Below, in pieces: positions 1 through 64,000 of a stretch of DNA of 64,000 nucleotides. The stretch comes from Heliocidaris erythrogramma. Its lineage: Eukaryota > Echinodermata > Echinoidea > Camarodonta > Echinometridae. Made by a program: the position numbers and the translations under genes. The notes beneath the pieces are model-generated. The model worked only from the letters and a program-made list of their open reading frames with translations. It ran no database searches and had not been told where the DNA came from. The stretch is from contig CM046859.1 in the NCBI GenBank assembly GCA_025617745.1, forward strand, positions 24,552,006-24,616,005, given 5' to 3'. Position 1 is the first letter of the stretch. Every line of letters begins with the position of its first letter.

Positions 1-441
1 AAAGTTAGTCATGAGGGTCTTCTTTTGTTTTGCTCAACTGTGATATACATGTATAATTTTGCTACATAGAATTCAGTCACACAACCACTTTGTTAGTTGA
101 TGTTGGTTTGATGTTGTTTTTTTTTTTGGGGGGGGGGGGGGTGATAGGGGGTGCAAAATGCAAGATGAATACCAAATCCATGGATAAAAAATAGCTGAAT
201 AACAAGCTTTGGTTAGGTTTTTGAAATGCAGTTTTGCTGTCATGAAATTAAATTTTACTTTTGGGACTGCATGTGTTTTTACATGGCATTTTTAAAATGT
301 GAGTCTTATATATTTTTTTTTAGTTTATTTTGTCTACATTGGCTGCTTACATGTTGTGAAAAAAAAGAACTGTCTTTATTCATCTTTAATGTGTAGATCA
401 TAAAATCAGATAATTATTTAAAACAGTGATGCGTAATACCA

Positions 442-585
442 GGGCCCTGTTTCATAAAACTTATCAATAACAAGTGCCTCATTTCTATGACAAATTCGCT
501 CTCCGCCAATCAGATTGAAGGATTTCAGTAGCTTATAACAATTATTGTTATTGTTATTGATAAAAAGTTGCATGAAACGGGGCCC
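442..585. mobile_element. Palindromic MITE, family A (GGGCCCTGTTTCAT ends)
   Basis: This 144-bp element starts with GGGCCCTGTTTCATAAAAC and ends with the near-complement CATGAAACGGGGCCC. Its interior carries the core AGCCAATCAGA-like and AAGGATTTCAGTAGCTTATAAC segments. The same layout recurs at 46670-46816. It has no coding capacity, which fits a non-autonomous DNA transposon. Confidence 0.75.
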
Positions 586-1170
586 ATGTTGTATTCCAAT
601 TACACTCATGCAGCCAAAATTTGTATATGAACATGACTGGAGGAATTTTTGCTCAAATCTGATAAGCCCATTAAACTCAGTTCACTCAAATAAGGACAAT
701 CATTCTGTGTGAAGCTGGATTAGATGACAGACTAATTTCCTTGGCAGTGATCGAGAGTTTAATTAATCAAATTTTGTTGTAGACGAGCACATGAAGAAAG
801 GGGGTTTAAAGATAGCTGAGATTTTAGGCCATGGATTGAGAGGAGAGAGAGGCAATGGAAGGGAGAGTTTTGATACTCCAGACTTGGGTAAACTTATTTT
901 CATAGGATGCGGGTGTGGGTGGGGAGGGGCTCATTATACATAGCAGTATAGACAGGATATGTGAGAGATTATTTTGAAGTTGGAAGGGAGGGGGGGGGGG
1001 GGTGGGATTAATGATATTGTACAACTGGAAAGCAAAATGCATTTGCATTTAGGAATAGTGGACAGATGAGCAGTTCAAAGGGAAAGGGTGGCTCTATGAC
1101 AATTAACCTGGGGATAACTACCGCCCCCCCCCCCTCCAGGACAATTACAGATTTTTTTTGGGGGGGGGAG

Positions 1171-1280
1171 GGGGTAATCATCCTGGGGGCAAATGTCCTG
1201 GGGGTAATTGTCCTGGGAGTAATTGTCCTGGGAGTAATTGTCCTGGGAGTAATTGTCCTGGGAGTAATCGTCCTAGGGGG
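1171..1280. repeat. 15-bp tandem repeat (GGGAGTAATTGTCCT)
   Basis: About seven consecutive 15-bp units follow the pattern GGGxGTAATTGTCCT, with the middle copies identical. The period is a multiple of three, so all three + frames stay open and a spurious repetitive ORF appears over 1066-1392. Confidence 0.85.
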
Positions 1281-2722
1281 GTTATTGTCTGGCGGGGAGG
1301 GGGTAATCGTCCAGATAAGGGAAAGGGCAAGTCTTTGGGGTTATCAGAAGATGATGATGAAAGTGATACATAACTCTGTCACTGGTGCATAAGGTACATG
1401 TAGTCATGTATTGCTTAATGGGAGAATGTGATGTGTCACAGGTTACATTATAGCTGTATGTACCGTAATACATCCATCAAGTTCATCGACCAGCCCGTCT
1501 CGTCATAGTCCTGTCTGTGTTATTCTTTGCAGGGGTAAGGTCTTGAAATTGAAGATAGCAGACAGAGATTGGTCCCTGCTTGAGCAGAGAAGACTGAATA
1601 TTTTGGTGTACTTGTATCTTCATGATGAGTAAAACAACATCCCCTCAACCCTTTACAACTTGTCCCCCTCCTTTCTGCTTCCCCCTTTCCCACTAGTTAC
1701 AAGACCACAGCAGTAGTCTCGTACCTCGGAGGTCCTAGATTCAAAACTTAAAATCAAAGTGCTCATGCCCTTTAGTAAGGACTTAAAAGAAGAGTGGGCG
1801 TCCAAATTGTCTTTTTGTTGATAAATCTACACATAGTTTTATGAACAGAACTCCAACATGATTATTTCAGTTCTTCTTGTGAATGTCTAATAATGACATA
1901 AAACTTTTGCTAATTGTTAATGAAAGACAATATGGAGCAATAATTTTATGTTTCAGTTGTGATTTGATCATTTCGCGGCATGAAACTTTCGCGAATCTCG
2001 ACCACTCGCGAAATTCACGATAGTTTCATGCACGCAAAAAATTTCTGGTTTTACGGTAGCTGCATTTCATGAAGAAAATGTCAAATGTGCTTTACTTGCA
2101 CCCATATACCATACTGTAGGGTTGTAAAATTAAGTTCATGCAGTAAATCAAACATTCAAACAGTCTCAAACGTATAACAGCAAACTCAGGCATCAAACAT
2201 AACAGGAACTCAGGAGACAAATAAAGAGATGTAAACTTGGTAGCGCTCTCTGTGATCTATCTGTCTGAGCTTTTTCTTTTTAATCATGCTCTTTTATATT
2301 ACAGGGCTGCCTGGCCCCACATCAACTTGGTAACTAAGACAACATAACATTATAAATATTCAAACATACTTTAATGAACTTAAAGAAAATGGAAGTATCT
2401 ATTTAAACTAAAATGTATCAACGCAATTCAATACAAGAACCAATCAGAAATAACTAATCAGAAATAACTAAGATGAAGATGGGTCAATGTCTGGGGTGAT
2501 TATGTAATAAGGAATGTTCAACAAAAGAACCAGATGTGAGGATGGAGGGAATGGGCACATCTGAATAGGAAAGTAATGAAGGTGACAAGAGAAGTAGGAC
2601 AGTGTCTGATGAGATGCATGACAACAAAACACCTATTGAAAACTGATCTGAACTGAATTCCAATTTAAGAACAGAAAAGCTAGTCAAGCACAATAGGCAT
2701 CCTACCATAGTTTACCGCAGTC

Positions 2723-3445
2723 TTAACCCTAAAAAGACTGGGGTATTTTGGAGGCTGGAAAAACTGGGGGGGGGGGCCTAAAGGGCCCCCCCCCTGAGAT
2801 CTCGGCCGCTGATTGCGCGATCGTCGCAAAATTTTGCACGCGCGTAAAGCCTCGCGTAAACTACAAAATTGCATACTCAGATTTTCGAAAAATATTCATT
2901 AATTATTTTGAATTTAATTATTCTAATTTATGCGTAAAAGCATACTCTTTGCCCTAAATCACTAAATAAAGCTTCTAGGATGCTGATTTTTGGTGTAAAT
3001 ATTCCTTGTTACATTCCAAACAATTGTACATAAAAATCAATTTTTTTTGTTTTTTTATTGTTTTATTATTTTTTATGTATTTCATTGTTTTTTTGACGGT
3101 TTGTTTTTTTGGTTTTTTTAGCGAAATTTGTTGCAAACATTTTTAGAAGCATAGTTATGCTAAAATCAATTAATTTCAGCCATTGAAATTAAAAGTATGA
3201 ATTTTTATATGAATTAATTGTAAAAACACAATTTGCATTGACTTTGTACACAAAATCACGTTTCTGAGCAATTTTGGGGTTGACAAACTTTTTTCAAAGG
3301 GGCGTGGCTTAAAAACGGCACGCACAAGCGAGACAAATTTGGTCTCAAAAGTTGCGCGAGACTTGAAAGTAAAAAGTCATGGAGCAGCGCGGTGAAAGCT
3401 TTTCGCATTCCGGAGTTATCATGCGAAACGCCGTGGGGGGAAATG
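2723..3445. mobile_element. Family F element with TTAACCCTAA end (right end truncated)
   Basis: The left end reads TTAACCCTAA, followed by a G-run, a GGGCC hairpin and CTGAGATCTCGGC. The element at 33585-34415 has the same order. Both copies share the segment around ACTTGAAAGTAAAAAGTCATG near the right side. The terminal TTAGGGTTAA seen in the second copy is missing here, so this copy looks truncated. Confidence 0.6.
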
Positions 3446-3607
3446 TAGAGAATAAATACAAAGTCATTCGCGTTCCAAAAAGATTTCATCTGTTCAGTGT
3501 TTCACTGCCACACATATGCCAAGACCAGCACAGTTCTTTCAGCCCAAGGTTTAGGTTAGCAACTGTTATGTAATGAATGAGAGAATTAATATCAAGTCAT
3601 CCCCGTA

Positions 3608-3903
3608 GACGTGTCGTGGTCTAGTGGATACGTCACCGGACTGTGGATCACATGGTTCGCGGTTCGAATCCCGACGCAGCGCTAATGTCCTTTGGCAAGA
3701 CATTCATCTACATTTGCCACTCTCCACCCAGGTGAAGTAAATGGGTACCCGGTAGGAAGAAATTCCTTGAATGCCTTAGCGCCAATCATGGCAGCTCGGC
3801 TATAAAAGCCAGGGTAATAATGTGATACTTTGTATTAAGCGCAGTAGAGTATATTTGTATAGTAGCTGCGCTATATAAATGGACATATTATTATTATTAT
3901 TTT
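3608..3903 (+). mobile_element. tRNA-derived SINE
   Basis: The 5' part resembles a tRNA gene. An internal A box (TGGTCTAGTGG, 3617-3627) and B box (GGTTCGAATCC, 3661-3671) are spaced as in RNA polymerase III promoters. An unrelated body follows, ending in GCGCTATATAAATGGACAT and an ATT repeat. The length (about 300 bp), tRNA-like head and simple-repeat tail are typical of a SINE. It is not a functional tRNA gene, because the acceptor stem does not close around the B box. A tail fragment of a similar element lies at 45986-46057. Confidence 0.8.
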
Positions 3904-4312
3904 CCTGTGAAATTGTGAAATTCAACGATACAGGAAATTAGTAGGCTGTCATTAATTAGATATGAAAGGAAGTTCGTTCTATTTGGAAGGCATTCATTGT
4001 CCAGGAAGGGAAGGGAAGAGTTCACTTAAGGCAAGAACAATTAATTAGAGGGCGATCAAGAGTGACCCGTTCTTGGAATCCCGGTGAATCAGTGACTACA
4101 TATTGTCAGTTGACGGCAAGAAGAGCGTTAGCTGTGTATCAAAGGATAAGTTATTACCCTTCTGGCTCTCAGCATGGCCTCTGCATGTACATGTACATGT
4201 AGCTACCACATTGTGATTTGCATTTGATTATAGATGTACGATGCATATATATGCTTGTTTGAGCTGGAGGTTGCTGTTAGTTTCATGGATTTATCTGTAT
4301 ACTCCTAGATCT

Positions 4313-4470
4313 CCAGTTAGCCCTACAATCCGTTAGTCCTACATCACATTGGTCCTACAACTGACTAGTCCTGTGTCCCACAGGTCCTTCACCCCATTTG
4401 TCCTACAGTCCATTGATCCTGCTTTTATTGGGCATGCTCCTATAATTTTGTTCCAATGATCCTTTGTTTC
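4313..4470. repeat. Degenerate ~17-bp repeat (GTCCTACA)
   Basis: The motif GTCCTACA and variants recur at about 4318, 4336, 4353, 4370, 4384, 4400 and 4417, giving a period near 17 bp with drift. I see no coding or regulatory meaning. Confidence 0.5.
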
Positions 4471-6194
4471 ATGGATATCTTTGCAGTTGGTCCCACTTTC
4501 CAAATCCCACTTTCCAAATCCCAATAGTATAAAAGAAACTAAAAACATCTTGGTTTGATATAAAATGTTGGACCAGTGGAACATGAGATGAAAGAAGTAC
4601 CTCCTTCAAGCTTCATGTATGACAAATACAAGTCATATTGTAAAATGGAATGAGGAACAATACGAATTTGACAGTCATATGGCCCGCATTTGCCATACAC
4701 ATGCAAAAAGAACAAACATCCCTTCATATCATAATCACTGAAGCATCCCACAAAATTCCCTTCAGCTATTGTGCAATCATCTGTCATCGTGTTTTCAAAA
4801 GTAATGTAAACTTGCAATCAGAAACTTCCCTTGAACTTCACCAAACTCAAACAGAGGACGAAAAGAAAGAAATTTATGACTTGCCTATGTGTGTTTTCAA
4901 GACAGGGCAATAAAATAACCCCTTGATTATGATTCATGTTTTTCGTTCTGTTGTAAATCGCATTTACTGACCAGCTTTTATACCTCAATAAACCTTTACA
5001 ATGAGATACACAATGTAGAAGTAGGAATAAAGATATTCTTCCCCTTAGGCACAACAATTTACTTTTTTCGCTTTCCATGCCTAATTTCATTTTGCTTTTG
5101 TGGTGGTGAATGCGCACCAAAGCTAACGTAATAGCTAACGTGATGCAATTATTATGGGTTAAGCAAATGTGGGGCACAGTTTTTGCAACGTGCTGAGGGG
5201 TCGTGGGCGGTGGTTGAAAATTTGTGACGGGTTCTGGAGACATTGATATAAAAATTTCACCACCATGACTTGCATAATTTCTTTGTCATATACGTGCAGT
5301 GGTTGATAAATTGCTATATTGAAGTTCCAGGGTTTTTTTCTTTTATTGCTTTCATTTACTCTACATGTATTTGTCTGTCTCTCTGGCACTTATGTCTCTG
5401 TTGTGCTCTCCTCTTTCTCTCTATCTCTCTCTTGCAATCTTACAATTTTAGGGTCATCATATATTCAAATTCAAGTCTGATATTATTTGGTGAGCTTGGT
5501 GCTTTTAATTGAATTGAGCAAAGTAACTTTAATAGACCAATAAAGCAAGGATGTTTTTTAACTTCAACTTGCACCAAGTTTAAAACCCAGTATTGAGTTT
5601 CAAAGAAATTGAGAGCCAATATGTTTAATATGTAAAGGTATTTATATATGAATTTGATAAATAAAAGATATGAATTATTTCACATTATCCCTCCATATGG
5701 GGGGGGGGGGGTAAAGAACTATTTGCCCTTTAAATTTGCTTAATTGTGTAGGCCTCCAAGTAACCCGTCTTTGCGGGGCCAATTTTTTTTTCTTAGAAGT
5801 CATGAAAGAGACCCTGGAGAAAAATAACACGTTAAGGGTTGCATGTACGCACAAAGTTCAACTTCAAAAACACTTGACTCTTCCTCTATCCATTTTGAAA
5901 TTGTTGTAATCATATTTAATCTCAAATTTCCCTGGTATTTTAAGACAAGGAGGAGGCAGATGTCATGACAAAGGTCAAGATTTTACTGCCCCAAAAATAT
6001 GGACTTATTCTAGTAAAACATATTTACATAATATTTTGATGACCCTTCCGTCTTAGACAGGCATTTGTTAGTTGGCCATTGTGTTAATACACGGCGCAGC
6101 TGTCAGAAATGTAGGACTTGCGTATTTGTTGGGTACACAGGGTGAACAGAATCAACAAATGGCTGTGACGTGATTGAAAAATTCCCGCAAAGTT

Positions 6195-6204
6195 TGCTGA
6201 GTCA
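6195..6204 (+). promoter_or_regulatory. NF-E2/ARE-type motif TGCTGAGTCA
   Basis: This is an exact match to the antioxidant response element core (TGCnnnGTCA) with the TGA centre favoured by NRF2-small Maf and AP-1/NF-E2 factors. It lies far upstream of the KEAP1 coding start, so a regulatory role is only a possibility. Confidence 0.35.
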
Positions 6205-9200
6205 TTCCTGGATAAGTCATGGGCGGCCACGCTCAAGGTCTGTTTTCCTCTCACTTTCTTTGAATGTAGAAAGCAATCAACAGCTATTGTTGTATTCAAG
6301 TTCAAATAAGGAATTGGTAATGAAAATAGGCCTACACAAAATCATCAAATTCCTGTGGTTTTGTTTGGCATATTTTTTCAATGAATTGGTTATGAAATGG
6401 GGATGGCTTCCAGTAAGTCTCTAGATATTAAATGTTGGTATTATTAAAAAGAGTGAAAGGCCTGATATATAGGAATTAGTCAAACAAAAAGGGCTCTATT
6501 GACTACAGACTGTACACTAAAGAAATTTCAAAATTCAAAATTGAAGAAGTATGGTCACAAAATGAATGAACGTAATTTGTAAATATAATACTTTAGATGA
6601 GTATTAGTATTTCTATGTCAATTAATGGTCTCATTATTCACCTGTAATGCTACACAAGATGTCTTCCACCTTTGTACATGTATACGTGCATAGCTAATAT
6701 TGTCCTGTGTTGTCAGCACTAATTGCTAGTGAGCATGTCCATTGACTATTGACTGTTTACTGCCCTTGATACACATACATGTTGTACTACATGTTTGCTT
6801 GATTATAGTGTTCCAAGAATAGCCATTGTAATGTAGAGCAGTGGGACATAATAGGCTGTCAGCTTGCTGAAAGATTTTGTGAGTTAAACTTATAGGCCTA
6901 TGCAGTTTTTGTTTAGTTGGCTACAACCTGCCAGATTAACACCACAATTGGTTTGGCCTACTCCTGGAAAGTTATCTGAGGTTTCACGAGACTGAAGGCC
7001 CTCGAAAACAACAGCCAACTGAAACTTTCCTGTAGGTTCATTGTCGGCCTCATATGGACCGTTGGTCCCAGCTCAGTCTGGTGGGAATCCTGGGATGTTG
7101 CCATTTTAGTTGTTCTGTTGTTGCTTCTCAGTCAATGATTGTAAAGTTGATGGAGGAAATTGTGAATTTGGTGAAAATATGCCTTCTTAGGTCATCTAGC
7201 TGGTCAAGACCATAATGATAATAGCCTTCATAGATGTGATAAGACCTGGTAATTTAGCGTTATTAAACATGTCAGAAAGAGTTACTTTATAATTTTTTTC
7301 TTGTCACATTACCAATTCATACTTAAAATTCTTCAGACAAAGATAATTATATTTTCTCTACTGCTTGTAGTATTTTCTTCTATAATACCACAGATAAAAC
7401 ACATACATGTAGTACTCCTGCTTGCAGCAGTACCATAAAAAGTAACAACCTCGGCCATAATAATAGCATTGTAATGTCCAATATCTTGACGACCAATTAA
7501 TCATGGTGTGTATGGTTTACTATCATTGTTTGCTGCTATATGTATCTTATCGGGTATACCAGGACAATTGCTCTTGTATCAATTTTTTCCCAGGGACTTT
7601 ACTTTCAGTGGGGAAAAATCATCATGACTTGCAGATTTTTCAGACATTTTCAGGTTAATTTTAGATCAGAATACGTACATGGATGTTTTGTTTACATTTA
7701 TTACAATGTGTTCTGTGTGAGCTAGTGTACTTTGGAAGCTTTTTTTTTTAATGGAAGATTGGATTTTTAAACTTGAGATATCTGCCAATTCATGCTTAAA
7801 ATATGTAGCCTGCACATTAATATTGCAATTCATTGGCTTAAATCTTATGAGTTTTTCTTGGGAGAATAGGTACCTGGGAATTTAAAAGACATGTTATATC
7901 ATCTTCCTGAGAGCTAGAAGGATGTTACTCTGTGTTAAAGTATATGAGTTAATGCCCTTCTGGCTCCAAACAGACGATAGACGATATATTTAATATAAAA
8001 AGTTTTTTTGCCGTGGGTGTACATAGCCTATATATGGGGAAAAAAAAGCATTCAGAATTCAGAATTTACAGTATTTACAGTCATCATTCCATATATTGAT
8101 GGCAATGATTTATTGATATCAATCATGATCTTTATAAATTATCTTTTCCATAGAAGACAAGGTGCTTCCACTAAATCAATGACTTATATGTTCCAGCTAT
8201 ATAAAAAATATTTTCATGTCACTCTAATAGGAAGATCAATATGCTTGCATTCTTAAAATGTAACTCTTTTGGGCTCTTTTTAAAGGGAAGTTTATATGCT
8301 GGGAAATGTGAAGACAAATTGCGAGCTTTCTCATTCTTTTTATGTTCGTTTGGAAGATTATCGTAGTAGAAATGTCCCCTGAAAAGGATTGCTCTTTCAA
8401 TGCCCTCACATTCAAAATATGACAAGACACAGCTGGAATGTTTGGGACAAACATTTGTATGTAGTCCCATATACACATTTCTGTGTGCAGTACATGTGAC
8501 TCTCAGCAGGCTTGAGTCAATTTCTTATCATTGTGGTAATGCCAAAACCTTACAACATACACCAATTCTTATATATATGCTATATAATCCACCTTTCCTA
8601 ATTGTTTTGAGACAGAATTTTTCACAATTCAATCTCATGACCAGAACTCAACTTAATCTTTCAACAAGATGAATCATCCTAAAATAGGAAAATACATCTA
8701 AATCTCATTTTAATGAGAAGTTTGTTTTGAGCATCAGGTTCTTTCATCATGGGAATAAAGCCTATATTTGTTACCACTTCAGGGTGTTAATAACATTTAC
8801 TTAGATCATCCCTTGGATCATCCCTTGGATAAAGATTTAACTTGCAAACAATATAGGATACAATCTTTTAGACAAACACATTGTCTGCTGAAGGGTCTTT
8901 GTTTGACTGTGAAAGGAACTCAGCTGCATTGTCAAGTTTTTGTGCATTGTCACTGTTTGAAGAGCTTTTTATCAGAGTGGGAATGTCATGTTGTGAAAGG
9001 CTTTTTCCTGTGCATTAATTGTTATGCATTTCTTCTTTATATCTCATATCTCTCTATCTCGGTGCCCCCTCTCTTTCTTTCACTTTCTTTCACTTTCTCT
9101 CTCATTTTCTCCTCTTTAATCATCAAAATGTATTCTGTGTATTCACATACATGTAGAGTTGTGTCTTTCTTCGTTATTTTCTAGTGCATTAGACTGCTTC

Positions 9201-9390
9201 ACTTTTCAAATATAATGTTATATATTCTGTGCTATATCTATGGTCGGTATAATTTTTTTTAGCTTTTCTGTTCTCCTTTCCCCTTTGTATTATAATGTTA
9301 CTTTTGCGACTCTTGAAATCTGAAAGTTTACTGTTAGCTACAAATCTAGACAAAATGGGCACTCCGCATTGTCTTTACTGTAAAGAGACA

Positions 9391-10068
9391 TATGTGACCC
9401 TCCACCACAAAACGACCAATAAGTCGCAATGGGAGTTTTAGAGTAAACAGCTGAAAAAGGTGGTTTGGGTGGAAATTTTAATTTTAAGTTTTTTGTATTT
9501 TCTGAAAGTTCATTTATTACTCTACCATCTGACAAAATTTCAGGTTAAAATACCATGTTGAAATATGTTTTTAATCTCATTCAAAATGACCATGTTTTCC
9601 TGGAAATTCAAAACTTTGTGTGTCAACTTCCTGGGATTGTACTTCACATCGCTTTTCTAGTATAGCTTAAAAATTATGCACTGTCTGATATTTAAAATCA
9701 AAAGAAAGAAAGAAATATATCTACATGTATTCTAAAGGTATGAAAAGTTTCAACCCAATCTAATAAGTACTTCACTGTGTATGCTAGGGAGTTTTGACTC
9801 AACCTTTTGTGCGACGAACAATAGGATACAGATTAGGCACTCTTAAATGGTCACTCTTCTTTAGAGCCCCTTTTCTCTATTGTTTTGGTCATTATTAGTC
9901 TGTCTGTCAAGTTGTCATTCTCATTGTAAATTACAAGAGTTTGCTTAGTCCATACAAGACAAGTTATATATTATTTTCAAGCTTAGAATCTAAGCTTTCA
10001 AACTGTGTTGAAATTTTAAAAACCTAAATTTCCGACTTATTGGTCGTTTTGTGGTGGAGGGTCACATA
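9391..10068. mobile_element. Tc1/mariner-like MITE with ~34-bp terminal inverted repeats
   Basis: The left end TGTGACCCTCCACCACAAAA continues through ACGACCAATAAGTCG. It is mirrored almost perfectly at the right end (CGACTTATTGGTCG ... GGAGGGTCACA). TA dinucleotides flank both ends (9391-9392 and 10067-10068), as expected for a TA target-site duplication. The 670-bp interior has no transposase-like reading frame, so it is non-autonomous. Confidence 0.8.
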
Positions 10069-10474
10069 TATTAGCTTGAGGACCATGTTTTATTTGTTAC
10101 CTAATAGTTCCTGCTTGTTTGTTTCCTATAAATAGAAGGATAACTCATTCCACTATAGACTCTCCTGAACGCAGTATAGTTTATATTGTAGCGAAAAGGC
10201 TTTTTGACCAGTACTTGTTTGTTTTAATAGACCTTACTTTCTATAGTCAAGCGGCAAATCCTCATTTTCTCTTTAATCTTCTGACAGTAAGTTGAAAGGG
10301 TGCTTCATCATGTGCATAGCCTAGAAATAACATAATCCATTGGGCTCTTCATTGAAAAATACACGAATTACATACACCGCCTTTATGCCCCGCTAGTCTT
10401 ACATTTGACTGCTGCTGCAATATAAATGAAAGGGGAAGAGAAGAGGTGTACACACCAGGTACACTTGGCAGATA

Positions 10475-10485
10475 TGCTGAGTCAC
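10475..10485 (+). promoter_or_regulatory. NF-E2/ARE-type motif TGCTGAGTCAC
   Basis: This is an exact ARE/NF-E2 core. It lies in relatively repeat-poor sequence about 7.3 kb upstream of the KEAP1 start codon, where a promoter or enhancer could sit. Function is inferred only from the motif. Confidence 0.4.
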
Positions 10486-12081
10486 TTACTATTCTTCCAT
10501 ACAGCTCACTCAGGATCTGATAGTAATTCTGCGTGCAACAGTGAGCCTTACCTGCGTGCCTGCATACACAATACACTCATACACACACAGCACACACACA
10601 CAGAGACACAGAGGAATAAACGCACAGTCATCATGCTATCAAACCACTGATTGTGGATATATACAAGGGCTTCTGCGCACATATGATGCTGGCGATGAAT
10701 TTGGAGGGGAGAAATGCGTGCAGTTGAATGAGTCGATGGTCTTCCCGTAAAGGTTGGCTCGACGCCGCAGGTTCACAGTGTTTATAAGCAAGATGACTGT
10801 GAATTATTTGCCATTATCGTACTTGGACACACTTCAGACCAAACCTGTGTGATATATATTTCATACCTTCAAATTTCAGGATATACATTCATTATCGTCT
10901 CTGTTTACATTTGGCTGTTTGACTTTGAGTAGCACTGGAATACATTTTCATCACCAGGATTTGTTTACGTCAGTGTGATTTAATATATAGTCAGTCTATT
11001 TCATCCTGTATTGTTTGCAGCGAATTAATTTACATCAGAAATAGATTGGCAGCACATTGGATATTGGCGATTTATCGACTACAGTCGTACAGATTACTTT
11101 GGAAATAATCTACTTGATTTGTTGGTCTCTGTGGAATTAAATTCAAGAGTGGTATGTTTTGTTGTTTTTTTTTTCATTTTGTGTTTTGTTTTTTCTTGTA
11201 TTCAGTCTCATACAGTCTCAGTGGATGGCAGTTATGCCTGTACACATGTGTACTGCATGAACATATTGTTTATCAGGGTCAAAAAACTATATGGTGTGAA
11301 ATTTTATTAAGGTGGCTATTATTTTACATGATATATCAAGCCACATTATCACATATTAAAATCATGTTGAGGTGGACTTTAATGTTACTTTGTGAAAAAA
11401 CACCACAAAAAATTTTACATATGTAATTTGAGACAAATAAATGAGTCATTGATCATATATGAAGACAAGAAGAAAAGCAGAGGAGAGGATGGATCATCGC
11501 TATTGGAATTTTAAAATTGGGTAGTGCTAGTAAAAATGCGCTTGAAAATGAACATATATGGGAATGTAATATGATAATTATTAGCCTATGATAGCTGATG
11601 TACATGTATGCACATGTGTATGTCTAAAACTTTCATGACTTTGTATAACTTTGACTAATGGTTAGCTTGTAACAGTTCAATGTAATGGCAATATTCCAAG
11701 TGATTACCAGTATGGTCTTCCCAGTGATTATACATATATAGTTATGGACAGTCTAGATGGACAATATCACTTTGCTGCATCATTCCCCAAGAACTTCCTT
11801 TTCAGTTTCACTATGATCGATGTCATTGAACTGGACACCAAATCTAGAACACAGGGATTAGGTCATGTATATGTATCTACCGTGTATGTACAGTATATTG
11901 TCCTTCAGAAATAGCATAATACTCTCACAGTCTCAGGAATCTACATGTAGGAATTGTATTTGTACTTAATGTATTTTAATGGGAAATACTCAAGAAACCA
12001 TCTTCTACAACTCCTCCCTGAACGGTGTCACTGAACAGCGAGGACGACTCTCTGAATCTAGAACACAGGGAATGGGTAATA

Positions 12082-12094
12082 TGCCGAGTCAGCA
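12082..12094 (+). promoter_or_regulatory. Maf recognition element-like motif TGCCGAGTCAGCA
   Basis: This 13-mer matches the palindromic T-MARE consensus (TGCTGAGTCAGCA) at 12 of 13 positions. It is therefore a plausible binding site for small Maf homodimers or NRF2-Maf heterodimers. It lies 5.7 kb upstream of the KEAP1 ATG. Confidence 0.4.
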
Positions 12095-14479
12095 GTCTCT
12101 AGATGCTGTCTCACATTGACCTGCATGACTCTACAAGATATCTAGCCATGATTCATAGCAGATGAGCTCTGGATCAGACCCGATCCTGTAATTGGGCAAG
12201 ACGCATAGTGGGCCAGGTGGGCTTGTAGTATTACTTGCTTGATTTGGGCTGTGCAATGTACTGTACATGCACTTTATGAAGAAGATGACGGTTGAACTGC
12301 AATCAACCTAACCTTATTTTAACCGCAAAATTGAAAATTTGAAATATATTCTTGTAATTGTGCAGGATTCAGTATTAGGCCTATACATGTATGTGCAGGT
12401 CTCCTTTGTTTTTGTTAAATCGGATCTCTTGAATCATATCAGAATATACATCTGTCATCACTAGTACAATGATTACAGTTTTGAAAATAATTAAAAGTAA
12501 CTAGTGTTTTACTATTAAAAGTAAATACATGTTCTCATTATTCATTTTTCTCTCAAAGGGAATTGCTTGATGAATTCAACAATCTTAGTTCATTGTACAT
12601 TAAGTTCAAATTTGGAAAGATCTTGCTTATATCTGTTATAAACACTCCTTCACGGTCCACTCTCCTTAATAGGGAAAACAGATCCAACAGGTTCATGGCT
12701 CAAAATTGAAAGTTGAATGTTATATGAAGTGCCCAGGATCACTGGGAAAATCCCTTTTCTCACCATTGTGCTAGCAAAAATGTGATTCTAGCTGTAACAT
12801 CCTGAATTAGACACGGATGTCTTCGTGTTCAGTTACTCTACATTCACTACTAATTACATGTACATGTAGTTGTCCCATGAAGTTGCATTCACATTGAAAC
12901 TTGAGTCAAGTTTGTAGTGATACATCATACATGTAGTTTATATTATGTGAATCCATTGATTGGCAGGGGAAAAGGCAATCGGTGTCGGTTACTATTACAA
13001 TCTATTCCTGTGACATCTGTGAGAGTGAGAGTCTGTGGGAAGGCCACCAGTAATTAGTTTCTGTTTATTACTTTAATACTACTTGAGGTTTGGAGGTAGA
13101 CTTTATCCTTGAAAATTAATCATCACTGCCCTTGTGCAGTACAAGCCTCCTATAATTAATCATCGTTTGATATGCAGAAGCAGATTGTCAGTATACGGTA
13201 GATGTAATGTTGATGACCGTTGACGAGCCGTGGAATGTGATAGGTTCTGTTTAGTCTCCCCTCAAAGCTTATGTCAGAGTAGAATAGATTCAAATCATCA
13301 TCATAATTTTCAACTGTATGCCAGCTCAAAAATCTTTTCAATTTCAAGTTTGACAATGACAGTTCTTATAATTATATGATGCCATATATATTGGCCTGAA
13401 AGCCAGGTTTTGCAGGTTTGCTACAGTACAACTTTCATTATTCATGCACAGGTATAGTATATCTGGCCATGCCATTAGCTGTCTCCGGTCAATGACCTTT
13501 AGGGCTCCCTTTCAAGTTCACTATTACTAGTCTTGTGTTACGGGATGTTTGCTCCGGAATTTTGACTAACATCGTTAACTGGAAAAGAAGTTTCTTTGCC
13601 TGAGGATCTTAAAAGGATTGTTTTGATAATTGTTCAGCCTCGTAACTCCTTACTAGTACATTTGGTATTTAGATCAGGAAAATGAAGACTGCAGAAGGTG
13701 TTTTAAAGTAACCTAACATGTTGTAGACTTCAGTTGGCACATTTTCACATGTATTAGGCCTACCATACTTTTTTCTGAACGTCTTTGAAATTTTGATCGT
13801 AAAATATTCCTGCGAATACTTTATAGACATCTAACAAACTAGCAAAAGATGCATAATGTGAAGAAATCTGAATACTCTGCCTTGAAACTTGAATACTAGA
13901 AAATAGAAAACTTTACTTTTTCGTATTCAAGTTTTCTATTACATATGTATGCTTAAAGTCATTCTACGAATGTATTCATCTCTGAAGTACCCTTTTGCGT
14001 TTAGAGTTGTGCAAACGCGGCAATGAGAAAAGGAAGACAAGTGCACCACAGAGCTCTAACTCACTAACCTTTAGATCTAGAATTGCTGGCAGCCTCTCTT
14101 TGCTTACGAGAAGAAGGTCCCATGTGCGATGACATTGCATTATAATGAAGACAGCTTGTTTACCCACCGACCTTGTCCTATGCCCAGTGTACATAGTGAT
14201 CTGGTTTATGTATATTTGATGCCATCTAGCCAAGGCATATGGAGTAAATATGGTGGATCCTGGATAGATAAATGATTATTGGATTGGATACCAAGTAGGC
14301 CAACATGTAGATGTATGTTCAACCAAGGAGTTATATCAGTTCTGTGATAACTCCTTTGTTCAACATCAGCTTATTGCCTGTACTGTACATGTAGGTCAAA
14401 TGTGACGTGGTGCTTTATACATCTAGGCTACATTATGTAGTTGATTTATGAACTTTATCTCTCTCTCTCTGTATACAGA

Positions 14480-15041
14480 GGCCCGTATTCTGAACTCCGG
14501 TTTAACTTAAACTCGGTCGAAAACTGCCCTTTGAACCATAGTTTTGGAAAATTACATTCTGAAATCTGGTTTAACTTAAAGGGAGCGACAAGTCGCAATC
14601 TATGGGCGCTTTTACAGTTGGCTGCTCCTTTCTCTGGATCAAAGTTAAAAGCGACTTCAATTTATCGTGCGCAGCTAATAAAAGTTCGCACATTGACCCA
14701 AATTTGAGTAAACAAGATCGCGCGTTCTTTATTCCAGTATTTGAATCTCATTGGTCGGTTGCGTATGGAGATTCGAGTTAATGATCGCGCGAGGAATCCG
14801 GCAATAACATTACTTCGGTAGCGCACGATTGGACCTGATTGTATCCGAATTTCCCCGAGTCAGGCCAACTGGTCAGGCCCATGGATTACGACTTGCCACT
14901 CCCTTTAAACTCCAGTCTAGTATGGCTTAACTTTGTACAGAAATTTAGACTGGACTTACGGTTTTAGTCAGTTTTGATTAAAGCTCTGGTTTAACTTAGA
15001 CTGGAGTTTATTAAGTTAAACCGGAGTTCAGAATACGGGCC
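14480..15041. mobile_element. Family C inverted-repeat element (GGCCCGTATTCTGAACTC ends)
   Basis: The left terminus GGCCCGTATTCTGAACTCCG followed by GTTTAACTTAAAC is mirrored at the right by GTTAAACCGGAGTTCAGAATACGGGCC. A second family member lies at 48924-49235. The middle of this copy is interrupted by another inverted-repeat element (14578-14906). Confidence 0.75.
14578..14906. mobile_element. Nested inverted-repeat element inside the family C copy
   Basis: A 30-bp left end beginning AAAGGGAGCGACAAGTCGCA matches the complement of the right end (ACTTGCCACTCCCTTT), with about four mismatches. It splits the surrounding family C element, so it inserted later. No ORF of interest. Confidence 0.7.
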
Positions 15042-15240
15042 AGAGACTTCCCCCCAAACAAGTGTGATTTAAAAAATGATTGATACAGGTATAATTAAGC
15101 CTAAATGTACATCTACAATGTACGTTCAAACATTAATTTGTAAATCTGTAAATCTATACTCTTGGGTATGTTTTATTTAGAGTTATGCTTGAGAAATTTA
15201 GTTATTATTGCTCTTGTGTAACCATTGGAAGTCTAGGCCT

Positions 15241-15378
15241 GGGGAGCGTTTCATCAAGCATTTTGTCAGTGATTTTCACCGACAACTGTTATAAGCTACT
15301 GAAATCCTTGCATCTGATTGGTTGAGAGCAAATTTGTCGGTGAAAATCACTGACAAAACGCTTGATGAAATGCTCCCC
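15241..15378. mobile_element. Palindromic MITE, family B (GGGGAGCGTTTCATCAAG ends)
   Basis: This 138-bp hairpin has ends GGGGAGCGTTTCATCAAGCA and TTGATGAAATGCTCCCC. Inner arms TTTGTCAGTGATTTTCACCG and CGGTGAAAATCACTGACAAA also pair. Other members are at 38491, 38871, 50227, 52299 (chimeric) and 52846. Confidence 0.85.
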
Positions 15379-15428
15379 AGAACTGAACTAAACAGATATT
15401 GGCAGCATACTGGTGGCTGAACATAGAG

Positions 15429-16274
15429 CCCATTCACACTCACTTCGTTAGAGCAGTCTAAACCGTTCCTGAGGAGCGGTTCTGAGGTGAGTGTGAATGT
15501 TAAAGGGAAATCCAACCTTAATAGCAAGTTGCTTTGAAAGAAAGAGGAAAAATCAGAGGAGCAGATTGGTGAAAGTGTGAATGAAATCAGACAAGCAATA
15601 AGAAAGTTATGAATTTTTGAATGTATACATATGGGAAGCGATCCTAAAGCGTACTTCAACTGGTGCAGGCCATCGCTGCATTTAAAGAAAAAGAAGACGA
15701 TAGAATGAAAACACAAGGAAAGACGGAAAGAGGAAATGATAGAATGATGAAAAGAAAGAAAAGATAGAAAGGGAAAATGATAGAAAGAATAAAAACAAAG
15801 AAAAACATTTAAAGAAAGAGAAGACGATAGAAAGTATAAGGAAAGATAGAAAGAGGAAATGATAGAATGATGAAAAGAAAGAACAGATAGAAAGAGAAAA
15901 TTATAGAATGATAAAAACAGGAAATCATAAGAAATGTAAAGAAAGAAAAGATGATAATATAAAACGAAAGAAAACAAGGAAAAATAGGAAGAGAAAATGA
16001 AGTGATACAATGATAAAACAAGGTATAACATAAGGAAAAAGTAAACAGAGAAGACGATAGAATGCTGAAAACACAAGGAAAGGTGAAAAAAGACAAGATG
16101 ATACTATGATATGCACACAGAGAAAAAAGGAAAGTGAAAAAAAAAGGAGCCTTGGAAAGATATAAAGATAAATGCATCAGGCAGGCAGACAGTATATGGT
16201 TTGAATTCCGCGCGAAAATAAACGTTCTTCAAGAACTGTTCCTCTAGAGCGGTCTAACTTGGAGTGTGAATGGG
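15429..16274. mobile_element. Inverted-repeat-bounded segment enclosing a purine-rich tract
   Basis: The ends CCCATTCACACTC and GAGTGTGAATGGG are inverted copies, and sequence just inside each end (AGAGCAGTCTAA / AGAGCGGTCTAA) is also related. The interior from about 15687 to 16150 is an irregular GAAAGA/GATAGAAAG polypurine tract. That tract makes long but meaningless Phe/Ser/Leu-rich open frames on the complementary strand. Confidence 0.55.
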
Positions 16275-16564
16275 GTCATAGAGGCTGTAACAAGTCATCA
16301 ATGGCATTGAATGATGATCAGAGTGAGATTCGAACTTGACTCTTCACACTTCATCGTCATATTTCTACCCTACCCTTGTTCACTAAACCACATTTTATAT
16401 GCTCGCTGCTTTATGTGCACGAGGAGTGGGAGTATGTGCACATGTAAATGTTTCCATAGCCCATCATACCAGTCTAATGCCACATGAATGTGACATATCT
16501 GAGACAATGCAAACGTGGAATGTTTGAGTAATAGAGACCAAGTGGTTGTATTGACATAATTAAA

Positions 16565-16574
16565 TGCTGAGTCA
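16565..16574 (+). promoter_or_regulatory. NF-E2/ARE-type motif TGCTGAGTCA
   Basis: This is the third exact TGCTGAGTCA in the KEAP1 upstream region, about 1.0 kb before the first coding exon. It may lie in intron 1 or be intronic enhancer DNA. Function is inferred from the motif alone. Confidence 0.35.
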
Positions 16575-17605
16575 GAGATGGCCCTCCATACGCACTCTGT
16601 GCTACGTGCTGGATGTCATCAAGCATTCTGTTGATTTTGGCAATTTCACAACATGCTAAATGAATAATGGAGCATGTACATGTAGGTGGTGTGCAAACAT
16701 TGCAAAGTTTATTCACTTCATTCTAGGGTTTGCGGATGTTGAGTGGACTACATATTCATATTCATTTTTCATTTCAACCAGGGAAGATTAATGTTATCGT
16801 ATAATCAAAACGTGGGATTATTTTATTAAATACCATACAGTCAATTTGTTTTTCACTGATGCACATCTTAGTTGATTTGACGGTTTTGCACTTTGTCATA
16901 CTGCAAGAGCATGTTTATTGGAATTGCACCCTGCTGCATGGTATTAAGGTTACTTATATTTGTCTTTTATTTCCTACAAATATGAATTTCTTTTTATAAT
17001 TGTGTCACGAAAGCAGTTGACAATGCTGACCTGGTATCAGACAGCATGACAATGCAAATTACTGATGATCCTACCACGATGTGTGTCACATACAACTGGA
17101 CCACCTAGGTGTTGTTTTCCTCGTGACTAAGTGATCAGCCATCAACAACTTCTGCAAAATACTGCCTGTTCTGTCAGTTAGACAATACTATCAAATACAT
17201 AGCAAAATAGTTGAAAGTGAATTTGAGAAGTACTGGAGATTCTTTTATAAATGGTTTGCTTCCTTCATTATTTCCTTCAACATTTAAATTGAGGCCAGCT
17301 CCATTTATTTTTTTCTTTGTTATTTCCTCCGTTGCCAGTTTTGGTGTCTGTTTTCATATATCCATAGTGCTCTATTTCATGTAGTGCTGATATTTCCTCT
17401 TCTCAGTGTGCATTATTAGGAAGTAATATCACCCTTACATGTACATTGTATATCCTGGTATGGAGATACTTTATTAATATCATTGAAACCAAAGATTTGT
17501 GTAGTGTGCTTAAATTATGTGGTGCCTGTCCTTTTTTTCATATATGTACATGTATATGATTCATACAAATGTTTGAATTGTGTTCTTCTCTATTTTATAC
17601 TGCAG

Positions 17606-17771
17606 ATAATTATCATCATCTGTGATTCTGTCATACCTTGAGGAAGTGGAGAGCAGGGACTCGATCATCTCGTCTTTCTCCCTAGTATGATCCAAGCTGG
17701 ACGTCAACATTGCTCAACAACAGAATTCTTCGCATAATGGCAAAGAGGGAGCCCTTCCCAATAGTAAAAAT
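17606..17771 (+). other. 5' untranslated part of the first KEAP1 coding exon
   Basis: A polypyrimidine stretch and AG acceptor end at 17605 (TTTTATACTGCAG). In the KEAP1 frame a TGA at 17688-17690 is followed by no ATG until 17772, so the upstream part is untranslated in that frame. The exon therefore starts with about 166 nt of 5' UTR, and at least one more 5' exon must exist upstream. Confidence 0.65.
17687..17737 (+). CDS. Short upstream ORF 1 in the KEAP1 leader
   Basis: The ATG at 17687 opens a 16-codon frame ending in TAA at 17735-17737. The last base of its stop codon is the first base of the next upstream ATG (TAATG). It codes for no recognisable peptide. Its interest is as a possible translational brake on KEAP1. 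Confidence 0.3.
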
Positions 17772-17967
17772 ATGGACCCACCACGAGTACCCCCAAAGCC
17801 ACCTGCCAATGACCAGGCTAGCAACCCGCCCAGTGAATGGCCACAGAAAGGAATCCGTCACAAGATCAGCTGTGATGGAAGCATCACCTTTACCAGTACC
17901 AAACACCCTGCTAACGCATTCAAGGTTGTTAGTGAACTGCGGGAGAACCGCGATTTGTGCGATGTGA
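17737..17967 (+). CDS. Upstream ORF 2 overlapping the KEAP1 start
   Basis: The ATG at 17737 opens a 76-codon frame that passes over the KEAP1 ATG in another frame and stops at TGA 17965-17967. Ribosomes that start here could not easily reinitiate at 17772. Much of the frame is shadowed by true KEAP1 coding sequence, so its peptide is probably not under selection of its own. Confidence 0.3.
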
Positions 17968-19042
17968 CGCTTATCGTCGAGACTGTCAAATTCCATGCCC
18001 ACAAGGTGGTGCTAGCATCATGTAGTCAGTACTTCAAGGCAATGTTCACAAGCGGGTTCCATGAGTGCTCCAAGCAGAGCATCGAGATCAAGGATGTACA
18101 CCCTTGTGTCTTCTCGCGGATAATGGACTTCATCTATACCTCCGAGATCACAATCACTGAGTGTAGTGTCCTGGAACTTTTACCCAAAGCGATTATGTTC
18201 CAGATCACAGACATTGTGGACGCATGCTGTAATTTTCTGGAGCACCAGTTGGACCCAACAAATTGTATAGGAATATCAATGTATGCAGAGGAACACAGTT
18301 TACGTAGCCTCTCGGAACAAGCGAGTATGTTTGTTTTCCGTCACTTCTGTGAAGTATCGCAGTCGGAAGAATTCATGAACCTCAACCTGGTGCAGCTTCT
18401 AACGGTTATCAAGCATGACAAGCTGAATGTCTGGTGTGAGTCGGAGGTCTATGATGCCTGCCTCAGGTGGGTGCGCCATAAAGAGGACGAGCGTAGGCCT
18501 TGTCTAGAGAAACTCTTCAACTGCGGCGCCATACGTGTGGAGCACCTCTCACCAGCATTCCTCAAGAGGCAATTGGACCGTTGCGACATTCTCAGGGACG
18601 AGCCAAAGTGCAAAGACTACCTGTCCAAAATCTTCCAAGAACTGCAGCTGCATAAGTCCTTCAAGACGCCCAAACGGAACCCCATTTCAGCATGTGTAAT
18701 TTACACTGCCGGGGGCTATCTCCGCCAGTCTTTGACGACTGTGGAATGCTATAACCCTGAAGAAGACCGATGGCTCAGGTTAGCTGACCTCCCAGAGCCA
18801 AGGAGTGGACTCAGTGCAGCAACCATACATGGTATATTTTATGTGGTAGGAGGCAGGAACAATACAGCAGAGGCTAACACAGACTCCAATCGCCTTGATG
18901 CGTACAATCCCCTCAATAACCAATGGAAAACACTCCCTCCCATGAACCATCCTAGGAATAGAGTAGCAGTAGCGGTACTAGATGGACTATTGTATGCTGT
19001 AGGAGGTTCACATCAATGCAATCAACACAATAGTGCAGAAAG
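17772..19042 (+). CDS. KEAP1: KEAP1 coding exon 1: BTB, BACK/IVR and Kelch 1-2
   Basis: This exon encodes residues 1-423 and two bases of codon 424. The BTB core includes the DVTLIV and [10 protein letters not shown] motifs. The IVR keeps C222, C230, C271 and C280, equivalent to mammalian C249, C257, C288 and C297. Kelch blades 1-2 carry the GGY and GGRNN contact motifs. The donor AG|GTAAAT is at 19043. The 3' end corresponds to the known vertebrate exon boundary after the NSxER sequence. Confidence 0.95.
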
Positions 19043-22000
19043 GTAAATGTTATTCAAAATATTTGTTTAACTTCTGTCTTCTCAAGAAGTCTGGAGGAGT
19101 AATTTTTTTATTTTTATGCAATCAAAGCCTAATATAGCACACGACTCCAGCCCTGGGGGACCAGACTGTTGGTCTTGCTCCGGGCTATATTTGTCAAAGA
19201 CAGGCACAGGGAAAGGTTTGGTATTGGGTTTTATCTAAGGCTTAGGGTTAGGGTTAGGAATAGTGTTTGGTCCAGGGTTGAAGTTAGGAATAAGGTTAAC
19301 GTAGGAAATTGACCTCAGAGCAATTGTCACTGGAGCAGGTGTCGCAAAACCTGGTTTTGAACTCAAGAAATATGGATAGGTGTTGTTGTTTTGAGGGGTT
19401 GGTTCTGTTGAGGTTGACAAGGTCATCACCTGCTACCAGGTGTACATTTAGTCAGAGTCAGGGTTTCATGTTGCTCAAATTCATCAACACCCAAGTGCTA
19501 TCAGTCAAGGACCAACAGGAAAAATGCGCAATCATGCACATCGCTAGAGTTGCATTGGTCATCTCATTGGAACGAGATTGCTCCAAATCGTCACTTTCTG
19601 GCGCCTCAGCATGATAAGCCATTTTTTCTGTGCTGCTGTGGGCCAGGCCTGCCAGGCAATGACTGACAGCTACTGGCCAGTCATTCACAAGGGGGACTTG
19701 CCTGACTTGCTCGCCTGCCTGCTTGCTCCTTACTATTCTGCATCGTCATGACCCTTATCTCCCCCCTTCCCACTCCCCCCTCTCTCAAGGGTCATTACCA
19801 GGTATCTGACTTTTAAGAATCAAGTTGGGATAATTGTCATTGTCATTGCTTTATTGTTCAGTGTTTCCTTCTCATGACCTCGTCAAACCCGGTCTGGGAG
19901 ATTCTTAGTTATGGGTGGGTATGAGTGTGTGTAGACATCCATATTTTCAATTGGCAATGTATGACCTAGATGTTTCATGAGATATTCTTTTGGCTAATGT
20001 TCTGTTGGTACTGTAGTAAAAAAGTAGCAAATTCATTAAGCGTATTGCTGTAATAGTTATCCCTTCTTCATTGCCATCTTCCCCCCCCCCCCCCCGCATG
20101 TCCTTTTTCTAATATTTTCTGCAATTTGATAAGATAAGATAAGATAAGATTTATCGACTGGTATCGACCCCCTCTCAGGGCATGAGAGTACAAACAAAAA
20201 ACATTTACAAATATTATACATGTACATACATTATAAGTGTAAATATATAGTAGATAAAACATTGTATAAAAACATTTTGATATTAAGTCATCACACTATC
20301 CCTCTCTTTCTCCCTCTCATTGATCCTCTCTTTTTCTTTCTCTTTCTGTTTGTCTGTCTTTCTCTGTCTCTCTATCTCGTATCTCTCTCTCTATCTTTCT
20401 CTCTGGATATCTTTATTCTATTTTTCATATTTTTACCTGTCCAATACCATGGAGGTAAGAAGAGGTGAATGTCTCCATCATACCACAGAAGCATTTGTCA
20501 TCTCCATCTCATCACATTCCCCCATATGGCTCCCATCTGGCATCATCCTCCCTCCTCCCTCTCCTCCTCCCACGCCATCATCCCTCATCCTGCCGGGATC
20601 GAAACAATAATGTCTCACCCCCTCTTCCCCCCGCCCCGCCAGCATCCTGCCCTCCCTGTTCCCTGTAGACTCTCAGTGGATGTGCCCTCTATAGAGAATG
20701 CCAGCTTGTAGTAATACCTTCCATCTGAGACAGTGACATTTGAAAATAATGACTCCACACATTGTGTTTCTCTCTTTGTGTGTTTTTGTCCCTCTCTCTT
20801 TCTCTCTATACCACTGTCTGCCTTTCCCTCTCCTATCCATTTTGCTTTGATCAATATGTCCTTTCATTCCAGTTTCCCTTAATGTCAGAATAAGGACACT
20901 GTCCTTTGGAAAGGTTAATGTACATTTGAAAATAAATGTAGAAAATATTTTATCTCAAATTCTACAAGACTCGGTACCCATTCATAATACGGATGTCAAA
21001 ATATGTTACATGATTCCTTTAAATATTGGACTGTTATACTGATATAATATACATCTACATGTAAGTGTACATTCAGGCAGAGACATGGATATCTTTACAT
21101 GTATGTAAATAAGGGAGAGTTGGTTCCAGGTTTCTTCAGCTTACACGTATGATACAATGTGCACCTGCTTCCATTATTTTTCTTTTCATTTTCATAATTG
21201 CCATGTTTCTCTTTCCATATCATCTCTTTCCATATCATCTCTTTTCTCTCTCTCTTACCCCATCTCATCTTTTCTCTCCCACCACAGTCTTTTTAATACA
21301 AAAATATTCAGTCCATCTGCCATTGCTCTCAATCTCATGTTTCATTACTCGCAAAGAATACCAATGACGTACGAAACTGCCATGAGAACACACACCACTT
21401 AGAAACGATAATACCTGATTAGATCTCTTTACTTGCTGAATTATATGTGAATTAAACTGACTTTATTGACTTCGAGGTTTTAGGCTTGTACATATAGCTA
21501 CTCTGGAAATTGTAGGCATGACTTTTGAAGTTGAGAAAGGGACGGGGTTAATTATAAAAGGTGTAAAGGAAGGAGAAAGCAAAGTTATTTTCGGTGTTTT
21601 GGAGTTGAGCACCGATCAGCGGGCGAGGCAGCGGTGGCAAGGAGCAATCAAGCGGTAACAGATATTTCAGTGCACAATTGGGTGGCGAGTTTGCGACCAA
21701 CAGTGCATGAGTCGACATAACGTGCATGCGATGACATGCATGTCTGACAAACTGGCGGTGTTATGTAGAGTCATGACTCCCTGCAAGCAAGCCACTAAGC
21801 CAAGGGGAGGGGATAGTCTTGCCCAGATACAGACCCTGTATATAAGACATCTTGAAATATTATATTGAATAGGATTTCAGTGTGATACTTGATAAACTCT
21901 GGAATTCAAAATTTAATTTTTGTATTTGTTAGCTTGAGAGTACCCGAAAATGCACAAGATTAAATCTTTTAGCCTGTTGGAAACTTCAAATAAAAATACT

Positions 22001-24569
22001 GTGTTTAATGGACAATTCATCATCTTTCAAAGAGTGCTAAAAATGCCAATTCATATCCTTCTTTTTTTAATATATTTTTTCCTGTGCAATTCTTGCAGTA
22101 ATACCTACACATCCATTTTATTGCTGGCCTGGAGAAGAATTTAGGAGTGGGTGCATTGTTTGATGACTTTCGATTTCATTACATTTGAGCTTAAACATTT
22201 TATTCAATAATCTTTGAGGCAAACAAACCCAACCCTAACATGAAAGATGCCATACTGTTCCATTCAGTCCTCACCCTCTTGCCTTATCAAGGATGTTATC
22301 CTAATAAAAAGACTAATCTTTCCTTTCAGCGTGTGGTTATTTCCTGATGTTCATTTCTGATTTCAAGTGTTTTTCTATTGTACTATAGTTTGCCAATACT
22401 GAAAAATAAAGCAACACTTTCCTGTTTGTAATGTTGTTGTTGCCCCTCAAACAACTACTCTGAAAATTGCTCCTTTTCTAATATCTTCCTGGCTTGAAAC
22501 CAAATTGGAGTTATTCATGACGATGGCCTCACCACAAATGCGCGGCAGGTTCGTTTGTCGAGGCACTCACCCCTGGGTTCAAGCAGGCTTCTCCCACAGA
22601 CTAACAGGGGGAAAGTCACTTGTTACTCCACACAATTGCATTGTCATTGCGGCCAGGTAATTGAATCATCGGAGTACTACTAATCGGCAAATTGCGCTTT
22701 CTGCGTTGACAAATTGCACGTCCTGTTGGCATTTCAGCTGCACATCACAACCCCCCCCCCTCCTTTGAGGATCTAGACGAGAGAGAGAGAGAAAGGATTC
22801 TGAGAAGAGAGTCGACCCCCTGAAATCTTTATACTTAAATGCCTTTCTTGCATTGCGTATTAATGTAAGAGAGCGTGAGATGCTTAATTGAAAAGATATG
22901 CACAATGTGGGATGTCCGATATTAGCATCAGTCTCTGAGGAATGCTTGCCAGCTTTGCCATGATGTTAAAGAAATGATGATGATTGATTTCTTGATTGGA
23001 AGCATTTTTTTTACTCTTTTAGATAACCCTTGTTACTGTATGTCATATTTCTTGTTGTAAATTGCACATTAAAAAATTCAAATAGATATTTGTTTATAGA
23101 CAAGATGCACAAATGTCACAAAATACAGTGGAGTACATGATAAAATTTGTGTTCAGATGATGGTTGTATCACATACACTTCATATTCCTTGAGTGTATCA
23201 TAAACTAAATACCCCTTCCTTTCTCTTTTCCCCATCTGCTTACAGATACAATCCAGATGAGGAGAAATGGTCAATGATAGCCCCGATGCATACCAAGAGG
23301 ATAGGGGTTGGGTGCGCAGTGGTCAACCGACTGCTCTATGCGGTGGGGGGATTCGATGGCGTCAATCGTCTCAACACAGTGGAGTGCTATCATCCTGAGA
23401 ACGATGAATGGACGATGGTGACCGCCATGAACACACGGCGCAGTGGAGCAGGTAAGGAAGCTTCAGACAATGGGTTCTTAGCATGAGGGGAATGAGGGCT
23501 TTAGGAGTTGTTAAACCTCGAGCTAGCTCCGGAGTATTCTGGGCCAATGACCATCTGTAATCATCTCAAGGATTTTATGACCGTTTAAATACAGCATTAA
23601 CACCCTGCTGGTTTGAGAACTCACATGTTTGGCTAAAGAGGACATCAACATAACATTTCAACAGCAAACTTTTATTATTTGTATGAATTCATTTGCACAA
23701 GTAAACACCTTTGCTCCCTACCAATCACACTCTCTCAATGCAGAGTTGAAATTTCCATGCGTAGTGCTAGTATTCAATTTTAAAAGATTTTGAATCGGTG
23801 AATATAGAGACATTAAATCCAGTGGGCATTGAACAAGGACTACATTTATGCATTTTCCAGCTTGTCCTTCCCCTTTACTTTAAATCCATTCTATGTTTAC
23901 ATTACCTACAGGAAACCATCTTTTTGTGAATATGTTCACTCATCTGTTCCAACTATTTTGTTTCACTCTTTGCAGGGGTGACAAGCCTCAATGGTTTCAT
24001 CTATGCTGTGGGTGGCTACGACGGTATGAGCCAACTCAACAGTATGGAACGCTATGATGTGGAGAACGATCGCTGGGAATTCATGGCGTCTATGAACTCA
24101 CGAAGGAGCGCCCTCAGTGTTGATGTAGTGGGAGGCAAGGTCTATGCATTAGGTGGGTATTGATCAGAAAAAAGTTTAATTCCCATGCTGTTTGTTAGTA
24201 GTTATGGAGGGACTCAAGAAGTTTTATCTCTTTGTGGGCTCCATAGCATTCTGTGCCCATGGTCATAAGTTTGTCAAAAGTAAATGGTCATTGCATGCTG
24301 GTTGATTTACCAAAATATTTATACTGTTTCTCTGATTATGAATGAAAATATTTATACTGTTACTCTAAGGATTTTTTTTTTCATTCTCTATTATAGGTGG
24401 TTATGATGGTCAAGACTTCTTATCATCTGTGGAGTGCTACGACCCTATGTCCGACACCTGGCAGGTGGTCACCAACATGTGCAGCGGGCGGAGTGGGGCC
24501 GGCGTGGCAGTGGGCATGGAACCATGTAAGACCGGCATGTGTGGCAGTGGCGGCAATTCTAATCGGTGA
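17772..24569 (+). CDS. KEAP1: KEAP1: NRF2-binding CUL3 adaptor, redox sensor (4 coding exons)
   Basis: Joining 17772-19042, 23246-23451, 23976-24152 and 24397-24569 gives 1827 nt, encoding 608 residues and a stop. All junctions are in phase at GT-AG sites. Residues about 43-150 form the BTB domain, 155-290 the BACK/IVR region, and 306-597 six Kelch blades. The family presents NRF2 to the CUL3-RBX1 ubiquitin ligase in the cytosol and releases it on electrophile or oxidant stress. NRF2-contact residues known in mammals are present: Y316, R318, S345, R362, N364, N396, R397, R465, S490, Y507, Q512, S537, Y554, F559 and S584. The ATG at 17772 is the first after an in-frame TGA. BTB, IVR and the first Kelch repeats share one exon, whereas vertebrates, as I recall, have an intron there. 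Sensor cysteines differ from mammals (see findings). The 524-bp and 244-bp introns between the last three exons hold nothing recognisable. Confidence 0.95.
19043..23245 (+). other. KEAP1 intron (4.2 kb) between Kelch 2 and Kelch 3
   Basis: The intron runs from GTAAAT at 19043 to the acceptor CTTACAG at 23239-23245. It holds degenerate TTAGGG-like words near 19240-19300, a GATAA microsatellite at 20129-20150, pyrimidine-rich tracts near 20280-20420 and 21170-21290, and poly-C runs at 20082-20096 and 22750. I see no coding exon in it. Confidence 0.8.
20129..20150. repeat. GATAA microsatellite
   Basis: Four to five consecutive GATAA pentamers lie inside the large KEAP1 intron. Confidence 0.85.
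23246..23451 (+). CDS. KEAP1: KEAP1 coding exon 2: Kelch 3-4
   Basis: 206 nt encode residues 424-492 plus the first base of codon 493. The exon contains the blade motif [10 protein letters not shown] and R465 (mammalian R483, an NRF2 contact). It ends in RRSGAG with S490 (mammalian S508). The acceptor is CTTACAG at 23245 and the donor is G|GTAAGG at 23452. Confidence 0.95.
23976..24152 (+). CDS. KEAP1: KEAP1 coding exon 3: Kelch 4-5
   Basis: 177 nt encode residues 493-551 and one base of codon 552. The exon contains [10 protein letters not shown] with Y507 and Q512 (mammalian Y525 and Q530) and RRSAL with S537 (mammalian S555). The cysteines found near this blade in mammals (C513, C518) are replaced by T and G/F-type residues. 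The donor GTGGGT is at 24153. Confidence 0.93.
24397..24569 (+). CDS. KEAP1: KEAP1 last coding exon: Kelch 6 and C-terminus
   Basis: The exon encodes residues 552-608 and the TGA stop at 24567-24569. The acceptor CTATTATAG precedes it. It holds the GGYDGQDF blade with Y554 and F559, GRSGAG with S584, and the C-terminal MEPC motif with C595 (mammalian C613). The short tail [13 protein letters not shown] differs from the mammalian cysteine-ended tail. Confidence 0.93.
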
Positions 24570-27500
24570 CAGCAGCTAGAAGCGGGAAGCAGAGCAGGCA
24601 GTACTCCCGAATCTTGACGTGGAATCTTATGAACGGGACTGAGAGTTTGGGAATCGCCAAAAAATTATCAGTACATGTTGGGTGTTCGAAAGTTATGGAA
24701 GGAGAGATTGGTCATCTTTTAGCAGAGCTGAAAAGATTTCTAAGGCAAGGTGCTGTAGGTGTGCCCTTTGAGCTTGAGGATGCCTAAGTCGATGCCCTCA
24801 TCACAGCTTGCCTAGCCTGTACTCTATAATCATCTTCTATAACTGTCATGGCTTACTTTTTGTCTTCTGCTCACCCTGCCTGCTGCTCTACCGCTTCGCT
24901 GTTTAAAATATATAACAGCTGATGATATAGATAAGAATCAGACTTAATTATGCAGAGAACAAGATGAAAGAATTTCGGTTTATTGACGAACCAGCATTGT
25001 GTGAATTTCTAGCAAGAAGTGATAGGTACAAACGTATTCCTCATGCAACTCCCTAGTTAAACAGATCTCCTGTCTATTGTCAAAATGCACCAGCTAGAGC
25101 AATACTCTTGCACAACAGTGTGATTGTATCACATAGAGGTTATAGAAGTCCCGACCTGACTCTTTTGTTTATGATGTCAGAAGCACAACTTTTAGTCTTT
25201 TCCAGCTTTTGCTACTGTATGTAGTTTACATGATACGTGTGTGTGTGTTTTAGGTCGCTTTTATTTACTTAAATAATCTTGGTGCCCTTGCATAAAAGGT
25301 AGTGTTTTTCTCAACAGGTTATTTTCAAACGAATTACATTTGTGTGATTACCGTAACCTTGATCCAAATAGATAAAGCATTGTTACTTATAATCTGTGCT
25401 AGATTGCGACTTAACCCAACATGGCACGGAAGAGGTTGACAAAGTTTGCTGCCATATTGCAATCATAGCCGTTTCAGTGATTGATTTTGGTAAAAAGTTT
25501 ATTTGATGTCTTTCATTTCTGTTGGTCTAACTTTAACCCCTAATTGGTCCAATTGCTGATCAGATTGATGTTAGAGGCATGCTGTAGGGGTAATGGGTGC
25601 AGAACCTGGTCTGTAGACTTCAAAGTAGATGATTTTACGGATGTTTGACCTCTCTCGACCTCATGAACAAACAATTGCAAACCATTCTCATGGGCTAACA
25701 ATAAGTTCAGACCTATTATCTTGGAGCAGGTTGCTTCACCCAATCAGTTTGTACCATTGATAATAATGTTTGAAATCACTGAATACAAACCGTTTGGTTC
25801 AACGAAATTAATATCTAAACTTTAGGATTTATTCTTCATCTCGATAATTAATGGTAACCAGTAATGTTGCTATTATGATTCATTTGATATATTATTTTCA
25901 TCACTTGCACGATTATTATGCAGTTTGGTTATATAATCTCAGAGGAAACTTCAAACAAGTGTTGACCACAAGACCACCTTGTAAAGTCTTGAAAGGTTTC
26001 CTCAAGAATGTCAACAATATTTGGAATTCTTTTCTTTTTATCTTATCTCACATGTTTATCCTTTTCTTTTTCTTTTCTTTTTTTTTATCTTGATGTATTT
26101 GAATTAAGAGGAGTGTGTACGAACGTCATCTTGCCAATGAATGTTTTGTGACAGAGCTTGTCTTAAAAGAGCCAAAAAATATATTTGGTCTTTCAGTGTT
26201 GTGTGTGGGAAATTGGTGCCACTTTTCTTTACTTATCGGTACCAGAAGTTGTGAACCTGAAACTGAAACATTGGTTAAGTTAGGAGATGGGAGGGGTAGG
26301 GGCTTCAATCCTATATTTCCTGCTGCCTGTATTTGTGCAGCCAGTGTATGGACTTTTCTTCTATTGATGCAGAAACCGTAGTAAGAATATATTTCACCGA
26401 TATTTGTCCATTTGTTCTTCTCTCTGGTGCGTCCATTTATCTAGATCATTAATTTATTATACACGATGATGTATTCAACATTTCTGGTGGATAGTGGTTA
26501 CTGTTCCAAATTATTGAAACTTGTGGCAAATATTTCTCTGATTTAGAAAAAAGACATGTCGACCTTCCCTTTCAATGGTTGCAAACAATTGACTGTCTTT
26601 AGGATAGTTCTGCACCATAGTATAGCAGTATACCGGTATAGAAAAGAAGTAGTATACGCATTTTATAGAAGAAACTTAAATAGAGGAGATATTAACAATA
26701 CCTTCCCCTTCCCCACCCCTTGACTCCCAGTGGGCACCGCCTCATTAAGTATTTTGTTTGTGTATTTCCCACTTGAAACTTAAGGTGTATTGGATCATCA
26801 GTTATTGTTACCGTCGGAAACTACTGGTCTATTTTCCTATAAAGCACAAAGTGTTATAGTTATTTGAGATGGACCTGTAGATGGGGTTTGTAGCAAAGAT
26901 ACATATTTATGTATTTTATAAATGTGAACTTTAATGGCGAATCATTGGTAACGAGGACAGGACCCTGGGCGATGAGGGATAATAGTAAATTTGAAAGAGC
27001 AGACTCTTCTAGTTAGATTAGATTTACTGTTTAAAAGCATTCTGGAAAAGGATTGTAGATGTATACCGAGATACAAGACTGATCGAACTAAAGAAAGGGG
27101 TTAAGTTAGCCTCAAAATTTGTACATAGGAGAGTTATATATTGTGCGATCTGAGAAAATATTATATGTCTTCATAATATGTATATGTGTTCAACTGTACA
27201 TTTATTATGTCATCGTATGTGCTTGATGTATTGAAGCACAAATAAGTATGTCACCCAGAGATTTCATCTCCATTACTGTTGTCTGTGTTTCCCCGCTGTT
27301 TATCGCTCATTTCTTGTAAAGAAATATGACTCATAGTTTTATGTGAGGATAATATGAGAAGTAAACGAAGGGTACAAACACTGCTTTTTGATGTATTCCC
27401 CATCTTTAGCTTATTACGGTAGGCACAACTTGTTAACATTTATTCAATAGATGCATTGTTTCCCTGTCAACTGTGCGTTGTATATTTTTTTTTGGGGGGG

Positions 27501-28401
27501 GGGTAAGAATTTTATTAAACAAAATTTTAAAAATTACTTAATTTCTTAGCAATGGTGCAATTGGTGAAAATGATAAAATAAAAAATAAACAAAGGGCATA
27601 AATCTTGGACTAATTAATGAACAATTTTTGTTTTGACAGAATTGGTCATAAAGTTGAAAGTCCCTTCTAAAATATATTCTTCTTTATTTGTGGCACATAC
27701 ATGTACTTGATTCATTCATTACGAGACATTTACCCAGACTTCTTGTCCATGTGGCCAATATTTGGCTAATTTGCATCTTTTAGGCAGTTATATCAGACTT
27801 CTTTGAATTCAAATTCTGCTCAAGTTTCATGAATCATGTACCCTTTTGGAATGTTTCAGATATAATACATTTTTTCAAAAGGTTTCAGAAATAACACCCT
27901 TTTAGACTAGGGAAGGAGCCATGTTTCCATTTTTCATTGATGCAGTCTGTTCAGTTATGAGCTTTGTTTATTTAGTTTAAGATTTTGCCTATTTATTGCA
28001 GAGTTTATGTATTCTTATTAGCATGCAATATGTCTTTATCCAATGCCCATTGGAGGAAAAAAAAGGAATTTCAGGTTCTTCAATGGGTCGATGGAAGCTT
28101 GTGATTGAAAAACAAAGTATTACATGTATGATGTCTTCCATTTCTTTTGCTTAATATCTGTGAGTTGATTATCTTTTTTTCATGCTGATTGATTTAACAC
28201 TTGGTTGATGTTCCATTCTAAATGTGAATTTAAAAAGAGAATTATTGTGGCAATGTAATGAAAATTTCTTGTACAGTGTTCTTTTTTGTTTGCTTAGATT
28301 TTCATAAGAAATGGTTGGGTTGCTTGAATCATGAAGAATAAAAAATATGGTTGCTTGAAGGCAGAAATAGAAACAAATTCTGAAGGATATGGCAGAGGAA
28401 A

Positions 28402-28740
28402 GGGGGAGGGGAGTGAGAGAGAGAAGAGGGGAGTGAGAGAGAGAAAAGGAGAGAGAGAAAAGGAGAGTGAGAGAGAGAAAAGGAGAGTGAGAGAGAAAAG
28501 GAGAGAGAGAGAAAAGGGGAGTGAGAGAGAAAAGGAGAGAGAAAAGGAGAGTGAGAGAGAGAAAAAGAGAGTGAGAGAGAGAAAAGGGGAGTGAGAGAGA
28601 GAGAGAGAAAAGGAGAGTGAGAGAGAGAAAAGGAGAGTGAGAGAGAGAAAAGGAGAGTGAGAGAGAGAAAAGGAGAGTGAGAGAGAGAAAAGGAGAGTGA
28701 GAGAGAGAAAAGGAGAGTGAGAGAGAGGAAAGGAGTGAAG
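28402..28740. repeat. Polypurine GA-rich tandem repeat
   Basis: Units of about 20 bp built from GAGAGAGAGAAAAGGAGAGT repeat for over 300 bp without a pyrimidine-rich break. This yields artefactual Arg/Glu/Lys-rich and Ser/Leu/Phe-rich open frames. Such mirror-symmetric polypurine DNA can adopt triplex (H-DNA) structure. Confidence 0.9.
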
Positions 28741-30694
28741 AGAAAATGGGAGAAAGATAAAAATGAAACCAAGGATAATCTAAGAGAGAGAGAGAGGGTC
28801 AGAGGAATGAGGCAAGAAAAGGACGAGCAGAACGGAGATGAATGCTGTAAGAGAATGTAAGGGGAGCCAGAGGGGTCAACTGAATGGATGACTAAACTAA
28901 TAATTCATTCCACAGAATACATGTATTGAAAGTTTTTTTTTTTTAATTGCATTTTTCCAGTAACATCACAAAGTACAGGATTCCAGATCATTCAAAGTTT
29001 AATAATTCTTTCATAATTTTGATAAATACATATACATAATTTTGTACCTGAATGAAACAACAATGCACAATGTGTTTTCTCACACAAATAAAACTAGTGT
29101 AAAAATATGAAACAGAAATTTCTCTCACATTTATGATTTTTTGCTGCGTACATCGAAGCCGAAAATAAAGGTAGGAATACAATGAAGGGGAACTGAGGGA
29201 AGACAAAAAAAATAGTCCTTAGAGGCATTGTAATCATAAATTAATAATTGCAGAGAACAAATACAATGAATTAGATTGCGATTTTAAAATAAAAAGTATA
29301 AAAGTAGTGTCTCATCTCGCTTCCTTGCCTTAGGTTTGTGTGATATATTGGCAATGGGACATCAGCTGGCATTCATAACTTCTGAAGTAAAACGGGAGAA
29401 AAAAAAATTCTACGAGACAATATGAGGTGTAAAACCTTGAATAATTTAGATTCATTTCATTATGTTTTACAAGTTACTTGATTTTGATTTGTAAATTAAA
29501 AAATCCTATTACATATAGAGTCAAACCTGCATTAGCGACACCTGTATAGAAAGACCACCTGTCTATAAAAACAATTGTACAATAATTTGTCATTAACTCA
29601 TTGGTGATGGGGATGTTTAATCACTTGGATTTCTTATAGATTTCAATTGTACAAGCATGTGCTCAAATCTAAAATGCATTATATAAGCATTATAGTTCTC
29701 ATTTTGTCAACCGCTTGATACACGGCAGATATAATTTTTAAAAAATGAAATTCCCAGGGATAAAACCATATGTGGTCTATTTACAACTTATAAACAATTC
29801 TAAATTATACATGATATAATATTCAAATGTGAAATCAAACAATTACTTTGGACAATGTTTATAAATAAAATAATGCAGGTTTCATAGAACATTAAGAGTT
29901 ATTTTGCAAATATAATGCTGCACAGCAGAGAAAGACAACTTTAAATGACATAGTCTAAAGAAATACATTTACCATATACCGGACTCACGTCGTATCACGA
30001 TGAATCAAAGTCCAAGGTAAATAGATACTACAAACATCGTTTTTGTAACACATCATTCAAAATGCTTTTGAAAGCTCATTATTTTGATTTCCAGAAACTG
30101 CAAAAAACCAAAGGTCCTTGAATTCCACAAGGAAAACTAATAAATTTACTTGATAGAAGACCACCATATCAAGAAAGGTAAACAAATTGTGTACATGTTT
30201 TTTTCAAAAGTTTCTCACATAACAGTTTGAAACATGATATATAAAAGCATTAGATTTGTATGAAGATTGTAATTTTGCATACTTTAGGAAGTCTCGGATT
30301 GGGAACAATCCGACTTTATTTGTTGAAAACAACATCTTTTGTTGCCCCTTGCGTTCGAGTAGTCAGTTAACTTGTCCAAATTAAAAAAAATCCTTCTTCT
30401 GTCCTCATCATCATCTTCAGGATCAACATCATCGTCATTGATAAAGATTTACAAGAATAGTACTTCCCTATGACCACACATCAGAAGTTATATATTTCAT
30501 AAACTTATGAAACACCAGAAATCAAGGTGTTAATTTATCAACTTATAATAGTTTATATTCTCCACAGTTTGAATAAATTAACTTGCATAAACATATATTC
30601 AACTTTTACTTAAGGTAATATATTTTTAGTTTAGGTAATATAGTTTTAGTTTACACTGTTTGCTGAAAGCCATAAGGACGCTAACTCATATTCT

Positions 30695-31580
30695 TTAAAG
30701 GGGAATTATCCTCAAAATGTAAATGTGCTTATATTCAAAGATGTAATCTATTCCTTCTTGTTGTCCTACGTACTTTTGCATTAAAATATACGAGATGGGT
30801 ATAAATCAAGATTTTCTCAGCAAAATTTATCGTCTGCTAGCAATACCTGGGGGCTGCCATTTCTTGATGTGTATATAAAGATATTTTTAATCCGAATGCA
30901 AAATTGTCTTTCTTCCCGATACAAAATTCCATTTGAGATTTAAAATATTTAACAGATACATACATATATTCTAAAAACGAAAATGTGTTTTATATTTCCT
31001 TGAAAATTACTATTTTACTAAATATAAATCTATTTTCTTGATACTATGACGTACGTGACGGAGCAAATTAATTCAAATTTATGGATGATAACTTTCCCGA
31101 GCGTCAATAGTGACAAGCTATGCATTCACCTGCTTTGAGATAATGGACTTCAATAGTCAGAATGCGCGTTGTATAAATTATGTTCTGCTCTGCCAGGCAA
31201 GCTCAAGAAATCGATTTCTATTTAGCAAAACCAGAGAATTTAAAAAGAAATCTATAATTTTCAAATTTTAGAATATATGTATACACCTGTTATGTATTTT
31301 CCATCATATACAGGGATTTTTGGTAATGAAGAGAAGCAATTTAGCTTGAGGATTAAAAATATCTTCCTGACCGGAACGGTTTCCAGTGGTTCATGTACAA
31401 CTCCATATCACCAAGAAAATGGCACCCCCCATGTAAAGTGTTAGCAGATGATACCATGTGCTAGAATGTCTTGATTTAAACCCTATTCTGATGTTTTAAT
31501 TCTAAAATGATACAGGCCAATGATTAAGAATATATTACACCTTTTAACATCCGTACATTTATATTCTAATTCTCCTTTAA
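30695..31580. mobile_element. Family E DNA element, copy 1 (TTAAAGGGGAATTA ends)
   Basis: Terminal inverted repeats of about 50 bp begin TTAAAGGGGAATTA on the left and end TAATTCTCCTTTAA on the right. Both continue with sequence resembling AATGTGCTTATATTCAAAG. A shorter copy in the opposite orientation is at 60403-60985. This copy has extra internal sequence (roughly 30900-31190). No transposase frame is visible. Confidence 0.75.
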
Positions 31581-32149
31581 CAAGGAATTAACGCCCATCT
31601 GGCTCTCAATAGATCCTATCACTGGATAATCCTATAAATGTTAGAAACTACACGGACACATATTACTCTGGCACTGTGCGTAATTTGGCACCTGCTAGCA
31701 CTCTTGGCATTCAAGTCGACTCTTCCAACCACACACCCATTTACTACACACGGGTAGGGAGAGACAGTTGTACATGAAATGCCTTTCCTACAAACATTAG
31801 CACCATTGTCAGGATTCAAAATTAGGAGTTCTGATTGAAGGTACAAACAGTCTTACTGTGCTATGAACATATACGTAGATACACAAAAAAATATATATAT
31901 ATACTGCATAGTCCATGGGGGTAATCAAAAGAAATATGAAAAGACCCCCCAAATTGTTTAATTATATAAAATCACTGTCCTTATTCTAAAGGTCTAAAGG
32001 ATATTGAAGAGATGTAACCCAATTATGAACAAATTCTTCACTTGTCCCACCTGACATACAGGTCTGCAAATGAAATCTGTATATTGATGCCAATCAAAAT
32101 AATCTATATCTTTTCTATTGGAGCAACATTTGGGGCTATAATTAACAAA

Positions 32150-32287
32150 AAAATCAATTAATTCAATTGCGATTTAATTTTAAAAAATCAATTAATTCAA
32201 TTGCGATTTAATTCAAAAAAATCAATTAATTCAATTGCGATTTAATTCAAAAAAATCAATTAATTCAATTGCGATTTAATTCAAATA
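32150..32287. repeat. 34-bp tandem repeat, four copies
   Basis: The unit ATCAATTAATTCAATTGCGA plus an ATTTAATT-rich remainder repeats at exact 34-bp spacing (anchors at 32154, 32188, 32222, 32256). Each unit contains the palindromes TTAATTAA-like and CAATTG. It lies just beyond the ABCD3 stop codon and could be in its 3' UTR. Confidence 0.85.
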
Positions 32288-32786
32288 AATCTTTCTTTTT
32301 TTAAATCACTATTTTTTTTCCAACCCTGCAGGCCATTGAATTGTTTCCTTGAGACTGTCTTGATAAATAAACTAAGTGATACACTAAAATGAGAGTTAGA
32401 TAAAGACTTTTGTGACTCTGCATTTTTAACATCATCATTAAGAGAAACAGAAAATAAGGAGATTGAAGACTGCCTTTCAGTGTAAAATATAGCAAGAACA
32501 ATTGCCCTTTCAAATACCAAGTCAACTGTGCTACCCAAGTGTATTACAGCCTTCAATCTAAGCAAAAAAGTCACGCATGACATAGAGACCTTAAAAACAA
32601 GACACTCATATTAATTTAAGAGAAATCACATCAAATACTTAATGTATAGGTGTTATTAGGAAATATGATTTCAGATTTTTGTTCAATTTTCTTCAAATTC
32701 AATTTTGGTTTTACATGAACAAAATATAAAGAATATATAAAATTATAATATAATCATATAGATGACATCTTCAATATTTACTTCAT

Positions 32787-32864
32787 TCATGACCCATATT
32801 CCACTGTGTCCTGGTCAATTTTCTTGAATTCATAAGAACCACGTCCATCAAACATCAAATAGTA
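32787..32864 (-). CDS. ABCD3: ABCD3 exon 22 (last coding exon)
   Basis: 78 nt encode residues 639-663 and the TGA at 32789-32787. The C-terminus ends DTVEYGS, very like the vertebrate ending. The acceptor CTGCAG lies at 32870-32865. Confidence 0.93.
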   Translation of the reverse strand, partial: YYLMFDGRGSYEFKKIDQDTVEYGS

Positions 32865-35800
32865 CTGCAGTTAGGAAAGAAAAATGAGACAAAAATATAC
32901 AATTTAAAAAAAGATAGTCCACAAATTTCTTACCAAGAACATATTTTTGTTTCTGTCTATATGTCTAAGGGGGTGTTGCAAGAAAGTTGCAATCAATTGC
33001 AAATCCCCCAAATCAGTCGCAAGTCTTGCAATCGATTGCAAGTTCCATTTAAAATACATGTATATTTGCAATCAATTGCCAATGGGGATTTGCCATTTGA
33101 TTGCAACTTCCTTGCAACACTCCCTTAGACATATAGACAGAAACAAATATATGTTAGAATTACCAAGGTAAAAATTATTCTAGGTTAAGTTTACAATGGT
33201 AAATTAATCTGTCTCAGTCCCTTAAGTTTATGTCTCTTTATCCTACCTCATGATACTTCCATAGTGATCTCCTGTGTGACACGGTGAAGAGTGTAATACC
33301 CACTTCCCTGGCATGTGTGTAGATATACCCCTCAACATCCACTGAGACTGCACTCGTACACTCATCTAGGATGGCAAACTGGGGTTTGTGGTAGAACAAT
33401 CTAGCCATCTGTAGCAAAAACAAATATGAAGAATATTTTCGATTGACATACAACAGCGAATGACAGTAAAAGACCGTAAAAACACAGTTTATTGATTCAA
33501 TTATGAGATTCTTCAGATTGGTAAAGAGGTTGTAGCGCATTGGATATATCGTCTGATGAGAGCCAGAAGGGTGTTAATTCTGTGTTAACCCTAATCCCAT
33601 TGGGTTATTTGGAGGACTTGAGTCCATTGGGGGGGGGGGGGGCCTTTTTGCCCCCCCCCCCCCCCCTCAGATCTCGGCAACGAATAGACCGATTGACTTG
33701 AAAATTGGCACAGACGTAAAAAACATATCAAGTAGAATAAGATTTTTAAAAAAAAAATGGACCTTTACTTTTTTTTTAAGAATTAATTTAAATTTTGAAT
33801 ATGCAAATTTTTGATGAATTTTTTGGGAAAAATCTGATTTTCATCTAAAATCATGAGAAATTACAGGTTTTATTCAGGTTTTTTGTAAAACTACTTTCAA
33901 ATGATGTAATTCATCCCATCCATGTTTTTTATGGTGATTTGCATAAATTAGCATAGTATTCCCGGATTTACCCACAGAAAGAGATATTTCATTGAAATGG
34001 TATGGCTTGAGAATCAGGATAGTTCCAGATTTCTTTTGTATTTCATTGTTTTTATTGGGTTTTTTTCTTAGAATTTATCTCTGAAGTATATGAAATAAAC
34101 TAATAACAAAGAAATAATCCAAATTCTAATTCATCATATCAATTATAACAGATCTGGAGTTTACATGGCATTGGATATATGAATTACATAGAAACCTGTA
34201 CAAAAATTGCTGTTTTTTGTGATGGTCAAGCAATTATCAACCTCTAAAATCAGTTCTACATGTCCAACCGGGGTGAATTATATATCAAAATATGCGTGAG
34301 ACTTGAGAGAAAAAAGTCATGAAGTTTGAACGTGAAATTCCAAACGGTCTAGAAGCACGGCGAAAAAAACTACAGGGGGGGCCAAAAAGGCCCCCCCCAA
34401 TGGTATTAGGGTTAAAGTACGTGAGTTATGCACTCCGGGGCAGCGTTTCATCAAATCGTCACGAGTACAAGTTCGCCGACATCCCATTGAAACGCATGTG
34501 TTAAAATTAACATGCATTTCAATGGGATGTCGGCGAACTTGCACTTGTGATGGCTTGATGAAACGATGCCCTGGCTCCCAACAAAAGATATCTCTTGACT
34601 AAGGATCAGCTAGTCTGTGGATTTGAATCCACAGCACAAGCATCCTTTGGCAAAAATTCGTAACTTTCTTATTTCATATCAGTTTTTGCTTAAACTTTCA
34701 TTGATCTGTTTCTTTAATTTTTCTCCTTCTTTTAAAACAAACTAGATATCAGGGTGGACTTTCCCTTTAACCCTTTGGAGACAATTGAACCACATTTTGT
34801 GGTTTAGCTCAAAACTTTTGATTCAGAGCTCTAAAAAATATACCAAATGCATGAGTAGAAAGAGCAAAAATTTCTGCACACACTGTGTCCATTTTTGTTG
34901 CTTGACCATATTGCGTTTAACGCCAGGAATTTAAAAACGAGAATAAGCTTTAAAATCCTTAAATTGGCAACACACTGAGATGTTCAAAATCACTCTTTTT
35001 CATCAAAATTGACAATTTATTCAACTTTTTGACAAAATTCCTAACCATGTATATTGTTTTCAAAGAAATTACACCTTACTCGAACCATATAGCACTGAAA
35101 GAAAAATATTATTGCCAATTTGAAGAAAAAAATGTGATCAATTTAGCCTTTAAATAATTCCGGTCCTGAAAGGGTTAAGAAAGGACATTGAAGAGTTGAC
35201 TGTGGATTCTACAATACGAAGAGACATACAACCAAGTCACATAACAGCACTGAATAATGTTACTTACAGCCACTCTTTGTTTCTCTCCTCCACTCAGTAC
35301 ATCCATCCAGTCTTGAACGGCATCCCACGATCCTTCACGCTCTAGAAGATTAGCCAGCTGAACCTACTCATCAAAATCAGAGAATATAAAACATCAGAAA
35401 TATATACCGGTACTATAGATTGGCAGCTATTCTCTTTAATCCAGCAGCATTGTAATATTAGACATCGTAGACATATTCCACATGTTTACTAGCCAGTTAC
35501 ACTCGAATATTAATTAAATTAATCAAATAATTAATCAAATAAGAAAATTTCAGGTTTAGTACTGATCCACCTTGTCCATTAGCATTCAAGAATTTGTATA
35601 TCATTTAGGACTGACTACATAATAAGTAGAGTATATGGCAATGACTTGGCAACTACAGTGTACAATTACAGAATGATCCAATTGATAAAATCAAAAGTAA
35701 TAATAAAGTTCAGGTTTAATATAATTATCTCCTGGGTATTCAAATCATTTAAAATTTAAGCATTATGATATTAGACTATCATCACTCTCTTCTTTAACAT

Positions 35801-38800
35801 GATTTCATTGCTAACAGAGTAGATGATCTTATTACAACATATCAGTCCTTCCTTCCATTATTCATCCATCATCCATCATACCTTCTAAATCATTTCTTCA
35901 ATATATTTGGCAGTGACAACCCACTCCATATCTTCTTTGCTATCAGAGTAGCTGATCTGAAAACAATATCTTCATTCCTTTCATGATTCATTCATTTATC
36001 GTCAATACCTTCTCTATCATCTCTTCAATGTCTTTGTCAGTGACGCCCTTCTTCAACATATCTTCTTTAGTATCGGGGTAGATGATCTGATCACGAAGTG
36101 TGCCGATCGTCATATAAGGCCTCTGAAACATAAATATTACATCAAATCAGAAAGAGAAGTAGATGTATGTAGCTGGATCCCACATCATGTGAAATCTCTC
36201 ATTATTCAACATTTAAAAATTAATACCTCTTGGACGCACACACATGTACATATATTTTCAACACTTGGCATAAAGGCACTGACTCACTCACCTGTGGTAC
36301 ATAAAAGAGTTTTCTTCCTTCAGGCTTTGTCAGCTTGCCTCCAAACAACGGCCATAGCTAGATTGAAATCAAAACAGAATCAAGAAATGATCATTAACAT
36401 TCACACACAGCTTTATATGTTCTACATCATTGGATGACTATTTGTAAGGGCACTGTCCATTATTATTGACCATAATCCCCACTATCTAGCTAATGGGGTG
36501 TTGCAAGAGAGTTGCAATCAATTCTCACTGCCTCAAATATGCAATTTTCGACGCAGAGGGCAATATTATGCATGGAAATGGTCCACATCGTCGTTAACTT
36601 CACTTCCGGTCCGTATTGAAATACTACGGCTTATGAATAAAATGAGTGCTAAAATGCTTAATTTTTGGATCGCATGACATAAACCACTCAAATTTTGAAA
36701 ATGCAACCAATTGTCTCAATAAATCATGGTATCTTTTCAAACATGTCGGTTAATTTATACTCAAACTCAAGGATTTTTGTAATACCTGTGTACATTTTCA
36801 ATGCAAAAAGACAAACACTTGTCGACCCAATCAGGATATTGTCAGCACTGCGCATGCGTGGTTTGCATGAAATTGAAATTGCGTATTTGGGATAGCAAGA
36901 ATTGCAAATCCCCCATTTGCAATCGATTGCAAATATGATACATGTATTTTAAATGGAACTTGCAATCAATTGCAAGACTTGCAACTGATTTGGGGGATTT
37001 GCAAATTGATTGCAACATTCTTGCTACACCCCTATGTCCCATAGCTTGGAGAACGTTCTGTCTTCAGCTGTTCCAGTTAGCTGCTCAAAAGACATTCCTG
37101 TCCACTGCTTTATGTTATCAATCCGGGTCTTAGTTGGTCTGCCCCTCTATCTTCTACCATTGGTTCCTCCTTGCAAGATGGAACCCCTCCTATGGGGTGT
37201 TGCAAGAAAGTTGCAATCAATTGCAAATTGTAAAGCAAATTGGAAGAGCCATTCTGAATGGTTCAGGGTCTGCCCATTCAAGAAGATGCGCTTGCAACAA
37301 TGATTTTGATTGGTCAGTACCGATCAGTTGCAACTTGCAATCAATCGCAACTTTCTTGCAACACCCCACTAGTCTCCAATAATTATTACTTTGAAGGACG
37401 CTCATGAATAGAAAAGAAACTGCAAAGTACTAATTTCTTTTAATGATTGGAGTAATTATTGAGACATAAGAACTAAAAATAAAGCACACATTAAAAGTAG
37501 AAGACTTCTTGTTGAATAATATTTAGTGTAATGTCTTTTACATGCAATTGTATGACTGTTTATAATGATCTGTTGTCGTTGACATTATCAATGGAACATA
37601 GGAACTTGAAGATCTAATAATGCCTTAATTCTTAAGGTCTTAAATGTTACACCCACCTCTCCAAGTGTCCTAAATAGAGAGCTCTTCCCACATCCATTGG
37701 GTCCGCACACAAGGACGTTGACCCCCGAGGGCACCTCAAAGGTCATCTCCCTGACCAACACGTCTGCATTAGGGGTCACCAAAGGCACCTGCTCAAATCT
37801 ACAGACCAAAATAATTTTATTAACTTCAATTTACACGTAGTACAAAGTTTTGAAGGGGTTAAAGGTTAAAAGTCAACATAAACATTAACGATCTGTACCT
37901 CACAAAATTCCTATAATTATCATTATCCTTAAAAAGAGGATTATTAGTTTTTTGGGGGAGGGGTCGGTGGTTGTCATGCTATCCACCTATGACTTGATTT
38001 TGCCTTAATGTCATCCTAAAGTGTTTTATAGTGCCATTCACCAAACCTACATTTGTACATACATAACAAAAATGCTATGTATGTGTATCTTAAAGCAAGT
38101 CACTGGTTTGAATCTCAGAACTGGGTGAGACGGAGGTACATAACATAACGACACTTCATATAAATAATGATAAATACATGTACATGCCTACAAAACTACT
38201 GGTACCTCACATTAAAAAAAAAGGATATCGGGCAATTTCATAATCATTATCCAAGCCAATCCATAAACCAATAAACCAATCTGTAATCATTTCATAAGCC
38301 ATTCTACTTACTTGATGAGGTTATCTGCATGTATCAGTTGACCACCACCTGGTACTAATGGCTCTCTGTCATCTTCACTATCTGAATCTGTGTTAAATAA
38401 CATATGAAGAATTAGGAACAAATTACTCAACCACAGGTTCAGTGCTGCACAGATCATTTTTTTAAATGGTTTAGAAAGTGGGCCATTACAGGGGAGCATT
38501 TCATCAAGCGTTTTGTCAGTGATTTTCACCGACAACTGCTATAAGCTACTGAAATCCTTGCATCTGATTGGCTGAAAGCAAATTTGTCGGTGAAAATCAC
38601 TGACAAAATGCTTGATGAAACACTCCCCTGCTCTTGCCCAAAACATCCCTTTCATTTGTCATAACGCAAAGAAGAATATACAATTGCAGTGAAATGCAAC
38701 ATGTACAATTTTCCCATAGGACAAGGGTGAGAATAGCAGATGATACTTCAAAAAGCAGTGTACTGTACTGGCCAAAAAATGAAGGAAAACACACATGTGT

Positions 38801-41800
38801 ACTACACTGCTGTGTTTGCCCGAGGGAGCAAGGGGATGATTATCAATGCTGCGAAGACATCAATACACCTGGGGAGCGTTTCATCAAGCATTTTGTCAGT
38901 GATTTTTACCGACAACTGTTATATGCTACTGAAATCCTTGCATCTGATTGGCTGAGAGCAAATTTGTCAGTAAAAAGCACTGACAACACGCTTGATGAAA
39001 CGCTCCCCTGATAATACATGCACATACCATGTATGTTGGCAGGCTTTACTTGGCCAAATAACAGAGTACAATTTAAATATGTTAAAACCTTAACATGTTC
39101 CTGTCAACCCGAGAAAGTTTAAGAGACTCATTCAGATGGAATGGCTACCTTTCTCTTCTCTGACCATTGTTCTCTCATAGCGTCCACCGTTGAGGTCTTC
39201 TAGAACAGTCATCAGCTCGGTCACTCTCTGGGTGAACCTGTTCAGTAAGGACAAAGATAAAGGAGATTTAACATAGAGATAAAATATATGTTACAGCTCC
39301 AGTTCTAAATCGTAAGGTTTGTATGGACTTTTCTCTTCCTTCTTACATATTTTCTTTCAACTGTTCCTGCATAAATGAGACACAGAAAAGGAGAAATGAG
39401 GGAGGGAGAGAAAGAGAGAGAGAGAGAGAGAGAGGGGGAGGGAGGGAGGGAGAGAGAGAGAGAGAGAGAGAGGGAGGGAGAGAGAGAGAGAGATAGCAAG
39501 TGGGAGGGGGAGACAGAGAGAAAGCAATACACTGGGACAGAGAAGGGTGAAATAAGTCTTGGAAAAAACTGCCATTCAAAAAAAAATGCTATTATAAAAA
39601 AAATTAAAGCCCACAAGTTTGGCCACAATTATAACTTCATTGACAATGAGTATTCAAAACTGAATAATTATCATCATTAAAATGAATCCAACAACATTAC
39701 AGACTTTGCCTTATTCAAACCTGGTATTTGGTATAAAACAAATTACAGATTATTTCTATTTTGCTTTATTTCCATTATCAATTCAATGCAGAGACTACAT
39801 TTTCAACTACCAAAACACATTAAATCTTGTGAAAAAGTCTCTGTACATTTACCATCATGTATTTTCTCAAACAATAGCAACTTATATAACACATGCATGT
39901 ATATCACATGCAACATATATATATACATATATATATTCCACCAGCATATAAAATATATGTATGTTATTATTTTTATCATCAGTAATGTGTTATTAAGAAA
40001 TACATGTATATATTAAATATTTTACTGGTGATATTGAAAAACTGGGTAACATATAAAATGAGCTGGATCAAGCTACATTGTACATTTTTGCATGATTATT
40101 TTACAGTGCAAGGATAAGGAAAGGACTAACCACACTGAATGCAGAAGACAGGCATCACAACACATTTTTCGAAGGATTGTGTGAATGAATGTTTAAGACC
40201 ATGATCCAAGGAATATGACAATAAGCCAGTTCATCATTAGTTTATGGTACAAATGACCCTGAAATGACCCCAACTGATACGCGCACAAGCATTTGTTTTG
40301 GTGGACGTGCTACTTAGTTAACATGTAAAATCATCCCGGTGCGCGCATCGTGGTGCATACAAAATGACAGCGTATAAAGGTCAATTGTACTCGGTACAAA
40401 TGACCTTCATTTGCAAATGCGGTAATCGTAATTTACGAACTGGATTATTAATAGAAAAATGCCTGTGACAAATATCTTCCACGTTCATTGTGATTAGCGT
40501 GTACACAACAACAACAAATATTTTCATGCATGCAGTGGCACATGAATGGTATAAACATAAAATGAAAGATAAATTAAGAGAAAACATACACATGTTGCAC
40601 ATGAAATGAAAACACATTCATGAACAAGATGTTGACTCAGAATTCTCAGATTCTACCTCAAGTAAAACAGAAAACATACTGATGATTACGACCAAAATAT
40701 CGAACATGATTTCTTTCAAAGCACTACTCAGAATGCAGTAATAAATACTGTTCAACTACCAATTTTACAGAGAGAGAGAGTGAGAAATAGAGGGTTACCA
40801 GTACCTTTGGGACAAAGACTAAAAAATGAAATGAAAAATAATCAGACATTTCATTATACCTTCAAAGAAAAACTTCTAATGAAGCAAAAGGTTCAGCACT
40901 TTTTTTTCTCAACAAAACAACCCCCACAAACAACAACAACTTTGGGGCAAGGAAGAAAAATCATAACAAATTGCAATGTACAATTACAATGAACTCACAG
41001 AAACTTGCCTGTAGAGAAATAAAACACACACACTCATATACAGTATAAACTAGCACCCCCTTCTTTCTGCACTGGTCCCCTTCATCTGCTTTTACTATGA
41101 AATTCTTAAATGAAAAGGTAGACAATTTTAGTTTGAATTTCAGTATTTGTAAGGAACATCCTTTTAAATGTGTTTTGTTGGAAAAATCCAGACAAGAAAG
41201 TTGACTGGAAATATCACACTAATGACATTATTTCAATATTTTTTAAATAGTCAAATGTGCCAATCTTCAAACAAGTAATTTACATTCTCACATACTACAT
41301 GTCAATGCAAAACTTCTTAAAACATGCCATGAACAATTCCGTTCAGAGTACTTTGAAAACATTTGCTACATTGGGTGATTTCACGCTCGGTGTTGGTGTT
41401 TGGTGTTAGTGTCTATTTTGCCCGAAAAAAAATCAGTCGGTGTTAGGTGTTGACCTCTGATTTTTTTGACGTAGTTCCGGTTGCCGGTGTTTGTTTTTTG
41501 TTAAAAATCGTCTACTGAACCGAGCTCGGCCGTCGGTGTTTAATTTCATGTACAAATTCCCATTCACTAACACTATACCCCTAGGGATTAAGAAATACCG
41601 ATTTCACGGTCGGTGTTGGTGTTGGTGTTTCTAGCTATGGGAAATTTTGCTGATTAGTCATGAGAAATAAAGACAGTAGGCGCTATTCGAAGTGTAATTT
41701 CATAGGCGTTAAGAGGTATTATGTTCATATAGGCCTGATATTAGATCTAGGCCAGCATTTGGTCTAACGTTCGATCTAGAGCACACGGAAAGGAACTACT

Positions 41801-44800
41801 TTTGCTTTTTAATGGGTTTGAAGGAGTGAATAAAAATTCCGACCTAATTTTCTTTTTAAGATAGATTTAATAAAAATGACGTTAGATATTCCGTAGTTAA
41901 AGACCCAGAGAATCCACATCATTTATCAGGATGAGATCTAAATCAACATTTACAATACAAAAGCCATGAATCTTCACGGCTAATCTGTGCCAAGGCCTGA
42001 AATTTGGCTGTTTGCCCTGTACACGCTACGCCGTCCGATCCGGCGTCTAGCTGCATTAGCTACCGCAGCATTTTCTGCTGCAAGTGAGAAATTCAAGAGA
42101 AATCATATCTAAACTTACTGTTCCTGTCAAGACTATCCATTTCTGTGAAGTTTCTTACCACACTCTAGATCAAATAATTATTTATTTTAGAATTGCCGGA
42201 CTACTCTAATTTAAGGATATTCTAGACTAATAATTAAATAGTTTTAAACAATTTTTTTCCCTTCGTTAAAAACGGTGCTGACGCCATTACCAGTGTTAAG
42301 CTATCGATGCGCTTTGTTAGGATATCGGTATCGGCTCCTTAATCTGAATAGCGGTGTTTGAGCTCGATTTTAGGATAATTTTCGCTCTAAACACCAACAC
42401 CAAACACCAACACCGAGCGTGAAATCACCCATTGTGTAACATAAATAACCAACAAGTGACTGATTTGTGCAGTTTTTTACCATACAGCACATCACCGGTT
42501 GACCTTCGACCTCTGACCTTGGTACTCACCCTGATAACCTGGCCATTTCGCGACCAGAAAGGATGAGACGTCCTACAGCCTGAGCCAACCTCAGTAGCAT
42601 CCTACCTGCTTGGTAATACTCCTAGGCATTGCAGGAGGGTGGGGGTGATTGGAATGAAAAAGTAAGTGGTATCAAAATGGAACACAAAGAGTAATATGAT
42701 ACGATGATGATGTGATTTGAAGTGAACCATTGCTGGATGACAAGGCTGACCTTTGTATCTATCTAGATGCAAAATATAAGGGGTGAAAGTGTTTAACAGC
42801 AGAAGTGATCTGATGTCTGGGTAAACGAATGACAGAGAGCTTGGGGTAGATGCCATCTTTTTGGTGATCATCCACAGATGGTTCCTTCGTGATGTGATTT
42901 AACCAATTTTAGGCAAGAGGGATGGGCGATCTGTGAAGATATGATGCAAGCTGCAGTCAGTGCTAACATGATGTAGCTCATTCACGTGAGGTTGAAGTTT
43001 TGATAAGGTTATAAGAACCAGTGGCGGATCTACATAGGGGGAACACCGGCCCCCCTTATTGTTTACTTTTACGGCATTGTGCCCCCTCTTTTTAAAATTC
43101 TGGATCCGCCCCTGGCAAGAACAGACACAAGACAACTGGATACCACAAAGGTCAGTACAGTACACAAAGAGGTTGTATACATCAAATGAAAGGCAAGGAG
43201 TTAATATGCAGTGCATTCGTTTTACACAAAGACAGGGAAGACCACAATGGAACTGTATGCACAAAACAGACAAGAAGCTATAAAACTACGAAAAACAGAA
43301 CACAAGACAACGCAATACAAAATGTTAACCAGTATGGGTGCATGCATGCATGTGAGATGGTGAAAACGGCATGGAGTGCAGTTATCTAGTAATCCTCAAA
43401 AATAATGATTTCTATCTATATTAAGAGGAAGCAAAGCGGGATGTTCTTGTTATACCCTTCTCATACTAGTTTTTAGTCTTACCCTGCAAGGCGTGTCATT
43501 TCTCGCCCCGATAGAACCACACGACCGATTGCTTCCGCTAATCGCACCAACATTCTGCCTGCCCTATAGTAGTGCTATACAATCACAAAGAGATGGGAAG
43601 TGAACTGAAGAACATGCCAATTATAAACTTTTGCCCTTTTCCTTTCCTTAAATTAGTTTGATGAATTTTCAATGTTTTTTATGAGTAGAATTTTGCAGCA
43701 CTGAATTCTAATGGTGGGAGACAACCATGAAATTTTCAAAAGCTTCTGAATGATTTCTTTATTCAATCAAACTTGCATTTTAAGCAAAATAAATACACAT
43801 GTATGTATGTGCATGTTGCACCCTAATGGGAATGCAATGTGGATTACAACACAACTGAATACACTTGCAGATATTTAAATATTGGAGTTGTGCTGCTATA
43901 TTGAAGGAGGTGACCAAATTCATTCAGTGACTTACCCTGCCAGGCGCGTCATTTCACGCCCTGACAGAACCACACGACCAATTGCCTCGGCCAGTTGAAC
44001 AAGCATGCGACCGGCAAGATAGTAAAGCTACATATAACAGTCCATGCAAATATCAAATACACAAAAAAGGCAACATGAACAGAAAATTGCATCAAATCTT
44101 CAGACAGGGACTTCTGTAAGTAGAGATTGACAACTGACAGCAACATCTGTCTGACAATCAAACTTAAAATGCATAACAGCCAACTGCAATCAACCATTCG
44201 TCAGGTTGGGGCTAAAATCTTGTGATTGGCTGTATTTTATTGCAAAGAAAGTGCAATAGAAATAATTATTTTTAGAATAAGGTTGGATGAAAGTAAAGTC
44301 TGTCTGTAATTCAATAGTCAATACACGTTAATACCCTTCCCATTTGCAATAAACCACTGTTATAAATGCACATTTCTATTTTTTTGCTAAAGGCCTCTAG
44401 AACCATGTATTAGTTCAGTGCCACCACCAGAAGAATCTGAAAATAGGCTTTGGGATACCCCAAACTCTTACAATTCACACAACTTTTATTTCAATGACTG
44501 AATAGTTACAAGGTTATTTCCCAATAAGAAACTAAATCATTGTCATAGAAAACAAAATGGCAGAAGTATTCTCAAAATGCAATAATCTTTGTCCAATGAA
44601 ATCCTTCAATTGGTTTGAAATATTTGCCTGGCTAAGAAAAATCATGGTAGATATTGCATAGTCATTTTTATTACCCACATCTCTAGAATAGACAGTTATC
44701 TGTAAATAGCACAGTTTAAAAACCTAGATGTTCAGGATACATTCATAAATTTTAGCAAATCAAAAGTGACATAAAGGGTAACATGGGAGAAAATGAATGT

Positions 44801-47800
44801 GTGATTTCTCAATAATATTAATTTTTTGTAACTGTTTGAGAAGACTCCTATGTCTTTCATACATTAGTTAATCTTTAAAACATAGCCCTGAGAAATGATG
44901 ACAACAAATAAACGAGAATCATATAAAATTTACCTTGAAAGTCAAAAACTCCCAATAATACTAATATAACAACAAATAATAGATGGAAATGCGTAAGGAT
45001 TCCCACCATCTACATCCTCAAAATTTCAGAGCAAGTTTCAGATCATTTCTTTCGCTATACAGTTTCACTACCAAAACTCACGATTACATTCAAAGAGGAC
45101 CAATCGCCCTAATATGATTTGCTCGAAATGTTTGGGTTCCATGTCCGTATACTAAATGTATATTCAAAAGTATCAGCTTCAAATATGACTTCTGTATCGT
45201 AAAACCTGCAAATTTAAATACTTTCTAAATACAGGGAGTCCACTCAACACACACGATTGTGCACAGGAACCCATGCCTGGCTTGGGTTCCATGGGCATTG
45301 CGCAGGCTTATGTGATCCTTATTTTCTTTATACTCCTTAACCATGCACCCATAGAATACCAAGCAAAGTTGTTTCGGTTTGATTTCCTATATAATAGCTG
45401 TCCACAAATTATTCTTTTAGGTGAAAAATGAAAACGACAAAGAAAAAATAAGTTGTAAAATAATCAGGCTGATGGTGGAGTACGACTCCGAAACATGTTC
45501 CGTTTCAAAACTTATGTTTTCTTTGTCGTTTTCATTTTTAGGTGATTGGTCGCCTTGAATGCTACAGAATCTTGCTCACAAAGGTGCAATGTTTGCACAT
45601 ACCTCCATCATCTGTGAGTGTGACATCGTGAGGAAGGGTTTGTGAGCTAGGTTCAAGAATGGACGACTCACGACCATGTATCCTACAACGGTAGCAACAT
45701 CTATAAACAAAACATAATATAAATATCAAGATCGTGGATGGGAATTACAAATCAAGTGAATTATAATTAGAGTATTCAATGTAAAAATAGACATATACTC
45801 ACAGGATTTGCTAATGAATTTACCGGTACAAATATACAGTACATGTACATGTATGTAACATTAACTTATTATGTTGTTCTTGTACTTTAGCTTAAGATAT
45901 TACATGTAATTCCTTACTTTGTGTTGTACATTATTTGATATGTATGTTATACCCCTTTCCTTTCTTTAGTGTAATATATTTTGTTTGTAGAGCCCCATGA
46001 GCATCATACTTGACGTATACTGGTGCTATATAAATATCCATATAATTATTATTATTAAATGAGCAAGAAATTGACAGTGAATAAAAGGCTCTTGATGACA
46101 GAAATATCATCTTTTTACACTCACATTTTGCGATGATGTTGTCCACAAAACCCATTGAGAATCGGAAGAAGATAAAGGTGTGTAGATGGTCCACCTGTAA
46201 GCATGAAAATAAAAGTTAATTTCACATTTCATGTCTTAAAGGTAATGTGCAGTTTTGGTAAGCCCTCAAAAACTGATCGTCAGCGTTATTTGATTTTAGA
46301 TGATAAATAGCAAGATACTACCATAACTAAGCTGCTGTGAATCTTTACTTCCTCAAGTTTGATATTAAACAAGTGAGAGGTAATAAATAAGTTAGATACC
46401 GGGACAGGGATCTAAACTCCTACAACGTGTACTCCTGTAAAGGAATGTGTATGCATGCACAAGCTGTCTTCCTTGATTTGCAAGGAGATTGTTGTCCGGC
46501 CAGCCGTCAGGGTGGAAGGGTCCTAGCATAGGGCAGTGTATAGCCTTTCTGTGGATATACATGTAGATATGAAGTTTTAAAATGTATTGCCATGTAATCA
46601 TAGAAATGCACAGCACAATATAACTGGAGAGTAAGAACCTTTCAAGGAGAATATCTATTCCAAGGATTAGGGCCCTGTTTCATAAAACTTGTTATCAATA
46701 ACAACTGCCCCATTACTATGACAAATTTGCTCTCAGCCAATCAGATTCAAGGATTTCATTAGCTTCTAACAATTATTGTAAATTGTTATTGATTACAGGT
46801 TTCATGAAACAGGGCCTAGATAATTTTTGCAGCAGATGATGATGATGATATCACCTGGGAGGGGGTGGGGGAAGGTTCACATCTTTTGCATCATTCACCT
46901 ACTAGGGCAGGATAAGAGGCCACAAACAAATCTGTCTGAATAAAAAAATAAAAAACAATAAAAATATTTACCAGTTTCTTAAATGTCTTGTTGATTGTTC
47001 TCTGCTCAGGCTTGTTACCCTGGTAGAAGGCAATCTCCTCGCTGTTTGTGATTAGACGAGAGTTGACGAATCTGAACTCGCCCTCATACTGCTGCTCCTG
47101 AACGGTCATCTTACCCACAGGTCTCCTTAATCTATACACACAAAAACAGACCACAAACACAGCCTGTTCACATCCGTTCTTGTAACATAATACCAGACTG
47201 GTTTTCATTCTCATTAGGCAGACTTTATTCTGATATTCTAACACAAACTGAAATACGAGCTCATGACAGATCCTTGAGGGAAATTTCATGTCATCTTTCT
47301 AGCTACAACTATATACATTTTATCCGATATCTTTCAAAGATATCCTCAATGTTTCTTTTAATACTTATTATAATATTCCTTTTCAAGACTGTCTTTCAAA
47401 AATCAAACTGAGCAATGACTATCTCAAGTAATTCAACAACTGTAAAACCAGAAATTTGGCGTGCATGAAACTTTTGTGAACTTCAAGATTGAAACAAAAT
47501 TTTTTTTTTAATCCTTTTATTTCAAAAGTTTTAATAAAAAGGTAACAATCAATCCCACGATACAAGTTCTTCAACATTGTACAGGGTATATATACAATCA
47601 TATGACAAAAGCAAGGCAATAGCCATATAACAAGTCGAGTACACAATTATGTATATCAAAATATGAACAAAATGATTATAACATTATTATTATCATTATT
47701 AATATCATTATTATCATTATTATTATCATTATTAATATTATTTTTATTATTATTATTATAATTATTACTATTATTATTATTTACCTAACTGCGACTTAAG

Positions 47801-50800
47801 GCGAAACCTAACAATAGGTTTATTCCGTCACAATAGAAACTCAACGTTCGGGCGAAACGAGTGTGGGTTAGGGCGAAACGTAACAATAGGATGAGATAAA
47901 AGGTTTCGCCCTAAGTCGCAGTTAGAGTTATTATTATTTTTTTTATTATTATTATTAGTAGTAGTAGTATTATTATTGTTATATTATTACTTTTATTATT
48001 ATATTATTATATTAGTAGTAGTAGTATTGTTATCATCAATGTTTTATGTCGCGAAAGTTTCTGGTTTGATAGTATCTCTTATTCACAATGTTGTTCAATC
48101 CATGGTGAGATGGTTTTGTACTCTTACCTCGTCAGGACAAGACCAGAGACGGCAAGATAAAGCAGCATAAACCCTGGACCTTGAGCCCCGATTGTGTTGG
48201 TTAACTCCCTTACATAGATCACAATGTCCAATACAGGCTGGATGAAAAAAGAAACAGATGTTACATTTTACACATGATTTACAAAAAAGGCTGAAAATGA
48301 AAATGGAAATACCATAAGGTGTGGATATTAGTCGCTGACATAATGAATTAATTTCAAGATTAATGCTTTCACAAATATTCAATTGTGCTTCCTCTTTAAA
48401 ATTTTAATTTAATTTCCAATACTGTAATGTCAATTAATGAGTGATGTTATATCAATTTATGGAAATATATGAAATCAACTTATCAAAACTTACAGTTGAG
48501 ATAATTTCTTCCCTCAAGTTCGGCAAGAATTCCAACAACAAAAAAACGGTAAAGATGATGAATTTATCTCTTTAGTAGCAGCTCTGTATTTTGGATAAGG
48601 AACTTATTTCAATTCCTTCCTCATCAAAAGGACTTTTCAACATTTCAACATTTATTTTTCTAACATTATTATCATCTTCCCTTAATTCTGCAGCCTACCT
48701 TGCTCAGGTTTGAGTAGAGATCTGCTACACTGTTACAGAACTTCTCTACATCTTGTGTTAGAAGCTGGTCTGCATTGGCTATCCTGTTGTCCAAATTACT
48801 CATCTTGTAGTAGGTGAATCCCCTAAATATAGCAAAGATAAATTAGAATTTTACATAATTACAAGTTTCAGCCTTAGTACACATATACATAAAGACATGT
48901 ACATACACACAAACAAACTCAATGGCCCGTCTTCTGAACTCTGGTTTAACTTAAACCATGGTCTAAATGTGTGGTTTAACTATGGGTAGCCAAAAATGTC
49001 AAAACTTTGTTTATATTGTATGTTCCTTATGTTTACTGGATTCTGGTCTCATGCTTTAACAGCCAAGAAAAATATTGTACTTGTCATTCCCAGACAGTTT
49101 TTAATAGTCTGAGTACCAAAAATGCTGATAAACTGAATATCTACTGTTATAGATTTGTGTCACATTTGGCTGCCCATAGTTAAACCACACATTTAGACCA
49201 TGGTTTAAGTTAAACTGCAGTTCAGAATACAGGCCAATGTGAATTGGTATGAAGCACAGCATAACACAATATATTTTTGTAATTATAGGTACTATAGGAA
49301 TCCCCTTGTGCTCTTCAAGTTTAAGGAAGCCCAAGATTCTGGTAATGACAAGAAATGAAACTGATTTAAACCAAAGAAAGATAAGGAATCAAGCTAATAG
49401 CCCTACAGTATTCATGAGAACATGTACTTCATATGAGTATACAACTGTGCCAGTACTTTTCAGTGTCACAATATGTGATTTTTAGCAAGCTGTTATGTTT
49501 GCTTGCATTTTGCTAATCAAAACAACCAATTTACCGTATTTTCCGCATTATAAACAGCGGCCGATTATAAACCGCACCCCCAACTTTTGACACTTGATTG
49601 AGAAAAAAAAAATCCAGAGGAAAAAAAAAAATCCAGAAAAAAAAGAAGAAAAAAATACAAGCAGATTTAAGACAATGATTTCAACTGCACACTGATTTCT
49701 AGAGTTTGCCAGCTTTGTTTGATAATGCTCCATGAAAAAGGAGTGAGAGAAATAAATTGTAATTATTAATTAGGGAAAGAAACCAATCCTCACATTCTTC
49801 CTAATCACGTCGCGCACACACACACAAACATAGTGTCATACCATTGATACCAAGGAGGTATTCCTGGCTTGGTCATACAGCCAGCTACATGTAATAGCAG
49901 AACTCATGACACGATCATACTCGTATCTCAGTCAACTACAAAATGTCTGAAAAATTACAAAACAGACCAAGTACCTGTTTGTGTCAATTTACAGTTTTCT
50001 GTAGAAAATACGCCGAAAATATTCCTTATTTATACCCAATAAATGCCACAGAATTTACAGTACTTTTAAGAGAATCAACGGCCCGATCAATGGTCACTAG
50101 AAAAGTTGGAATTTTGTTTCCCTCCCTGGCCTCCTTTTATCGAGCGTACCCAATTACAACCGCGCGCGCGTATTCTTAGAAGGGAGAGAGGGAAGAGAGA
50201 GAGAGAGAGGGGGAACAATAGACCAAGGGAGAGCGTTTCATTAAGTGTTTTTATCCACAAATTTGTTCTCAGCCAATCAGATGCAAGGATTGCAGTAGCT
50301 TATAACAGTTGTCCGTAAAAATCACTGACAAGACACATGGTGAAATGCTCCCCGGCCCTGGAGGCGTCATGTTGTGACCCAGTTCATGCATGAGATAAAC
50401 ACACGTGGCCTGCATGCCCTACAGTGACCTCGTGTTTGTTTACTCTGGTCATGAGTCTGGCACTCTCTCCCATGCTCTCTTTTTCTCGAGGTCAACTATA
50501 TAGTGGCCATTGTGTAATTTACAAGTGTCGTAAATCTTCAAACACTGGTCTTCTATTAAAAGGAGGAATTTAAAGGGGCGAGTTAGCTTGATATTAAATA
50601 TAAATTGTGTTAAATTATTGGATGCAGAGGAAATTTATGGTCTTATAGCCTGATATTTAAAGGGGAGGACTACCATTTATTAACTTGGTTCTAAATGTGA
50701 AAACGAGAGATGTGAGTGAAGAAGAAAAAAAGGAATCAAAGGAATTATGAATTTCTGTTAAATGTTTTTTGAAATTGTTTCTTGAAATTCATCGATATAT

Positions 50801-53800
50801 GTTCATAGGGAGGGGGCAAATAAGAGAAGAAAGACAGAGAAAAAGAGTGACAGAGAAAAAGAGTAACAACAAAATAAAGAGGAGTTATTTCAATGTACTA
50901 TGTAATTGATGAACCATTCAGAAATAGATAAATAAATAAATAATGAATTCTGTTTCATGTGTGATTTCTTGAAATTCATCGATATGTTCATAGGGAGGGG
51001 GGGGGGGGGTCAAATAACTTTTTATATCCTAGCTTGGCCATAACGGCATCATCAAAGACATCTTGTCATCCAACAAAAGTACAAAAATACGAAGTGACTC
51101 AATAAATACACAGCCTAAAAAATATCCTCCAAGGCTTTAAATATTGATTTTCTATTCAATTGGCTGTAAGCTAGGGCACAATAGAGGGCTCCTATTCAAT
51201 GTCTGGGTCATCAGCTCAGTTACTAAGCTTCCTATTGAGTATTGTTCAAGCTGCGAAGTTACGTAAGTTACCAGTGGGACCAAATCTGGGTCAGCAAACA
51301 ATACTTGTTTTTTAAGAACTATAGGCATGGGTATTGTCTCGCTGTTTTAATAATGAAAGGGACAAAATCACAGCGGCTTTGTGAGGTCAGGGGGCGTAAA
51401 TTTTGCAAAATGTTGTGATTACCGGCCGGTACCCCAGCCTTCTTCTACGCGGCTGCTGCGGCGGAGACGCTGACTGTGTGCCCGCTACTTGCGCTGATTC
51501 TGTTGAAGCATAACGCGAAAAATAACGACGACAAAGAGAGATACATGATGCAAAAAAGTGAGTTTTATTTCATAGACGACATTAAAAAATTATTGACAAT
51601 CGTTAGACTGAGAAATCTGGTCAAAATGTTGGGTTTTGTAATGATTAATTTCCTTATATCCGTGTACTAACCGCCCCTCCTTTTTGGGAGATTTTCCAGA
51701 AGGAAAAACCCGCGGTTTATATTCCGGAAAATACGGTACTGCATGGCAAATGTACAATTAAGAATGATTTTTAGCCACTTCCTTGAAAAAAATGAAATAA
51801 AAACAGAAGGATATGTATAACATACTTGAGATAGCGAGAGTAGAGATGGCTTGTCAACTGTGTCCTGAATCTCAGCTTCAGTTCATTTAGTCCATACTGA
51901 CGGTTGTAAGATATGAGGTACATATACATGTAATAAAATTATTGTAGTACACATTGCAAGTCATGAAACACCATTAAAAAGTTCTCACTTAGGATTGTTG
52001 TGCATTTTCAGGCATCCAAGTGTTAGTAAATAATATTGAAGTTACTGCTTACTAATAATTCTCTATTATTCAGATACATGGTATCTACAGGTGTATATGT
52101 AGAACATACCTTTTAAAAACAAACAGTACAGTGGACTACATAATACTTAATAATTCCTGTCTTCTACCGCAAACTACATATATTTCCTTGGCTCCAAACT
52201 CAACGATTTCATTTTTTTCCTTGTGTTTTTCTTGTTATTCACATCCTCTTTTCTGTAGGCCATTTCCGCTTTCCTGTATCTTATGTTCCTCAATAACTGG
52301 GGGGTGTTTCATCAAGTGTCTTGTCAGTGATTTTTACTGACAAATTTGCTCTCAGCCAATCAGATGCAAGGATTTCAGTAGCTTATAACAGTTATTGCAA
52401 CTTGTCATTGATAACAAGTTTTATGAAAAAGGCCCCTGGACTGTTACAATGGCTCATAAAAATAATAAAGTAAATCCACTATTGCTGTCTTACCTTCAGC
52501 ATGTTGTTGACAAGAGAAATCTAAAAAAAGCAAAAAGATCAAACAGAAAATTCAAATAAACATTTAATTTATTATTATTGTTTCAGTGAACTTTCTAAAT
52601 AATATTCGCCCGCCTTCACTACCAATTGCAATAATTCTTCTTTCTTCTCCTTTTCCACATTCTTAACAAAAAACAGGATGTTTAATTACAGCAATCTTAA
52701 AGTTGCAAGTTTGTTTCTTCCCAACATTACATCCATACAGAACATACAATGTATTACCATGACATTTATTTTGAACAGACACAAAGATAAAGTCACTCTG
52801 ATTTACATAGAACTGGAGAATGGCATAAACAAAGAAATCAAGTCTGGGGAGCGTTTCATCAAGTGTCTTGTCAGTGATTTTCACTGACAAATTTGCTATC
52901 AGCCAATCAGATGCAAGGATTTCAGTAGCTTATATCAGTTGTCGGTAAAAAGTCACTGACAAAACACTTGATGAAACGCTCCCCTGAGGTCTGATCTCTG
53001 ATGCGTACTTACAATTGGCATTGCTGTGATAAATCTGAACAGATGCTGCTTGAACAGGTTTACATCTCGGCCAATGATTGAACTACATGTATGAGAAAAA
53101 CATGATCAAAAATATTCTGCCATCTGTTACATTGTCAGTTATAACTCATTATTATTTGTATGAAGGATGTTCAGGCGACCAGAAAATCTCATGGTTTGCG
53201 CAAAAGTACCCAGATGACCATGCAATTTTAAACCAATATCTCATGGTTTGTGTAAAAGTACCCGGATGACCGTGCAATATATTTCCAATTCTCATGGTTT
53301 GGGGTGTGCGTGACGCATAAAAGGGTGAATACGAGTTTAAATATGCAAAGGTTAAGACAATGGATGTATGTGCGCAGCCCTTGCATGATGCTTGGTAAGG
53401 ACAAAATAATTTTTTTCTGTTGAAGTCAATACAAAAACATAGTCATGTAATGGTGAAAATTGAGGAACCAGGTTTCGTACAATTAATAATCATATTGAAT
53501 GACTTTTCTTTCATGGGACACAAGGGTATATCGCACTCGCTTTGAAAATATTTCACTCGTCGTACGGACTCATGAAATATGCTCATATCTCGTGCAATAT
53601 ACCCTTGTATCCCACTCAAGGCCGTTAAATATGATATTTGATTTGATTTGATTTTATTTGTTTCCACAATCGGTTTTAATACATATATACAGAGAAAGCA
53701 AAATATAAACATAAACATATGGCATAATACAAAGGATAAAACATATATCATAACAACTCAGTACAATAAATATCTATCAGTAAAAGTAATAAACGCATAC

Positions 53801-56800
53801 AGTATATACACTTGTGGGGGAACCTATTAAAAGCGAGGCTTGTACAAATACATGTACAATGTTTTATGGTAATAAGAGTTTGAAAAAAACTGAAAGAAAA
53901 ACCGAAAATCATTTTTCTTTTTTAAAGGATTTAGAACTGTTCATAAGATTATAATTTTAACAGTCTATTGTTAATGTATCATGAGCACTGCTAAGTTATA
54001 GTATAAATCATGAGGATAGAATATTGTTCTATAGGTCTCTCTCTCTTTGGCCCAAATTCACAAAGGAGGTTTAAACCATGGATAAGGTTTAAACCTCTGT
54101 AAGCGTACTAAAATAAGCGTAAATAAGCGGAAATTGCCCATGCGTGCACTCAAAGAAAATACATGATTGGATCAGATTCTGTGCGCACATACGCTTAAAA
54201 AGCCTAGGAGGGGTGAATTCGGGCTGCTCTCTCTCTAAACAGCCTCTCACCTTTCAATAGCTGTTCCATTCTGTATCATCCATACATCACAGTATGTCCT
54301 GGCTATGAGAGATAGTGCCACCAAGGCTAAGTAGCCAGTCTGTTATGAAGCAAGCAGAAATGCAATAAATCAAACATGTAACTTCTAACATGGTAGTTAT
54401 CAGTTTAATTAAAATACAATATAAAAGTGATTTCAAAAAAATATTTACACTCGTACAAAACAAAAAGACAAGAATTAAACTTAAACTTTGAAATCGACCC
54501 CTGTGTAACATTCCAAAGATAAAAATAAAGAATAGCCATAAAACCAAACAAATATACACACAGTGTATGCATGTAGAAATACCTTAAATATTCTAAGCAT
54601 CTTTTGTTATGTATACAATATTTTTCAAAATTTGATCCTTTATCACAAATTTCATCTTACTTCATCAATTTCTGCTTTTACTTTTCAATAGCAACCCCTT
54701 TCCTTTCACAAACAGAAAATATTCTTACTAAGAATGGAAGTGTGAATAGCACATATGTACATGTACATGTTGACCTAATTGAAACTAATTAATAAGCTAT
54801 TAATATAAAGTTGATTCTTGACTTCCGACTTTCAGTTTTGAACTGTTTATTTCCTCTACATTTCACGAGAACAGCTACCAGAGACATTTGAAGAGTAAAA
54901 TGTGCAGTGTATCAACTTGACTTGGCCTACCTCTTTGCTGAACCAACCAGGGACAATTAGACGTAGGATACGAAACAACCGCCTGTAAAAATAAGTGTGA
55001 CATCATATTGAAAGTGTTAGTGGTCTGTGTATTTACTCAAACTTCATGGACTTACATGTACAATACAAACCTATAAACCTCTTATTCAGATAGTAATTAA
55101 TTATTTTTTAACCCACTTCTCTTACATTTGTTTCTATATATCTGTCAATAAATATTACAGTACCTAATATTTCAAGAATGTTTGTAGAAGTTGCATTAAA
55201 AAGGCATGTTCTATAATCTTCTTTTGCTAGCTCATGTATCAACTTTATTACTCTATGTACCAGGTATTATATTCACTGTTGTAAATTTTGCAATGAGATC
55301 CCAGTTTTTTACTCTCTCTTATCTTTTATTCAGTCCAAACATCGATCAGAATATGTCATTGCTTCAAAGAATGGTAAATTGGGTCTTCATTTCAAAAAAA
55401 TTGTTTTCAAGCTGTGAGTCTGAAGGTTAAATATCTTTATCCTCCTGTTCCACTATTCCTTCATTATTATTGTTACTACATTATAGTACTGTTTTTAGTT
55501 GCACATTGTCTCAAACTGGTGACCCTTTATTTTTTTTAGCTTCTATTTTGTACGTGTGATGTACAAGTATTTTGTACTTTTATATAATCAACTGTTTTAT
55601 CCAATAAAAACATTTTAAAAAAAAAAACTACCGGTACGTCTTACGAGACCAGCTTAACATACATTCTCATACATGTAAGAACATTAAAATACAAATCCTC
55701 ACCTGAAGAACTGCGCATCTACAGCAGCTCTGTCTTTCTTTGATTTGGATTTGTCATTTTTCTGAGGATGAAGTAAACAATGTAATATTAAATTCATGTG
55801 GGAATCAAAATAAATAAATCTGTGAGTGCTCTTTGTTCTTTTTTGAAAATAGAGAGTCAAGGTTCAAGGGCATACCTGTATTTATGCGTTTTGTGCGATT
55901 TTTGTGACAGACTTGCCAGTTCTTTAGCAGTAATTAAATAGATTGATTACACAAATGATTGTGCACCTGATGTAAGTGATTACATGTACATGACCGTATA
56001 TGGAGATATCATACAGACATATAACTCCTGTCTAAAATAGGGTATGTCATATTGTTAAATATATACAATTTTAAAAGAAGCTGACAGAGCCCTTTTCACT
56101 TTGAGGTCGTGTCAATGTCAAATCAATACAAATCTGAAATATACAAAGGAAAATTTTGTTAAATCATGCCATAGTAATCAAACACCGACAGGCACACTAC
56201 AATGTACACCTGGACTTTGATACCATATTCTCCTTGAGAGTCCAAAGGAGTTTCATTCAAAAAGTGTTCAAATTGAAGAGTATAGTGTGTGACAGTGTGT
56301 GACTGTGTGCGATTGACCGTGATGGTCAATCCAGCTCTATTTGCATTTGATCAAATCTACTATTTACTTTGAAGACCTATTACACATGATACCAGATTTT
56401 GAGCTCTGAAATTTAGGCATGGCCACTTGTTAGCTCTCTGATGAAGTACACTGTATGTATTGTGATGCCAGAAACATTGTGGCTGCATGCAAATTTATTC
56501 AGCTTATAGACATTAAAACACACATGATTACTGTACAAGTTAAAAGATGTACCTCCATGTACATGTAAATTAGCTTACCATAAATTGCACCAATTGTGCC
56601 ACTCCTACCCCCACCCCTACCAAAGAAATAGTGCATGCAATACAGGAAACCTTAATTCTAACATCACATCTTGGTCAGTCTAATATGTCCATTTAGTAAA
56701 ATTACATTTGCTGGATTACAGATGCATTGTTAAAGATAGGGTTAAGACAGGAATTGTTGAGATAGTAAATATACTGGTACTTTTTTCAATCCATGATTCA

Positions 56801-59800
56801 AATTTTACTGGCAGTAACGCATTCTACGAGTACTATTGTTCTAGAGCATGGTTTCTGATCAGATTTGGGACAAATCTTTGGCATATGAAAAGAATTACTT
56901 TGAATGCAAAATCTACATGTATGTTGATCTGATTAAAATTATCCTGACAAACTGATTTCGTCTGATATAAATACAATATGGCTTTTCTTTTTAAATCAAA
57001 ATATGGAAAGACGACTGAGCCAACTTTCCATTTTCAAAGTAGGATAATTCCAGGTTCTTACATCTCCGACTACTGCAACAGGAGCATTGTACACTGGAAA
57101 TATATATGAAATCAATATAAATTATAGCTCAATAGACTACAACATGTACAAATACATGAACTAATACAGTTGAACCTTGTTATAAGAAACTCACTGGGAC
57201 ATTACCTCTTTATATCGAAACCTTCTTATATCAGGCATAACAAGATGAATGCGACTGCGTCTCCTATATGCCTCCGCCTAAATTCAGTTGATGGCTCAAA
57301 CTGTTCTAGAAATATTTGATAACGAGGCTAAAAACCAGTAAGTTCATGTAATTTCATGTAAATTGACCTCTGTGACCTCTGACCTTTGACCTACTTACCC
57401 CAAAATCTAATCAGTTCATCTTTCTATGGGGATACATACTGGTACCAAGTTTGAAGTTCTTATCTCAAACAGTTCTTGTGATATCGCGGTAACAGTGCTA
57501 AAAACCAGTAATTCCATATAATTTCATGTAAATTGACCTCTGTGACCTCTGTGACCTCTGACCTCCTTACCCCAAAATCTAATCAGTTCATCTTCATATA
57601 GGGATACATACTAGTACCAAGTTTGAAGTTCTTACCTCAAACAGTTCTTGAGATATCGCGGTAACGGTGCTAAAAACCAAGAATTTCATGTAATTTCATG
57701 TAAATTGACCTCTGTGACCTCTGACCTTTGACCTACTTACCCCAAAATCTAATCAGTTCATCTTCGTATGGGGATACATACTAGTACCAAGTTTGAGATG
57801 CCTACCTCAAATGATTCTTCAGATATCGCGGTAACGAGAAGTTCGACGGACGGACGCACGGACGGACAGACAACCCGAAAACATAATGCCTCCAGCACCC
57901 ACCTTCGGTGGGCGGAGGCATAAAAACCAATAAAACACAAAGAAGTGGGACCAGTAAAATTACCTTGTTATAACGAGAGTTTGTTATAACAGTGTTAACG
58001 AGGCTGTATAATGATGCAGTACATCTTGAGAGTTCTTGCATGTCTTACATTTTTATTTTAAAATGAGTTAAAGTCAGCAACTTACCTGTATAACAGCTTG
58101 CAAATTGGCAGCACTGTGTGAAATAAGATCAGGGTAAGACAAAATAGATTATCATCAAGCAGACTATTTGCACAACATTATACATGTACCTACATGTATT
58201 ACTAATAAACTATAATGAAATCACAATCATTTAACATGAAACCAGTGGCTTGGTTTAAAACTGGTGAATCAAGTAACCATTGTGACTAAACTATTTTTTT
58301 TTAAAGTCAAACAAATTTGTATCATTTACATGGGTCATAGAGAATACTATGGGGTCATTGACCTTTGGACCCATACTGTTGAGTGCTAGAATATTACATG
58401 CTAGTTTTGTATGTCCAGGGAAATTCTCCGGTAAACTGCACTCATAGGCCCTTGCCTACAACATGTGGGACTATGTCCAACATCCACTGTTGCAGCAGTC
58501 AAAAAAAGACAACAAAATTGCTCTAAGCAAAATTGAATTTTCTTAAATTTGCTAGATTACCTGATTCAGGGAATCTTCAACTCTTACTGTGCCACAAATT
58601 TGGGGATTCAGAGTTGAAAGTGAAATTTCAAATAATTATTTTCCTCTCAAGAATGTATAAATGATCTAGACTGGAAAAAACGCCTGCTGATACAAACGAA
58701 AGCTTATTCACCTGTAAAAACTATTATGGAGTACAAGTTTATTTTCTGATAAGCTTGTACATGTAACAGTGGGTAAACTGTATGTACCTGTACATTTGAT
58801 GAAGCATTAAGTACAGTATGAAATATGTCCATTGCTATATATTCCTTTATCAACTATAAAATTACATTTATTGCCTATATTGAAACTATAATTGGAGCTG
58901 ATATAGAGATCTTTCCATGAACATCAAATCTATATCTATTTAATTTGTCCCATATATTTTTAAGAGAAAGATGTGTAACAGATTCAGGCAAATGTAATAA
59001 AGACAATGCACAATGCAAACTACATGTATCAGCTTATGGTTTCAGAGCAAATTATGCCAAAAGCCTGCATGTATTTGATTTATTAACTTTGGAATATATT
59101 AGACTCATGTAAATAAGGCCCTGCAATGCATATAATCTACAATTGCAAAAGTCACAAATAATGCAGGGAATATTTTTACAGCCAGACTACAAAGTCATCT
59201 ACCAATAAGTTTTGCAACAGAGTATGTTTCACAGAACACTGCTTGAAATTCTGGGTGAAAATAAATAGCACTTTCTATACTGTAGTGAAAGATCCACGAT
59301 CTTTATTCATGAGTTACAAACCTGGTCATAGCAAAAATACGACATCATATTTCACAGTTTTCCCTCTGCTTTTGAGATGGCTATAGCTATGGAGCTGAAA
59401 CCAAAGTACGGTTGACTTAACAAGGGAAATGCCCAGGGCAGTCTCTCCTGCATTAATAGCGCTATTATCGGGGCAAAATTTTGGTGAAAAATCAAAGTTT
59501 GGGGGTACTTAAAGGGTGCTGCCCCTGGACCTGAGCCCCCCCCCCCCCCCATTCCCGTGTGGGCCAGGTACATGTACCTAATTCGTATAACCCAAATCCG
59601 CTTCAACTAAGATTGATTGGATGGTGAAATTCATTTGAAATCAAGCTGTGTGTTTTAAAGAAGCATGTGTACATGAAATAATTGCAATTGGGACACATTT
59701 GGGGTGCTGCCCCTCCATCAGACCCCTTAAGATAATGATCTACTATACTTGAAACATTCTAAGTCTCCTTATCCTAAGAATGATAGTTTGGTTACATGTA

Positions 59801-62800
59801 CATTGTCAATTTGGTGTCATGGGCTCTTGGGGCCATAATGCCCCCCCCCCCCCACTCCCCTCCCTCCTTAAGGATGAGGTACCCTATTAGCATCAATTTA
59901 GATCCTCTTTGCCTAAAGATGATTCTTACCTAGTTTGGTTAGAACCCAGCCATGAATTTAAAAAGTATCTAATTTTCACAGTACGGGCACTTTAGGGGTG
60001 CTGCCCCTGACTCCTTGGGGGCAAGGTACCCTGTTTAAGAAATTGAGGTCTCCTTCCTCTAAGGATGATACCTACCAACTTTACAAAGCAGCAGCAAAAA
60101 TGAATCTAATTAGTGTCATTATAAGGGCTCTTGGGGATGGTGCCCCCAAGGCTTTACCCCCCCCCCCCCTATACTGATATACTACATACATGTATGTAGA
60201 GACAAAACTAAATTTTACCCAAAACTTTGAAAAAGTTAAACTGTCAGTAGGTTACATTTAATGTGATGAAAACGTAAGATTTGGATATTCCTCTGAAAGA
60301 GGAGAACATAAAGACAATTCCTACCAAAAATGATGCCAAGTTTCAAAGAACTTGAACAAATACTTTTGAAATAAAGTAAAAATTCAAAAACTTAACCTCA
60401 GGTTAAAGGAGAATTAACGCTACAATATAAATGTACTTATGTTCAAAGGTGTCATATATTCTTAATCATTGACCTGTATCACTTTAGAAATAAAATATCA
60501 GAAAAGGGTTTACATGTAAATCAATGAGGACATTCTAGCTCACGGCATCATCTGATAACACTTTACATGGGGGCTGCCATTTTCTTGATAATATGGAGTT
60601 GTACATGAACCATTGGAAACCGTTCCGGTCAGGAAGATATTTTTAATCCTCGAGTTAAATTGCTTCTCTTCGTCATAAAAAAATCCCCATATAATGGAAA
60701 ATACATAACAGGTGTATACATATATTCTAAAATTTGAAATTTATAGATTTCTTATTAAATTAACTGGTTTTGCTAACTAGAAATCGATTTCTTTGGCTTG
60801 CCTGGAAGAGCAGAACATGATTTATACGCTATCGCTAGCAGACGATAAATCTTGCAGAGAAAATCTTGATTTATACCCATCTCGTATACATTTGTATTTT
60901 AATGCAAAACTACGTAGGACAACAAGGAATAGATTACATCTTTGAATATAAGCACATTTATATTTTGAGGTTAATTCCCCTTTAAGTTTTTGGAACACAA
61001 TTTAACTCAATTGACCTTAGTTGACCTTTGACCTTGACTTTTGAGCTGAAATTTGTTCCACATTATTTGTGATACTCTGCAACCCTTGTGCGCAAGTTTC
61101 ATGGAAATTGAACATATATACTTTTGAAATGAGAGCATTTCCAAAATTTGTAGACCCCGTCGCTGTCACTGTCGGAAAAAAAAGTAAAAGTCTGAAATAA
61201 AAAAGCTACCCTTTGTTTTCTTTATATTTTCAAGTCTATAGGGGTACCATACATTGACATCTCGTGCATTATTCACTATCAAAAGTTCGTTGACTGAAGC
61301 TATAGCCCTTATTTTTTGTGCCTACTTGTTGCCAATTGGGTTTTTACTTTTTAGTGATCAAACTTGCAGCGCCCTCCTGAATTTTGGCTTCGTTACACAT
61401 AATCGATGGGCGCACGTTTTTTCGTTAGCTCCTATGAAAATTATTGGATTCAAATGTGCCAAAATCTGCAACATCTTAACTCAAACGAGTAAGTTATGAT
61501 CGTAAGCCTACAGCCCAGGCATGGGGAAGAGTTCCTTAGAGCTCAGCCACCTAAAATCAAAAAAAAAAATTGCTAGTGATGTTAAATCACTAGCAAATAT
61601 TATATAGCATCATTTGAGGGTGAAAAAGAATCATTTTGTGTTGATTGTGAGTGTTTTTGGTTAGTGTTATGATTGACCGCTAGAGTCTTACCTGTAGTCT
61701 GTACTGTGTAGTAGGCTATATACGCTGTACGATTACGATGACCATGTCTATGCTGGCTTTCACGTTTACATTACAACTAATAAACCGAGCTGTCGTCAAA
61801 AATCTATTGATTTGTCGTTTGCTTTCACAAATTTAACGCTCTCTTTTTGGCTTTTCGGTCATAGAAAGAGTTGAAGATGAACATGGAATGGATTTGAGGA
61901 TGAAGGTTGGGCTACTTCGGAGTCACTTGATGACGATGTTGCCATATTCTCGCAAGTACTGTGTGCGTGCGCCGCGCGTGCCGGTGTGGGGTGCTGAGAT
62001 CGTATTGACTACTGAGTACTAATACTATAATAGCGTTTATTCCGTAAAAGTGCGTAAAATACAAAGTACAATCTCAGCACGGTACGTACGTCACATGCAA
62101 GTTCACACGTACCGCGGCTAGCTAGCTAAACATATGACATTCACGCACATGTCGATGCAATACAAGTTACCCCGTATACATATTACCGGCACCCCATACT
62201 GAATGAATACATCTGTATTTACATTCTCTTCCAGTTATATGATTAGGGTGAAGTATATAATTATGGTTTAGGGTTAGGGTTAGGGTTAGGGTTAGGGTTA
62301 GGGTTAGGGTTAGGGTTAGGGTTAGGGTTAGGGTTAGGGTTAGGGTTAGGGTTAGGGTTAGGGTTAGGGTTAGGGTTAGGGTTAGGGTTAGGGTTATAAA
62401 AACCTGACGAGGAATACAAAACGTGATGAATTACACATAATGCAAAAATATAATTATTGAATAATTTCAAGCTTGGTGGTCGGTGCTTATGCCATTTTAA
62501 CATCTTAGAAACACAAAAAATATAATATTATAACACCAAGTTTGAAGTCACCATCTGTGTAATAAAAATGTAGCCGGGTAAAAAAACAAACATATATTAT
62601 ATTTATATATAACTGTGAGCATGTTTATACTACGAAAGTGTCATCAATGCTTGTGTCTAGCATTTTTGAATAGTGGTCGAATGGCGAGTTGGTCGAATTG
62701 GTCGAGTACGAGTCGAGTCTGACGAGATTTGGTTTCATTTTGGCCTTTTGCGCATGCGCAAGTTAATCGTATCTATTAGAGTCATGTACGACCTCCTCAA

Positions 62801-63049
62801 CCATCCGCATCTCTTGTGGATCAATGGTAACGCTCAATGTATTATGATGTATATGATGTATGTACTATGCTATGTTGTTGAGGGTTCGATTCCCGATCGT
62901 ACCTTCAAAAATATTTGAATCATTTGTTTATTTGTTTATGTTCTAACCCTTTCTCTCCATCTTTAGGTACTCTACGAGAAACAATTGACCTCTTAACTCG
63001 GTCATTAGGTCAATCTACGAATTGACCTCTTGATCGAGGTGAAGAGGTC

Positions 63050-63082
<33 letters not shown>

Positions 63083-63777
63083 AGAGAGGGAGAGAGATGT
63101 CGACAGTGACGTATATTTTTTTTTTTTTAAACCCCTCCGCCCCTTTTTTAAATTTTCTTTTATTACTACCCCCCAAAAAATTCCAAGCCCCATTTTTACT
63201 CAGACCCCATCAAAAAATCGCCCTCTTTTAGTATGTTCGAATATAGAACGTAAGGATAAATTTTGGGTGGCTGAGCTCAATGGAACTCTTTCCCGGGCAT
63301 GTTTTTGAGTGTGTCATTGTCTTTGTTTCATCGATTTCTTAAATATTTTCAATTTATAATTCATGATAAACATGATAAAATTGTTTTCAGCCTAAAGTGA
63401 TTTAGTAAATCAGTAAGATTGAATTGATTGTAATCTGGGATTGATATCAATCCCAACAATTGATTTTACTTTTAAGTTTTAGCATGTTTAGGAACGATAT
63501 CGATCCCAGTTAGTGAATCAACCCCTGGCCATGCTGGCCGGCCCGGTCGGACGGGACAGCTCGCACCGTACCCCGTGACAATTGCAATGCAATGGGCTGT
63601 GCACTTAAAGACGTCGCGTTCCGCTCGCACCAGCAATATTTAAGGAGCAAAATCTCACCTCTTGTTCCGGAGTATGCGTTTGTTTCTGGACTTCAAAGCA
63701 GCATAAATTAAGAATCCTGCTACAACTGAACCTGCTGATGCACGGCTAAATATGAATTTACTGAAGGAAGGTGCCAT
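32787..63777 (-). CDS. ABCD3: ABCD3/PMP70: peroxisomal half-size ABC transporter (22 coding exons)
   Basis: Twenty-two exons join in phase to 1992 nt, encoding 663 residues; mammalian ABCD3 is about 659. Members dimerise in the peroxisomal membrane and import long, branched-chain and dicarboxylic acyl-CoAs for beta-oxidation. Order: N-terminal targeting region (1-85), six-helix membrane domain (about 87-400) with the EAA-like motif [11 protein letters not shown] (279-289), then the ATPase domain with Walker [10 protein letters not shown] (477-485), Q-loop Q514, signature LSGGEKQR (575-582), Walker B FAILDE (595-600) and H-loop H629. All ATPase motifs are intact. TAA lies in frame six bases before the ATG at 63777. 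Exon 14 is triplicated (42530-44027), and a decayed copy of part of exon 19 lies at 35880-35962. Introns otherwise hold only the repeats listed separately. Confidence 0.95.
32943..33148. mobile_element. Palindromic MITE, family H (GGGTGTTGCAAGAAAGTTGC ends)
   Basis: The arms GGGGTGTTGCAAGAAAGTTG and CAACTTCCTTGCAACACTCCC pair. Inner repeats of GCAATCAATTGC/GCAATCGATTGC add further self-complementarity. The palindrome extends outside the element into TTTCTGTCTATATGTCTAAG and its mirror. It sits in the intron between exons 22 and 21. Confidence 0.8.
33247..33408 (-). CDS. ABCD3: ABCD3 exon 21: Walker B, D-loop, H-loop
   Basis: 162 nt encode residues 585-638. Walker B FAILDE (595-600) is followed by CTSAVSVD and the H-loop in TVSH (H629). 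The acceptor is GCTACAG and the donor GAG|GTAGGA. Confidence 0.95.
33585..34415. mobile_element. Family F element, complete copy (TTAACCCTAAT ends)
   Basis: Left TTAACCCTAATCCCATTGGG and right CCCAATGGTATTAGGGTTAA are inverted. Just inside each end is a G-run/C-run hairpin around GGCCTTTTTGCC or GGCCAAAAAGGCC. The interior is AT-rich and without a gene. The element is intronic in ABCD3 and shares its layout with 2723-3445. Confidence 0.75.
34438..34573. mobile_element. Near-perfect palindromic MITE
   Basis: Arms of about 64 bp pair. They run CGTTTCATCAAATCGTCACG on the left through CGCCGACATCCCATTGAAAC, and reappear as the complement on the right, with a centre near 34505. The GTTTCATCAA outer end recalls family B, but the interior is different. 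Confidence 0.8.
34767..35178. mobile_element. Small inverted-repeat element (TTAACCCTTT ends)
   Basis: TTAACCCTTTGGAGAC at the left pairs with GTCCTGAAAGGGTTAA at the right. The 400-bp AT-rich interior has no reading frame of note. It ends about 90 bp before ABCD3 exon 20. Confidence 0.55.
35268..35363 (-). CDS. ABCD3: ABCD3 exon 20: ABC signature
   Basis: 96 nt encode residues 553-584, including [13 protein letters not shown] with the signature LSGGE (575-579). The acceptor is GATGAGTAG and the donor GCT|GTAAGT. Confidence 0.95.
35795..35962 (-). pseudogene. Decayed tandem copies of ABCD3 exon 19
   Basis: 35880-35962 matches the 3' half of exon 19 and its donor side (shared words TCTTCTTTG, CAGTGAC, GATCTGA in the given strand). 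In the exon-19 frame it has lost bases and carries a TAG three codons before the end, so it cannot replace exon 19. A shorter, more diverged third copy lies near 35795-35832. The anchors at 35822, 35951 and 36081 are spaced 129-130 bp, showing tandem duplication. Confidence 0.7.
36009..36122 (-). CDS. ABCD3: ABCD3 exon 19
   Basis: 114 nt encode residues 515-552, beginning [17 protein letters not shown] just after the Q-loop glutamine. The acceptor is TGTTTCAG and the donor AAG|GTATTG. Two tandem degenerate copies follow in the next intron. Confidence 0.95.
36292..36357 (-). CDS. ABCD3: ABCD3 exon 18: Q-loop
   Basis: 66 nt encode residues 493-514, from LWPLFGG to the Q-loop sequence LFYVPQ. 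The acceptor is AATCTAG and the donor CAG|GTGAGT. Confidence 0.95.
36492..37034. mobile_element. Family H element, copy 2, with internal insertion
   Basis: The left arm GGGGTGTTGCAAGAGAGTTG is separated by about 350 bp of unrelated sequence from the remaining family H body. The body includes CAATCGATTGCAA and ends TTGCTACACCCC. It is followed directly by a reverse transcriptase fragment and a third family H copy. Confidence 0.65.
37033..37165 (-). pseudogene. Non-LTR retrotransposon reverse transcriptase C-terminal fragment
   Basis: The reverse strand translates to a stretch containing [17 protein letters not shown], then [12 protein letters not shown]. This is the recognisable C-terminal end of LINE-type reverse transcriptase ORFs. 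An in-frame TAG precedes RGRP, and no other part of the ORF is present, so it is a dead fragment. It lies between two family H copies in an ABCD3 intron. Confidence 0.65.
37191..37371. mobile_element. Family H element, copy 3
   Basis: Left GGGGTGTTGCAAGAAAGTTG and right CAACTTTCTTGCAACACCCC are perfect inverted ends. The interior differs from copy 1. Three copies within 4.5 kb suggest local amplification or preference. Confidence 0.8.
37657..37798 (-). CDS. ABCD3: ABCD3 exon 17: Walker A
   Basis: 142 nt encode the end of codon 445 to residue 492. The P-loop GPNGCGKSS is at 477-485. The acceptor is GTCTGTAG and the donor GAG|GTGGGT. Confidence 0.95.
38312..38387 (-). CDS. ABCD3: ABCD3 exon 16: linker before the ATPase domain
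   Basis: 76 nt encode residues 420-444. The run DSDSEDDRE is an acidic linker. It is more acidic than the mammalian linker I recall and contains serine-acidic sites of the casein kinase 2 type. [16 protein letters not shown] then leads into the ATPase domain. The donor is AA|GTAAGT. Confidence 0.93.
38491..38628. mobile_element. Family B MITE in the ABCD3 intron
   Basis: GGGGAGCATTTCATCAAGCG and CTTGATGAAACACTCCCC form the ends, with inner arms TCAGTGATTTTCACCGACAA and its complement. It lies 240 bp from another copy in the same intron. Confidence 0.85.
38871..39008. mobile_element. Family B MITE in the ABCD3 intron
   Basis: The same 138-bp layout as at 15241 and 38491, with ends GGGGAGCGTTTCATCAAGCA and CTTGATGAAACGCTCCCC. 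It lies about 140 bp downstream (on the gene strand) of exon 15. Confidence 0.85.
39149..39237 (-). CDS. ABCD3: ABCD3 exon 15: downstream partner of the triplicated exon
   Basis: 89 nt encode the last base of codon 390 through residue 419. The sequence [17 protein letters not shown] is the helical linker from the membrane domain to the ATPase. It begins with one base completing a GG-ended codon, which any of the three exon 14 versions supplies. The donor is AAAG|GTAGCC. Confidence 0.95.
39399..39496. repeat. GA-rich microsatellite
   Basis: About 100 bp of GAGAGAG and GGGAGGGA repeats in the ABCD3 intron, producing only low-complexity open frames. Confidence 0.85.
41373..42430. mobile_element. 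Family G element with GGGTGATTTCACGCTCGG ends
   Basis: The left end GGGTGATTTCACGCTCGGTG followed by TTGGTGTTTGGTGTT is mirrored by AACACCAAACACCAACACCG then AGCGTGAAATCACCC at 42390-42430. An additional internal partial copy of the end (GATTTCACGGTCGGTGTTGG) sits near 41600. The roughly 1-kb interior has no transposase-like frame. The element ends 100 bp from exon 14c. Confidence 0.75.
42530..42621 (-). CDS. ABCD3: ABCD3 exon 14c (third alternative copy)
   Basis: 92 nt begin in phase 0 and end GG in phase 2. They encode the segment [20 protein letters not shown] then [10 protein letters not shown] (residues 360-389). The acceptor AATGCCTAG and donor GG|GTGAGT are good. It resembles the vertebrate sequence most in its first half (YYQ, GRMLLR). 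It differs from copy b at nine of 30 residues. Confidence 0.9.
43019..43114. mobile_element. Short MITE with CAGTGGCGGATC ends
   Basis: CAGTGGCGGATC on the left is mirrored by GGATCCGCCCCTG on the right over 96 bp. It lies in the intron between exons 14b and 14c. Confidence 0.65.
43483..43574 (-). CDS. ABCD3: ABCD3 exon 14b (second alternative copy)
   Basis: 92 nt, the same phases as copies a and c. They encode [20 protein letters not shown] then [10 protein letters not shown]. The acceptor GATTGTATAG and donor GG|GTAAGA are intact. Compared with copy a it has three amino-acid changes (positions 1, 4, 11) but 14 synonymous codon changes. Confidence 0.9.
43936..44027 (-). CDS. ABCD3: ABCD3 exon 14a (first alternative copy)
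   Basis: 92 nt, directly downstream of exon 13 on the gene strand. They encode [20 protein letters not shown] then [10 protein letters not shown]. The acceptor TTATATGTAG and donor GG|GTAAGT are intact. The segment leads from the last membrane helix into the linker to the ATPase. Only one of the three copies can be used per mRNA without breaking the frame. Confidence 0.9.
45422..45540. repeat. Intronic inverted repeat (AAAATGAAAACGACAAAG arms)
   Basis: The arms GAAAAATGAAAACGACAAAG and CTTTGTCGTTTTCATTTTT are separated by about 70 bp containing TGGTGGAGTACGACTCCGAAAC. It lies about 60 bp from ABCD3 exon 13, in the intron before exon 14a. It is probably a MITE remnant. Confidence 0.6.
45603..45700 (-). 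CDS. ABCD3: ABCD3 exon 13: last membrane helices
   Basis: 98 nt encode the end of codon 327 to residue 359: [14 protein letters not shown] (membrane helix), then SHSQMME, ending on a complete codon. Each exon 14 version joins it in phase 0. The donor is GAG|GTATGT. Confidence 0.95.
45986..46057. mobile_element. SINE tail fragment
   Basis: The segment GGTGCTATATAAATATCCAT followed by an ATT repeat resembles the 3' end of the SINE at 3608-3903. No tRNA-like head is visible. Confidence 0.5.
46125..46194 (-). CDS. ABCD3: ABCD3 exon 12
   Basis: 70 nt encode residues 304-326 plus one base. [20 protein letters not shown] is the start of membrane helix 5. The acceptor is CTTACAG and the donor AAAT|GTGAGT. 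Confidence 0.95.
46670..46816. mobile_element. Family A MITE in the ABCD3 intron
   Basis: The ends are GGGCCCTGTTTCATAAAAC and TTTCATGAAACAGGGCC. It shares the core CAGCCAATCAGATTCAAGG with the copy at 442-585. Confidence 0.8.
46972..47131 (-). CDS. ABCD3: ABCD3 exon 11: EAA-like coupling region
   Basis: 160 nt encode residues 250-303, with [28 protein letters not shown] and FYQGN. This is the conserved EAA-like segment of peroxisomal ABC transporters that couples the ATPase to the membrane domain. The acceptor is TGTATAG and the donor CTG|GTAAAT. Confidence 0.95.
47785..47925. mobile_element. MITE with CTAACTGCGACTTA ends, flanked by ATT repeats
   Basis: Left CTAACTGCGACTTAAGGCGA is mirrored by CGCCCTAAGTCGCAGTTAG. 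The element sits inside an ATT/ATTATT microsatellite (about 47680-48020), consistent with insertion into or growth from an AT-rich target. Confidence 0.75.
48128..48237 (-). CDS. ABCD3: ABCD3 exon 10: membrane helices 3-4
   Basis: 110 nt encode residues 214-249 plus two bases. [20 protein letters not shown] and [14 protein letters not shown] are hydrophobic membrane segments conserved in ABCD3. The acceptor is CATCCAG and the donor AG|GTAAGA. Confidence 0.94.
48699..48822 (-). CDS. ABCD3: ABCD3 exon 9
   Basis: 124 nt complete codon 172 and encode to residue 213. It includes [20 protein letters not shown] then [18 protein letters not shown], among the most conserved stretches of the family. 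The donor is AAG|GTAGGC. Confidence 0.95.
48924..49235. mobile_element. Family C inverted-repeat element, short copy
   Basis: GGCCCGTCTTCTGAACTCTG and TTCAGAATACAGGCC form the ends. Inner arms ACCATGGTCTAAATGTGTGG and complement also pair. It is related to 14480-15041. Confidence 0.75.
49532..51738. mobile_element. 2.2-kb inverted-repeat element (TACCGTATTTTCCG ends)
   Basis: Left TACCGTATTTTCCG is mirrored by CGGAAAATACGGTA. Just inside, TTATAAACCGC and GCGGTTTATA also mirror. The interior carries a family B MITE (50227-50353) and a GA-rich patch. I see no transposase frame, so this is probably non-autonomous. It occupies most of the ABCD3 intron between exons 9 and 8. Confidence 0.65.
50227..50353. 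mobile_element. Family B MITE, internally deleted
   Basis: The ends GGGAGAGCGTTTCATTAAGT and TGAAATGCTCCCC match the family, but the left inner arm (TTGTCAGTGA) is missing. It is nested within the larger 49532-51738 element. Confidence 0.7.
51826..51896 (-). CDS. ABCD3: ABCD3 exon 8
   Basis: 71 nt encode residues 149-171 plus two bases: [20 protein letters not shown]. The acceptor is ACCGTCAG and the donor CAA|GTATGT. Confidence 0.94.
52299..52436. mobile_element. Chimeric MITE: family B left half, family A right half
   Basis: The left half reads GGGTGTTTCATCAAGTGTCT then TGTCAGTGATTTT, as in family B. The right half ends CATTGATAACAAGTTTTATG then AAAAAGGCCCC, as in family A. The two families share the central core (CAGCCAATCAGATGCAAGGA), a likely crossover point. 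Confidence 0.7.
52494..52520 (-). CDS. ABCD3: ABCD3 exon 7 (27-nt microexon)
   Basis: Nine codons, ISLVNNMLK (residues 140-148), match the conserved family sequence. The acceptor TTTTTTTAG and donor AAG|GTAAGA are good. The length is a multiple of three, so skipping would keep the frame. Palindromic MITEs lie on both sides. Confidence 0.93.
52846..52984. mobile_element. Family B MITE in the ABCD3 intron
   Basis: Ends GGGGAGCGTTTCATCAAGTG and CACTTGATGAAACGCTCCCC pair, with inner arms TTGTCAGTGATTTTCACTGA and complement. It lies in the intron between exons 7 and 6. Confidence 0.85.
53013..53082 (-). CDS. ABCD3: ABCD3 exon 6
   Basis: 70 nt complete codon 116 and encode to residue 139: [20 protein letters not shown] then MPI, part of membrane helix 2. 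The acceptor is ACATGTAG and the donor ATT|GTAAGT. Confidence 0.94.
53188..53300. repeat. 52-bp tandem repeat, about 2.2 copies
   Basis: CTCATGGTTTGCGCAAAAGT then ACCCAGATGACC recurs from 53240, and begins again at 53291 (spacing 52 and 51 bp). Confidence 0.8.
54050..54224. mobile_element. Short MITE with GCCCAAATTCAC ends
   Basis: GCCCAAATTCAC and GTGAATTCGGGC are inverted ends. Inner repeats of AAACCATGG / GTTTAAACC and AAGCGTA / TACGCTT are also palindromic. Confidence 0.6.
54251..54339 (-). CDS. ABCD3: ABCD3 exon 5: membrane helix 1
   Basis: 89 nt encode residues 87-115 plus two bases: [20 protein letters not shown] then MIQNGTAIE. The acceptor is CATAACAG and the donor AG|GTGAGA. Confidence 0.95.
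54931..54982 (-). CDS. ABCD3: ABCD3 exon 4
   Basis: 52 nt complete codon 69 and encode to residue 86: [17 protein letters not shown]. In the family this basic amphipathic segment before helix 1 lies near the peroxisome-targeting region. The acceptor is TTTTACAG and the donor GAG|GTAGGC. Confidence 0.93.
55703..55761 (-). CDS. ABCD3: ABCD3 exon 3
   Basis: 59 nt encode residues 50-68 plus two bases: [19 protein letters not shown], a lysine-rich stretch preceding the conserved FFxR. The acceptor is CATCCTCAG and the donor AG|GTGAGG. Confidence 0.92.
57267..57922. mobile_element. Inverted-repeat element with three 169-bp internal tandem copies
   Basis: TATGCCTCCGCC at the left and GGCGGAGGCATA at the right bound the element. 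Between 57329 and 57836, a unit of about 169 bp repeats three times. It contains TTGACCTCTGTGACCTCTGA, CCCCAAAATCTAATCAGTTC and GATATCGCGGTAAC. A GACGGACGGACG stretch follows before the right end. Confidence 0.75.
58086..58113 (-). CDS. ABCD3: ABCD3 exon 2 (28-nt microexon)
   Basis: 28 nt complete codon 40 and encode AANLQAVIQ (residues 41-49). The acceptor TTCACACAG and donor CAG|GTAAGT fit consensus. Support comes from splice sites and phase, since this N-terminal stretch is poorly conserved. Exon 1 plus exon 2 plus exon 3 stay open, and an LQ dipeptide sits at the same place in mammals. Confidence 0.75.
59500..60170. repeat. Diverged repeats around GGGTGCTGCCCCT and poly-C runs
   Basis: The motif GGGTGCTGCCCC recurs near 59514, 59702 and 59996, with a variant (GGATGGTGCCCCC) near 60135. 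Poly-C runs follow or interleave at about 59538, 59840 and 60157. Words such as AAGGATGA, TAAAGATGA and GGGCTCTTGGGG recur between them. The pattern suggests an old, diverged tandem array or repeated family insertions. Confidence 0.4.
60403..60985. mobile_element. Family E DNA element, copy 2 (inverted relative to copy 1)
   Basis: Ends TTAAAGGAGAATTA and TAATTCCCCTTTAA are present. The body is the reverse complement of much of 30695-31580, sharing words such as TTAAATTGCTTCTCTTC, CATGGGGGCTGCCATTT and TTATACCCATCTCGTAT, but is about 300 bp shorter. Confidence 0.75.
62268..62396 (+). repeat. Interstitial telomeric repeat (TTAGGG)n
   Basis: About 21 uninterrupted TTAGGG hexamers lie inside ABCD3 intron 1. 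The purity suggests recent origin or ongoing homogenisation. TTAGGG is the deuterostome/vertebrate-type telomere sequence. The array creates an artefactual Asn-Pro-repeat frame on the other strand. Confidence 0.95.
63659..63777 (-). CDS. ABCD3: ABCD3 exon 1 (start codon exon)
   Basis: 119 nt encode residues 1-39 plus two bases: [20 protein letters not shown] then [19 protein letters not shown]. It resembles the vertebrate MAxFSK start. A TAA in frame immediately upstream (63783-63781) fixes the start. The donor AG|GTGAGA is at 63658. The hydrophobic stretch followed by basic residues fits the N-terminal PEX19-binding/targeting region of the family. Confidence 0.93.
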
Positions 63778-64000
63778 ATTTTAGTCTTTTTATCCACATC
63801 TCCGCAAGCAAAGTTATATAGCCCTCGACCGTACCGATCCCCGATGCTCAGTTGAATGCATATGAAAAGCCACGAGAGAACAAATTTTTGTTTAATAAAA
63901 CTTTATTAAAATAAAGATAGATTCATATATAAGATTAAGAATATAATTTTCTCGTATAAGTAGATATCAAATACAGAATAGCATTATTCAAGCGTATTTA
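63778..64000 (-). promoter_or_regulatory. Putative ABCD3 proximal promoter and 5' UTR
   Basis: On the - strand, a TATATAA-like sequence lies at 63820-63814, about 40 bp upstream of the ATG. If it is a TATA box the 5' UTR would be only about 10 nt, so a TATA-independent start further upstream is equally possible. The rest is AT-rich with no motif I recognise, and the window ends here. Confidence 0.3.

Follow-up and report, generated by a model that had tools for sequence, protein, structure and literature searches.

Does a single gene for a peroxisomal half transporter provide three alternative versions of one membrane helix by mutually exclusive splicing? This question is raised by a stretch of 64,000 nucleotides from the echinoid Heliocidaris erythrogramma (GenBank assembly GCA_025617745.1, contig CM046859.1, positions 24,552,006 to 24,616,005 of the forward strand), here called the window, whose own numbering is used for all coordinates below. 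A first-pass annotation of this window had assigned a gene to ABCD3 and had proposed that one of its internal exons is present in three tandem copies, of which one would be used per mRNA.

Gene model and ABCD paralogues

ABCD3 exons were located along the minus strand by tblastn with human ABCD3. The gene model was then built by a junction search that admitted only GT-AG borders and scored candidates on their likeness to the human protein, the donor and the pyrimidine tract; the 5' boundary that it assigns to exon 2 is uncertain. The features relevant for the present work are the following, with the copies of the exon for transmembrane helix 6 (TM6) designated c1, c2 and c3 in gene order:

32787-63777, minus strand: whole ABCD3 (PMP70) coding region, 21 exon positions, 671 amino acids with any single copy
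45603-45700, minus strand: exon upstream of the cluster in the gene model, ends in phase 0, end of its peptide ...SHSQMME
43936-44027, minus strand: TM6 exon copy c1, first in gene order, 92 nt, AG/GT flanks, stop-free, recovered by the assembly search
43483-43574, minus strand: TM6 exon copy c2, 92 nt, AG/GT flanks, stop-free, recovered by the assembly search
42530-42621, minus strand: TM6 exon copy c3, 92 nt, AG/GT flanks, stop-free, recovered by the assembly search
39149-39237, minus strand: exon downstream of the cluster in the gene model, starts in phase 2

In the model protein, Pfam detected PF06472 (ABC_membrane_2) at residues 84-352 (E=1e-103) and PF00005 (ABC_tran) at residues 469-611 (E=3e-17). 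The protein has the layout of an ABCD half transporter, with an ABCD-type membrane domain and one ABC ATPase domain. When the joined exon pieces were compared with the PDB, ABCD3 chains led the matches (E 7e-123 to 7e-122) and were followed by 'ABC transporter D family member 1' (4e-83), ABCD1 (3e-44) and ABCD4 (9e-22); no ABCD2 chain was present among the best 60 of the 129 matches. The identification of the gene as ABCD3 was supported by this ranking of the ABCD3 chains ahead of the other ABCD proteins. That the protein would reside in the peroxisomal membrane follows from its family only.

Across the assembly, PF06472 was found in three places with 11 matches in all, namely in the present gene, at one locus on contig C1 and at one locus on contig C4. 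From their exon pattern and residues, rather than from a tree, we call the latter two loci ABCD1/2-like and ABCD4-like, respectively. A duplication of the TM6 exon was not found in these two paralogues, each of which gave one clear TM6 match in the 10 kb fetched per locus. Three more partial matches of the ABCD4-like TM6 query (E 0.5-0.69) were taken as chance.

Three copies of the TM6 exon

Direct inspection of the sequence placed all three copies on the minus strand at the coordinates originally assigned to them. Each copy is 92 nt long, starts in phase 0, ends in phase 2 with GG, comprises 30 codons without an in-frame stop and is flanked by AG on its 5' side and GT on its 3' side, which bears out the lengths, phases, intact splice sites and complete coding segments that had been claimed. 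The homology and the tandem layout of the exons were likewise upheld; their rank as exon 14 was not, as they occupy the 13th of 21 positions in the present gene model. The copies have the sequence features of a mutually exclusive exon cluster, i.e. they are adjacent internal exons of like length and the same phase, similar to each other and stop-free.

In repeat finding, c1, c2 and c3 formed a single three-copy family that extends just 3-5 nt past the exons; over 100 nt, c3 is 62% and c1 77% identical to the middle copy c2. Nucleotide divergence amounts to 25% for c1/c2, 41% for c1/c3 and 40% for c2/c3, and the corresponding amino-acid identities are 27/30, 20/30 and 21/30. Between the copies, the 60-nt flanks are identical at 17-21 of 60 positions, compared to 15 expected randomly with equal bases. 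From these divergences, we infer that c3 probably split first and long ago, and that the separation of c1 from c2 is more recent.

The 1.06-Gb assembly was searched with the 31-amino-acid peptide of c3 at E values up to 10. The three matches obtained were c1, c2 and c3 themselves; such a search scores its best candidates only, in this case 3 of 3. With c1 DNA as the query, c1 and c2 were matched. Retrocopies that would indicate which copy is spliced were not returned by either query in the whole assembly, with the best candidates scored.

Reading frame of the possible transcripts

All eight subsets of c1, c2 and c3 were translated between fixed flanking exons. The full frame of 671 amino acids was obtained in three of the eight combinations, which are the single-copy ones only. 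If no copy is included, a stop is reached after 389 codons, and with two or three copies translation ends after 409-411 codons. With all three copies included, the length is again right modulo three, yet a stop is met within c2. The proposal that none or two copies would break the frame and that a single copy yields the full-length protein was therefore substantiated by this translation.

A stop codon far upstream of the last exon junction is a standard target of nonsense-mediated decay. In all five non-single combinations, the early stop lies at nt 1167-1233 and the last junction at nt 1846-2122. Since the frameshift stop precedes the last exon junction by more than 600 nt, mRNAs with any number of copies other than one should be removed by nonsense-mediated decay.

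Signs of constraint on the three exon copies

The differences between the copies are distributed unevenly over codon positions 1, 2 and 3, with 4, 3 and 16 differences for c1/c2, 13, 3 and 22 for c1/c3, and 13, 1 and 23 for c2/c3. Third positions are identical at 14/30, 8/30 and 7/30 codons for c1/c2, c1/c3 and c2/c3, respectively, and second positions at 27/30, 27/30 and 29/30. The combination of near-random third positions in c3 with second positions of which 27 and 29 of 30 are shared suggests that selection acts on the copies as coding exons. Over the exon, c1 is identical to human ABCD3 at 20/31, c2 at 21/31 and c3 at 21/31 residues, and on account of this near-equal likeness no copy looks degraded.

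In neutral simulations (20,000 per pair), not a single run had amino-acid changes as few as observed, for all three pairs. We also applied a crude drift test, which takes an unconstrained partner as the null and allows half of the changes to be neutral. Drift was rejected by this test for c1/c2 (P=0.005) and not for c1/c3 (P=0.21) or c2/c3 (P=0.13). A sharper test lets one lineage drift freely, allows multiple hits and uses the lower bound of the third-position divergence. For positions 1 and 2 together, it gave P=0.037 for c1/c2, 0.041 for c1/c3 and 0.0018 for c2/c3, and for position 2 P=0.085, 0.0006 and 2e-6, respectively. On balance, these results suggest constraint on all three copies, the position-2 result for c1/c2 being the weakest of the sharper-test set.

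Residues of TM6 that differ between the copies

The exon segment aligns to residues 356-386 of human ABCD3 (PDB 8z0f and others) and encodes TM6. The residue letters of the aligned segment agree with those named in the part of the ABCD3 structure paper drawn on here (PMC11369193). Named there for TM6 are Gly372, whose main chain binds the pantothenate; Ile374 and Val375, which touch the phytanoyl chain; and Arg379 and Arg383, which contact a CoA whose placement in the ATP-bound map was tentative. Residues 372, 379 and 383 are invariant across c1, c2 and c3. Residues 374-375 read V-V in c1 and c2 and L-I in c3, which are conservative changes (V/I/L). Overall, 10 of the 31 positions of the exon are variable (356, 359, 365, 366, 369, 371, 374, 375, 382 and 385).

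For ABCD1, residues 384, 388, 392 and 396 of TM6 are described to line the acyl chain and Arg401 to contact adenine (PMC9177597, in excerpt). The register between ABCD1 and ABCD3 was obtained by a hand count back from the shared A-[IL]-x-R-I motif, guided by the ABCD1-like paralogue of this genome. By that hand count, ABCD1 residue 384 falls on ABCD3 residue 356, where c1 has L, c2 has H and c3 has E. Named ABCD3 acyl contacts thus make up two of the ten variable positions, and a third, 356, is added only by analogy with ABCD1. With few variable sites being known contacts and mild swaps at 374/375, the idea that splicing would exchange part of the acyl-CoA pocket is suggestive only. The hypothesis put forward in the ABCD3 structure paper is that residues of the hydrophobic pocket decide the acyl-CoA preference of ABCD1, ABCD2 and ABCD3 (PMC11369193).

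Splice sites, introns and sequence motifs

The donors of c1-c3 score 6.4-7.1, compared to 2.2-11.3 for the other donors of the gene. The acceptors of c1 (5.9) and c2 (3.2) are inside the range of the other acceptors. On a matrix made from the gene's other acceptors, that of c3 is weak (-2.4), two of the 19 others being lower. Among 1425 intronic AG decoys, 58% score as well as the c3 acceptor, 6% as well as that of c1 and 15% as well as that of c2.

The introns around c1 and c2 are the following:

44028-45602, minus strand: intron upstream of c1, 1575 nt, with a TGCATG (44048) some 20 nt ahead of the acceptor of c1
43575-43935, minus strand: intron between c1 and c2, 361 nt
42622-43482, minus strand: intron between c2 and c3, 861 nt, with two overlapping TGCATG motifs (43350/43346) some 135 nt downstream of the c2 exon

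Steric hindrance was considered as a subclass of mutually exclusive splicing. The inter-copy introns of 361 and 861 nt exceed the shortest intron of the ABCD3 model (169 nt), so steric exclusion is unlikely. Pairing of docking and selector sequences gave no signal when four layouts were searched for ungapped helices in the one genome, as 43-126 of 200 shuffles reached the observed score.

Over the 6551 nt that stretch between the upstream and the downstream exon, TGCATG occurs eight times versus 2.8 expected at the window rate (Poisson P=0.008), for a motif that was chosen after seeing the sequence and with a count that includes overlapping pairs. Outside the cluster region, the same strand has 19 occurrences in 57449 nt, from which 2.2 would be expected in 6551 nt. 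Within the same 6551 nt, GCATG was counted 12 times (6.0 expected) and GCACG once (1.7 expected). The minus-strand TGCATG sites span 39897-45347 and partly form overlapping TGCATGCATG pairs (43350/43346, 40534/40530). RBFOX sites usually repress an exon when they lie upstream of it and enhance it when they lie downstream. An RBFOX-like reading of the TGCATG placement would favour c2 over c1 and is put forward as a lead only.

Further observations in the window and the assembly

The intron just downstream of c3 contains an element of about 1.07 kb (41368-42435) with 48-nt terminal inverted repeats that are 94% complementary; it has the appearance of a non-autonomous DNA transposon. Elsewhere in the window, the plus strand carries open reading frames at 17691-19046, 23193-23486 and 23930-24163, in opposite orientation to ABCD3. 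By our reading of these frames, the gene at 17691-24163 is probably of the BTB-Kelch type (KLHL-like).

Mitochondrial COX1 was located on contig C24 and aligned to PDB chain 8d4t_N. The AAA codons face Asn at three of four positions (Gly at one) and the AAG codons Lys at three of three; the ten ATA codons, counted by eye, face Ile four times and Val, Leu and Met twice each. In the echinoderm mitochondrial code (table 9), which is common to flatworms, AAA stands for Asn and ATA for Ile, and the codon use of COX1 fits this echinoderm/flatworm code, in agreement with an echinoderm source of the assembly. The contig has 12905 bases and is probably incomplete, as it is shorter than the usual animal mitochondrial genome.

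Alternative explanations

A duplication that arose in the assembly or from haplotypes can practically be dismissed. The copies differ from each other at 25%, 41% and 40% of their nucleotides and are embedded in unalike intron sequence (17-21/60), which makes such an artefact very unlikely, and the assembly itself comprises 1.064 Gb in 26 contigs. A single working copy, with the remaining two as relics spliced rarely or never, is improbable. The acceptor of c3 is weak on the local matrix, drift remains unrejected for both c3 pairs in the crude half-neutral test, and the second-position test of c1/c2 stayed at P=0.085, all of which would suit relics. All copies, however, have retained intact splice dinucleotides and are free of stops, the second positions of c3 are shared with the other copies at 27 and 29 of 30 codons beside near-random third positions, and the three copies are near-equally like human ABCD3.

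The copies might also serve partly as poison exons, such that double inclusion or skipping would be frequent and regulated and would lower ABCD3 via decay, and the differences in the protein would be secondary. This would be in line with the early stops, given above, of all five non-single combinations. Poison exons, however, need no conserved frame, whereas each copy keeps its frame and the residues of the helix, c3 doing so despite its near-random third positions. We therefore consider this explanation improbable.

Proposed mechanism and its implications

In our view, ABCD3 of H. erythrogramma probably carries three mutually exclusive TM6 exons, whose isoforms would differ in acyl-CoA preference or kinetics. 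As far as the genomic sequence can tell, the mutually exclusive architecture suggested in the first-pass annotation is supported by the frame logic and by the constraint on the copies. Every ABCD3 mRNA would take one copy of c1, c2 or c3; inclusion of none or of several would lead to a frameshift, an early stop and nonsense-mediated decay. Each copy would be used, to the exclusion of the others, and its use may be regulated, the choice of a copy probably being made via splicing factors, with frameshift and decay acting as a filter. With the CoA contacts constant in every copy and residues of the acyl pocket and other helix residues changing, the isoforms would be full importers that differ somewhat in acyl-CoA preference or kinetics. 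Because the working ABCD3 unit is a dimer made up of two half transporters, three isoforms encoded by one gene could combine into six dimer types.

A more far-reaching version, which we regard as possible but rather doubtful, is that of an ancient TM6 switch common to many echinoderms. Up to six dimer types would then differ in acyl-chain selectivity, and the animal, besides having separate ABCD genes, would tune by splicing the entry of branched or long acyl-CoA into the peroxisome according to tissue, diet or larval stage.

A natural swap in the TM6 pocket with constant TM6 contacts to CoA would provide a ready-made test of ABCD substrate preference. Such a case would also add a peroxisomal ABC half transporter to the organelle carriers with mutually exclusive splicing.

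Relation to known alternative exons

Human ABCD3 is the same gene, with 20-21 of 31 residues identical in the exon, and to our knowledge no alternative TM6 exon is known for it. Aberrant splicing of ABCD3 is reported for tumours with mutant U1 snRNA, the excerpt of that report giving no exon detail (PMC8773931). A description of alternative ABCD3 exons was not found in the literature, judged by titles and abstract openings among the matches listed. When animal relatives were sought with a 356-amino-acid ABCD3 query among genome contigs, only two distant bacterial MAG loci (25% and 29% identity) were returned, and against viral contigs there was no match.

Two other transporters are comparable: the mitochondrial phosphate carrier SLC25A3 has two copies of a mutually exclusive exon, and Drosophila dMRP/CG6214 of the ABCC family has internal exons for the membrane domain that are used alternatively. 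SLC25A3, which is named among the disease-linked genes with mutually exclusive exons (PMC5740500, in excerpt), resembles the ABCD3 cluster in being an organelle membrane carrier with such exons, but has another fold and belongs to another organelle. Drosophila dMRP, whose named isoforms include F, H, J and M (PMC4587908, in excerpt), is an ABC transporter like ABCD3 and has many splice isoforms; unlike ABCD3, it is no peroxisomal half transporter. In the oyster alternative oxidase CvAOX, exon 10 is duplicated and its splicing shifts with stress (PMC5589949, in excerpt). Here too, a duplicated and alternatively spliced exon is found in an organelle protein of a marine invertebrate, but it is a 3' terminal exon with two copies, in an enzyme (PMC5589949).

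The tandem-duplicated mutually exclusive exons of human genes, as far as described in excerpts of two catalogues (PMC5740500, PMC9741552), are likewise internal neighbours of like length, same frame and similar sequence. These catalogues have transcript or protein evidence, whereas the ABCD3 cluster is known here from the genome; the term 'ABCD3' is absent from the main text of both. Many of the validated cases depend on frames that clash when neighbouring copies are included together; in one cross-species comparison, this applies to 20 of 28 validated genes (PMC5740500, in excerpt). Within the literature searched, the mechanism is thus a known one, and the gene, the organelle and the swapped helix appear to be new.
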